DNA of 42,687 bases from Thermoplasmata archaeon. GTDB taxonomy: Archaea > Thermoplasmatota > Thermoplasmata > Thermoplasmatales > Thermoplasmataceae. Shown here piece by piece: positions 1 to 42,687 of the stretch. The notes below the pieces were generated by a model that had not been told where the DNA came from, did not search any database, and saw only the letters and a list, made by a program, of their open reading frames with translations. Made by a program: the position numbers and the translations under genes. Location of the stretch: positions 1-42,687 of the forward strand of contig JAJYRA010000010.1 in NCBI GenBank assembly GCA_021794355.1, written 5' to 3'. Positions within the stretch are counted from its first letter, which is position 1; the number at the start of each line of letters is the position of its first letter.

Positions 1-1
1 C

Positions 2-58
2 GGATTGTTAAAGAAGATCGGCTACGGAAAACTGTTTGACGAGAAAAAAGTGCCATAG
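2..58 (+). CDS. C-terminal end of a gene cut by the window edge
   Basis: An open frame enters from the left edge and ends at TAG 56-58. The visible tail is 18 residues, basic and ending LFDEKKVP. It is too short to assign. It lies about 175 bases upstream of the peptide-transporter operon on the same strand, so it could belong to a related transport gene, but nothing in the residues shows this. Confidence 0.45.
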   Translation, partial: GLLKKIGYGKLFDEKKVP

Positions 59-204
59 AAATGTAATAGGTAAAACCTGTCGCTATTCAAGTCATGAATT
101 TACCATAATGACAATGACTAAATAATGACTCTTTTTGTACTATCAGCAGAATCCATTAAATCGCTCAAGCCTTATTCCATTTTTTCATGTCAAAACCAAA
201 TAGG

Positions 205-213
205 TTAAATAAT
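205..213 (+). promoter_or_regulatory. TATA box of the peptide-transporter operon
   Basis: TTAAATAAT lies about 25 bases before ATG 234, the normal archaeal spacing from TATA box to transcript start. This implies an almost leaderless first gene and makes 234 the start of the operon. Inferred from spacing only. Confidence 0.5.
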
Positions 214-233
214 ACTGTTTTTTAATAGTTAAA

Positions 234-956
234 ATGGAATTACGAACTTTCACATTCAGAAGGGTGGTTACATTCTTCCCAGCACTCTTCCTCATTGTTT
301 TCCTGGTATTCCTCTTTGCAGGACCCGACCTACCGTCCACTGAGGATTTTCTTTCTCAGTTCATCTCCCATCTCCAGGTGGCAATGCACGGTAATTTTGT
401 ATATACTGGTTCTGCATTCTATGGTGGAACAGTAACAAAAGCAATTGAACTTTATTTCCCAACCACCCTCGAATTTGGAATATTCACTACCATGCTCACA
501 GTGATTATTACCATTTCCAAGGGTATTAGTATGGGAGGGCATTTCAACAGTATATCTAACCTTTCATCAAGAACCATATCTCCGGCTTTTTATGTCGTAC
601 CTGTTTTCGGGATAGCCATAATTTGGAGTATTATGAGACACCTGATTCCCAATAGACTCTCCAACGTAACAATTCAATCAGCACTGAACATTGGAAGCGT
701 AATTCTATTCCTGTCTGCAATAGAGTATATAAACGTGGGAAATGTGTTCGGTATTTCTAAATTAATGTCCAGAATGGGAAATCTCATTGCACAGGGTTCA
801 AGACTGATTTTCCTACATGGTGGTCTTTCCATGCGGTGGGTTATTATAACCACGACCCTATTGGTTATTCTATTGTGTGTAGGAGTAAATATTATGGGAG
901 TTGCACTGGGGGATATGCTTGATCAGGGAAGGAGGCGAATGAAAAATGGAGAATAA
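234..956 (+). CDS. Short DppB/DppC-hybrid ABC permease (oligopeptide family)
   Basis: Membrane subunit of a dipeptide/oligopeptide-type ABC transporter, 240 residues against about 300 for the family. The first ~130 residues follow DppB: an RRVVTFFPALFLIVFLVF start, a short outside stretch, then FPTTLEFGI and a SPAFYVVP turn. From about residue 135 (MRHLIPNRLSN) to the end it follows the last third of DppC: the RHxxPN end of the EAA loop, a long hydrophobic helix, MGNLIAQGSR, and a GVNIMGVALGDMLDQGRRR tail. The DppB C-terminal half and the DppC N-terminal half are missing, as if two adjacent permease genes had fused by an internal deletion. About five membrane segments are visible. It overlaps the next ATPase by 11 bases. 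Whether it still transports is unknown. Confidence 0.75.
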   Translation: MELRTFTFRRVVTFFPALFLIVFLVFLFAGPDLPSTEDFLSQFISHLQVAMHGNFVYTGSAFYGGTVTKAIELYFPTTLEFGIFTTMLTVIITISKGISMGGHFNSISNLSSRTISPAFYVVPVFGIAIIWSIMRHLIPNRLSNVTIQSALNIGSVILFLSAIEYINVGNVFGISKLMSRMGNLIAQGSRLIFLHGGLSMRWVIITTTLLVILLCVGVNIMGVALGDMLDQGRRRMKNGE

Positions 957-2457
957 TTCAGGAATAGATTTAAGGGAATCAAGACCACTTTTAGAAGTGG
1001 AAGATCTGGTAACGGTCAGTCTCAAGTCCAACGGAGAAATAAGAACGGTGGATGGTGTGAGTTTCCACATTGATAGGGGTGAAATATACGGCCTAGTTGG
1101 TGAAAGTGGCTCAGCAAAATCCACAATCGCAAAGTCTATTATGGATATAATACCGCAGGAGAAAGGTTACCCCATTGAGGGGAGAGTTTTATTCAACCAA
1201 ATGGATCTTCTATTCAACACCGGAAAAAAAGGCAAAAACAGTAAACAGGGAAAAAAGGGCAGGATTCACGATCAATTTATGACCAGTATAAGGGGAAGGT
1301 ATATTTCCCTGATAATGCAAGACTCCTTCAAAGCGATGAACCCAGACATTACCGTGGGACAGCATATGACAGAAACGCTCATGGCACACAGGATAACTTC
1401 CTTGTGTAATTCCATACTAAAGAGATCAGAATTAAGAAAAGATGATATATATGATTTGATCGAGGAAAGCAGACAGGAAGAATACAAGAATGAACAGGAT
1501 TCCCTGTTAAGCGAGATTTCTAAGAGGTTTGGTTTGGAAGGTTTTTACACTGAACTTTCAAAAATAGTCTCTTCTCAAGCAGATTATGAAGTTGCAGTAT
1601 CACGATTTATGTCCAGAGTGAAAGTTGAACTGAAAGAAAAGGAGAAAGACCGGATATCACTCCTATCAAAATACTATCAAAGAAATGAAATAATTATGGA
1701 AATGGAAGAGGAGATCATCCAGGGATTAAAGAGCAGTGAGGAAGTGGACATAGAGGACGAAAGGAAAAGATTTAAGAAGGATTTCTCTCCACTTGCCACG
1801 GAATTGTTCTTAAAAAAAAGTTCCCTATGGAAAACCATTCAAAAAGAGTCATGGGAAAGGTCACTGGAAATTCTCCGTTCACTTGGTATTGAAAACCCAG
1901 AAACAATAATGAATTATGTTCCTGATAAGCTTCCTCCAGGATTACGCCATATGTGTCTTTTTGCCATGGGAATTGTTACTGATCCAGAATTGGTCATTTT
2001 AGACGAGACCACATCGTCAATGGATGTAATCACACGGGGAAGACTACTGGATTTCATTGAAAAAAACAATCAATCCCAGGGAACTTCCTATCTCCTGATC
2101 ACCAATGAAATAACACTCTTGGCCGGAATATGCCACAGAATTGGAGTTATTTATGGAGGAAAACTCATAGAGGAATCCACCGGTTCTGAGATTTTTAGCA
2201 ACTCAAAGCATCCCTTTACCATCAACTATCTTTCCTCATCCATCGTCCCCTATGAAAATCTGGATGTAAACCTGCCACGGGACTTTATTGATGGAGAACC
2301 GCCCGATCCGGAAAATCCACCCAGTGGTTGCATGTTCCATCCAAGGTGCAAATTCGCAATGGATGTGTGTTCCTTTAAAATTCCAAAGTTGATCAATGTA
2401 ACACCAAGTCACAGGGTTGCCTGTTTCCTTTATTCCAACGAATCGGAGGTGCATTGA
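946..2457 (+). CDS. DppD-type ABC ATPase with altered catalytic motifs
   Basis: Nucleotide-binding subunit of the oligopeptide ABC family, 503 residues. Walker A is GESGSAKST (52-60, Ala where Gly is usual), the Q-loop is MQDSFKAMNP (Q125), and Walker B is LVILDE (D353, E354). The signature is LPPGL (329-333) where LSGGQ is expected. The switch His is replaced: ITNEI has Asn387. A charged, probably coiled-coil insertion of about 150 residues (~150-310) sits in the helical subdomain between Q-loop and signature. The C-terminal oligopeptide domain is present, with C462, C468, C475 and C493 in GCMFHPRC and following text. It overlaps the permease upstream and stops one base before the next ATPase. 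ATP hydrolysis is probably weak or changed; this is inferred from the motifs. Confidence 0.85.
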   Translation: MENNSGIDLRESRPLLEVEDLVTVSLKSNGEIRTVDGVSFHIDRGEIYGLVGESGSAKSTIAKSIMDIIPQEKGYPIEGRVLFNQMDLLFNTGKKGKNSKQGKKGRIHDQFMTSIRGRYISLIMQDSFKAMNPDITVGQHMTETLMAHRITSLCNSILKRSELRKDDIYDLIEESRQEEYKNEQDSLLSEISKRFGLEGFYTELSKIVSSQADYEVAVSRFMSRVKVELKEKEKDRISLLSKYYQRNEIIMEMEEEIIQGLKSSEEVDIEDERKRFKKDFSPLATELFLKKSSLWKTIQKESWERSLEILRSLGIENPETIMNYVPDKLPPGLRHMCLFAMGIVTDPELVILDETTSSMDVITRGRLLDFIEKNNQSQGTSYLLITNEITLLAGICHRIGVIYGGKLIEESTGSEIFSNSKHPFTINYLSSSIVPYENLDVNLPRDFIDGEPPDPENPPSGCMFHPRCKFAMDVCSFKIPKLINVTPSHRVACFLYSNESEVH

Positions 2458-2458
2458 A

Positions 2459-3904
2459 ATGGATGAATCCAGGGTTGTAATGTTTGTATCTCACCTATCT
2501 TTGAATTTAGATAGGGGAAAGAATAAGATATCGCCATGGATGGTTGAGAATGCTCTGGACGATATATCGTTCAAGCTCCATGAAGGTGAGGCTCTCGGAA
2601 TATTTGGCGAAACTGGAAGTGGAAAAACACTTCTTTTGGACACACTTCTTTATACCCAAAAACCTACGAAAGGAGATGTTTTCCTGAACGTTTCCGATGA
2701 ATTAAGGGTAGAAATAGAGGAAATCAACAGGAGAGTTTCAAAAATAAAAGCAGACCTGAGGGAGAAATATGGTTTCAATGAAGAGGAGGAGGAAATTGAG
2801 GGGAATGACGAACTGGATTTGCTTGAAGAAAGATATGAAGTAATATGCAGGGAAAATTCCCTGTCAAGAATGGGCAAGAAAGAACTCAACAAAATGAGGG
2901 GATATATCCAACCGGTCTTTCAGGAAATATTCAAGGCACTGGATCCGGCAAAAACTATCAGGGATTCCATAGGGGACCCCATGAAATTGGTACTCCACCT
3001 GTCTGATGAGGAGTTAAACTATAAAATTCTGTTCCATATCTCAGAGGTTGGCCTTAAGGAAGACATTCTGGGGAAATATCCAACAGAACTCAGTGTAAGC
3101 CAGTTGCAGAAGGTGAATCTGGTCAGGACATTTTCTGTAAATCCCAAAATCATCATTCTTGACGATCCCATGGCATACCTGGATGCCACTTCGAGGGCAA
3201 AGGTCTTGAATCTCCTCAGGAAAAAACAGAATGAGGAGAAAACCTCCCTGATTATCTTAAGCAATAATCTCGAGGTATTGAGAAGTTTCACCCAGAATGT
3301 GGCTGTTATACACAGGGGCAAGATAGTGGAGCATGGGTCCACCGATGAAATCTTTTCCAACGCAATGCATCCATATACAAAGATTATGGTATCGTCCATA
3401 CCGAACCCGGATCCATTTGTTATTCGTCAGAAAATTCAACTGAAAGGGCAGAGAACCTATTATGAACATTTGCCAACTGGATGTTCTTTTCATACCAGGT
3501 GCCCCAACGTGATGAAAAATTGTGGGTGGTCCACAGCAGATTTAATAGACTCTCTTAGGGACATGCTGGAGATTTCGAGATTGCATGATCCAGATTCACT
3601 GCCTGAAATAGAAAATATAGGTGTCGACGAGGCTGAAAACATCATGGAGATATCCTTCAGGGAAGGGGAAACTTATGATCAAAACCTTGTAAAAAGCAGA
3701 ATAGAGGAAATTATAAGGGAAAACTCCGAAAGGGAAAGGGTTCCAAGATTCCAATCTATAGAATTCATAGAATTTGACTCTGAAAGCAACAATCTAATCA
3801 TCCAGATCATGAAGCCAAAAAAACCAACTCCAATTGAAATCAGTGGGAAGCATACCGTCTCCTGTTTCATGTATGCATCCGGAGAAAATGAGGATGAACC
3901 CTAG
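2459..3904 (+). CDS. DppF-type ABC ATPase with altered catalytic motifs
   Basis: Second nucleotide-binding subunit of the same transporter, 481 residues. I chose ATG 2459 because GGAGGT at 2445-2450 gives a clear ribosome site; an upstream ATG at 2417 lies inside the previous gene. Walker A is normal (GETGSGKT, 50-57) and Q155 is present. The signature is LSVSQ (211-215), Walker B is IIILDD with Asp236 in place of the catalytic Glu, and the switch His is Asn269 (LSNNLEV). A charged insert (~80-145) lies between Walker A and the Q-loop, and a second insert interrupts the Cys-containing C-terminal domain (GCSFHTRC ... HTVSCFMY). Both ATPases lacking the switch His suggests a degenerate or repurposed ATPase pair. 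Confidence 0.85.
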   Translation: MDESRVVMFVSHLSLNLDRGKNKISPWMVENALDDISFKLHEGEALGIFGETGSGKTLLLDTLLYTQKPTKGDVFLNVSDELRVEIEEINRRVSKIKADLREKYGFNEEEEEIEGNDELDLLEERYEVICRENSLSRMGKKELNKMRGYIQPVFQEIFKALDPAKTIRDSIGDPMKLVLHLSDEELNYKILFHISEVGLKEDILGKYPTELSVSQLQKVNLVRTFSVNPKIIILDDPMAYLDATSRAKVLNLLRKKQNEEKTSLIILSNNLEVLRSFTQNVAVIHRGKIVEHGSTDEIFSNAMHPYTKIMVSSIPNPDPFVIRQKIQLKGQRTYYEHLPTGCSFHTRCPNVMKNCGWSTADLIDSLRDMLEISRLHDPDSLPEIENIGVDEAENIMEISFREGETYDQNLVKSRIEEIIRENSERERVPRFQSIEFIEFDSESNNLIIQIMKPKKPTPIEISGKHTVSCFMYASGENEDEP

Positions 3905-4016
3905 GAATAGAAAGTTTCAGGGAGTTGAAAGGATCATGGTCCTGATTATTGGCGAATTATTTGCCGTTGTTTCATCCTTTTACACCACTGAAAAATTGGA
4001 CACAGTCTTATACTAA
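3894..4016 (+). CDS. Possible 40-residue single-span membrane protein
   Basis: This short frame starts at ATG 3894 inside the last codons of the ATPase gene, preceded by GAGG. It has a basic N-terminus (MNPRNRKFQG) and one hydrophobic segment (VLIIGELFAVVSSFY). Overlap with the upstream stop and an 18-base gap to the next gene fit an operon member. There is no family match I can name, and it may be spurious. Confidence 0.3.
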   Translation: MNPRNRKFQGVERIMVLIIGELFAVVSSFYTTEKLDTVLY

Positions 4017-4034
4017 TTTTTAATATCAATAATA

Positions 4035-4934
4035 ATGCAGAACATCCCTTACATAATTCTCACCGAGGTACTGATGACCCCGCTCATAGTCTTCATCATA
4101 ATCTATGTATCAACAAGATACAGTTCCATGAACACAAGGGGAATTTCTCTCACCCTGTTCTTTCTGGCCATGATGTCCGGAATGCTCAATTCCATAAATT
4201 ATTACATACTGTTTCCACAGGGCTTCCTCAATGAGGTAATGGCCATAAATATCTCAATGTTTGAAATGACCATCATCATATCATACATATTGGTTTCTGC
4301 TTTTAATGGGAACATTGGAAGGATGACACGAACCCACTCCAAATGGATTGCAATCCTGGTGGGATGGAATGAAGTTTCCATGGCTCTTTTGCTCTATTCA
4401 CTGGCTTACGGATTTGGCAATAGTGGAACTCTCCTGAACACAGTAAATATTCTTGGGGCTGGTGTTACGAATTACCTGTTCACAATTCCCATGATCATTG
4501 AGATGCTTTCGCTGCTCTATCTCAGGCTTCATGGAGGCCTATCCATGAGAATTTCCATTGCCATAATTCTCATGCAGGCAACTGATCCAGGTCTTTTTGG
4601 TGGAACCTATTCCTTTCCTCTCACAATAGTATTCTCCATAGTTATGGTTGCAGTCCTTTACCTGATTCTTTCTTATACATACCGAAACAGGGGAAAACTG
4701 GAAGATGGATGGAGAAAGATCCTGAATTATTTCATATTCCTGATCCTCCTATCAGCCATTGGGCTCACTGCCAGCCTCATCGTACCCGGACCCTTTGGGG
4801 TCAGATGGATCATCTTCGCTCTCTCCATGGCCTTTTCCATGGTTTATTATTTCCTCATTTCGTTCAGGTTTTTTGACTCATCAACACCGGAAGGGATAAA
4901 GAGGAAACGAATGGAGAGCGAGAATCCAGAATGA
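4035..4934 (+). CDS. Multi-spanning membrane protein of unknown function
   Basis: A 299-residue, very hydrophobic protein with about eight membrane segments and a short charged tail (KRKRMESENPE). No catalytic motif is visible. Its N-terminal part resembles the first ~270 residues of the ferredoxin-domain membrane protein encoded head-on at 5007-6980. Shared features are a FLAMMSGML/LLAMMNGML helix, a following (W/D)E-containing helix, and a later IPMIIEM/FPMSLEM helix ending near YTYR/RLYR. It follows the peptide-transporter genes closely and probably belongs to the same transcript. I do not recognise a named family. Confidence 0.65.
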   Translation: MQNIPYIILTEVLMTPLIVFIIIYVSTRYSSMNTRGISLTLFFLAMMSGMLNSINYYILFPQGFLNEVMAINISMFEMTIIISYILVSAFNGNIGRMTRTHSKWIAILVGWNEVSMALLLYSLAYGFGNSGTLLNTVNILGAGVTNYLFTIPMIIEMLSLLYLRLHGGLSMRISIAIILMQATDPGLFGGTYSFPLTIVFSIVMVAVLYLILSYTYRNRGKLEDGWRKILNYFIFLILLSAIGLTASLIVPGPFGVRWIIFALSMAFSMVYYFLISFRFFDSSTPEGIKRKRMESENPE

Positions 4935-5006
4935 AGAGTCAGGATAGCCATGGCATAAATTCCATGGGGAGAAGTCATTCATCCATGTGAATCATGTGAT
5001 GGGGGG

Positions 5007-6980
5007 TCAGTCCTGTTTTTTTACTATTTTTTCCTTAAGAAAATTCCTCACGTCATAGAAGAATATATTTTCATAGGGGCAGGCTTCCACGCAATCTCCA
5101 ACCCCGACACATCTGGAATTCTTGAACTGCCCGTCGGAGATGAAGCTTCCAGGTTGGGAAGAGAGTCCCACTGGACAGGCTGTGGCGCAATCCTTTGTCT
5201 TGCAGGTTACACACTGTTTAGGGTCCCTGACCTTTAATTTAAAAAGGCCATGTTTACCGACAAACCTGTTAAAATTACCCCAATGGCAGTATCCTGTATT
5301 GATGCAACCGTAATTCCCGAAATAGGGCATTGTCAGAAATACTGCATACCACATTATATCGAACAGGATTATATAAATGAAAGCAAGGGGATCTGTTCCG
5401 TATAAATCATAGTTGATGTAATGGTAATGATACAGAAAAGAGAACAGGGCTGCAATGGCCAGTGATATGTATACGGTTAAGGAGGCAATCCTGTAAATTG
5501 TATTCCTTTCACCACCTTTACTTATATATTTCGCCGTTTTAGTGGTCCTGTTGAATTTCTTCATTGAATTATAAAAGGTACCCTGGTACATCATAGGAGC
5601 CGTGCAAAATACGGAGCACAGCTGCCTCGCACCAAAGAGAAGGGATAGAGAACCGCTTACCACATAGGTGAGAAGCATGGGTATTATGAGTGCGGGAACA
5701 AGACCACCTGCCGTACCAATGCCCATGGACCAGCCAAGAAAAGGATAAATTTTCGAATTGGAAACAATAAAACTGGGAATAAGGATACTGTATATACCAT
5801 AGGCCACAATCATGAGTCCCAGCCTTATCCTGTTTTCAAGTTCCCTGGTCTTCATGATTTTGAATACCACCAGTGAACCCATCTCAAAACCCATCATGAT
5901 GAGGAACCACGGGGAACCCGTAATACCTCCAACAAATATTATGGAATTATAGAAAAATTCCGGAATCACACTGAAAATAGATCCGGAAAATGGGGTCAGG
6001 CCAAGGCTGTTTATAAAAAATGATGTGCCATAATACTGGAAGTCAAAGGTGGCTCCCATGGCAAATTCTGCTATGAACACATCCACAAGGAACATGGTGG
6101 ACCATTTCTTATCGGCAAGCCAGTAAACCTTCCCCGATTCATGAAAATAATTTTTTCTGAGGATAGCGTTAATATACACAACCATCTCGGCAATTATGGC
6201 AATGGAGACAAGGATTTTCATGGAATTATACTGAAAAACCATGACACCTATCATCATGATTCCGTATATGAAAAGAATTTCCAGTATGTAGGATGAAAAA
6301 CGCCGTTTCACGAAACTGTCCCGGTACAGCCTTTCAAACATGAATATCAGGAGGACCGTCATAATCACTCCACTGGCAAAGATCGAGATGGATACCCAAA
6401 GGTTCCCTGATATTATGGTTGGGGTAAAAAACATTACAATGGACTGAAGCAGGATAAAAATGAAAGGTCTCCTGTCTTCATTTCTTATGGCCATAATTGC
6501 CGTGAGAGCCATTTCCAGGGACATGGGAAACACGAACCATGGTGATGAAACTGTCATGGAGAAAAGTCCGGGCAAATTGGAGCTAAACTGGGCAATTATA
6601 GTTCTTGAAGAAAGAAATGAGTTGAAATCAAGACTCATTAAGAATTCATCCAGTATGGTTAAAAAAATTATGAGTTTGAAGCTTATTTTGATATTTATAT
6701 TTTCATCCTCAATGGATCTGACAAACAGGATCAGGGGATATACTATTTCCAGGGACATCATTCCTGCAGAAAGGGCCACAGTGTCCGTAATTGAAATATT
6801 ACCTATTCCCGAGAAGTAAAAGGCTGGACCGAGGAGCATACCGTTCATCATCGCCAGCAATATGTATGTGAAAATTTTTCTCAGGGGATTATCCGAAGTT
6901 CTGGCCAGGAAAAGGATGTAAGAAGTTACTATGCCCATTAAAAGAGCAAGTGCCCCCAAGATCCAGAGAATCCAGTTCAT
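5007..6980 (-). CDS. Membrane protein with C-terminal 4Fe-4S ferredoxin domain
   Basis: A 657-residue protein with about 13-14 membrane segments, then a cytoplasmic cysteine-rich domain. The first cluster motif is complete: C590-x2-C593-x4-C598-x3-C602-P. The second, C624-x5-C630-x3-C634-P, has Val627 where the second Cys of CxxCxxCxxxCP should be, so it could hold a 3Fe-4S cluster or borrow a ligand. C559 and C565 (CINTGYCHWG) are candidates. The arrangement recalls NapH/NosR-type membrane electron-transfer proteins, which pass electrons between quinones and soluble partners, but the membrane part does not match them clearly. The N-terminal half is paralogous to the convergent protein at 4035-4934. 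Function: probable membrane redox protein, partner unknown. Confidence 0.7.
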   Translation of the reverse strand: MNWILWILGALALLMGIVTSYILFLARTSDNPLRKIFTYILLAMMNGMLLGPAFYFSGIGNISITDTVALSAGMMSLEIVYPLILFVRSIEDENINIKISFKLIIFLTILDEFLMSLDFNSFLSSRTIIAQFSSNLPGLFSMTVSSPWFVFPMSLEMALTAIMAIRNEDRRPFIFILLQSIVMFFTPTIISGNLWVSISIFASGVIMTVLLIFMFERLYRDSFVKRRFSSYILEILFIYGIMMIGVMVFQYNSMKILVSIAIIAEMVVYINAILRKNYFHESGKVYWLADKKWSTMFLVDVFIAEFAMGATFDFQYYGTSFFINSLGLTPFSGSIFSVIPEFFYNSIIFVGGITGSPWFLIMMGFEMGSLVVFKIMKTRELENRIRLGLMIVAYGIYSILIPSFIVSNSKIYPFLGWSMGIGTAGGLVPALIIPMLLTYVVSGSLSLLFGARQLCSVFCTAPMMYQGTFYNSMKKFNRTTKTAKYISKGGERNTIYRIASLTVYISLAIAALFSFLYHYHYINYDLYGTDPLAFIYIILFDIMWYAVFLTMPYFGNYGCINTGYCHWGNFNRFVGKHGLFKLKVRDPKQCVTCKTKDCATACPVGLSSQPGSFISDGQFKNSRCVGVGDCVEACPYENIFFYDVRNFLKEKIVKKQD

Positions 6981-7027
6981 ATGGCTTTTGTATTGTTCAT
7001 GCGTATATTTAGGATTTGATCGATTTT

Positions 7028-8317
7028 TCAGATGAATAAGCTTTCAAGCCACAGGGTCATCAATGTGAGGAATAGCACGGGAATGCCAACAGCCAGCCCC
7101 AGTTTCATATAATCAACAGTCCTGATTTTCATCTTCGCCTTTCTGTCCAGCATATAGAGCCATACAAGTGTTGCAAGAGACCCAATTGGCGTGAACTTGG
7201 GACCAATATCATTACCTATGGCATTGGTCAGAAGAATCAATCCGGTCATGTGAAGATGCTGCAGGGTTAGATCACCAAGTAACACGGATGGTAAATTATT
7301 CATGAAAGAAGCGGAAAACGCGAACAGGAAGCCCGTTAAAACAAAGTTCATTCCATAGGGCAGTCCCTGGAAAGAACCAATCGCAATGGCCATAATAGAT
7401 ATCAATCCATTCTGGGCCAGTGCATAAACCACAATATACATCCCGATGGAAAAAAGGATAATCTGCCATGGGGCTTCCTTAACCGGTTTCACATAATCTA
7501 TCTTTTTACCCCTCCTGGCTAGGAGAAGCATGATCAGGGCGGCCGGCATAGACACAATTGAAACTGGAATATTGTAAAGCCCACCTATGGAATAAAGAAT
7601 AATGAGGGATAGAATAACTGGAAAGAAAAGCTTGAATATGAAAGGATCCTTGATCTCCTCCTGCCTGAACTCCACGTTTTCAGGTATCCTTTCAGGTATG
7701 TATTTCCTAAAATAGACAAAAAGAAAAAGAAGGCTGGCCGTAATACTGACAATGTCTGGAAGTACCATCACTTCCATGTAGGAAAAAAATTCTATGCCGA
7801 AATATGTAGCAGCTATTATGTTTACAAGATTACTGACAAGCAGTGGTATGCTGGCGGAATCTGCAATGAATCCAACTGCCATAACATAAGCAAATATGGC
7901 CTTTTTATCCATTCCTGCCCTGTAAAGTAGGGCCACGATTACCGGGGTCAAAACAAGTGCTGTTCCATCATTGGCAAAGAAGGCCGAAATGAACGACCCT
8001 CCAAGGATTGTTAAAAAAAACAGTCTCCTTCCTGACCCATTTGATTTAGCCAGTATCTTTGTGGCAAGGTATTCGAAAACTCCCGCCTCATCAAAAACAA
8101 GGGATATAATCACCACGGAAATAAAGGTCAGAGTGGCGTTCCATACGATAGATATAACATTGAGGAAATCTTCAAGGGTGGTAAAGCCGGCAAGCACCGT
8201 TATTATTGCACCTATGGATGCGGAATAGCCTATGCCGATTCCCCTGGGTTTCTTTATAACAAGAACAAGGGAAAATATGAAAATGGCAAGAGATGCTATA
8301 AAATAAAGATCATTCAA
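7028..8317 (-). CDS. arsB: ArsB arsenite efflux permease
   Basis: Arsenite exporter of the ArsB/NhaD ion-transporter superfamily, in the cytoplasmic membrane. The 429-residue length and 11-12 hydrophobic segments are as expected. Family features include the AFFANDGTALVLTPVI helix around residues 114-129, FMNNLPSVLL near 340, and a late TNAIGNDIGPKFTPIGS segment. It overlaps the end of arsC by 8 bases and is last of the arsR-arsC-arsB operon. Together with ArsC it would reduce arsenate and expel arsenite; no arsA ATPase is present, so export would be driven by the membrane potential. Confidence 0.9.
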   Translation of the reverse strand: MNDLYFIASLAIFIFSLVLVIKKPRGIGIGYSASIGAIITVLAGFTTLEDFLNVISIVWNATLTFISVVIISLVFDEAGVFEYLATKILAKSNGSGRRLFFLTILGGSFISAFFANDGTALVLTPVIVALLYRAGMDKKAIFAYVMAVGFIADSASIPLLVSNLVNIIAATYFGIEFFSYMEVMVLPDIVSITASLLFLFVYFRKYIPERIPENVEFRQEEIKDPFIFKLFFPVILSLIILYSIGGLYNIPVSIVSMPAALIMLLLARRGKKIDYVKPVKEAPWQIILFSIGMYIVVYALAQNGLISIMAIAIGSFQGLPYGMNFVLTGFLFAFSASFMNNLPSVLLGDLTLQHLHMTGLILLTNAIGNDIGPKFTPIGSLATLVWLYMLDRKAKMKIRTVDYMKLGLAVGIPVLFLTLMTLWLESLFI

Positions 8318-8708
8318 AAGACAGTTCCCTTACCCTTTTTTCAATCTCATCCCTTATTTTCCTGACCTCTTGCAGTGTTTTTCCCTTTGGATCTTCCAGG
8401 TTCCAATCTACAACCTTTTTCTCCATGGATCTGGCCAGGGGTGCCGGGCAGCTCTCTTCCACGGAGCAACCCATTATAACGACGAGATCTGAACTGTCTA
8501 TCATATCCTTTGTCAACATTCTTGGTTTTTCATCCTCAAAGGTTATGCCCTTTTCATTCATTGCCTGCTTTACAATCTCATTAATGCCTGCTGCGGGTTG
8601 AGTTCCTGCACTCTCACAGTTTATTCCATACTTCTTTCCGAATGCCTCTGCCATTTTGCTCCTTCCGGCATTTTCAACGCACAGGAACACAATCTTACTG
8701 TATTTCAT
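8310..8708 (-). CDS. arsC: ArsC arsenate reductase (LMW-phosphatase type)
   Basis: Reduces arsenate to arsenite in the cytoplasm. The 132-residue length matches the thioredoxin-coupled family, which shares the low-molecular-weight tyrosine phosphatase fold. The P-loop is C10-VENAG-R16-S17 right at the N-terminus. C81 and C87 (MGCSVEESCP) are the pair that carries the disulfide cascade, and the WNLEDPKG segment holds the conserved Asp-Pro. All catalytic residues are therefore present. It overlaps arsR by 14 bases and arsB by 8, so the three genes are translationally coupled. Confidence 0.93.
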   Translation of the reverse strand: MKYSKIVFLCVENAGRSKMAEAFGKKYGINCESAGTQPAAGINEIVKQAMNEKGITFEDEKPRMLTKDMIDSSDLVVIMGCSVEESCPAPLARSMEKKVVDWNLEDPKGKTLQEVRKIRDEIEKRVRELSFE

Positions 8709-9042
8709 CTAAGGGCACCTCCAGGTTTATCATATTTTGAGGCACCGCGGAATAATATGCCCATTTTCCCTTTCTCCTCCTTTTAATAAGACCTGAATTG
8801 AACAGCTCCTTAAGGCCTCCAGAAACCGTTGATTGTGGCAAATTGAGTAAATCTGATATTTCACATACGCATAATTCTGTCAAATTCAACGCATAATAGA
8901 TTTTTATCCTGTTCATGTCTGAAAGTGCTTTTCCTATCCTTTCTAAATTGTTAAATAAATCCTTTTCTTCAAAATTCCTCAGGGATCTTGTCAATTGATC
9001 CTTAACTCCATTATCAAGAACCCTGCATTGATCTTTTTCCAT
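8695..9042 (-). CDS. arsR: ArsR-family arsenic-responsive repressor
   Basis: Winged-helix repressor of the ars operon, 115 residues. The metalloid-sensing motif ELCVCE gives C58 and C60 in the first helix of the DNA-binding region, and LPQSTVSGGLKEL is the recognition helix. Arsenite binding to the Cys pair would release DNA. It is first gene of arsR-arsC-arsB. An inverted repeat sits immediately before its start codon, which implies autoregulation. An N-terminal extension of about 35 residues contains one more Cys (C6), a possible third ligand. Confidence 0.92.
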   Translation of the reverse strand: MEKDQCRVLDNGVKDQLTRSLRNFEEKDLFNNLERIGKALSDMNRIKIYYALNLTELCVCEISDLLNLPQSTVSGGLKELFNSGLIKRRRKGKWAYYSAVPQNMINLEVPLDEIQ

Positions 9043-9080
9043 ATATCGTCATATCCCGATATGAAATAAAAATATAAGAC
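9043..9080 (-). promoter_or_regulatory. ars promoter and ArsR operator
   Basis: An inverted repeat ATATCG-N8-CGATAT occupies 9043-9062, directly before the arsR start codon. On the minus strand a TATA-like CTTATATTTTTAT lies at about 9067-9079, so the transcript would start inside the repeat. A repressor bound here would block start of transcription. Confidence 0.7.
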
Positions 9081-9591
9081 TTATTATACCATCCAGACTC
9101 ACGCATGTCAGACCAAATGATAGCATAACTTCTTTTGGAATTGGCTCCATATGAAATAACACACACTGAAAACTTGTCTAACACATTAAAATTGGGGGGA
9201 TTTAATTACTTGAATGATAGAAGTAGAAACACTCCCCCCATTTAGGAATACCAAGGCAGCAAAAAAGTTTTTCTCTTATTGCTATGGCGGTTATATACAG
9301 TTGACACCATAATTATATTTTGTATCATTTCTTATGGAAAATACCGGACTTAGAAGCGATCAAGATGTATTACGTAATTACCAGTTATGCTAACAACTGC
9401 AAGAAGACATAAGAGCAAAAACGGGAAAGAATACTCTGAATCCGGTAGATAAAGCAATAAAAACAAAGCTCAGTAATTCAATCTGATAATGCATACATTG
9501 ATGGATAAAGCCCTTGCACTGTGAAATTTGAGTAATGCCAGTTAGGAAGGCCCGGTAGAATCAACTATCAATTTCCGCTATAGTTTTCTTG
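9081..9591. other. Intergenic stretch without a recognisable gene
   Basis: About 510 bases between the divergent ars operon and ABC exporter. I see short broken frames only (for example a 19-codon frame from ATG 9333 with a TATA-like sequence before it). A GGGGGGAT and a CTCCCCCC block (about 9195 and 9232) could pair. The scattered stops look like decayed coding sequence, but I cannot name its family. Confidence 0.35.
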
Positions 9592-9618
9592 GTAACTGGT
9601 CAGTTACTTTAAATAATA
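9592..9618 (+). promoter_or_regulatory. Palindromic operator and TATA box of the ABC exporter
   Basis: GTAACTG-GT-CAGTTAC is a perfect 16-base palindrome at 9592-9607, abutting a TATA-like CTTTAAATAAT at 9607-9617. The exporter ATPase starts at ATG 9644, about 26 bases later, hence leaderless. The palindrome overlaps the position where TFB would bind, so a dimeric regulator there could repress. No regulator gene is adjacent. Confidence 0.65.
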
Positions 9619-9643
9619 TGTTTGAACTAATATCTCAGATTCC

Positions 9644-10558
9644 ATGGCTATTAAAATAACTAATGTTACAAAGGTATACGGTGAACGTAAAATTTTGGAC
9701 TCAATCAATCTTGAAATAGGTGATGGCGAAATTATGGGGTTTGCAGGTATTAATGGCGCCGGGAAAACAACGACAATCAAAATCACTGCGGGTGTAGTAT
9801 ACCCCAATGATGGAGATGTTCTAATCGATGGAATGAGCATTGTGCATGATGCAAGGAACGCGAAGTATGAAGTGGCTTGGGTTCCTGAAAATCCTCTCTT
9901 TGATCCTTTTCAGCAGCCTGTAACATTGTTCTCTGAATACGGAGCTTATTTTGGAAAGTCACATACCGAAATAAAGGAACAGGCTCATGATCTCATGGGA
10001 ATGGTTGGTCTCGACGGTCTGTTGAAGAAGAGAGTGGGGCAATTTTCAAACGGCATGAAAAAAAGGTTGATGATTGCTCTCTCACTTTTTCAAAATCCAA
10101 AGAATTTTCTTTTAGACGAAACTTTCACAGGACTGGATCCGGAGGGGGCAAGATTCTTAAGGGAAGAGCTAGTTAAACTCAAATCTAAGGGCAAAGGAAT
10201 ATTACTTTCAACTCACATACTGAGCGAGTTAAATGAACTTGCTGATAGGGTGGCCATTGTAAATAGAGGAAGAATAGTAGACATTTCCAGAGTGGATGAA
10301 ATTATGAAACATTCAGTGTTTGTTATAAGATGTGATGGAGAGGAGTCAAAAATTAGAACAGCACTTGAGAAATTTGGTAATACAACAACCTTGGGAAAAG
10401 AATACGAATTGCATCTGTCAGGTAACAGAAAAGTTAATCCATGGGAGATTGGAAAAGTTCTGGAAAATTATGGGTTAAAGGTTCACTCCATCGAGAGGAA
10501 AGAAAACACTATGGAGAGGTATTTCTTTGAGAAAATTGGTCAAAACCAATCTGTTTAA
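9644..10558 (+). CDS. ABC-2 type exporter ATP-binding protein
   Basis: Cytoplasmic ATPase of a two-gene exporter, 304 residues, CcmA/DrrA-like. Walker A is GINGAGKT (36-43), the signature is FSNGMKKRL near 138-146, and Walker B is FLLDETFTGLDP (Thr after the catalytic Glu where Pro is usual). The switch region STHILSEL has its His. A C-terminal regulatory domain of about 90 residues follows. Its end overlaps the permease gene by 32 bases. Substrate unknown; this family commonly handles antibiotics, lipids or peptides. Confidence 0.9.
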   Translation: MAIKITNVTKVYGERKILDSINLEIGDGEIMGFAGINGAGKTTTIKITAGVVYPNDGDVLIDGMSIVHDARNAKYEVAWVPENPLFDPFQQPVTLFSEYGAYFGKSHTEIKEQAHDLMGMVGLDGLLKKRVGQFSNGMKKRLMIALSLFQNPKNFLLDETFTGLDPEGARFLREELVKLKSKGKGILLSTHILSELNELADRVAIVNRGRIVDISRVDEIMKHSVFVIRCDGEESKIRTALEKFGNTTTLGKEYELHLSGNRKVNPWEIGKVLENYGLKVHSIERKENTMERYFFEKIGQNQSV

Positions 10559-12035
10559 GGCTCTCTGGCAAACATTTTCTTCCAGAAGGCTAATTGCGGT
10601 TTTCTTGCTTATATCTTTACTACTGGGTTTACTCACTTTGGGTCAGACCTCCTCAGAAGGCCCCGTTGTAGGTCTAGAATCTGGAAATGGGGCATTTCCC
10701 TTCTATTCAAACGGCACCTATCATATGGTTGTTTTTTCATATACAAGTAATGGAACACCCATGGATTCACAGGGAGTTAAGTTAGTTTTTACCAATTCAA
10801 CAACCCATATAACTGTAACGAGATATGGCCGGATCGGTGCTGACGGAATGTCCATTGTAAATTTCACTTCCAATGAACCTTGGGACTTCCTGGTATATTT
10901 GCAGGGTCCAACAGGCTATAAAGAAATGTTTGGATATGGAATTAGCCCAACCAACTACACAGGGGGATTTCTGAGCTATATGACTATATATGACCATGGT
11001 TTCCTCAATAAGGCTGCATTTACAGTCTTTTATGTTAATTTTGACGGAAAAACTGCTCCACAAACCAGTTTCAGATTGGTGTATTCAAATATAACCACAA
11101 TACCTATAATTGCTGTTCGTTCAAATAATAATTCAACGGCAGGAAGCCTTAATTCAGATAATGCCTTCAATGGTGTCATAAATCTGGGAAGCAAGGGAAA
11201 TTTTAGCTTAACCTATCTTTATCCTAATTATAACTTGATACCTTCAAACATCACTTCTGCTTATGGAGTTCTTCAATATAACAATGGTTCTGGATGGAGG
11301 GATATGAACAACTTTGGGCAATCTCCTTCTTATAAGTTATTTGTAAGACCATCCGAGAAGTATATAGAACCACAGGCCTATTATGCATTTTTCAACACTG
11401 ACATCCTGTTTGTAAGCCTCTTTGGAATATTAGTAGCCATTCTATCATTCGGCTACCCCCGGGCAACACACTCAATCGATCTCCTTGTGGCAAAACCTCT
11501 GACAAGATCTGAAATAATAGTATCGAAGTACATCGCAGGTCTTATCTGGACTTGCCTTGTAATACTATCTGCACTGGCTGTGACAGACGTGCTGTTCCAA
11601 TATTATTTTGGCATTGTTTTGAATGCAGGATCGTTTTTGCTGATTTTAGGTGTATCATTTCTGGCAGGTTCGATTTTCCTATCACTCAGTTTCCTGGTTG
11701 CTGCCGTAAGCAGGGGATTTTTAACAATATTTGCAATACCCCTGGCAATCTTTTTCTTTTTCTATTTTGTGTTCGGTTCTTTCCTAGATGGTCTGATCAA
11801 ATTACTCCAGACTCTTGGCGTAAACGTCTCCGGTATCCTTGTTTATGAAATATATTTCAATCCTTTCCAGATTGTGTCAGCAATTCTTAAAAGTTTAGAT
11901 CTTAAATTAGGAATTATTAATGGTGTGCTTACATCGTTTCCTTATACAATGAGCAATCTCTTTATCTCTCTTTTCGTATGGGCATTAATTCCCATAGTGC
12001 TTGGAACTTTCTTGTGGAAAAAATCAGAGTTATGA
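10527..12035 (+). CDS. ABC-2 type permease with large extracellular domain
   Basis: Membrane partner of the ATPase at 9644, 502 residues. The start appears to be TTG 10527, with GGAGAGG eight bases upstream. One membrane segment (about 21-38) is followed by a ~245-residue extracytoplasmic domain rich in Asn, Ser, Thr and Gly with many N-x-S/T sites. A bundle of about six membrane helices fills 290-500, including the ARPLTRSEI-like turn (here AKPLTRSEII) that is typical of ABC-2 permeases. The external domain may contact substrate or the cell surface. Substrate unknown. Confidence 0.85.
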   Translation: MRKLVKTNLFKALWQTFSSRRLIAVFLLISLLLGLLTLGQTSSEGPVVGLESGNGAFPFYSNGTYHMVVFSYTSNGTPMDSQGVKLVFTNSTTHITVTRYGRIGADGMSIVNFTSNEPWDFLVYLQGPTGYKEMFGYGISPTNYTGGFLSYMTIYDHGFLNKAAFTVFYVNFDGKTAPQTSFRLVYSNITTIPIIAVRSNNNSTAGSLNSDNAFNGVINLGSKGNFSLTYLYPNYNLIPSNITSAYGVLQYNNGSGWRDMNNFGQSPSYKLFVRPSEKYIEPQAYYAFFNTDILFVSLFGILVAILSFGYPRATHSIDLLVAKPLTRSEIIVSKYIAGLIWTCLVILSALAVTDVLFQYYFGIVLNAGSFLLILGVSFLAGSIFLSLSFLVAAVSRGFLTIFAIPLAIFFFFYFVFGSFLDGLIKLLQTLGVNVSGILVYEIYFNPFQIVSAILKSLDLKLGIINGVLTSFPYTMSNLFISLFVWALIPIVLGTFLWKKSEL

Positions 12036-12289
12036 AATCAAAAAATACAAAACCTCGTCATTAAATTTCAGGATATTAGCATCTTGACGCATAAGAACAT
12101 TCCGTGGCAGTAATGAATGACGAACCTCTCGAACTTTACCGAGATTAGATGATTGATTGGAGAGATCCGTATACCAGGTAAGTGGAGAGTAATAGAGGCA
12201 TATTGTCATCATTTATCAATTATGAATTCCCTAAAACGGAAGTTCCATGAAAATTTTGAGCAGAAATCATACAGGAACACTGTGTTTTT

Positions 12290-12619
12290 CTACTTTTTTC
12301 GCTTGAGTTCCAGTTTCTTTCTGGTGGATACTTTTATGCCGCTATTGGGAATTGCCTTTGGCAATGTAATTGAAAGTGAATTCAGGAGTTGCGATCCCAA
12401 TTCTCTTGGTTCAGGTATCTGATTGTAACTCACTGCACCCATTTCTATGGATATACAATTTATTGATGACAACTCATTGATCCCTTCCTTTACCGTTATG
12501 TTAATATCCTTCCATTTCTCCCTGAGTTGTTTCTCTATTATATAAGATAACATGGCAATGATTGCATGAGCCCTTGTGCGTGGTTTCTCCCTCACATTTA
12601 TCGGTCTCAGGTCACTCAT
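12290..12619 (-). pseudogene. C-terminal fragment of a DDE transposase (IS1634/IS4-like)
   Basis: 109 codons resembling the end of an IS1634-type transposase: LRPINVREKPRTRAHAI matches the (M)RPIxVRxxxRTRGH block, then a long helix, then a WKDINITVKEGINEL segment and P-rich end. A stop lies four codons before ATG 12619 and the catalytic N-terminal two thirds are absent. It is a relic, not an active element. I find no inverted ends around it. Confidence 0.65.
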
Positions 12620-12920
12620 TTCTTCTCTTTTTCAGGGCGTTAAGGAATCTTCTGAAGGTTATGATAACGAATACGTTTGACACCATCACAACAAATTCTC
12701 CGATTCTGATATTCACTGTACTAAACACACTGACATCTTTTCCGGTGGGATATTGCAGTACCGTTAGATCGGCATCTTCCGGTGAAATCCACATGACCAG
12801 AGTGACTCCATGCTGGTAGAAATGACACTAATATATCCAAAAAAAACGAACCATGAATATATAAAGATAATGAGAAAACAACACTTTCAGCATTGAATCG
12901 ATACGGACATCTATAAAAAC

Positions 12921-13002
12921 GCTGGGAGGGAGATTCGAACTCCCGAGCTACGAGAGCACAGGCTTTCCAGACCTGCGCCTTACCAGGCTAGGCTACCCCA
13001 GC
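12921..13002 (-). tRNA. tRNA-Ser (GGA)
   Basis: On the minus strand an acceptor stem GCTGGGG pairs with CTCCCAGC, the D arm follows, and an anticodon stem CAGGT/GCCTG closes the loop CTGGAAA with anticodon GGA. A long variable arm (class II, as for Ser) precedes the T arm GGGAG-TTCGAAT-CTCCC. It reads UCC/UCU serine codons. CCA is not encoded. An AATAAATATG TATA-like sequence lies upstream on the minus strand. No integrated element is attached to either end. Confidence 0.95.
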
Positions 13003-13118
13003 TTAAAGCCTCCATTGTTTTAACATATTTATTACTTTAGTGATTTTCTGAAAGGAATGCATTAACATGTATGGCACTGTATTTATATGTCTGGAGATTA
13101 TATTTCCTTAGTGTTACT

Positions 13119-13571
13119 ATGAGTCAATTAGAAATTAAAAAAATACTATGTGCAGTTGATTTTTCAGAAGAATCCAAAAAGGCTATGGATTTTGCTTATG
13201 CGCTTTCTTCACAGATTGAAGGTTGTGAACTGGTGGTAATAAGCGTTGTAAGACCCATACCAACCCCCATGGGAGATTTTACAGGAGCCAGTGACTCCAT
13301 ACTTGATGACAATCTTGATGATTTAAAGATAGTAAGTGAAAAGCTCAAGAAGTATGTTACAGAGACGAAGCGGGATTGTCCCTCAAAAATAACAGATAAG
13401 GCCATACTTGGTAACCCCGTGGAAGAAATCCTGAAACAGATAGAAATGGAAAACCCTGATATTGTAGTTATGGGTAACAGAAAGCATGGCTTCAAAAGGG
13501 GTATACTTACGGGATCAGTTTCAGAAAGGGTTTCTGCTAACTCCCCCGTATCTGTACTCATAGTTAGATAG
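13119..13571 (+). CDS. Universal stress protein (UspA family)
   Basis: Small cytoplasmic stress protein of the UspA superfamily, 150 residues from ATG 13119. I chose this start because a TATA box (ATTTATATG, 13081-13089) lies about 30 bases before it and the Usp fold begins right after (IKKILCAVDFSEESKKA). An upstream in-frame ATG at 13071 precedes the promoter. The ATP-binding motif G-x2-G-x9-G-S is present as GNRKHGFKRGILTGSVSE. It is monocistronic, next to the tRNA gene. Specific role unknown. Confidence 0.9.
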   Translation: MSQLEIKKILCAVDFSEESKKAMDFAYALSSQIEGCELVVISVVRPIPTPMGDFTGASDSILDDNLDDLKIVSEKLKKYVTETKRDCPSKITDKAILGNPVEEILKQIEMENPDIVVMGNRKHGFKRGILTGSVSERVSANSPVSVLIVR

Positions 13572-13932
13572 GAAGCAGAAAGATCATCAGTCAGGGATGG
13601 GAGACACCCTTTCATTTTTAACAATGGGTTCACTGATCTCTTTAGTTCATGCAATCTTACCCGTTTTTAAGCTCCGTTCTGCATTATAATCATGTTAACT
13701 GCAACTTTGCTTTTCCACGGTTCATATTTGGTCAATCTATTATTGGGATTGGAAATGACTGCATTTCTCCTAACAACCATAGTATCTCATTTCACACGTA
13801 AATCAACGTTTTCGCATTTTAAATCATTTATAGATTCTTTCTTCCTAATCGTGCACAATTGCAGATTGAATCGAACCATTTCCCATTGTGATTTATAATC
13901 TGTTCATTATTCTCCCAAAATACAGTTGATTT
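13572..13932. other. Intergenic, no gene recognised
   Basis: About 360 bases between convergent genes. A 68-codon open frame at 13692-13898 has no promoter, ribosome site or family likeness, and I do not count it as a gene. AT-rich runs near 13830-13920 could end transcription from both sides. Confidence 0.4.
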
Positions 13933-14880
13933 CTAAAGACTAAAGACGAAAATAAATAACAAACTGAACGCGGCTGAAATCAAGGAACTCACAATCCAGT
14001 TAATAGCTATCGAGCGAAATATCCGTGGCGTAACAGCCCTTGATTTTGTCGATCCTTTGGCACCATACAATGAAGTGATTATGGTCTGGTTTATGGAAGC
14101 ATTGTATCCAATTAGATTCCCTGAAAGAATGGTTACTGCCTGTGTTAACTGGGCAGTTGCGGCTAGAGAGGGATCTGTTTGTATCACCTCTGTTCCAATT
14201 CTGCGTATTAGCCTCTGGCCCCAAGTTACCAGTCCCAAAGAAATGAAAAAACCACCGAAGATGTAGGGGTATATTCCCGTAAGAATGCCAGCTTTCACCA
14301 CTGAAGAAATAGCGTTGCTGACATCATTGGAGCCCAGTGTGAATGAACTGAAAATGCTGCTTCCAATTATTATGAATCGGAGTTTCTTTCCATCTCCATC
14401 GAATCTGGAGGCAAACTGGGGGGCAAGGAAATAGGAAAGAATCATTGCGGATAGGGGAATCAAAACCCACATTGAAAGGACTATAACAAGTCCTGCGTAC
14501 AAAATATGGATATTAGATAATACTCCTACAAATATCAGTGAAAAAGTATATACCTGAATGGTGGAAGCAGGAAGTTTCAGCAATGTTGATATGAATATAG
14601 CTGCAGATGCTCCCAGGAGAGCGGCAGTAAGCTGCACAGTTGTTGCAGATCCAAGGATGGAGAAAGCGTACGTGTGAACTACCCCGGAGCTGGCCGTCAT
14701 GGTTCCCAGGAATGCGAATATGGCAGCTACCCCGGTAGCCTGCCTTATGGACAGAGTTCTTGACCCATAGGCCATTCCCATTACTGCTCCTGAATAATGG
14801 CTTCCCATATTCCACGCGAAAAGGGCACTTGCAAACAGGAGGACGTATGAGATATTTAACACGTTAGAAGAATGGGTCAC
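13933..14880 (-). CDS. pitA: PiT-family inorganic phosphate transporter
   Basis: Membrane phosphate permease of the PiT (PHO-4) family, 315 residues with about nine hydrophobic segments. The C-terminal family signature is LGSNDVSNAISSV (usually GANDVANA). The N-terminal copy is diverged: AWNMGSHYSGAVMG stands where GANDxAN is expected. The start is GTG 14880. It stands alone, with no phoU-like gene beside it, whereas PiT genes often have one. Transport of phosphate, probably with cations, follows from the family. Confidence 0.85.
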   Translation of the reverse strand: MTHSSNVLNISYVLLFASALFAWNMGSHYSGAVMGMAYGSRTLSIRQATGVAAIFAFLGTMTASSGVVHTYAFSILGSATTVQLTAALLGASAAIFISTLLKLPASTIQVYTFSLIFVGVLSNIHILYAGLVIVLSMWVLIPLSAMILSYFLAPQFASRFDGDGKKLRFIIIGSSIFSSFTLGSNDVSNAISSVVKAGILTGIYPYIFGGFFISLGLVTWGQRLIRRIGTEVIQTDPSLAATAQLTQAVTILSGNLIGYNASINQTIITSLYGAKGSTKSRAVTPRIFRSIAINWIVSSLISAAFSLLFIFVFSL

Positions 14881-14976
14881 AACTCTTAAAAAGCTTGCGA
14901 TTGGGTAATTTCCAGAATCAATCCATATAGATTTAAGCAGATCATTAATTCAGAGTACAATTGTGGGTTGATAATC

Positions 14977-15348
14977 ATGATACCGAAAAATGAACTTGAA
15001 GATAAACTTCTCAATTTCTTCTAGGCAGAGAATAACCGGGACTGGAAATTGTATGAAACATTTCTCTCGCCTGATGTGGAATGGATTTTATATGGTCCTC
15101 CCAAGAGGAGGATAGTTGTTGGAAAAGAACAGTATGTGAAGACAATGATCAGGGCTTATGAAGATACATCGGCAAAATTCCATATTTTGAACATGGTTTC
15201 AGATTTAGGTAAGGGAATGGTGATTGCTGAATTGGAGCTCCTGTCACGAAGATCCGTAGATGTGTTCGAGTATGAAAATGGACTGATAAGAAGAGAAAGA
15301 GAGTACTATGATGACACTCTCTGGTTAGAATTTGAAGACAAATCTTGA
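14977..15348 (+). pseudogene. SnoaL/NTF2-like gene interrupted by TAG
   Basis: The frame begins at ATG 14977 (IPKNELEDKLLNFF), meets TAG at 15022-15024, and continues in the same frame as AENNRDWKLYETFLSPDVEW to the stop at 15348. Without the stop it would be a 123-residue protein of the SnoaL/NTF2 cone fold: an N-terminal helix, then the (D/N)W..Y...L..D..W pattern. A shorter product from TTG 15049 is possible but would lack the first helix. Probably a recent nonsense mutation. The original activity is unknown; these proteins include isomerases and ester hydrolases. Confidence 0.6.
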
Positions 15349-15406
15349 AGGTGCAACCAGGGGATGGCCTCAAAACATGATAGACGGATCATTCATGGAA
15401 TAGACC

Positions 15407-15440
15407 TATCGGGATTTGATAAATGTTTTAACGGAATATA
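15407..15440 (+). repeat. 34-nt repeat, copy 1
   Basis: Diverged copy containing TCGGGATTTGAT and TTTTAACGGAATA. It lies between the SnoaL-like pseudogene and vapBC. Confidence 0.6.
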
Positions 15441-15528
15441 TTGAAAAATAAGCTCCAATCAAGCAATATAGTATGTTTGTGAGGTAAATAGTTTAAACTG
15501 TTAGCTTATGCCAGTTTACCGTTAAATG

Positions 15529-15537
15529 TTTATACGG
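15529..15537 (+). promoter_or_regulatory. TATA box of vapBC
   Basis: TTTATACGG, about 25 bases before the antitoxin ATG 15555, giving a leaderless transcript. Confidence 0.5.
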
Positions 15538-15554
15538 TATCATAATTAACTTTC

Positions 15555-15791
15555 ATGGTAAAAACCACGATCAACTTGGACGAGGAAATCTACGCCGAGA
15601 TCGTTAGAGAATCCATTGAAACGTATGGAAGTACCAAGAAAATGTCAAAGATCATCAATCAATTACTCAGTAGCAGGATAAACTCTACAGGCAAACGCAT
15701 GGAGCGAATTACTTTCAGGGCAAAGGAGAATCTTTCATCACTGGATGCTGACAATGAGATAAGGAAGGGGTGGGAGGAGAATACTAAATGA
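15555..15791 (+). CDS. vapB: VapB-type antitoxin
   Basis: 78-residue antitoxin. The N-terminus MVKTTINLDEEIYAEIVRE is typical of ribbon-helix-helix DNA-binding antitoxins; the basic middle and acidic tail (DADNEIRKGWEENTK) would wrap the toxin. It overlaps the PIN toxin by four bases (ATGA). It would neutralise the toxin and repress its own promoter. It is intact, and a 34-nt repeat lies on each side of the pair. Confidence 0.85.
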   Translation: MVKTTINLDEEIYAEIVRESIETYGSTKKMSKIINQLLSSRINSTGKRMERITFRAKENLSSLDADNEIRKGWEENTK

Positions 15792-16195
15792 CAGTTCTGG
15801 TTGACACAAACGTTTTGGTGTACGATGCAATAGAGAATTCTCCACGTCATGATAGTGCAAGAAAACTTATAGATCAGTCTGATGATCCCATAATAAGTTC
15901 ACTATCAATCGTTGAACTTGGGGTTGTGCTTCCCAGATATAGAATAGATAATGAAAGTGTTCGAATGAAGATCGAGGAATTATTGCATAGTGATTATTTT
16001 GCAGTTTCCTGGCTATCTGGAAAGATAATGGAAAAGGTATCTGCATTCATGGTTGAAAATAAGCTCAGTTTTGGAGATTTCAATGACTGGATAATAGCCT
16101 ATGAAGCGTATTCGAGAAATGTGCCCTTAGTCACCTTTGATAAGGCACTGCAAAATAAATGCAAAAAGCTTGGGATTCACGTTGTTGACATATAA
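15788..16195 (+). CDS. vapC: VapC PIN-domain ribonuclease toxin
   Basis: Toxin of 135 residues that would cut RNA with bound Mg2+/Mn2+. The acidic set is complete: D6 (VDTNVLVYD), E43 (SIVELG), D97/D100 (SFGDFNDWIIAYEA) and D118 (VTFDKAL). It is coupled to the antitoxin through an ATGA overlap. The target (tRNA, rRNA or mRNA) cannot be told. Copy 2 of the 34-nt repeat begins only 15 bases after its stop. Confidence 0.9.
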   Translation: MTVLVDTNVLVYDAIENSPRHDSARKLIDQSDDPIISSLSIVELGVVLPRYRIDNESVRMKIEELLHSDYFAVSWLSGKIMEKVSAFMVENKLSFGDFNDWIIAYEAYSRNVPLVTFDKALQNKCKKLGIHVVDI

Positions 16196-16210
16196 TTGGA
16201 GGAATGAATC

Positions 16211-16244
16211 GGTCAGGATTCGAATAACACTTTAAGGTAATACT
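16211..16244 (+). repeat. 34-nt repeat, copy 2
   Basis: Begins GGTCAGGATTCG and ends TTTAAGGTAATACT. It lies between vapC and abiE; the flank AATC before it and G after it are shared with copy 3. Confidence 0.8.
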
Positions 16245-16338
16245 GTACATTGTAGGTAGGGGATATTGTCACATTTAGTCTATTACGTGCCACCATATCA
16301 CCACATTTCTGGTAATTCTGTTGCATAAAAATAATAAT

Positions 16339-16347
16339 GTTTATCAG
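16339..16347 (+). promoter_or_regulatory. TATA-like box of abiE pair
   Basis: GTTTATCAG, about 28 bases before ATG 16375. It supports the inner start of abiEi instead of the upstream in-frame codon at 16321. Confidence 0.4.
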
Positions 16348-16374
16348 CATATCCAATTTGTGGCATATCTCAAG

Positions 16375-16989
16375 ATGCAGGAAGTATTGGATGAATTGGT
16401 GCTACACAATAAAACAGTATTCAGTATATACGATGCAGCCAGAATAATGAACAAACCCAACAACTACGTATCAAAACTCCTTTCAAGCAACAAAAAAGTC
16501 AGGAGAATAGAAAGAGGAAAGTATTATCTTACAAACGGAAGGGGAATAAATATCTATGAAATAGCCTCACAGGTCGTTTTCCCGTCTTATGTAAGCATGT
16601 TTGCAGCCTTCCAGTTCTATTCAGTTACAGAACAGTTTATTATTAAGTACAGCGTGGTATCTCTGAAGCGCCATAGACCTATCATAATCGAAAACAGTGC
16701 GGTGGAATTCATAAGAATCCAGAAAGAAAGATTCTTTGGATATAAGAAGAATGGTAATGCATATGTTGCAACCATTGAAAAGGCCATTGTTGATTCCTTA
16801 TACTTGGGTTCACCACCATTTTCGTACATTGAGGAAGCATTCGCAGAATCGCTACGTAGAAAAATTATAAACGTGGACCTGCTCGTGGATTTTGCCTTGA
16901 GAATGAAAACAAAGGCAACTGCAAAAGGAGTTATGGCATTGTTGAAATCCAGGAATATTTATTCGGATCGATTGCAGGAGGCATTGTGA
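16375..16989 (+). CDS. abiEi: AbiEi-type antitoxin / transcriptional regulator
   Basis: Antitoxin of a type IV AbiE toxin-antitoxin pair, 204 residues. The N-terminal winged helix (VFSIYDAARIMNKPNNYVSK) is followed by KVRRIERGKYYL, the family's wing, then a C-terminal domain with IEKAIVDSLYLG. It would repress the operon and oppose the toxin without necessarily binding it. Its stop overlaps the AbiEii start (TGATG). Known AbiE systems abort phage infection, so this is a candidate antiviral module. Confidence 0.8.
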   Translation: MQEVLDELVLHNKTVFSIYDAARIMNKPNNYVSKLLSSNKKVRRIERGKYYLTNGRGINIYEIASQVVFPSYVSMFAAFQFYSVTEQFIIKYSVVSLKRHRPIIIENSAVEFIRIQKERFFGYKKNGNAYVATIEKAIVDSLYLGSPPFSYIEEAFAESLRRKIINVDLLVDFALRMKTKATAKGVMALLKSRNIYSDRLQEAL

Positions 16990-17783
16990 TGATAGATGAA
17001 CATGATCTGATGGAGTTATCTGGTAAATTCAGAGATATCAGACAGTTGGAAAGAGACTATCTTTTGATATTACTCCTCCACGAAATATATTATGTTTTCA
17101 CGAATGATTTGATTTTCAAGGGTGGTACAGCACTGAAGTATTTTTTCAATCTAAACAGGTTTTCTGAAGATCTGGATTTCTCATTCACAGGGGAAAAAGG
17201 AACTTCTGGTAGGAAATATTTGAATGATAAAATGGATACTGCATTGAGCCATTTTGGTGTTCAGTATCAGATAGTTGAAAGGGAGCGAAGAGGGAATAAG
17301 GTAGGAAACAGTACAATTGGAATCAATTATGAGATAAGGATAAAAGGTCCACTGAATCAGAGAATGGGACAGCTGCAAAACATAAAAATAGACATAAGCC
17401 TGAGGAATGATGTTGTTCGTAAACCCGAGTTGAAGTATCTATTGCCTGTTTATCCAGACATAGCAACATTCTCACTTCCAGTAATGAACCTGGAGGAAAT
17501 CCTTGCGGAAAAAATTGCAGCCACAATCGAAAGGGACAAGATGCGGGATATCTATGATATTTATTACCTGCTGACCATTAAAAACGTAAAATATGACGAA
17601 GAGTTGGTCAAGGAGAAAATGCAAAGGCGTGGCGAGACATTTAAAAAAATAGATCTCGGTAAAAAAATGGAAGTGGTGAGCAATAAAATGAAATGGAAAT
17701 CTGAGTTGTCTTATATAGTATATCCACTCCCTGACAATCTGGAAGTTAGATCAAAGCTGGAAGAGGCCCTTGATCTGTTGTAG
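16989..17783 (+). CDS. abiEii: AbiEii nucleotidyltransferase toxin
   Basis: Toxin of the AbiEii/AbiGii family, 264 residues from ATG 16989. The nucleotidyltransferase motif is FKGGTALKYFF (G45, G46, T47, K50), followed by RFSEDLDFSF (S59, D61, D63). Later LAEKIAATIERDKMRDIYDI carries the conserved Lys and Asp. All motif residues are present, so it should be active. Related toxins transfer nucleotides to tRNA ends; that is family knowledge. The pair is bracketed by repeat copies 2 and 3. Confidence 0.87.
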   Translation: MIDEHDLMELSGKFRDIRQLERDYLLILLLHEIYYVFTNDLIFKGGTALKYFFNLNRFSEDLDFSFTGEKGTSGRKYLNDKMDTALSHFGVQYQIVERERRGNKVGNSTIGINYEIRIKGPLNQRMGQLQNIKIDISLRNDVVRKPELKYLLPVYPDIATFSLPVMNLEEILAEKIAATIERDKMRDIYDIYYLLTIKNVKYDEELVKEKMQRRGETFKKIDLGKKMEVVSNKMKWKSELSYIVYPLPDNLEVRSKLEEALDLL

Positions 17784-17857
17784 AATTGGGAAAAAATTCC
17801 CAATAATTTTCTTAATAAGGTACGGCAGGAACTTTCACTCAGCCTATACAATGAATC

Positions 17858-17891
17858 GGTCAGGATTTGATTGAAGTTCTAAGGTAATACT
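17858..17891 (+). repeat. 34-nt repeat, copy 3
   Basis: Begins GGTCAGGATTTGATT and ends CTAAGGTAATACT, same orientation as copy 2. It is 67 bases after the AbiEii stop. Confidence 0.8.
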
Positions 17892-18141
17892 GTATTTCAA
17901 AGCTTTCTTGAGCAATATTTTAATCTTGCCACAAATATGAAGATTAAGGGTGAAATAATGATTGGAATACTGAACGAAACAAAGGAGGCTAAGGGCTGAG
18001 CTTTTCCCGTTGGGATTGCGAAGGTTGTTTGGGGGAATTCGATTTCGCCTTCGAAAGATGTGTCACTCACATGAATTCAGGAAATACAATACTAAAATTT
18101 AATGCGTAAACGTAATACCTAATAGACGTGAAGTGGTTTTG

Positions 18142-18771
18142 ATGGTCGCAGCAAAAACACCTAAAGAATTTTATACAGAACTGGGGGATGAATGGCTTTC
18201 TCGAAGGAAAAGCTCGGTTCAAACAGAGAAGGAACTGGCCTACCTTACAGGATTGCTAAAAAAAGGATGTAAAATTCTGGATCTTGCCTGCGGATATGGC
18301 AGGTTCGCTATTCCTCTTGCTGCAATGGGGTACAATGTGGAGGGAATAGATATAACTCCAATCTTTATTGAAAAAGCTATTGATGAGGCCAAGAAAAGGA
18401 ACCTTAACATTGAGTTCAGTGTTGGGGATATGAAACGTCTCCACTACCCGGACAATTCCTTTGATTCGGTCATCTGTATGTGGAATGCTTTCAGCGAGCT
18501 TTCTCAGGAACAGGATCAGGTCAGAGTCATCGTGGAAATTTATAGGGTGCTCAAGAGTAATGGAATGGGCATAGTGGAGGTAAGAAACCATAGATCAAGC
18601 GGACTGATCAAAGAAAACTTCATAGACGGATACGAGGCAATGCCAAGTTATAATCATACCAGGGGAAGCATGAAAAGATTGATGAAACTCTCAGGAGTGG
18701 ATGGTTACAAGGTGTTCATCGATAACTTTGGTGGGAGAAACCGACTTCTTTTGGAGATAATAAAACCATGA
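18142..18771 (+). CDS. SAM-dependent methyltransferase (class I)
   Basis: Class I methyltransferase of about 209 residues. Motif I is ILDLACGYGRFAIPLA, the acidic loop is VEGIDITPIFIEKA, then FSVGDMKRLHYPDNSFD (motifs II-III) and a VLKSNGMGIVEV strand. Substrate not identifiable; the short C-terminus suggests a small molecule. Starts at GTG 18133 or ATG 18142 are both possible; I prefer ATG. It follows AbiE and a promoter region and appears monocistronic. Confidence 0.85.
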   Translation: MVAAKTPKEFYTELGDEWLSRRKSSVQTEKELAYLTGLLKKGCKILDLACGYGRFAIPLAAMGYNVEGIDITPIFIEKAIDEAKKRNLNIEFSVGDMKRLHYPDNSFDSVICMWNAFSELSQEQDQVRVIVEIYRVLKSNGMGIVEVRNHRSSGLIKENFIDGYEAMPSYNHTRGSMKRLMKLSGVDGYKVFIDNFGGRNRLLLEIIKP

Positions 18772-18897
18772 TTCTCTCAGACTCACTTTTTACCTTTCTG
18801 TAGGTCACAGGCAAAGATAAATTTCCATTATTATGAACCGATTGGGTTCTATTGATATATTATTTGAATGGGACACAATCTCCCCCAGAAATTTCAA

Positions 18898-19308
18898 TCA
18901 TCCCGTTATAATTTTCAATCCAATAGCTGCTATTTCGTTTTCTTTCTCCTTAAATTCACCGTCAAATGTTACAAAGTTGCTGGCGTTAAGTATTACGCCG
19001 GCAGATAGATGCAAAATGCCCATGGTCTTCATTCTGATTCTAAGGGCGATCTCGGATGCGTTGCTGAAAACTGTATTCATGTCCACGTCGGGAACTTCCA
19101 GTCTAATTTCTGGCAAGTAGTCCACGAAGGCTTCGATTTCATCTCCATCCAAATTTGTCGTTGTGGAAAGTATGGATCTTAATTCCAGAATCCCAATGGG
19201 CGATGTAATCGTCTTGTCCCCTTTATCTAGGATTTTTAAAGCTCTGGAATGATTCACATCTTTCCTGTTTAAATATGAGATTATAACGTTAGTATCAATA
19301 TAATTCAT
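18898..19308 (-). CDS. vapC: VapC-like PIN protein lacking an active-site Asp
   Basis: 136-residue PIN domain with D5 (YIDTNVIISYL), E42 and D116 (VTFDGEF). Where PIN toxins have an Asp in a pDALHLA-type helix, this one reads TMGILHLSAG, so one metal ligand is lost near residue 97. It is probably inactive. Its upstream antitoxin gene is broken by TGA. Loss of both halves fits a dead toxin-antitoxin pair: losing the antitoxin is only tolerable once the toxin is harmless. Confidence 0.75.
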   Translation of the reverse strand: MNYIDTNVIISYLNRKDVNHSRALKILDKGDKTITSPIGILELRSILSTTTNLDGDEIEAFVDYLPEIRLEVPDVDMNTVFSNASEIALRIRMKTMGILHLSAGVILNASNFVTFDGEFKEKENEIAAIGLKIITG

Positions 19309-19309
19309 A

Positions 19310-19558
19310 TTACTCCCTATCCTTTATTGAAATTTCTGACAAATCATGAGGCAATTCTGGAAGCCCTTTCTCTTTCCAATTTTTGATGATAACTTCACTT
19401 CGCTCTTTCCTTTCTATGGTCTTTTTTGTGTTTTGAATACCATTCTGCATAATCCATCTCAAGGCATAGGCCTTGTTATTAGCCAGCTTAAATCTTATTA
19501 GCTTTTCATTTATATCAGCTGTGTTATTATCTATTCAGAAGATAAATTCTTTTTTCAT
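19310..19558 (-). pseudogene. vapB: Antitoxin gene interrupted by TGA
   Basis: Reading from ATG 19558 the frame gives KKEFIF, then TGA at 19537-19535 (codon 8), then continues IDNNTADINEKLIRFKLANN to TAA 19310, one base before the toxin start codon. The complete frame would be 82 residues with a basic middle and a C-terminal LPELPHDLSEISIKDRE typical of toxin-wrapping tails. CGA to TGA (Arg) is the simplest origin. No good internal start restores the DNA-binding part. Confidence 0.65.
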
Positions 19559-20019
19559 TTTGGGAAATTATCAAACCTTTGTTGATAATTTGAAAATTTA
19601 AAATACTCTGGAAAAGTTACTTTGAGTAAAAACCACACTATTCTCCAGTTCAACCGAATGCTCGTAAGAGTATTGAACCCCGCAAAGAGAAAAAATCAAC
19701 TTAAACTGGGCAATGCCACAGAATGGGAAGATTCCTTCTTGTGTATACGGATGAATACTCTGTCTGCAGCTATGTAATTTGCACAGTTATACAGAAGTTA
19801 TTCTGATTATTCAGGACTGATCTTGATGCCTTCTCTCTTGGGGAATACAAAGAATCCACCATACTTGGATTGGGTATGTTACCGAATAGTTCTTGAACTT
19901 TACCACCACGTTCTTTTTGAAAGCATTAGATGTCCCGAGAAATATGGCATCGATTCGGTAAATTAATGCACCAGAAAAACATTTGTTTCATTTAAAAAAT
20001 GTTTTATGATTGTAATGCC
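19559..20019. other. Intergenic, decayed sequence
   Basis: About 460 bases with only short frames. A stretch at 19620-19790 reads for about 50 codons on the plus strand before stops. It looks like a gene relic but I cannot assign it. An AT-rich TTTAAAAAATG near 19991 may be the promoter of the following gene. Confidence 0.35.
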
Positions 20020-20061
20020 ATGTTGAAGTATACCAGGACTCAGTGCTATGGAGATGATGAA

Positions 20062-20412
20062 ATGACAGAATATCTATGGAGTAAAATTGAAAAGAAGAAG
20101 GCCAGAAAGATTTTTAATGAGGCTCTCCTAAAGGAATACGATCTCATAATAAAGAGGGTCAGAGATCTTGCAAATGCAGCTGCTTCTCCGCAGGATATTT
20201 GGGAAATTAATAGTTACCTGAAAGATTCCCTGAAGGATATAGATAGGAAATACGATTACAGATATTCCAGAATCATTGACGTGTTTGGAAAACTACTTGC
20301 AGAAGGAATGATCTCAAAATCTGATTTAGAAGGTCTCAGCGCCGATAAGGTAAAGGATATTGAAAATTTTGCCGATGTCATAAAGAGTTTGATTATGAGA
20401 TCATCACCATAA
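20062..20412 (+). CDS. Helical protein of unknown function
   Basis: I do not recognise this gene. From ATG 20062 (GGAG-like site 10 bases upstream) it encodes 116 residues, strongly charged and predicted helical throughout (SKIEKKKARKIFNEALLKEY, then ANAAASPQDIWEINSYLK), with no Cys or membrane segment. Earlier in-frame starts at 20020 or 19999 would add 14 or 21 residues. It sits between the dead vapBC and the sulfur genes, on the plus strand. Confidence 0.55.
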   Translation: MTEYLWSKIEKKKARKIFNEALLKEYDLIIKRVRDLANAAASPQDIWEINSYLKDSLKDIDRKYDYRYSRIIDVFGKLLAEGMISKSDLEGLSADKVKDIENFADVIKSLIMRSSP

Positions 20413-20630
20413 AGAAAACCGTTTTCCTGATTGTATCTGCCAGGATTTTTCCATGCTATGGAAAAATATCAATTACTGGGTTGCGAAAGGCTTAAACTCA
20501 CCCTTTTGTGTGAAGAAATAACTCTTTCGGTATTTGCCTTTGTGTTTCAAGTGAATTATATTAATGGCACAAGTTACCTTCTTTTCGGAAGATTTTTAAT
20601 TTCGAATCTTTGCAAGAGCCTTTAATATAT

Positions 20631-21128
20631 ATGAAGAATTCTCAACAAGTGATCAGGAAGTACCCAGCATTCCAGAACGGAGTGAGAACCCACCTCTTGC
20701 TTGCAGGAGTATTGGTAGAACTGGTTTTTTTAGCAATGCAGTTCGTAATTGGCATGTGGATGAATCTCTTTGCCCTGTTTCCAACAGGAAGCATAGGCTT
20801 TCCGATGCGAGGGATGATGAATGTTATGTTTTCTGTCCCGGAACTTATGGCTCACATGATGATTGGGATGTTCATCGGTTTTCTTTCGCTCATGATATTT
20901 GTTCTGAGCCTGATGGGTGGATACCACAAATCAACAGTGTTGAGTGGCATAGCTTCAATCTCAATCTTAATTGCTGGAGTTAGTGGACTTGAATTCATAT
21001 TTACTGGATTCCAAAATAATAACCTGTCCTTCATCATGTCACTGGGATTTGTGGTGGCTGTGATTTCATACGTTTTTCTGATTTATTCGGAATCAACACA
21101 TTCTATGATACAAGACTTTCACAAATGA
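20631..21128 (+). CDS. Four-span membrane protein near sulfide oxidation genes
   Basis: 165 residues with four hydrophobic helices, a conserved-looking RGMMNVMFSVPELMAHMMIG middle rich in Met, and one His. I do not know the family. ATG 20631 is chosen over upstream frames because a TATA-like TTTTTAATTT lies about 35 bases upstream. It is 33 bases ahead of the flavoprotein gene, which has its own TATA box, so shared regulation is likely but not proven. A quinone- or sulfur-related membrane role is only a guess from position. Confidence 0.6.
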   Translation: MKNSQQVIRKYPAFQNGVRTHLLLAGVLVELVFLAMQFVIGMWMNLFALFPTGSIGFPMRGMMNVMFSVPELMAHMMIGMFIGFLSLMIFVLSLMGGYHKSTVLSGIASISILIAGVSGLEFIFTGFQNNNLSFIMSLGFVVAVISYVFLIYSESTHSMIQDFHK

Positions 21129-21135
21129 AAAACAT

Positions 21136-21146
21136 CTTTAATTAAA
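21136..21146 (+). promoter_or_regulatory. TATA box of the SQR-like gene
   Basis: CTTTAATTAAA about 25 bases before ATG 21162; implies a leaderless transcript for the flavoprotein and DsrE-like genes. Confidence 0.45.
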
Positions 21147-21161
21147 TCAGATTAACTACAT

Positions 21162-22316
21162 ATGGAAAGGGGAAATGTTCTTGTTTTGGGTTGTGGCATA
21201 GGTGGTCTGGCCGCAGCCAGCATTCTGGCAGATAGGTTGAAAGGCAAGGCCAACATCACAGTTATCGATATAAAGCGGTATTTTCAGTTCTCGCCTTCTT
21301 ATCCCTGGCTCATGATTGGTAAGAGAACGCAGGATCAAGTGCAGAGAGATCTGAAGGTTCTTGAAAGAAAGGGCATAAAAGTTGTTAGTGAGGAGATAAC
21401 CTCGATTGATCCGGTGAAGAAAACGGTTACCACCACCAGCTCTGAATATACAGGAGATTTTATGATAATCTCCCTTGGAACAAAATATAATCCAGATGCC
21501 ATACCGGGGTTCTCTGAATACGCCCACCATATCTATGATCTTGAATCAGCCATATCATTCAGGGATGCTGTTGCAGGCTTTGATCATGGTTCAATAGCAA
21601 TTGGAATTTCAAGACTTCCTTTCAAGTGCCCAGCTGCTCCATATGAGGTGGCTTTCCTATTGGACGATTATTTCTCAAGGAAAGGTGTCAGGAAAAACAT
21701 TCAGATTAACTTCTACACTCCCGAGCCCAATCCTGTCCCATCAGTAGGACCTGAGATAGCGGGTAATGTTTTGAAGCTCCTGGAATCAAGAGGGATCAAT
21801 TACCACCCACAAATGAAGCTGAAAGAGATAAAAAAGAATGATCTTATCTTCGAAAATGGCGAGACCATGAATTACGATCTACTCTTTTCTGTTCCACCCC
21901 ATGCGGCGCCAGAACCTTTAGTGAAGGCTGGTATGACAGATTCAAGTGGATGGATTCCAGTTAATGTGAAAAACCTTGAAACAGGTTTCCCTGGAGTCTT
22001 TGCAATTGGAGATGTTGTTTCTATCCCCACTCCAAAGGGTTATGTACCGTATCTTCCAAAGGCTGGTGTTTTTGCTCATGGACAGGCAAAGGTTGTAGCT
22101 AACAATATTGCCAGCTCCATATCTGGAAGTGGTAAAATGAGAGAATGGGATGGAGATGGGGCATGCTTCCTGGAAACCGGCCATGGAAAGAGTGCCTTCA
22201 TGAAAGGAAAATTTCTAGCGGAGCCAAGGCCGTACATTGACTTTAGGGAACCTAGCAGCATTTGGCACATGCAGAAGGTTGCATTTGAAAAGTATTGGAT
22301 GAGGCACTGGTTCTAA
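21162..22316 (+). CDS. Sulfide:quinone oxidoreductase-like flavoprotein
   Basis: FAD-dependent reductase of the SQR/flavocytochrome c sulfide dehydrogenase family, 384 residues. The FAD motif is GCGIGGLAAA (10-19), with a VFAIGDV second flavin motif near 279-285. C156 in LPFKCPAAPYE is the conserved redox Cys, and C335 in GDGACFLETGHGKSAF sits in the C-terminal family block. It would oxidise sulfide, passing electrons to quinone at the membrane surface. The DsrE-like gene follows by 42 bases, which supports a sulfur role. Exact SQR type cannot be decided by eye. Confidence 0.82.
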   Translation: MERGNVLVLGCGIGGLAAASILADRLKGKANITVIDIKRYFQFSPSYPWLMIGKRTQDQVQRDLKVLERKGIKVVSEEITSIDPVKKTVTTTSSEYTGDFMIISLGTKYNPDAIPGFSEYAHHIYDLESAISFRDAVAGFDHGSIAIGISRLPFKCPAAPYEVAFLLDDYFSRKGVRKNIQINFYTPEPNPVPSVGPEIAGNVLKLLESRGINYHPQMKLKEIKKNDLIFENGETMNYDLLFSVPPHAAPEPLVKAGMTDSSGWIPVNVKNLETGFPGVFAIGDVVSIPTPKGYVPYLPKAGVFAHGQAKVVANNIASSISGSGKMREWDGDGACFLETGHGKSAFMKGKFLAEPRPYIDFREPSSIWHMQKVAFEKYWMRHWF

Positions 22317-22358
22317 TGTTTACTGAAATAAACTATCAGAGTGAGGTGATGATAAAGA

Positions 22359-22715
22359 ATGAATGAAATATTGTTTATACTGAATGATCCGCCGTATGGA
22401 TCCGAAAAGACATATAATGCGCTTCGTCTTGCACTGGCAATTGCGAAGAAGCAGGAAAGTGAGACTATACGCATTTTTCTCTTCGGCGATTCTGTTATAA
22501 CGGCGAAAAGGTCCCAGAAGGTGGCACAGGGGTATTATAACTTAGAAACAATGCTGAAGGGTTTGGCAGCGAGGGGAGTGAAGATCAGTGCCTGTGGAAC
22601 CTGCATGGAAGCTAGAGGGATGAATGATGAGGAGCTGGTAGATGGTGTAGGCAGGGGGTCCATGGATCAACTTAGCGAATGGACCTTGTGGGCCGCGAAG
22701 GTTCTTGTTTTCTAG
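22359..22715 (+). CDS. DsrE-family sulfur-carrier-like protein
   Basis: 118-residue DsrE/DsrF/YchN-like protein with the typical start EILFILNDPPYGSEKTYNAL and an ACGTCMEARG loop giving C79 and C82, where persulfide is carried in this family. GAGGTGAT about 12 bases upstream is a ribosome site. Placed right after the SQR-like gene, it could accept sulfane sulfur produced there and hand it on. The partner is not in this window. Confidence 0.87.
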   Translation: MNEILFILNDPPYGSEKTYNALRLALAIAKKQESETIRIFLFGDSVITAKRSQKVAQGYYNLETMLKGLAARGVKISACGTCMEARGMNDEELVDGVGRGSMDQLSEWTLWAAKVLVF

Positions 22716-23000
22716 ACCGGAAACAGTTTTGATATTTTTATATTGCATTGAGAGGAGTTGTTCAGTGTGAGGTAACCGATCACATACAGTATCTAATCTC
22801 CTTCTTTAAATACGTAACAGATAAAAATTGCCCGTTATTTTTTTTAAGTCTCTTATTAATTGCGTAAGAAAGCAGCACATCGGATCTTGAATTTATCCCC
22901 GGAGAATATTTCGCAGTCATTTACAATTCCGGCTTCGTACGGTTTGTCTATGATGACAGAATGAATCAAAGTTGCAAACCCTACAATAAAATAGTGGATA

Positions 23001-23034
23001 TGTCAGGGTTTGCTTAATGCTTAAAGGAAACCAT
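23001..23034 (+). repeat. 34-nt repeat, copy 4 (diverged)
   Basis: TGTCAGGGTTTGCTTAATG followed by CTTAAAGGAAACC; clearly related but the most degraded copy. It is upstream of the DUF234 ATPase. Confidence 0.45.
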
Positions 23035-23069
23035 CTCCATTTATGTTCAAGCATTTAAGAGAAAATGTA

Positions 23070-23101
23070 TATACTTTAGTTGAGTATAAAGTATAATACT
23101 T
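23070..23101 (+). promoter_or_regulatory. Nested palindromes at the DUF234 ATPase promoter
   Basis: TATACTTTA (23070-23078) is repeated inverted as TAAAGTATA (23087-23095), separated by 8 bases. A second, overlapping palindrome GAGTAT-N8-ATACTT spans 23082-23101 and ends at the base before ATG 23102. The TATA box lies inside. Likely an operator; compare 27713-27728. Confidence 0.55.
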
Positions 23102-24553
23102 ATGTCTCAACATAAATTTATAGACAGAAAAGAGGAGATAGAAATTCTCGAGAAATCATACTCAAGGGGTGGGGCAGGGCTCTTCATAATTTATGGAAGG
23201 AGAAGGGTTGGAAAGACAGAACTAATTAGCAAATTCATTGCTGGCAGAGGGGTATATTTTCTAGCAACAAACGAAGGAGACAGGGAAAACATTCGAGATT
23301 TCCAAAGAATAATTTCTGAATTTATAGGTGATTCCAGCCTAAGAAGTGGAGAGTTTCAGGACTGGTACTCACTTTTTTCCATGATCGCCAGCAACGGTCC
23401 ATTTCAGAGAAAATGCTCCGAATTTAAGGTTATAATTGCCATTGATGAGTTCCCATATCTCATAGAGGCAAACAGATCGATACCATCAATATTCCAGAAG
23501 ATATTTGATTCATTGCTCAGTCGCATGAATGTAATGCTCATCCTTTCCGGCTCCTCAATAAGTATTATGGAAAATGAGGTACTTTCTTATAAAAGCCCTT
23601 TGTATGGAAGAAGAACCGGTCAGTTGAGGGTTAACCCCCTGAATTTCAGGTATATCAAGGAGTTTCTCAATTATAATATGTTTGACCTCTGTAGAACTTA
23701 TTTTACTATAGGGGGAATTCCGGAATACATTCTAAAATTCCAGCCAGATCTTACATACAATGAAAACATTTACCGAAATATTTTATCCAAGGGTGCCCCG
23801 CTGTACGAAGAAGGGGAATTCCTGTTGAGAACTGAACTTAGGGAACCCAGGAATTATTCACTTATTCTACGTTCAATAGCCCACGGGAGTCATACTCTTG
23901 GAGAAATAGGCGCCTATACAGGAATGGACAAAAGTATGGTTTCAAAGTACATTGATGTTCTCATGTCACTGGAACTTATTAAGCCAGAAACCCCCTTTGG
24001 CGCTTCTGATAAATTTAAAAGGAGGCTCTATTGGATTTCTGACCCATACCTTTCTTTCTGGTTTAGATTTGTTCTCCCAAACAAGAGTGAAATTGAGGGT
24101 TCCCATTTGGTGGATTTTGGTAAAAAATTCCTTAGGGATTTCGAAACATATGCGGGTGAGCAATTTGAGAACCTTATGAAGAATCTGGTGGTTAATGGAA
24201 TTATGGGTAGAACTTTTGACCATGCGTCCAGATGGTGGGGAAGAAATAAATCAAAAAAAAGCGGAGAGGATATTGAAGAAATAGATATAGTTGCCATTTC
24301 CTGGCGAAGAAATGAACTTCTTTTTGCTGAATGTAAATGGACATCTAAACCCGTACCGGTTATAATAGTTAAAAGATTGATATGTAAATCAAAGCAGGTT
24401 TTGAAGCAATACCCAGAAAGTACTGTCACTTATGCAGTGTTTTCCAGATCTGGTTTTACGGGAGATATTAAGGAAATAGATGATAGGATTGTCCTGATGG
24501 ATCTCACTGACATGGAAAAGATATTGTTTCAGAATGTTGAAAAATCGAAATAA
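23102..24553 (+). CDS. Archaeal AAA+ ATPase with DUF234 nuclease-like domain
   Basis: 483 residues. Domain order: P-loop ATPase with Walker A YGRRRVGKT (31-39) and Walker B IIAIDEFPYL (D115, E116); a winged-helix region near 260-300 (LGEIGAYTGMDKSMVSKYID); and a C-terminal DUF234 domain whose EEIDIVAI (~393-400) and LFAECKW (~407-413) fit a PD-(D/E)xK nuclease core. These archaeal proteins are very common, often patchily distributed, and of unknown role, possibly mobile or toxin-like. It is monocistronic, full length, behind a palindromic promoter. Confidence 0.85.
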   Translation: MSQHKFIDRKEEIEILEKSYSRGGAGLFIIYGRRRVGKTELISKFIAGRGVYFLATNEGDRENIRDFQRIISEFIGDSSLRSGEFQDWYSLFSMIASNGPFQRKCSEFKVIIAIDEFPYLIEANRSIPSIFQKIFDSLLSRMNVMLILSGSSISIMENEVLSYKSPLYGRRTGQLRVNPLNFRYIKEFLNYNMFDLCRTYFTIGGIPEYILKFQPDLTYNENIYRNILSKGAPLYEEGEFLLRTELREPRNYSLILRSIAHGSHTLGEIGAYTGMDKSMVSKYIDVLMSLELIKPETPFGASDKFKRRLYWISDPYLSFWFRFVLPNKSEIEGSHLVDFGKKFLRDFETYAGEQFENLMKNLVVNGIMGRTFDHASRWWGRNKSKKSGEDIEEIDIVAISWRRNELLFAECKWTSKPVPVIIVKRLICKSKQVLKQYPESTVTYAVFSRSGFTGDIKEIDDRIVLMDLTDMEKILFQNVEKSK

Positions 24554-24943
24554 TGAGTGAATGGATTAGGTCTTCGAAAGGAGTGCAAAAATATTATCGA
24601 TTTGATCAACATTAAGTTTAGTAAGGATTAAATTTTGGGTTTTGTCTCTAAAAACTGTCTTCTCGACCACCTCGTGAATTCATAATTTATTATCCGGAAA
24701 GAAGTGGCTGATGCAAGGAAAAGAATGTGTGATACACTATTCCATAATGGTTTAAATCTTTCCATGAACTGGAAGATTCAGATTACCCCATGGAACTCTT
24801 AAATGCAGTAAAAAAGGAAATTGAATGCAGAACCATATTTAACAATTTTTTACCTTTAGCCATAAGGCCCTCATTCTGAAATGGTAAGTTAATTGAACCT
24901 CTGGAGCATTTCCTATCCTGGGTATTGCTACTGTAATTATAGG
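24554..24943. other. Intergenic, no gene recognised
   Basis: About 390 bases between convergent genes. A 29-codon frame from ATG 24791 and neighbouring short frames show no family likeness. I see no hairpin strong enough to call a terminator. Confidence 0.35.
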
Positions 24944-25414
24944 TTAGTCCATTTCATCAAGGTACCGTGAAAGAGATCTCTTATATTTGGGCAATAGACC
25001 ATGATTGCCTGACAGGATAAAATTGAGAGAAGTCTTAAGTGCCTTCCTGGCTTCTCCGGACCTGAACATAGCAATGCACAGGAATATCAGGGCAGCAGGA
25101 TCCCCCGTTTCATTCAGAACCCTGTTGAGGATATCCACAGCGCTTTTATTTTCACCAGTAACACTGAGCGAACTTGCCAATTGGATTTCAGCCTGTGTTT
25201 TCTTTTTTCCTGAAATCCCAAACTTTATTGCCATTTCATATAGGGGGATTGCCTCATGCTCTTTCCCCAGGAAGTCCAGGGCATTTGCATATTCGAATAA
25301 ATAAACGGGATTTCCGTGGTAATTATCATAAACTTCATGGAATTTCCTTAACAACACTTCTGGATTGTCTCGGTGATACCAGGCTTCTTCTATAATCTCA
25401 TTCAGATCATTCAT
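24944..25414 (-). CDS. Tetratricopeptide repeat protein (TPR_5 type)
   Basis: 156 residues from ATG 25414 (an upstream in-frame codon at 25459 adds a hydrophobic stretch that does not fit the family). The start IIEEAWYHRDNPEVLLRKF and the following YLFEYANALDFLGKEHEAIP match the TPR_5 group, with three further helical repeats (residues ~75-145). It would be a cytoplasmic protein-interaction scaffold. No partner is evident; the next gene upstream is an IS relic. Confidence 0.8.
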   Translation of the reverse strand: MNDLNEIIEEAWYHRDNPEVLLRKFHEVYDNYHGNPVYLFEYANALDFLGKEHEAIPLYEMAIKFGISGKKKTQAEIQLASSLSVTGENKSAVDILNRVLNETGDPAALIFLCIAMFRSGEARKALKTSLNFILSGNHGLLPKYKRSLSRYLDEMD

Positions 25415-25628
25415 CAAACTCAATCGAGATAGGAAAAAAAGGGATTTTAATATTTGCAACCTGATGAACAGAACTTGAATCAGTGTTTACCCAAGAAAGA
25501 GGCGGGATGAAACGGAACTCGGTGCAGTTCGTGTAAACGTGGGAATAAATACCGTCTCACATCCATAGATATTCGTGCCCTTCATCTTCTTGACACCTCA
25601 TAAGGGATTTACGACAATCCGAGCATGA

Positions 25629-25967
25629 AAGCTTCGTTGTGGTCTGATCAAACCCTATCGGAAAAGAAACATGATAGAGCACTGCTTCAGGACCATAAGC
25701 ATACGGGATCTTGCAAAATCGGAATATCACTGGACTTCGCAGAAGATAAAGGTGCATATGTTCTTCTCACACATCGCATAGCTCTACCTTGCACTGATAC
25801 ATTACAGGATCAGGGAATCGGTATCGCTGGCATCCACTACCGAGGTTCTCAGAACAATCAGGATAACCATGATCGTCAGGGGAAAGAGCGTGAAGAATGT
25901 GATAACATCACATGACGACAGGGGAAAGGAGGCTATCAAGGTATTGAAACTGGAAAAGTTGATTTAG
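25629..25967 (+). pseudogene. C-terminal relic of a DDE transposase
   Basis: In one frame the sequence reads GLIKPYRKRNMIEHCFRTI, then AKSEYHWTSQKIKVHMFFSH, TAG at 25779-25781, then LYLALIHYRIRESVSLAS and on to TAG 25965. YR.R..IE..FRT and YHW....I..H are the final DDE-transposase blocks of IS1634/IS4-like elements, including the catalytic Glu (MIEHCFRT). The N-terminal part is not recognisable upstream (25460-25628). It is inactive. Confidence 0.65.
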
Positions 25968-26219
25968 CACCCTGAATATCGAACAACACAAAGGCAGTAA
26001 AACAAGCTATTTGGGAATATCCATAATCAAGATCCATGTAAAGTCACGATTTATCTCATGAAATGGAGTGAAAGCAATAGGTATAGCAGGGCTTACTCTA
26101 CGCTTTTAGCAATGTGGCCGCCTGAGAGCATCTTCGCGTTTCCGTATGTTGAAATCAAGCGAAAATGTAGTTCGTTCCGTAATACAGCATGTTGAAATAT
26201 TAATAATACATTCCATACT

Positions 26220-26447
26220 ATGAATAAGCTTACCACTATCTCTGCGAAAATTTCGGAAGAAGAAAGGGAAGAGATCAAAAAACTCAAACTAAATCCCACT
26301 GAAATTATCAGGAAGGCAGTGCAAGAAGAAATAAGGAGAGCCAAGAATGAGGAGCTGATTAAGAAAATGACTATTGTTAGACCTTTAATTTCGAAATTGA
26401 AGATGAACGAAATAATATCTGATATTCGGGAGGATAGGGATAGATGA
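26220..26447 (+). CDS. vapB: VapB-type antitoxin
   Basis: 75 residues. The N-terminus MNKLTTISAKISEEEREEIK followed by KLNPTEIIRKAVQEEI is the ribbon-helix-helix pattern of archaeal VapB; the charged tail ending SDIREDRDR would bind the toxin. ATGA overlap with the toxin gene. Intact, unlike three other antitoxins in the window. Confidence 0.82.
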   Translation: MNKLTTISAKISEEEREEIKKLKLNPTEIIRKAVQEEIRRAKNEELIKKMTIVRPLISKLKMNEIISDIREDRDR

Positions 26448-26830
26448 ACATACTTGACGCTTCGGCAATTTTTAATCTCTTTCAGAATGGTAAGTATAGT
26501 ATTTTAGTTGCGGGAGCAACGATTCCCCTATCTAGGTACGAAATTGGAAACATTTTGTGGAAGAGTCACAAAATTAGGGGTAGGCTTACAAAAGAGGAGG
26601 CAGTAGAATCTGGAACTGTTCTATTTGAATTGCTTGATTCTATGAAGCTTATTTCGCCATCTTCTGACACAACTTTGAGTTTATCGTTGGAAGAAGGGCT
26701 GACATTCTATGATTCATCCTATCTCGTTTCAGCTATGGAAACAGGATATGATCTGGTCACGGACGACGCGAAATTACACAAGGTTGCAAGTTTGAAAGTT
26801 CCTGTAAGAACAAGTTTAGATCTGAAGTGA
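26444..26830 (+). CDS. vapC: VapC PIN-domain toxin
   Basis: 128 residues with the full PIN acidic set: D5 (ILDASAIFNL), E33 (RYEIGNILWK), D90 (LTFYDSSYLVSA) and D107/D108 (LVTDDAKL). Predicted RNA-cutting toxin with bound metal. Coupled to the antitoxin, downstream of an IS relic and 58 bases upstream of repeat copy 5. Confidence 0.87.
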   Translation: MNILDASAIFNLFQNGKYSILVAGATIPLSRYEIGNILWKSHKIRGRLTKEEAVESGTVLFELLDSMKLISPSSDTTLSLSLEEGLTFYDSSYLVSAMETGYDLVTDDAKLHKVASLKVPVRTSLDLK

Positions 26831-26887
26831 CCCGCAGTACGCGGTCTTTACCTAAAATATACTCTTTCATAATGGAACCAGTGAACT

Positions 26888-26921
26888 GGTCGGGATTTGA
26901 TTAATTTTTTAAGGGAATACT
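26888..26921 (+). repeat. 34-nt repeat, copy 5 (left end of island)
   Basis: Begins GGTCGGGATTTGATTAA and ends TTAAGGGAATACT. It matches copy 6 at 33 of 34 positions by eye. It sits between the convergent vapC and island genes. Confidence 0.85.
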
Positions 26922-26934
26922 GCAATCCAAAAAT

Positions 26935-27399
26935 CTACTCCAGTAATTCTCTAAGAAGTTTAACACCAAAATATGTTAAGGTGCCAACTCCCGCACCTGA
27001 AGCAACAGTTACAATAGCAGATTCCAGAAGTGGATGTTCAGAAGTGTACTTAACGTTGTCATAGTGTGCCTTACCTGACCCATAGCCCGATATAATGGCA
27101 GCAGCAAGACCAGCCAGCACTTCTGGGGAATCCTCTATCAAATGCCCTATGGGATCATAACTTGGATCGACCTGATCTCTATGAACTTCATAATGGTCAT
27201 GGTACTCCTTAACGTGCATGCTTTCAGTACCATTGATCCTTTTTCTCACATCTCTTATTTGGGATTCTGGTTCTCCAATGGATTCTTTGAAACCGTCATA
27301 AATACTCGGTAATGGCACCGCAGATTTCTTGATTGCTATGCTCTTGTGATAATCCATCTCGTCAAGTCTTGATTTAATTCTATTCCAGCTATAGTTCAT
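26935..27399 (-). CDS. Unknown protein with C-terminal hydrophobic hairpin
   Basis: I do not recognise this 154-residue protein. The N-terminal ~95 residues are polar with a His-rich stretch (HVKEYHDHYEVHRD). The C-terminus has two hydrophobic glycine-rich segments (VLAGLAAAIISGYGSGKA and AIVTVASGAGVGTLTYFG). Its ATG overlaps the stop of the zinc-ribbon gene (ATGA), so the two are co-translated. The combination is reminiscent of small plasmid or virus membrane proteins. Confidence 0.6.
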   Translation of the reverse strand: MNYSWNRIKSRLDEMDYHKSIAIKKSAVPLPSIYDGFKESIGEPESQIRDVRKRINGTESMHVKEYHDHYEVHRDQVDPSYDPIGHLIEDSPEVLAGLAAAIISGYGSGKAHYDNVKYTSEHPLLESAIVTVASGAGVGTLTYFGVKLLRELLE

Positions 27400-27695
27400 T
27401 TGTCATCTTCCTCCATTGTATTCAACCACCAAAGTAGTGCAGTGAGTCCTGCACCTATTACTGCCCCTAAAGCCAAAGTGCCTCCAAGACCAAGCTTAAT
27501 TCCTTCTTGACTGTATCCACAATTGTGGCACTCCCAATGTTCAGTCGTAACGGAGATTCCGGGCATTTTCTTACCACATTTCGGACATGGTACGGGCAGT
27601 TTTTCAACTTGAATTATGCCATTTCTTAGTAATCTGTCTTGTGTTTTCTTAAGAAGCAAGTCTTCGCTGTTATCCAATCGCACAGTTCTAGTCAT
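27396..27695 (-). CDS. Zinc-ribbon protein with one membrane helix
   Basis: 99 residues. CPKCGKK ... ECHNCGY gives a four-Cys zinc ribbon (about 37-61), followed by a glycine-rich membrane helix (LGGTLALGAVIGAGLTALLWW) and an acidic tail. The N-terminal part is basic. Role unknown; probably membrane-anchored with the ribbon in the cytoplasm. It heads a two-gene unit behind a palindromic promoter. Confidence 0.7.
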   Translation of the reverse strand: MTRTVRLDNSEDLLLKKTQDRLLRNGIIQVEKLPVPCPKCGKKMPGISVTTEHWECHNCGYSQEGIKLGLGGTLALGAVIGAGLTALLWWLNTMEEDDK

Positions 27696-27712
27696 ACGTC
27701 TATATTACTTCA

Positions 27713-27728
27713 AAGTATAAAAATACTT
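27713..27728 (-). promoter_or_regulatory. Perfect palindrome overlapping a TATA box
   Basis: AAGTAT-AAAA-ATACTT, 16 bases, about 18 bases upstream of the zinc-ribbon gene start. It resembles the GAGTAT-N8-ATACTT site before the DUF234 ATPase gene. The centre doubles as the TATA element. Confidence 0.55.
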
Positions 27729-27797
27729 ACAGTGAACTTGCATTTACACGGTGATCCGCATTTCGCATCGGTATGTGTTCTCATCAACAACTAACAA

Positions 27798-28106
27798 TCA
27801 AATACCCTCCTTCTTTGTAGGAACCGGTGTCGCAGGCTTCATGTTTCTTCCGAGATGAACTCCATAAAAGATCACCAAGAGAAAATTTATGAGCGTTACG
27901 GTCTCGGGATACAACGGACTAACTCTGAGAATTTCGGGGAGAAGCCATACGAACAAAATGAGAGATACGGCTGAGGCTAAACCGTTGGCCATAACTATAC
28001 TGTCGGATATATGACATTTTGGCACAAGATGGGGAAATTTATAGAAATACACGAAAGAAAGAAGAAGAATTATGAGGTATCCAATCCATAAATACAAAAG
28101 GTCCAT
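27798..28106 (-). CDS. Small membrane protein, three to four spans
   Basis: 102 residues with hydrophobic segments at about 2-22, 37-57 and 66-86, and a basic proline-rich tail (KPATPVPTKKEGI). Family unknown. It follows the glycine-rich small gene at 28115 by 8 bases, so the two probably form one unit. Confidence 0.6.
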   Translation of the reverse strand: MDLLYLWIGYLIILLLSFVYFYKFPHLVPKCHISDSIVMANGLASAVSLILFVWLLPEILRVSPLYPETVTLINFLLVIFYGVHLGRNMKPATPVPTKKEGI

Positions 28107-28114
28107 TCAATTAC

Positions 28115-28261
28115 CTACGAACTGTTGAATTTGTCGACGTTTTCCTTCTCTGCTGATGCGCTAATGGTTCCACCCAACACCGCCCCTAATATGCCTAAGA
28201 TTGGATCAAGTAAGAAGAGGAGACCACCAATTGCCGCGCCTGCCAAGGAGGCACTTCCCAT
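28115..28261 (-). CDS. Small glycine-rich membrane protein
   Basis: 48 residues from ATG 28261: MGSASLAGAAIGGLLFLLDP then a second glycine-rich helix and a charged tail AEKENVDKFNSS. The same frame stays open upstream to a stop, adding ACPRGNSNWYSNREVFAE without a start codon. The layout is like the zinc-ribbon protein at 27396, so the N-terminus may have been lost or the true start is unusual. It is too short for ordinary gene finding. Confidence 0.45.
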   Translation of the reverse strand: MGSASLAGAAIGGLLFLLDPILGILGAVLGGTISASAEKENVDKFNSS

Positions 28262-28530
28262 TTCAGCAAATACTTCTCGGTTTGAATACCAATTTGAGTT
28301 TCCCCTGGGACAAGCCAGATTGAAAGTTTAGGTTATGTCGGACCGCACTTTAGGAATAGGTGCTTGAAGGTTTATGTAAACTTTCTCTTGCCCATGCGTC
28401 TTACACCAAACAAAAAATTTCATCATTCCCCCTCAAATTAGCTTGTGATGGTATAGTCTTGTTTATAGTGGTAATTAGTTATGAAGGTATAACAATTTTC
28501 GCCTACCTTTTTCCAAAAGGTATGGTCGCA

Positions 28531-28578
28531 GTGCCGTGTAATTGTCCTCTCTGAACAATTGAAGAGACAGCACGGCAC
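28531..28578. other. Long imperfect hairpin
   Basis: GTGCCGTG (28531-28538) pairs with CACGGCAC (28571-28578). Inside, TGTC-c-TCT pairs with AGAGACA, or alternatively AATTGT with ACAATT, so two inner folds compete. Could be an RNA element or the end of a mobile element. Confidence 0.5.
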
Positions 28579-28606
28579 GAGAACCCCTCATATTGCTGTA
28601 ATTCTG

Positions 28607-28776
28607 CACTGAGCGAAGCAAATGAGGGGCTCTTCGAAGAAGAGCGCGAGACGTAAATCAAAAGAGGGGTGGATTGCGCAAGCAAGATGGGGTGAATTTT
28701 GATTGGAGGCGAAGCATAGGGCACATAGTAATTGGCGAAGGCTCAAAGAGGGGTGGCTGAAAGTCGGGGTGAATTT
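28607..28776. repeat. GC-rich region with degenerate repeats and a hairpin
   Basis: GCTCTTC-GAA-GAAGAGC (28629-28645) is a perfect hairpin. AAAGAGGGGTGG is followed by GGGGTGAATTT twice (28660-28699 and 28745-28775, different spacers). GCGAAGC/GGCGAAG motifs recur at 28612, 28709 and 28734. Base use is clearly unlike the surroundings. No convincing protein is encoded on either strand. Confidence 0.5.
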
Positions 28777-28820
28777 AAGCCTGAACTTGGCTTTCTCAAT
28801 AACCGTCACCGCAAGTTGAC

Positions 28821-29462
28821 CTATGAACTTAGCCTCCTGATTTCGTTCTTTATCTCATCTATTACTTCGGTGTTGTAGATTACCTTTTTACCATTATCTT
28901 TGATCGTTATTACGTAGAAAACTCTACCGCCATGTTTCGTACGAAATCTCTCATGCGTTTTTTCTTGTAACCCTCTCTCTTTGAAAATCTCAGGAATGTG
29001 GGAAACGCCGTATGCAGGTTTTATTTGTAATCCAACGAATTTGTCATTCACTTTGATATAAAAGTCGACATTATACAATCTGTCCCATAGGTCTGGGGCA
29101 GGCTCTATTTTAACATTCAAAATATCCTGTAGTTGTCCATATATTGTTTGTCTTTCAGTAGTGTATCCGTCAAAAGTTCTGTTAATCACAAGGTCAATTA
29201 TGTAGTTTATACAATCATCTTCTGTTATATCGGCTATTTCAGCCTCCAACACTTCCGTTATCTTAACATACAACTTTCTGCCTAAATCAACTAAATGTTC
29301 TTTCGGTTTAACGTTTTTATAGTAATATTCTTCCCATTCATGTTCACTTCTGGGAGCACATTTTCTTATTTCTTCAGCAACTCTTCCAACGTTACGAGAA
29401 AAATTAAGCTGGAATCTGTTCGTGGCACTGTTTAATATCCATTCCTTAGGCATGTTGCACAT
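28821..29462 (-). CDS. MjaI-like type II restriction endonuclease
   Basis: 213 residues matching the MjaI endonuclease family: an N-terminal KEWILNSATNRFQLNFSRNV and PRSEHEWEEYYYKNVKP block, then a catalytic core VDFYIKVND ... VGLQIKPAYG (D133, Q146, K148), a PD-(D/E)xK variant with Gln. MjaI cuts CTAG, so that site is a reasonable guess. The gene overlaps the 3' end of the methyltransferase by 17 bases. It appears complete. Confidence 0.78.
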   Translation of the reverse strand: MCNMPKEWILNSATNRFQLNFSRNVGRVAEEIRKCAPRSEHEWEEYYYKNVKPKEHLVDLGRKLYVKITEVLEAEIADITEDDCINYIIDLVINRTFDGYTTERQTIYGQLQDILNVKIEPAPDLWDRLYNVDFYIKVNDKFVGLQIKPAYGVSHIPEIFKERGLQEKTHERFRTKHGGRVFYVITIKDNGKKVIYNTEVIDEIKNEIRRLSS

Positions 29463-30699
29463 CCTCCAATTTTATATTAGCAAAGACCTCTCTATACCTA
29501 AAATTATAAGGGGCAATTTCCCCTATCCCTTTTTTTAGTAGTTCCTTATTTAAGAAAATTTTGTTCTTCAAAAATACATAGGCAGAGATGGTATCACCTT
29601 CAGGGGTAAACTGTGGATCGAATTTTAAGAATACCTGTTTACCCTTAGCATACTCTTCCAGGTATTTTATAGCCTCATTTTTTTTGGAAGGGGGAATGCT
29701 AACACCTAGAAATTTTACCATTAAACCCGTGTCCAACTTAATCAAATTTTCTTTCAAAATCTCTCCAACTTTGTAAAGTCTTTCGCCTTCAAATTTGAAT
29801 TTGTCAGGGGATATTACAGGTTCAGCATCTTGAATAGTTGGGGAATAATCATCACCTGCAAAGAAACTAACTACCTTCTCTCTACGAACTATTTCAATTT
29901 TATTATCGTCAAATAGCTTTGGACTATCTATACCGACTTTCTTTTTAATTGTGGGCAAAAATTCCTGATTAATTTCGTAGCCAATTGAGTTTCTATTAAG
30001 GTCAAGAGCAACCTTAGAAGTAGTCCCACTACCCAAAAATGGGTCCAATACCGTATCTCCTACAAAACTGAACATCTTAATTAGTCTTTTTGGCAATTCT
30101 TCTGGGAACATAGCCTGATGATCAATCTGTCTTTCACCTGAGAATGCCCAATGACCATTGAAATATTCTTTCCACTCCTCTTTCGAAAGTTTCGATTCTT
30201 CCTTCATTTTCATTGATATATCGTTTCTCCTTCCCTGCTTCTTAAATATCAATATAAATTCATAATCTATCTCTATTAACCCATTTGGAGGGTAAGGATA
30301 TGAGCCCATCACATTAGCTCCACCTGTGGTATTCATTGTTGTTTTCTTCTGCCAAATTATAGACCCCATATAGTCAAAACCTATCTTTTCACATTGAGAT
30401 ATAAATTCCGAATGGAGAGGGGCAATCTTGTATCTTCCATAAACTATACTTCTCAGAAATTGGTCACCAATATTTATGCAAAGTCTCGATCCAGGTGCTA
30501 AAACTCTGTAGGTCTCTTTCCACACTGAATACAAGTCTTTCAAATATTGATGGAGGGTTTGGTCGTATCCTATTTGTCCAGTTACACCGTAGTCCTTGAT
30601 GCTCCAGTATGGTGGAGAAGTAATCACCATTTGAACACTCTCATTTTTAACTTCCTTCATATCGCGTGCATCAGCAATTATAATTTTATGTTCCGTCAT
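29446..30699 (-). CDS. Beta-class DNA methyltransferase with SNase-like C-terminal domain
   Basis: 417 residues. The catalytic motif TSPPYW (27-32) precedes the SAM motif DPFLGSGTT (219-227), the order of beta-class amino methyltransferases; TSPPY favours N4-cytosine. Residues ~300-410 form a staphylococcal-nuclease-like OB domain (LMVKFLGVSIPP, AKGKQVFLKFDPQFTPEGD, LNKELLKKGIG). Its catalytic Arg, Glu and Arg positions are not conserved, so it is probably a binding module. It would protect the host from the neighbouring endonuclease. First gene of the pair. Confidence 0.82.
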   Translation of the reverse strand: MTEHKIIIADARDMKEVKNESVQMVITSPPYWSIKDYGVTGQIGYDQTLHQYLKDLYSVWKETYRVLAPGSRLCINIGDQFLRSIVYGRYKIAPLHSEFISQCEKIGFDYMGSIIWQKKTTMNTTGGANVMGSYPYPPNGLIEIDYEFILIFKKQGRRNDISMKMKEESKLSKEEWKEYFNGHWAFSGERQIDHQAMFPEELPKRLIKMFSFVGDTVLDPFLGSGTTSKVALDLNRNSIGYEINQEFLPTIKKKVGIDSPKLFDDNKIEIVRREKVVSFFAGDDYSPTIQDAEPVISPDKFKFEGERLYKVGEILKENLIKLDTGLMVKFLGVSIPPSKKNEAIKYLEEYAKGKQVFLKFDPQFTPEGDTISAYVFLKNKIFLNKELLKKGIGEIAPYNFRYREVFANIKLEDVQHA

Positions 30700-30754
30700 A
30701 AATTGATTTCACCTATTCTTGTAATTTTCTCGCTCTCCATTTTAATCCCATCTA

Positions 30755-31227
30755 TCATAGCCTCTTTTTAAGCTCTCCAGATACAATAGTCGCATCCGAT
30801 AATAATATTTGTGACTCCATTGTATAATATCCGCCTATCTTCTTCTTGATGAGTGTGATGGGACCCAAATTCTGAAGGTAGTTCACGCTCTGAAAGAAAG
30901 TGGACTTGCTCACTCCCCTGAGGAACATGTTGCCTGACGCTGAAACCTCGGAATATGCCTAGTTCGTATCCTGATTCTTGATCAGGGCTGCTAATATCAG
31001 CAGATCACGATCTCCAAGGTTCTTCAGTGTTTCGCCTTCCACTTCCACATGGGCCTGCTTCGGGCAGTTCTTACGGATTCATCGTCCCACCCGTTCAATC
31101 TGCCGATAATCTCAAGGGCCTTGATGTCTATCCTTGCGTCGCTTCTGTAGTCACTAATCAGCATTGTGGATAATATCAACTCAAGAGAATCTTTGTCGTA
31201 TTTTTTAATGGGTTTCTCTGACCTCAT
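30755..31227 (-). pseudogene. Orc1/Cdc6 C-terminal remnant
   Basis: From 31227 the frame reads DARIDIKALEIIGRLNGWDD, then shifts near 31070 into QAHVEVEGETLKNLGDRDLL, meets TAG at 30961-30959, and continues AYSEVSASGNMFLRGVSKST to a winged-helix end and TGA 30755. This is the lid-helix plus winged-helix pattern of archaeal Orc1/Cdc6 initiators. The whole AAA+ ATPase part is missing. It suggests a former replicon (plasmid or virus) carrying the restriction system next to it. Confidence 0.6.
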
Positions 31228-31418
31228 TTTAGAATTTTCCTATTAGGTCTACACTCTGTTCGAGGAAAACGATGCGATTAAACTGCACCGAATTCTTGAC
31301 ACTCCCGTCATTCGCATCCTTGTACCAGTAGACCTTCTTAGCCAATCCAATAGTGTTTGATTTGTTATGTCTTTGAATGTGACACTCTAAAGCAGATTTC
31401 AAAAATCCAGAGTGGACC
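31228..31418 (-). other. Short coding relic
   Basis: On the minus strand a ~46-codon open run (LAKKVYWYKDANDGSVKNSV and on to GKF) ends just before the orc1 remnant. No start codon and no family I can name. Confidence 0.3.
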
Positions 31419-31452
31419 GGTCGGGATTTGCTTAATTTTTTAAGGGAATACT
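31419..31452 (+). repeat. 34-nt repeat, copy 6 (right end of island)
   Basis: Begins GGTCGGGATTTGCTTAA and ends TTAAGGGAATACT; one base different from copy 5, 4.5 kb away in the same orientation. Confidence 0.85.
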
Positions 31453-31530
31453 ACCCGGAAGATATTGCCAAATAAATCCAGACAATGCCCATTGGGTATG
31501 GCACAGATCCAGAAAGGAATATACTCTACG

Positions 31531-31663
31531 GATGATTTCTAATAACCGTAAAAATGGAATCTTTCAATTCATTGACTCTTGATGGAAAAGGCGTATCCGT
31601 CTGTGTTGGGGGGAACCTATCAAGTTAGGGTTCTCTAGGATACTGGGGGTTTTAGAAATCATC
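31531..31663. repeat. 133-base element with 12-base inverted ends
   Basis: GATGATTTCTAA (31531-31542) and TTAGAAATCATC (31652-31663) are exact inverted repeats around about 109 bases without a gene. Size and structure are like a miniature transposable element, though no second copy is in the window. Confidence 0.45.
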
Positions 31664-31684
31664 TATGGACATTCCATCAACTGC

Positions 31685-32270
31685 TTATTTCATTTCGTAA
31701 TCATACGTAATTACTGTTCCTTTCCTTAGGCCAAGTTTTGTTGCAGTCTCTACAAGCACCCTGATCTCCTTGGATCTGGTACCCTAGGAAGGGACATCGT
31801 ACGAAACCCGTATAAGTTCGGGTGCTTTCCCTCCAACAATGAAATCTACCTCTTTCCCAAATTTAAGCCTGAGATAGTCCATACTATCAGAAGCTCGTTT
31901 TCTCCTCAGTAATTCCAGAAAAACTGCGTCCTCCAAAGTTCTACCTTTGCCTATGTCAGAGAAAGAGCCTGGAAATACCAATGTCGATCACGTAGGGTTT
32001 CGTCTGCTCAGATATATACTTTTTCACGCTTTTTTCGTATTGCTCCAGTGAACTGACAAAAAAGACAGATTGCGCATATTCGAGGAACCTTAAAATAGTC
32101 ACTCTACTTATTCTCATTGCTGGGCTTTGGAAGTAATTGAAAGACCTCTTCGAACTGAAATATGCGGCATAATTGCTTGAAATGATCCTGAGAAAAACTT
32201 TCAGCTCTTTCACTTCTCTGACTTTGTAACTTAGCATCATGTCCTTGAAGAAAATCGCATCAAAGTGATC
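31685..32270 (-). pseudogene. Broken DUF4143-type ATPase gene (C-terminal part)
   Basis: The frame from 32270 carries REVKELKVFLRIISSNYAAY and SFNYFQSPAMRISRVTILRF, then shifts near 31970 into LEDAVFLELLRRKRASDSMD and FGKEVDFIVGGKAPELIRVS, passes TAG at about 31783, and ends at TAA 31685. This is the C-terminal DUF4143 domain of AAA_14 proteins, including the nuclease-like GKEVDFIV strand. The N-terminal ATPase is absent. At least one frameshift and one nonsense codon. Confidence 0.7.
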
Positions 32271-32323
32271 TCAAGCTAGAATTTGTATTTAGTTGGTTTA
32301 TAATTTCCTTAATCCTCATCTCA

Positions 32324-32572
32324 TCAACGTCGATCTTTCACCGATATATACGCATCATCGATCCTGCTGTAACCACACAAATCAAAATCTCTCTTGAGGA
32401 TCCTTGAAAGTATTTCCTGATGAAGGCCACTTCGTCTCTTGAGGGCATTAAACCTGATTCCTTCCTTTTCACTGCATATTATTTTGCAGACAAGTTTTTC
32501 CCGTTCGGTTAATGTGTCATTAGGGATACAATCATCCATGGAATTCACCATAGGGTAAAATTTAGTCTTCAT
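32324..32572 (-). CDS. Small winged-helix protein
   Basis: 82 residues with LTEREKLVCKIICSEKEGIR and FNALKRRSGLHQEILSRILK, a winged-helix DNA-binding pattern without an evident ligand domain. ATG 32572 lies 11 bases inside the end of the upstream Cys-rich gene, so the two are coupled. It may regulate this small operon, perhaps in response to the Cys-rich partner. Family not pinned down. Confidence 0.6.
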   Translation of the reverse strand: MKTKFYPMVNSMDDCIPNDTLTEREKLVCKIICSEKEGIRFNALKRRSGLHQEILSRILKRDFDLCGYSRIDDAYISVKDRR

Positions 32573-32858
32573 CCTTTATGCAGTCGCACTGCCTTATCCT
32601 TTCCTTCATTTCATGCTCAGTAATGCCATCACCAATGATGTTTATGTCAACATTGCCATCTTTTCCTGAAACATATAAATCGGCCACCTTCTCAAAGAAT
32701 TGTGGTCCACAGCAGCTGTTATTTCCCTTGCGGCATTCCCCAGTCATATCAACAACCTTATCCACCGTTGTTTCAGGGTCAGTTATTTTCACTACCACCT
32801 TGCCGCATTCCTGTTTAACTGTTGCATTCCTTATACTTCTTAATTTCAAGCTCAACAC
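32562..32858 (-). CDS. Small cysteine-rich protein of unknown function
   Basis: 98 residues from GTG 32858. Cys at 18, 42, 48, 49, 91 and 93 (GECRKGNNSCCGPQFF and RQCDCIKDED) suggest metal or Fe-S binding. The remaining sequence is a mixed alpha/beta pattern. A TATA-like AATAAATA lies about 25 bases upstream, so the message is nearly leaderless. Coupled with a winged-helix gene downstream and near a ChrB-domain gene, so a metal-stress role is plausible but unproven. Confidence 0.6.
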   Translation of the reverse strand: MLSLKLRSIRNATVKQECGKVVVKITDPETTVDKVVDMTGECRKGNNSCCGPQFFEKVADLYVSGKDGNVDINIIGDGITEHEMKERIRQCDCIKDED

Positions 32859-33002
32859 CCCTATCTATTATGCCTTGAAGGTATTTATTGACCACTTTTT
32901 GAATTTTGGTGAAATCAGTATCCTCCACCTGAGAATCCATGGATTTTATTGAAACCTCTTTGAGCACAATTACTTAATTTTGTTCCCTAAAATTGCACAG
33001 GC

Positions 33003-33470
33003 TCACTTGCCTGAGTGCTCCAGTTTTCCGTCTTTTTCCAATCTCCATTTGCAGTAGGCGTATAATGCATCATACAGGGGAAATTGCAATTTCATGTTCT
33101 CATGGTCGTCCTTAGCTATTCTTCTGAATCCAAGAGCTGCTGCTTCGAGACCTGGTCCCTCTGGCTTTGCATCCGGGGGTTCCGCATCTGCCGATCTGAC
33201 AATCTTTGCCAATTCAAGAAGTGCAGGGTCTTTGAGGGTGTACTTTTTTATGATGGCATCAAAACTCACGTATTCATAACCATTTTCCTCGTAATGCATC
33301 AATTCTGCTCCCGGAGTATCGAAGGGTGTTGCATTATTTTTCTTAGCGTATTCCATCACCTCTTGAGCAGGAACAAAAAAGAACTGGGCATCCTTATCCA
33401 CAAATCTGGAAATCACCCAGGGGCACGCAATCCTATCCACTTTTGCTTTCTCTCTAGTAACCCATCGCAT
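33003..33470 (-). CDS. ChrB C-terminal domain protein (chromate resistance family)
   Basis: 155 residues, almost entirely the ChrB C-terminal domain: WVTREKAKVDRIACPWVISR at the start, FVPAQEVMEYAKKNNATPFD, LELAKIVRSADAEPPDA, and KDDHENMKLQFPLYDALYAY at the end. In ChrB this domain is linked to chromate resistance and regulation. The N-terminal ChrB domain and the ChrA transporter are absent here. A TATA-like CTTATAAATA lies upstream on the minus strand. Its stand-alone role is unknown. Confidence 0.85.
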   Translation of the reverse strand: MRWVTREKAKVDRIACPWVISRFVDKDAQFFFVPAQEVMEYAKKNNATPFDTPGAELMHYEENGYEYVSFDAIIKKYTLKDPALLELAKIVRSADAEPPDAKPEGPGLEAAALGFRRIAKDDHENMKLQFPLYDALYAYCKWRLEKDGKLEHSGK

Positions 33471-33916
33471 AGTAGTTCATCCACTTAGGTAGTAGTCGTA
33501 TATGTATTTATAAGTTTCATTACCTATTAATGGCGAAGAAGGATTTCTGGAATCCGAGAAATTAACCGTCCATGGGAAATTGAACCAGATGCCGTGAGAA
33601 CAGGTATATTTGGTCATTCATCATAGAATCAGTGATGGATGTTTGCAGAATGATTAAAGTGCATATTGTTAATAGATTGAACTATTTCACTCATCCCATA
33701 ATAAACGATTGAGTTAAAGCAACCAATTTAAGGCCTCACTCATGGAAAAAAGGGCATTCGGTTATGGGAATAGGAAATGCCTGAAGAACGGCATATATTT
33801 TAGATGCGGTAACTTGGAGTTTTAACCATGAACCTGCATGAAAGTGTGATGGCCAAAAAAATTATTCGAAGATAAAGTCAAATAAATTCGTTGTTAACTA
33901 AAGATTTGCTTGAAAT
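33471..33916. other. Divergent promoter region, no gene recognised
   Basis: About 450 bases between the ChrB-like gene and the MFS gene. It holds the minus-strand TATA box near 33506-33515 and a repeated TAGTAGT either side of the ChrB-gene transcript start (33474 and 33493). The remainder shows no gene. Confidence 0.4.
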
Positions 33917-33925
33917 GTTTATATA
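33917..33925 (+). promoter_or_regulatory. TATA box of the MFS gene
   Basis: GTTTATATA, about 25 bases before ATG 33949; it lies inside the longer upstream frame and therefore excludes the start at 33910. Confidence 0.55.
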
Positions 33926-33948
33926 GAAAAGGTAATTTTCATGGTGTT

Positions 33949-35115
33949 ATGAATAAATTTCTCAACAGAAATGTTCTGTTAATCTCTTTTTCCGCATTCT
34001 TTTCTGATATGGGGTATCAGGCAGTTTTAGCAGTATTGCCGGTGCTATTGGTCATTCAGTTCAAAGCACCTGTTTATGTTTATGGAATAATCATGGGTAT
34101 TTCATACGGCCTAGGGTCATTTTTTGGATACTTAGGAGGAAGGCTCTCAGATATATATGGGAGGAAGAAAATTGCTATAATCGGGAACGCGTTCATACCA
34201 TTTCTTTCACTCAGTGGGGTCTCAAGTAATTTCATTCAAAGCTCTGCTCTATTTACAACAGGTTGGCTATCCAGGAATTTCAGGTCCCCTGCAAGAAAAG
34301 CTCTTATAAGTGACGAGACAAATGATTCAACTAGAGGGAGGATCTTTGGATTCCTCAATGCACTGGATGTTGGGGGTGGAGTGGCATCCATAACAATCCT
34401 CCTCATACTTTTACATTTTAGCGTGAAGCTTTCCGAGATCATCCTTTTAACTGCTGTACCCATATTCGTTGCAACAATATTATTGATTTTTATTAAGGAA
34501 AAACCAAGGAGGGTTGAGGAACAAATACGAAAAAATGATACTCCACGTGCTAAGATAAAGCATTCAACTTATAATGGCGTACTATTGGCAACGGGTCTTT
34601 ATGGATTCAGTTATTACAGTTTAGGGTTTCCAATACTTACCATAGCTAAGGCTCAAACCGATGCATTGGGTTTTGCATCTTACTTATTTTTCCTGCTCGC
34701 ATCAGCTCTATTTGGATACGTGGTGGGTTCCAGAAGAATCAAGTTAATACCCTCCCTAGCATTTATGGGATATATATTGTCGGGAATTGGCACGATTGTT
34801 CTGGGATTGGCATACCTATATAATTTGGGTGTAATTGTAATGTTCCTTGCAGTAGTCCTTATGGGAATGGCCATAGGAACCATAAGCACATTGGAACCCA
34901 ACCTGATATCCATAGTCAAGCCCAAAAGTGAACAGGGCAGGGGAATGGGTGCGCTCACCGCATCGAGAAGCGCAGGCCTTTTCTTTGGGAACATAGCTAT
35001 GGGCGCTCTTTATTACTTTGATCCTTTTTATTCTTATCTCTATGCAACAATACTATCGATCATAGCAGGATTAATCATAATGGTACCAAGCAGGGATTTT
35101 AAAGATTTAATATAA
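33949..35115 (+). CDS. MFS transporter
   Basis: Major facilitator superfamily permease, 388 residues from ATG 33949, about twelve membrane helices. Motif A is GGRLSDIYGRKKI near residue 62, between helices 2 and 3. The FSDMGYQAVLAVLP start resembles drug/metabolite exporters that begin with SD.xY. The substrate is unknown. It is divergent from the ChrB-domain gene, so a link to metal or oxyanion resistance is possible but not shown by the sequence. Confidence 0.85.
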   Translation: MNKFLNRNVLLISFSAFFSDMGYQAVLAVLPVLLVIQFKAPVYVYGIIMGISYGLGSFFGYLGGRLSDIYGRKKIAIIGNAFIPFLSLSGVSSNFIQSSALFTTGWLSRNFRSPARKALISDETNDSTRGRIFGFLNALDVGGGVASITILLILLHFSVKLSEIILLTAVPIFVATILLIFIKEKPRRVEEQIRKNDTPRAKIKHSTYNGVLLATGLYGFSYYSLGFPILTIAKAQTDALGFASYLFFLLASALFGYVVGSRRIKLIPSLAFMGYILSGIGTIVLGLAYLYNLGVIVMFLAVVLMGMAIGTISTLEPNLISIVKPKSEQGRGMGALTASRSAGLFFGNIAMGALYYFDPFYSYLYATILSIIAGLIIMVPSRDFKDLI

Positions 35116-35348
35116 ATGGTGTTGATAACTTCGGATTGACTATATAGAGGTGATGTTACCAATATTGATATAATCCCACTCTAGGGAGACACAATGAATT
35201 AGCTGGGGTGGTTGACTTTCAATAATTAATAAAATGGAGTGAATCGCGATTTTCCCAATCCACCACATATTTATGCATGGATCAGTATTTTCACAGGGTT
35301 CAGTAAAGTCTATAAATCACCTAGTCCTAATCTGTTTATCTGATAAAT

Positions 35349-36353
35349 ATGACTGGTGGCTCAAAAAAATCCCAGAAAGGAAAGAGCAAGAGCAACAGCA
35401 AATCAAAGAGTGAGAGCAAGAAGAAATTCGATTTTAACAATTTTGACAGTAGAGCTCTTGAGAGAGATATGTGGATTCTCGGCAGGTTAATGAGTGGACA
35501 GGAATTTAAGACCGTTGATGAATATAATGATTTTTACAGGAAAGCAAACGAATCCGGTGCAATAAGTAACTTCCAACCTAATACAGTGGAGGACCATGCG
35601 CAGTATCTTGCCTATGAAGCTTTCAGTAAAGAGGGGGGAGAACGCCGGAAAATAGCAATGCAAGCTCTTGAAATCTCTGAAAACTGCCCTGACGCCTATG
35701 TAATTCTCGCTGAGATGGAAAGGGACAATAAAAGGAAAATAGAACTTTATACTAAAGGTGTGAAAGCCGGTGAGAAGGTTCTTGGCAAAGAAATATTTGA
35801 TAGAAATAAGGGAAAATTCTGGGGGATTATTGAAACGAGGCCATATATGAGGGCCATGGAAGGCCTAGCGGGTTCATTATGGAATTCTGGACAACTGGAT
35901 CGGACTCAAGAAATATATGAACGACTGATGGAACTTAATCCTGAAGATAACCAGGGGAATCGATATCCCCTCCTTCTCCTGTACATGTACAGGAAGAATT
36001 TTGAAAAGGCAAAAAAATTCCTGCTTCAATATGATGAAGACGGTGCCGAGTGGAATTATAGCAAAGCTCTCTTTCTATTCTTGACATCAGGCATAACACT
36101 GGAGTCCAAGATCGCCATAAGGAAGGCATTTGAGTCGAACAAGTACGTGCCGGCATTGCTTCTGACGGAGGGTAAACTTCCCCCTCAAGGGAATTACATA
36201 ACCATTGGAGAGCCGGATGAGGCAGTTTCATATGTCATGGTGTCCAGAAACTTGTGGCTGAGGGAACTTGATGCAATCAAGTGGCTCGTCAATGAATTCT
36301 CGGCATATATTGGGGATGAAAGGAAAGTGCCAGGGCAATTTCGTGACCGATGA
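35349..36353 (+). CDS. ST7-like tetratricopeptide protein
   Basis: 334 residues. A lysine/serine-rich disordered start (GKSKSNSKSKSESKKK) precedes helical repeats. The ENCPDAYVILAE stretch and TRPYMRAMEGLAGSLWNSGQ, LMELNPEDNQGNRYPLLLLY match the ST7-type TPR family that occurs in bacteria, archaea and animals. Probably a cytoplasmic scaffold. The HEAT-like gene begins 72 bases later and has a similar charged layout, so the two may act together. Confidence 0.75.
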   Translation: MTGGSKKSQKGKSKSNSKSKSESKKKFDFNNFDSRALERDMWILGRLMSGQEFKTVDEYNDFYRKANESGAISNFQPNTVEDHAQYLAYEAFSKEGGERRKIAMQALEISENCPDAYVILAEMERDNKRKIELYTKGVKAGEKVLGKEIFDRNKGKFWGIIETRPYMRAMEGLAGSLWNSGQLDRTQEIYERLMELNPEDNQGNRYPLLLLYMYRKNFEKAKKFLLQYDEDGAEWNYSKALFLFLTSGITLESKIAIRKAFESNKYVPALLLTEGKLPPQGNYITIGEPDEAVSYVMVSRNLWLRELDAIKWLVNEFSAYIGDERKVPGQFRDR

Positions 36354-36425
36354 ATGCCATCTCGGTTGCATTTTGATCGAAAATCTAATTTCAATAGCAA
36401 CTAACTGAAGAAAGGTGTTGATAAA

Positions 36426-37409
36426 ATGAGCAAACAAAAAAGAAGGGTAAATGAGAAGGATCATGGAAAATCAGAGGAAGAAGATTTGGATGAGGAAACA
36501 GAAGAAATAGATGACATGGATACTCTTATCCGCAAAATGAAGGAACTATCTGCTGAGGAATCTATTGAGAAACTGGACGAAGCGGAAGAATCCGCTGCAA
36601 GACTCATAGTTTTTGGTGAGGATGTCATACCGGAGATGCTGCCCATAACAAAGGATGAAACAAACCCGGCTTTTGAACTTGCGTGCTTTGTCTTGAGCGG
36701 AGTCGGGGGGCCCGTTGCCACTTCAACTCTCGTGAACATCCTCGAAAACACAGAACATAGTGAAGCCGTTTCAGATTTAATATCAAATAATTTGGGAAAA
36801 GAGGCTGTCCCCCTCCTGATCGAGAAGGTAAAATCACGGATAGGAAAACCGGTGAAAGATCAAAAGGGTTTCAAGCAGGTCACAAACAACCATATACTCT
36901 GCTTGGGCAATATACACAGCAGGGATTCATTCAATTTCCTAACTTCTATTCTTGATGACTTCATTAAGGAAATGCCGTCGAAATCCTTCGATGTTAGAAA
37001 GCATAAGTGGAAGTATTCATCATTTGATCTGTTTTTTATCCTTGAAGCATTGGTTCGGCAGCAAAACAAGAGGGCCATACCACACATAGCTAAGGCCAGA
37101 GATAGTTTCCCAATGGAGTTTGCGGATCACAAGATATGCCAGATTGCGATTGGAAAGATTGCTCTCTCCAGGCCGGAAGGTTTTCTCCCTCTGGAGGTTA
37201 TGGATATTGTTTTTCCTCCTGATCTTTTGTTTCGGGTTATGGGTGAGGATGAGGGCAATAAAAGGGATTTTCTCACGTCTGAATACGGAGATTATTTCAC
37301 CAAGGAGCTGTACCCGCACTATGATGAACTGGAAAAGGAAAGGAATAGAAAAGGAGATGAGGACGATGAGGACGATGAGGATCTTGATGACGAACTGGAT
37401 GAATTCTAA
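36426..37409 (+). CDS. HEAT-like repeat protein with acidic ends
   Basis: 327 residues. The N-terminus is mixed charge (EEDLDEETEEIDDMD), the middle has paired helices of HEAT type (ACFVLSGVGGPVATSTLVNI, EAVPLLIEKV, HILCLGNIHSRDSFNFL), and the C-terminus is almost purely Asp/Glu. GGTG lies about 10 bases before the ATG. No enzyme motif. Likely a protein- or nucleic-acid-mimicking scaffold paired with the upstream TPR protein. Confidence 0.65.
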   Translation: MSKQKRRVNEKDHGKSEEEDLDEETEEIDDMDTLIRKMKELSAEESIEKLDEAEESAARLIVFGEDVIPEMLPITKDETNPAFELACFVLSGVGGPVATSTLVNILENTEHSEAVSDLISNNLGKEAVPLLIEKVKSRIGKPVKDQKGFKQVTNNHILCLGNIHSRDSFNFLTSILDDFIKEMPSKSFDVRKHKWKYSSFDLFFILEALVRQQNKRAIPHIAKARDSFPMEFADHKICQIAIGKIALSRPEGFLPLEVMDIVFPPDLLFRVMGEDEGNKRDFLTSEYGDYFTKELYPHYDELEKERNRKGDEDDEDDEDLDDELDEF

Positions 37410-37463
37410 TGTAGGGATTTTCATCCAAATACTCGTGGAGCCATAATGAGTGTATGTTGGATT

Positions 37464-38375
37464 CTAGCACTGCGAAAGACTCCGAATTACTCTTGTTTTT
37501 GAATTGGCTGATGCAGGCAAAAACAACATAGCCATAAATAGAGCTAAATTTGAAATCAACAAATAATCTGCCTTTACCATGTTGAACATCATGAGGAGAT
37601 ATGCCAGAAACAAAGAAAACAAGATGAGAAGAAGAAAGGAGTATCTGAACAATTCTGGGTATCTGAAGGACGCAAATGTGATGAAGGGCAATGCCAGGAT
37701 CGCAATCAAAATGATAGTCATTGTGATGTCCACAATTCCATGAAAGATTAAAGTCTCAATAAGAAAGAATTGGGTAAAGGTGAGAAGATATCCAAGTAAC
37801 CCTCCAGCTACAACCTGGGCAGGCGTATGCTTGAATAGATAGATACGACTCCAAACTATGGGAAGCATCAGCAAACCCAGCATACCTCCTACGATTCCAA
37901 AAGAAAAGATGAGTGCAGTTGCAGGACCCGCCACGCCCATAGCATGTACACTAATTTTCCACTTCAGGTTTATAGCATATATGGCCAGGGTGTTTGTTCC
38001 GTAACAGAACATTAGAATAATAGCATTGGCAGGCTCCATCATGACCGCAAGGACCAACGTCCCTGCAAAGTATACGGCAGCCACAAACAGAAGCGGAGTC
38101 ATCCTTGATTCCCTGTTATCGTACGATATCCCGCCAACCTTTACGAATGAATACATGAAAAGGGAGGGTAACAGGAAACTAAACGTCAGGGCAACGGCGA
38201 CGTCATAGGTGAACCCAAACTTGTCGTATCCTCCAGATGAAATGATCCACAAGAATGCAGGTATTGAAAGAACCGGTGCAAAGCCAAATACTGAGATCCA
38301 GTGAGCAAGGCCGGTTGAAAATCTCTGGTGATTTTCTGGTTGCTCGTTGTTGATAATATTATCTTGAGAAATCAT
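37464..38375 (-). CDS. PAP2-like membrane phosphatase family protein
   Basis: 303 residues with about nine membrane helices. The phosphatase-like motifs are weak: WKISVHAMG for the SGH motif and SRIYLFKHTPAQVVAGG for SRxxxxxHxxxD, where Gln replaces the last Asp. Family members act on lipid phosphates such as phosphatidic acid or polyprenyl diphosphates at the membrane; activity here is uncertain. Convergent with the HEAT-like gene. Confidence 0.6.
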   Translation of the reverse strand: MISQDNIINNEQPENHQRFSTGLAHWISVFGFAPVLSIPAFLWIISSGGYDKFGFTYDVAVALTFSFLLPSLFMYSFVKVGGISYDNRESRMTPLLFVAAVYFAGTLVLAVMMEPANAIILMFCYGTNTLAIYAINLKWKISVHAMGVAGPATALIFSFGIVGGMLGLLMLPIVWSRIYLFKHTPAQVVAGGLLGYLLTFTQFFLIETLIFHGIVDITMTIILIAILALPFITFASFRYPELFRYSFLLLILFSLFLAYLLMMFNMVKADYLLISNLALFMAMLFLPASANSKTRVIRSLSQC

Positions 38376-38650
38376 TCTATGACTTTATGTGAATTTCAAA
38401 TATATTCTTAACTTATCACTTTTCACGCAATATACTGTCTGATTTATAAGTGTCCAAATAAGGGGAGCGGATCAATTTCATACCTTACCCACGAACGCAA
38501 ACAAAAGCAGGATGACCCTAATTCTTAGAGGAGTAATGTCGGAGGTTCCTGAGGCAAGAAGGGAGATGTTGTTTTTACATTGCATAAAGGATTGATACTT
38601 TTGCCCGAACTGAAGCTTCTTAAATACGAAAGTCAACTTTGAATTATCTC

Positions 38651-39091
38651 TCACGGAGCAGTTTTTATACCCAGTTTTCCGGCTGTTGCATTAAGTTCAC
38701 GGTCAGCTGAGCAGAATACGACCCTCTTCACCTTAATACAGGTTTCCAGTTGGATTGCTTCTACAATGTATATATGTTGCTCAAGAACCATCTTCATAGC
38801 TCTTCTGATTATCTGGCTTCTAACAAGATGTATTTCAACTGAAGAGGATCTTTCAAGTGTACTCAACTCACTTAGCATGGTCTGGAGCCGACTCCTGGGA
38901 TCAATACCCGTCTTTCTGGAGTATTTGTCGAAAACAATAGCTGCCTCGCCAAGATTTATCTCCGATATGCAAACAACTACCTCTCCTCGCTGGGCCTGAT
39001 GGAAGTAAGTGTCAGCCAAATTGCTGTTTTCCTCCTTAACATACCTCTTGATCAGTACGCTGGTATCAAGATATACGTGAGGCATGCTCAT
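38651..39091 (-). CDS. vapC: VapC-like PIN protein, partly diverged active site
   Basis: 146 residues from ATG 39091 (ATG 39085 is also possible). D9 (YLDTSVLIKRY), E44/E49 and D130 (CSADREL) are present, but the helix that normally carries the third Asp reads IVEAIQLETC, with Glu111 in its place. The antitoxin gene just upstream is cut by two stops. The toxin may be weak, or may be held by the truncated antitoxin. Confidence 0.75.
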   Translation of the reverse strand: MSMPHVYLDTSVLIKRYVKEENSNLADTYFHQAQRGEVVVCISEINLGEAAIVFDKYSRKTGIDPRSRLQTMLSELSTLERSSSVEIHLVRSQIIRRAMKMVLEQHIYIVEAIQLETCIKVKRVVFCSADRELNATAGKLGIKTAP

Positions 39092-39092
39092 T

Positions 39093-39350
39093 TCACAACT
39101 CCCTGAGTTCAGTTTCTGAACATACTCTGCGGGTAAGATCAGGCCTGTTCCTCTCCACATCTTCCCCACTGATGTACCCGCATTCAAGGTTAAGCTCCTT
39201 ACACAGGCCATCCAGGAATTAAGAATTTTAAAGGGAGCTAAGCGATTTTTCGATGTAATCGCTGAGAGTTCTTCCTTTTTTTAACAGGACCAGTTTTGCA
39301 TTGTTCACTACCTGCTTTTCAATCGATACAGTTATCTTGGTTTTAACCAT
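39093..39350 (-). pseudogene. vapB: Antitoxin gene truncated by two in-frame TAA codons
   Basis: From ATG 39350 the frame gives 40 residues (VKTKITVSIEKQVVNNAKLV ... LSDYIEKSLSSL), the ribbon-helix-helix DNA-binding part, then TAA 39230-39228 and TAA 39221-39219. The same frame continues FLDGLCKELNLECGYISGED and TELREL to TGA 39093, the toxin-binding tail, and the toxin begins at once. A 40-residue DNA-binding peptide could still be made. Confidence 0.7.
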
Positions 39351-39736
39351 CTATCCGTATATATAGTAACCCGTATTGAATTTCCAACATTCTTGTTTCT
39401 GGTCACAAATGGTTAAAGGATGTTTAAATAGAGATTCTATCGCAATTTAACTCAAGGAAGAAGCGTCAAATATGGGACTCTCCACAATATTGTCATCTAT
39501 CCAATGGACATCATTATTTCTACATAGAGGCAATCCATTTACTTCCAGCTTTCACCAGGATCGCATTTTAACAGGAAGTTTTCCTTGAATTAACAAAAGA
39601 TTTATTAATTCGTACTAGATATAACTTAAGCAAAAGGGGATGGAAGCACTACAATGAGTGGGTGTCAACTCAGATCTGTGTTAAAATTCAATAGAATTCA
39701 TTCTTTCAGTTGAGAGTTTAATGAGGTGTAGTGTGT
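39351..39736. other. Intergenic, promoter elements only
   Basis: About 385 bases. AT-rich TATA-like sequences occur near 39423 (GTTTAAATAG) and 39600; GAGGTG at 39724-39729 is the ribosome site of the next gene. I see no gene. Confidence 0.4.
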
Positions 39737-40054
39737 ATGTCAGAAAATAGAGAAAATGGTTTAATATTCATATTTTGCTACCTGTTTACTTGGTTCTCAG
39801 GCATAATAGTTTACGTGATTTATGGAAGCAAGAGAGAGGATTTTAGATTTCACTCGGTTCAAGCAATACTGCTTGGAGTGATCATATTGGTGATAACCGT
39901 TATCTCCTTTGTTTTGGGGCGTGACATTCGCTTTATTTCATTGTTAGGGGAACTTGTGGCAATTATTCTGTGGCTTTACGGCATGTATGTTGGTTATAAA
40001 GCATATAAAGGCGTCGATATCTCGATGCCAGTGATAGGCAATTTAGCGAAGTAG
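39737..40054 (+). CDS. DUF4870/TIC20-like small membrane protein
   Basis: 105 residues, ATG 39737 chosen because of GAGGTG seven bases upstream. Three to four membrane helices with YGSKREDFRFHSVQAILLGV between the first two: the (R)F.a.Qa pattern and the closing AYKGVDISMPVIGNLAK are typical of DUF4870/TIC20-like proteins. Function in prokaryotes is unknown. Confidence 0.78.
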   Translation: MSENRENGLIFIFCYLFTWFSGIIVYVIYGSKREDFRFHSVQAILLGVIILVITVISFVLGRDIRFISLLGELVAIILWLYGMYVGYKAYKGVDISMPVIGNLAK

Positions 40055-40224
40055 TCCAGTGTTTTCGCATCAGTTTAGCTTTCATGAAACAGTTCAGGAA
40101 GCTAAACAAGGGTCAGATCACCCTGTTAATTCTTCTTTTTTCCTCGTTTTGTCATGTGTTGAGGAAAATGCTGACAAATGTCTCAAAAATGGTAACAGCA
40201 CCGACATAGACTGATTAGCTCTCT

Positions 40225-40479
40225 TTAGTCAAAATCTGAGCCTTTTGAATTACCCATTCTTTTCCTGCTTAGTTTCCTCGATTCTTTTATGCTATTAACA
40301 ATCGAATCAGCCTCATTACTAGAGAGAAGCCCCTTCAGTTCAAGTATACTTGTCTTATTGGTTAACCTGTTGATCACATCTGTAAAGCTCTCATTTTTCA
40401 TTTTAATGTCCTTAAGTTTATGGTAGGCCTCGTCGGATACGGAAATATTTCTGCTTTCCTTCTTTATTCGCACACACAT
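40225..40479 (-). CDS. Orphan VapB-type antitoxin (DUF217-like)
   Basis: 84 residues: SRNISVSDEAYHKLKDIKMK followed by ESFTDVINRLTNK is the archaeal DUF217 antitoxin pattern, with a basic tail (SRKLSRKRMGNSK). No toxin follows it: 40055-40224 shows no PIN coding on the minus strand. A TATA-like CTTTTTAATG is about 25 bases upstream. It could act in trans or be a relic. Confidence 0.75.
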   Translation of the reverse strand: MCVRIKKESRNISVSDEAYHKLKDIKMKNESFTDVINRLTNKTSILELKGLLSSNEADSIVNSIKESRKLSRKRMGNSKGSDFD

Positions 40480-40859
40480 ACGTGTTGGGGCATTAAAAAG
40501 TTGCCCTCATAATGCCATATCTTCATCGGTATGCGATTGTTGAAGTAAACCGGATCCTATATACATTTTTATGGGGGTCTCTCTACAAGACTTATGAACT
40601 GATGGAAATGTGCTGGATTATTCAAGCTTCTATACTATCTAATGAGTTATAATTCTTACGGGTGAGTCAGAGTTTTCCTAATATTTTAAGCAAATATAGT
40701 CAAATGCCAAAAAAGCATTGGAGTCTCCTGGACTAACTTGATACGTAATTCATAAATATTTTGGCACATTTTGATATGTATCGTGAGCTAAAATCGCTGC
40801 AACAATACAAATAATTGAGAAATTAAAGAAAGAACTTTATCAGGCAAGCAAAGAGATCA

Positions 40860-41084
40860 AGTAACCCAACATTTTCTGCTCTTGTCATCAAGCAAATGAA
40901 GAAACTTAGGGGAGAAATGAGGCGTATAATAATTTTAATAATTGAATAAATCAGGAAAAGACAGGATGCTAATGTCACCAAACTCTTTGGCGATGAAGGA
41001 TACAGGACGAGAGTAGGAGAATACATGGTGATTTTGGTTCTCGACGGGGAACTGATTAAAATTTTGGCGTTGAGGAGAGGGTAA
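40860..41084 (+). pseudogene. relE: RelE-type toxin gene interrupted by TAA
   Basis: The frame reads FSALVIKQMKKLRGEMRRII, then TAA at 40947-40949, then IRKRQDANVTKLFGDEGYRT, RVGEYMVILVLDGELIKILA and ends LRRG-TAA at 41082. GYRTRVGEYMVI is the conserved RelE core; the usual HRKDVY end appears lost. There is no clean start codon. A lysine-rich frame just upstream (IIEKLKKELYQASKEI) may be the end of its antitoxin. Inactive. Confidence 0.65.
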
Positions 41085-41168
41085 AGAAGTAATGTTTATG
41101 ACTAATAGAAGAATCCACACTCATTCCGGGACATTTCTTAAGATTCAATGCTACCATAAAAGCACTCA

Positions 41169-41285
41169 TGGACAAACGCGTTATGAATCAGCTCAATAAG
41201 AAATTGCAGGACATCAAGAAAGGAAGGGTAAGAATTATCAGGGACTTTCTCGATGAACTGGGAAGCCGGAAAAACGGGATCTAGG
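41169..41285 (+). CDS. Possible RelB-like antitoxin fragment
   Basis: 38 residues from ATG 41169, with the frame open for 19 more codons upstream. LNKKLQDIKKGRVRIIRDFL resembles the (L)xxxLxDIKxGRV(x)xxxFL segment of archaeal RelB-like antitoxins. It lies just after the broken relE, an unusual order, and 10 bases before the next gene. Confidence 0.35.
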
Positions 41286-41295
41286 TGTATTTGAG

Positions 41296-42201
41296 ATGCT
41301 TCAACTGAGTAAATCGCTTACTAAGCGTAAAAAGGCAATTGCTATTGTAGTCGCCCAATTGTTATCAAACATATATCAAGATGTGGAACCGACTCACGAG
41401 ATGAATAGGATTATTGATCTTCTGAAAGATGAAAGTAAATCTGTTACCACTGCCTATGGTACGACATCAGGCGAAGAAGTGACAAAGTTGATTTCAGAAG
41501 AAGGTCTGGATATGGATGAAGTGAATCGCAGGATTTTGCTCTACAGAAACCGCAGACGCTTGAAGAAAGGCAGAACACGATCCCAACTGGTAGGAGATCT
41601 TGCAAATTACCTGTCGGACTATTGCTCTCAGGCAAAAACATATGAAGAATTGGTTGACCAGATTAAGCATATGCCAAAGATGACACACAAGCCCTTAGGT
41701 GGGGGATTTGATCTAGACAATGAAAACGTTCCAGTTTTCCTCGAAACATTGACCGATGAAGAAAGAAAAAAACTTCTCCAAAAAGTTAACGAGAAAATTG
41801 CCCAGGGGGGTAAAGAATTCGAAATTGGTGAAGATCTTGAACGATACCTTAACGAGGTGGGAATGAAATATGGCATAGACTGTTCAGTTGATGACTTTGA
41901 GACTATGGGCAAGAGCTATTTTGGGATCAAAGTGTTCATTGGAGACCGCGGGATCATTGGCTGGTTTCACGGCACATTTGAAGAACTGAAGGCAGCATTG
42001 AGCAAGGAAATAGAGCTGGAGGCCCAGGATAAGGTGAAGTGCCCTTACTGTGGTAGGAAGATTGTAAGATATGTTGCCATGAATATATTGAAAAACTGTG
42101 ATTGTGGTGCGAAAATAGAGATCGTTCGCGAATCGGTGAGGAAGGGGAATGTCACTCACATGAAAAGAAACATAGCTTTTCTGAAACTTAAAGAAACTTG
42201 A
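41296..42201 (+). CDS. Unknown protein with C-terminal zinc ribbon
   Basis: I do not recognise this gene. 301 residues: a helical, charged N-terminus with RILLYRNRRRLKKGRTRSQL, a loop GGGFDLDNENVPVF (~136-149), an alpha/beta part (SYFGIKVFIGDRGIIGWFHG), and a zinc ribbon CPYCGRK ... NCDCGAK (~252-272). No nuclease or polymerase motif is clear. Position beside decayed TA genes and an IS suggests an accessory gene, but it looks intact. Confidence 0.6.
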   Translation: MLQLSKSLTKRKKAIAIVVAQLLSNIYQDVEPTHEMNRIIDLLKDESKSVTTAYGTTSGEEVTKLISEEGLDMDEVNRRILLYRNRRRLKKGRTRSQLVGDLANYLSDYCSQAKTYEELVDQIKHMPKMTHKPLGGGFDLDNENVPVFLETLTDEERKKLLQKVNEKIAQGGKEFEIGEDLERYLNEVGMKYGIDCSVDDFETMGKSYFGIKVFIGDRGIIGWFHGTFEELKAALSKEIELEAQDKVKCPYCGRKIVRYVAMNILKNCDCGAKIEIVRESVRKGNVTHMKRNIAFLKLKET

Positions 42202-42362
42202 CTATAATCATTTCATTCTCTGGATAGGTAACTGAATATGGTTTTAGTTGCATTTGTCCCATGGAGAAGCAGCAACCGCAACAAAGGAGCAAGAATTAAT
42301 GGAGAAATGCATAATCAGAAGTCAGTTAAAAACCGGGTATGATTAGGGCCGCAAAATGGATC

Positions 42363-42396
42363 AGTCGGGATTTACTTGATGGTTTAAGCTTGACTT
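42363..42396 (+). repeat. 34-nt repeat, copy 7 (diverged)
   Basis: AGTCGGGATTTACTTGATG then GTTTAAGCTTGACTT; same orientation as the others. About 70 bases outside the end of the IS transposase gene. Confidence 0.5.
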
Positions 42397-42468
42397 TCGA
42401 GAAGAGATCAATGAGCGATCTCATGCAGAAGTGCTTTCACACGGATTAAAATGTTAATTATTAAAGAA

Positions 42469-42687
42469 TTATGTTGGTACGGAATTTAATATTTTTCCAG
42501 GATAGGGTATCTTCATCTTATCAAGTATATTCCTGGCGTTTTCCGATTCAGATCTGAGTGTAATTATGCCATCTGCTGTTTTTACAGGTATTGCTTTCAG
42601 TTCTGATAACATATCTGATATGACTGATATGGTCATCTTATCATTCATGGATTTCTCGAACAGTCTTGCAATGAGTAGGGAGAGAAC
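42469..42687 (-). CDS. IS transposase, C-terminal part (cut by window edge)
   Basis: 72 residues on the minus strand entering from the right edge: LLIARLFEKSMNDKMTISVI then SDMLSELKAIPVKTADG and a short tail. This is the end of an IS1634/IS4-like DDE transposase (final helix, ...L.ELK.I, then a short beta end). Whether the element is complete lies outside the window. Copy 7 of the 34-nt repeat would be near this element's end. Confidence 0.6.
   Translation of the reverse strand, partial: VLSLLIARLFEKSMNDKMTISVISDMLSELKAIPVKTADGIITLRSESENARNILDKMKIPYPGKILNSVPT

Follow-up and report, generated by a model that had tools for sequence, protein, structure and literature searches.

The window, the whole 42,687-nucleotide stretch of DNA analysed here from an uncultured, heat- and acid-type Thermoplasmata archaeon, carries near its left end a tight operon whose first gene, an open reading frame at 234–956 (+ strand) with an ATG start, encodes a 240-residue permease. 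The genes for two ABC ATPases, one DppD-like and one DppF-like, follow directly, and the end of the permease gene overlaps the start of the first of them at position 946 (Table 1). The promoter element lies 21 bp upstream of the permease ATG and occurs once in the whole genome. It is also found 5' of the operon in two sister species of the same genus, G009 and G011, with zero mismatches (W = A/T; the copies are identical bar one base), and 5' of the canonical operon in four relatives (G002, G005, G006 and G010) with 3 mismatches. This operator-like element could be the target of a dedicated regulator.

Table 1 Positions and contents of the operon features in the window, followed by the two sister operons
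Feature	Position	Strand	Description
Promoter element	192–212	+	21 bp; AAAACCAAATAGGTTAAATAA / AAAACCAAATAGGTTAWATAA; AACC-n5-GGTT inverted repeat directly before TATA box
DppB-derived half of hybrid	234–626	+	Residues 1–131: TM1, shortened periplasmic loop, TM2, TM3
Junction zone	620–635 (about)	+	After residue 129–134, from scan against G009 and G011; peptide across junction VPVFGIAIIWSIMRHLIPN
DppC-derived half of hybrid	627–956	+	Residues 132–240: RHLIPN, TM5, TM6, cytoplasmic tail
ATPase 1 (DppD-like, 503 aa)	946–2457	+	Pfam ABC_tran and oligo_HPY
ATPase 1 motifs			Walker A GESGSAKS, signature LPPGLRH, D-loop SSMD, H-loop TNE
ATPase 1 Fe-S cysteines kept			C462, C468, C475, C493
ATPase 2 (DppF-like, 481 aa)	2459–3904	+	Pfam ABC_tran and oligo_HPY
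ATPase 2 motifs			Walker A GETGSGKT (intact), signature LSVSQ, Walker B DDP, H-loop SNN
ATPase 2 Fe-S cysteines kept			C342, C348, C355, C469
299-aa membrane protein	4035–4934	+	No Pfam match; synteny marker and slow-evolving local control
Sister operon, G009	L051, 6548–9542		dppB and dppC intact, ATPase motifs disabled, no substrate-binding protein
Sister operon, G011	L052, 13284–15805		As for G009; contig JAKAVO010000021.1, Thermoplasmata archaeon YP4.bin104

Downstream of the ATPases lies the gene for a 299-aa membrane protein, which adjoins the operon in G009 as well and in canonical relatives stands after the gene for the substrate-binding protein (SBP); it is a possible functional partner of the operon. 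Further on, a 657-aa membrane ferredoxin (5007–6980) adjoins an arsenic-resistance cluster on the - strand (7028–9042) composed of an ArsB-like pump, an ArsC-like reductase and an ArsR-like regulator. Elsewhere in the window, the genes at 23102–24553 and 29446–30699 encode an archaeal ATPase_2/DUF234 protein and an N6/N4 DNA methylase.

The sequence-only reading had described the permease as DppB in its first half and the C-terminal part of DppC in its second, and this observation is confirmed. With DppB and DppC profiles built from proteins of the order, residues 1–132 score 67.2 bits against DppB and -3.8 against DppC, while residues 133–240 score 78.3 bits against DppC and -0.3 against DppB. 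A match to one permease subfamily from end to end, which would speak against a hybrid, was looked for with the same profiles, and two subfamilies were found. The NCBIfam models agree with the split, covering approximately residues 5–165 (SapB/NikB/Opp4B) and 124–231 (OppC/DppC/DDP-C), and Pfam PF00528 gives no match to the hybrid even at E 10. Alignment with the full-length proteins of relatives, which the same reading had proposed as a means of marking the breakpoint, places it after residue 129–134, with DppB 1–131 continuing in frame into the final ~105 residues of DppC. The first half is 38–41% identical to DppB 1–130 of G009 and G011, and the second 49–56% identical to their DppC 238–337. 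Each half of the hybrid thus matches one parent, and the parental pair is intact in both species.

In the RpoB tree, the window's species, G009 and G011 form one clade (bootstrap 100, 93.6–96.2% identity), and their loci are orthologous. The complete genome of G009 has, in order, dppB (333 aa), dppC (339 aa), ATPase 1 (513 aa), ATPase 2 (483 aa) and the 299-aa membrane protein, followed by a 659-aa ferredoxin-like protein and then, on the opposite strand, by ArsB and ArsC. Gene order in the window is identical except that the 240-aa hybrid replaces dppB–dppC. Full-length dppB (336 aa) and dppC (339 aa) likewise stand 5' of the ATPases in G011, whose contig ends within ATPase 2. The check proposed in the sequence-only reading, whether relatives keep two permease genes, thus has a positive outcome. 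Compared with G009, ~1,320 bp (440 codons' worth) are lost in the window, the gap running between DppB codon ~131 and DppC codon ~233. Synteny, the profile split and the junction scan together support the proposed in-frame internal deletion joining adjacent genes, and it is nearly certain that the hybrid arose by an in-frame ~1.3-kb deletion fusing dppB and dppC of an Opp/Dpp-type importer; descent from a dppBCDF operon is further indicated by the promoter element and the profile matches. Upstream of the hybrid synteny is broken, because window positions 1–57 hold the end of a + strand gene (its product ending in KKIGYGKLFDEKKVP) unlike the - strand 316-aa gene found upstream of dppB in G009 and G011.

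The lost parts of dppB and dppC were sought in the hybrid's own genome with full G011 DppB and DppC, and the search returned the hybrid and remote paralogues only. One PF00528 fragment, on contig C71 (L019), was considered as a lost part and rejected, having no tblastn match to dppB or dppC of the sister species. No other hybrid was found in 61 relatives or in 400 genomes of the class, where all other matches are separate genes encoding ~300–400 aa, bar a few shortened at contig ends; related loci sought with the hybrid in GTDB genomes yielded no relative. Two peculiarities of other loci were seen. One otherwise canonical operon (L187 of G100) has a dppC ORF of just 187 aa at 8076–8639, possibly owing to a frameshift or assembly error. 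Loci L055 (G026, contig C79) and L179 (G001, contig C90), from two genera, encode DppB, DppC and ATPases that agree exactly in length and in profile score, and their neighbours are almost the same, which suggests contamination of G026 by the G001 species.

The ATPases of this clade depart from the canonical pattern, which was defined on 23 operons, taken from 22 further genomes in the order. Near-constant motifs in these are GESG[CS]GKS, LSGGM, DEPTT[AS]LD and THDL in ATPase 1, and GETGCGKT, FSGGQ, DEPTSALD and SHHL in ATPase 2. The signature (LSGGM/FSGGQ), the H-loop (THD/SHH) and DEPT..LD are invariant in 23 of 23 canonical operons and changed in all three clade members, in which ATPase 1 reads LPPG[IL]RH, SSMD and TNE[IM], and ATPase 2 reads LSxS, DDPxA[YF]LD and S[SN]NL. 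The LSGGQ signature and the H-loop histidine are lost from both ATPases in the window, G009 and G011, and the predicted composite ATP sites are both hit by these losses. The replacement of GK by AK in the Walker A motif of ATPase 1 is confined to the window; G009 and G011 have GESNSGKT. The pair does not present the combination of Walker A/B, LSGGQ and H-loop histidine that marks hydrolysis-competent ATPases. Both ATPases keep the oligo_HPY C-terminal domain (PF08352) with four Fe-S cysteines, whose roles as ligands are taken from E. coli DppBCDF; in that complex the cysteines are essential for assembly, and losing them dissolves the complex (PMC12136057).

The dedicated SBP of an Opp/Dpp importer is missing as well. 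The SBP of the canonical operon (954 aa) has no match genome-wide in the window's genome (G000), in the complete genome of G009 or in G011; it is found in 7 of the 9 remaining genomes of the genus, with its gene beside the canonical operon. The DppB segment from TM1 to the conserved GNxG, corresponding to the TM1–TM2 scoop, spans 22 residues in the window, G009 and G011 versus 46–51 in most canonical relatives. In E. coli, DppA is the docking site of the scoop motif and is required for DppBCDF to be active (PMC12136057). We infer that SBP, scoop and ATP motifs were lost in the common ancestor of the three species, and that the permeases fused later, in the window's species only. One archaeal genus displays three consecutive states of an importer: the canonical one, an SBP-less one with disabled ATP sites, and the latter with fused permeases.

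The explanation that we favour, with a probability of about 0.58, is that a decommissioned peptide importer is kept as a non-transporting complex of membrane subunits and Fe-S pseudo-ATPases, its permease pair having collapsed to a short anchor in the window's species. The fusion took place in a lineage whose importer had already lost its SBP, half of the DppB scoop and the signature and H-loop motifs; under this explanation, the complex would no longer import peptides or cycle ATP. The Fe-S pseudo-ATPase pair would stay attached to the membrane in another role, which may be that of a scaffold, sensory or ATP-binding-only, and the hybrid would serve the ATPases as a minimal membrane anchor. 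More tentatively, the two Fe-S-bearing pseudo-ATPases on one deletion-made mini-permease could act specifically as a sensor or scaffold, in which the Fe-S domains and a regulated promoter would be under selection while the ATP cycle and substrate handling would be gone; we regard this narrower version as possible but doubtful.

Retention under selection is argued for by the open ORFs, the low dN/dS, the shared new residues, the Fe-S cysteines and the conserved promoter. The ORFs are open in all three species, with none of the stops or frameshifts of a pseudogene and a dN/dS well away from 1. Estimated by NG86, the operon's dN/dS is about 0.1–0.2 (≤ ~0.2), a value averaged over the time before and after the deletion and to be read, as in all comparisons, as a bound only since dS is saturated; differences at second codon positions are about half as frequent as those at third positions. 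At ATPase 1 positions that are invariant in canonical operons and changed in all three species, the same new residue occurs in 23 of 51 cases, while freely variable columns show this in 49 of 225 (p = 0.001). The same shared-replacement (type-II) test on ATPase 2 was not significant.

The main rival is slow, ongoing gene decay, in which the importer became useless after SBP loss, constraint fell, the deletion was one more step, and the frames that are still open will soon be lost. The stepwise loss, from SBP to scoop and ATPase motifs to permease, fits this course, and so does the tempo of change. Non-synonymous proportions in the operon are 0.18–0.25 between G009 and G011 and 0.32–0.40 between the window and G009, compared with 0.14 in the 299-aa gene (window–G009) and 0.05–0.09 in canonical operon pairs. 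The operon's proteins therefore change several-fold faster than those of canonical relatives at equal synonymous divergence, and the acceleration is confined to the operon, the neighbouring 299-aa gene being unaffected. On the window branch, which alone carries the Walker A Gly-to-Ala change, change in the permease is about double that in the permeases of the sisters, whereas change in the ATPases is about equal. Otherwise conserved sites are lost in 43% of cases in the permease versus 18% in the ATPases (p = 0.0002), or in 38% versus 21% with a single outgroup (p = 0.006). This operon-wide acceleration, together with the roughly twofold faster hybrid, fits relaxed selection and counts against a kept complex. 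In a neutral simulation, the hybrid's excess change (~0.1–0.15 substitutions per site) leaves the frame open with a probability of 5–13%; a neutral course for the hybrid is thus disfavoured, yet because of this chance of meeting no stop the hybrid alone does not exclude it. Against decay stands that two ATPase ORFs of ~500 codons remain open in three species at saturated synonymous sites and dN/dS ≤ 0.2, that new residues at the old motif sites are common to the species, and that promoter and Fe-S cysteines are conserved. We consider decay less likely, and the retained, non-transporting complex the better account.

The remaining functional alternative is that the hybrid forms a homodimer, works together with the two ATPases and retains some transport activity, as the sequence-only reading had thought possible. 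Homodimeric type I permeases exist, e.g., MetI and ModB, and provide a precedent. The hybrid also heads the operon; the two ATPases follow it immediately, and the start of the first overlaps its end. Its architecture, however, argues against a working translocator. The hybrid keeps TM1–TM3 of DppB and TM5 and TM6 of DppC, without TM4, and the deleted stretch holds the coupling (EAA) helices of both parents. The RHxxPN part of the EAA loop, which had been noted as kept, is indeed present as RHLIPN, being only the tail of the coupling region. The operon accordingly does not encode two full-length membrane subunits of the PF00528 fold with coupling helices. With TM3 joined directly to TM5, the in/out alternation is lost, and a cytoplasmic position of both positively charged ends would require a TM3 that is re-entrant or expelled; the most likely topology would have four crossings, a re-entrant or expelled TM3 and both termini in the cytoplasm. 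AlphaFold modelled the hybrid with a pTM of 0.40 and a pLDDT of 36–47 around the junction, and intact DppC of G011, taken as a control, with a pTM of 0.74 despite a shallower alignment. The low confidence at the junction also speaks against a kept complex, but the poor model of the hybrid carries little weight because its alignment covers the two halves in separate rows. A Foldseek search of the model against the PDB gave nothing significant, the top matches being DppB/DppC at E 0.7–3.8. In E. coli DppBCDF, each contact between the transmembrane and nucleotide-binding domains is made by a coupling helix, the link from TM4 to TM5, and the translocator is inactive without its SBP (PMC12136057). 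With both coupling helices gone, signature and H-loop lost in both ATPases, the Walker A of ATPase 1 damaged and no SBP, a transporting homodimer is very improbable.

Least probable of all is an assembly artefact misjoining two contigs or strains across dppB–dppC: the genome is metagenome-style, in 89 contigs, and the junction lies ~620 bp from a contig end, but the junction is in frame, no other part of the 97% complete genome holds the lost halves, the two halves of the hybrid stand at similar divergence from the sister species and show the peculiarities of the clade, and the downstream region is collinear with the complete genome of G009.

If the retained, non-transporting complex is indeed functional, it reveals which parts of a type I importer are dispensable while assembly is still selected, the kept parts being the Fe-S domains, the promoter and TM1, TM2, TM5 and TM6. 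If the operon is instead decaying, it is a clean and datable case of how such machines are dismantled. Either way, automatic annotation of the two ATPases as a working peptide transporter is misleading.

In the open-access literature, we found no description of a natural DppB–DppC or OppB–OppC hybrid, nor of the present combination of a deletion hybrid, degeneration of both ATP sites, absence of an SBP and apparently continued selection, although the parts come from a known family. Our comparison with the Opp/Dpp (peptide/nickel, PepT) type I ABC importers, represented by E. coli DppABCDF (PDB 8z1v and related), reveals the same gene order, B-C-D-F, with all parts homologous, the same oligo_HPY domains with four Fe-S cysteines per ATPase, and the DppD cysteine spacing (6, 7, 18) in ATPase 1. 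Unlike E. coli DppABCDF, the window encodes one short fused permease without a coupling helix, the scoop is halved, no SBP is present, and the signature, the H-loop and, in ATPase 2, the catalytic glutamate are replaced. The operon of G009 and G011 shares with the window the promoter, the degenerate ATPase motifs, the short scoop and the lack of an SBP, with the same downstream neighbours in G009, whereas it differs in that dppB and dppC are two genes of full length and have EAA-like loops. Retained ABC ATPases in which signature and catalytic residues are altered are likewise known among proteins with degenerate nucleotide sites, such as MsRv1273c/72c, SUR and CFTR. In these, one site remains competent and the membrane domains are of full length, while in the window neither site has its signature and H-loop residues left and a deletion hybrid makes up the membrane part.
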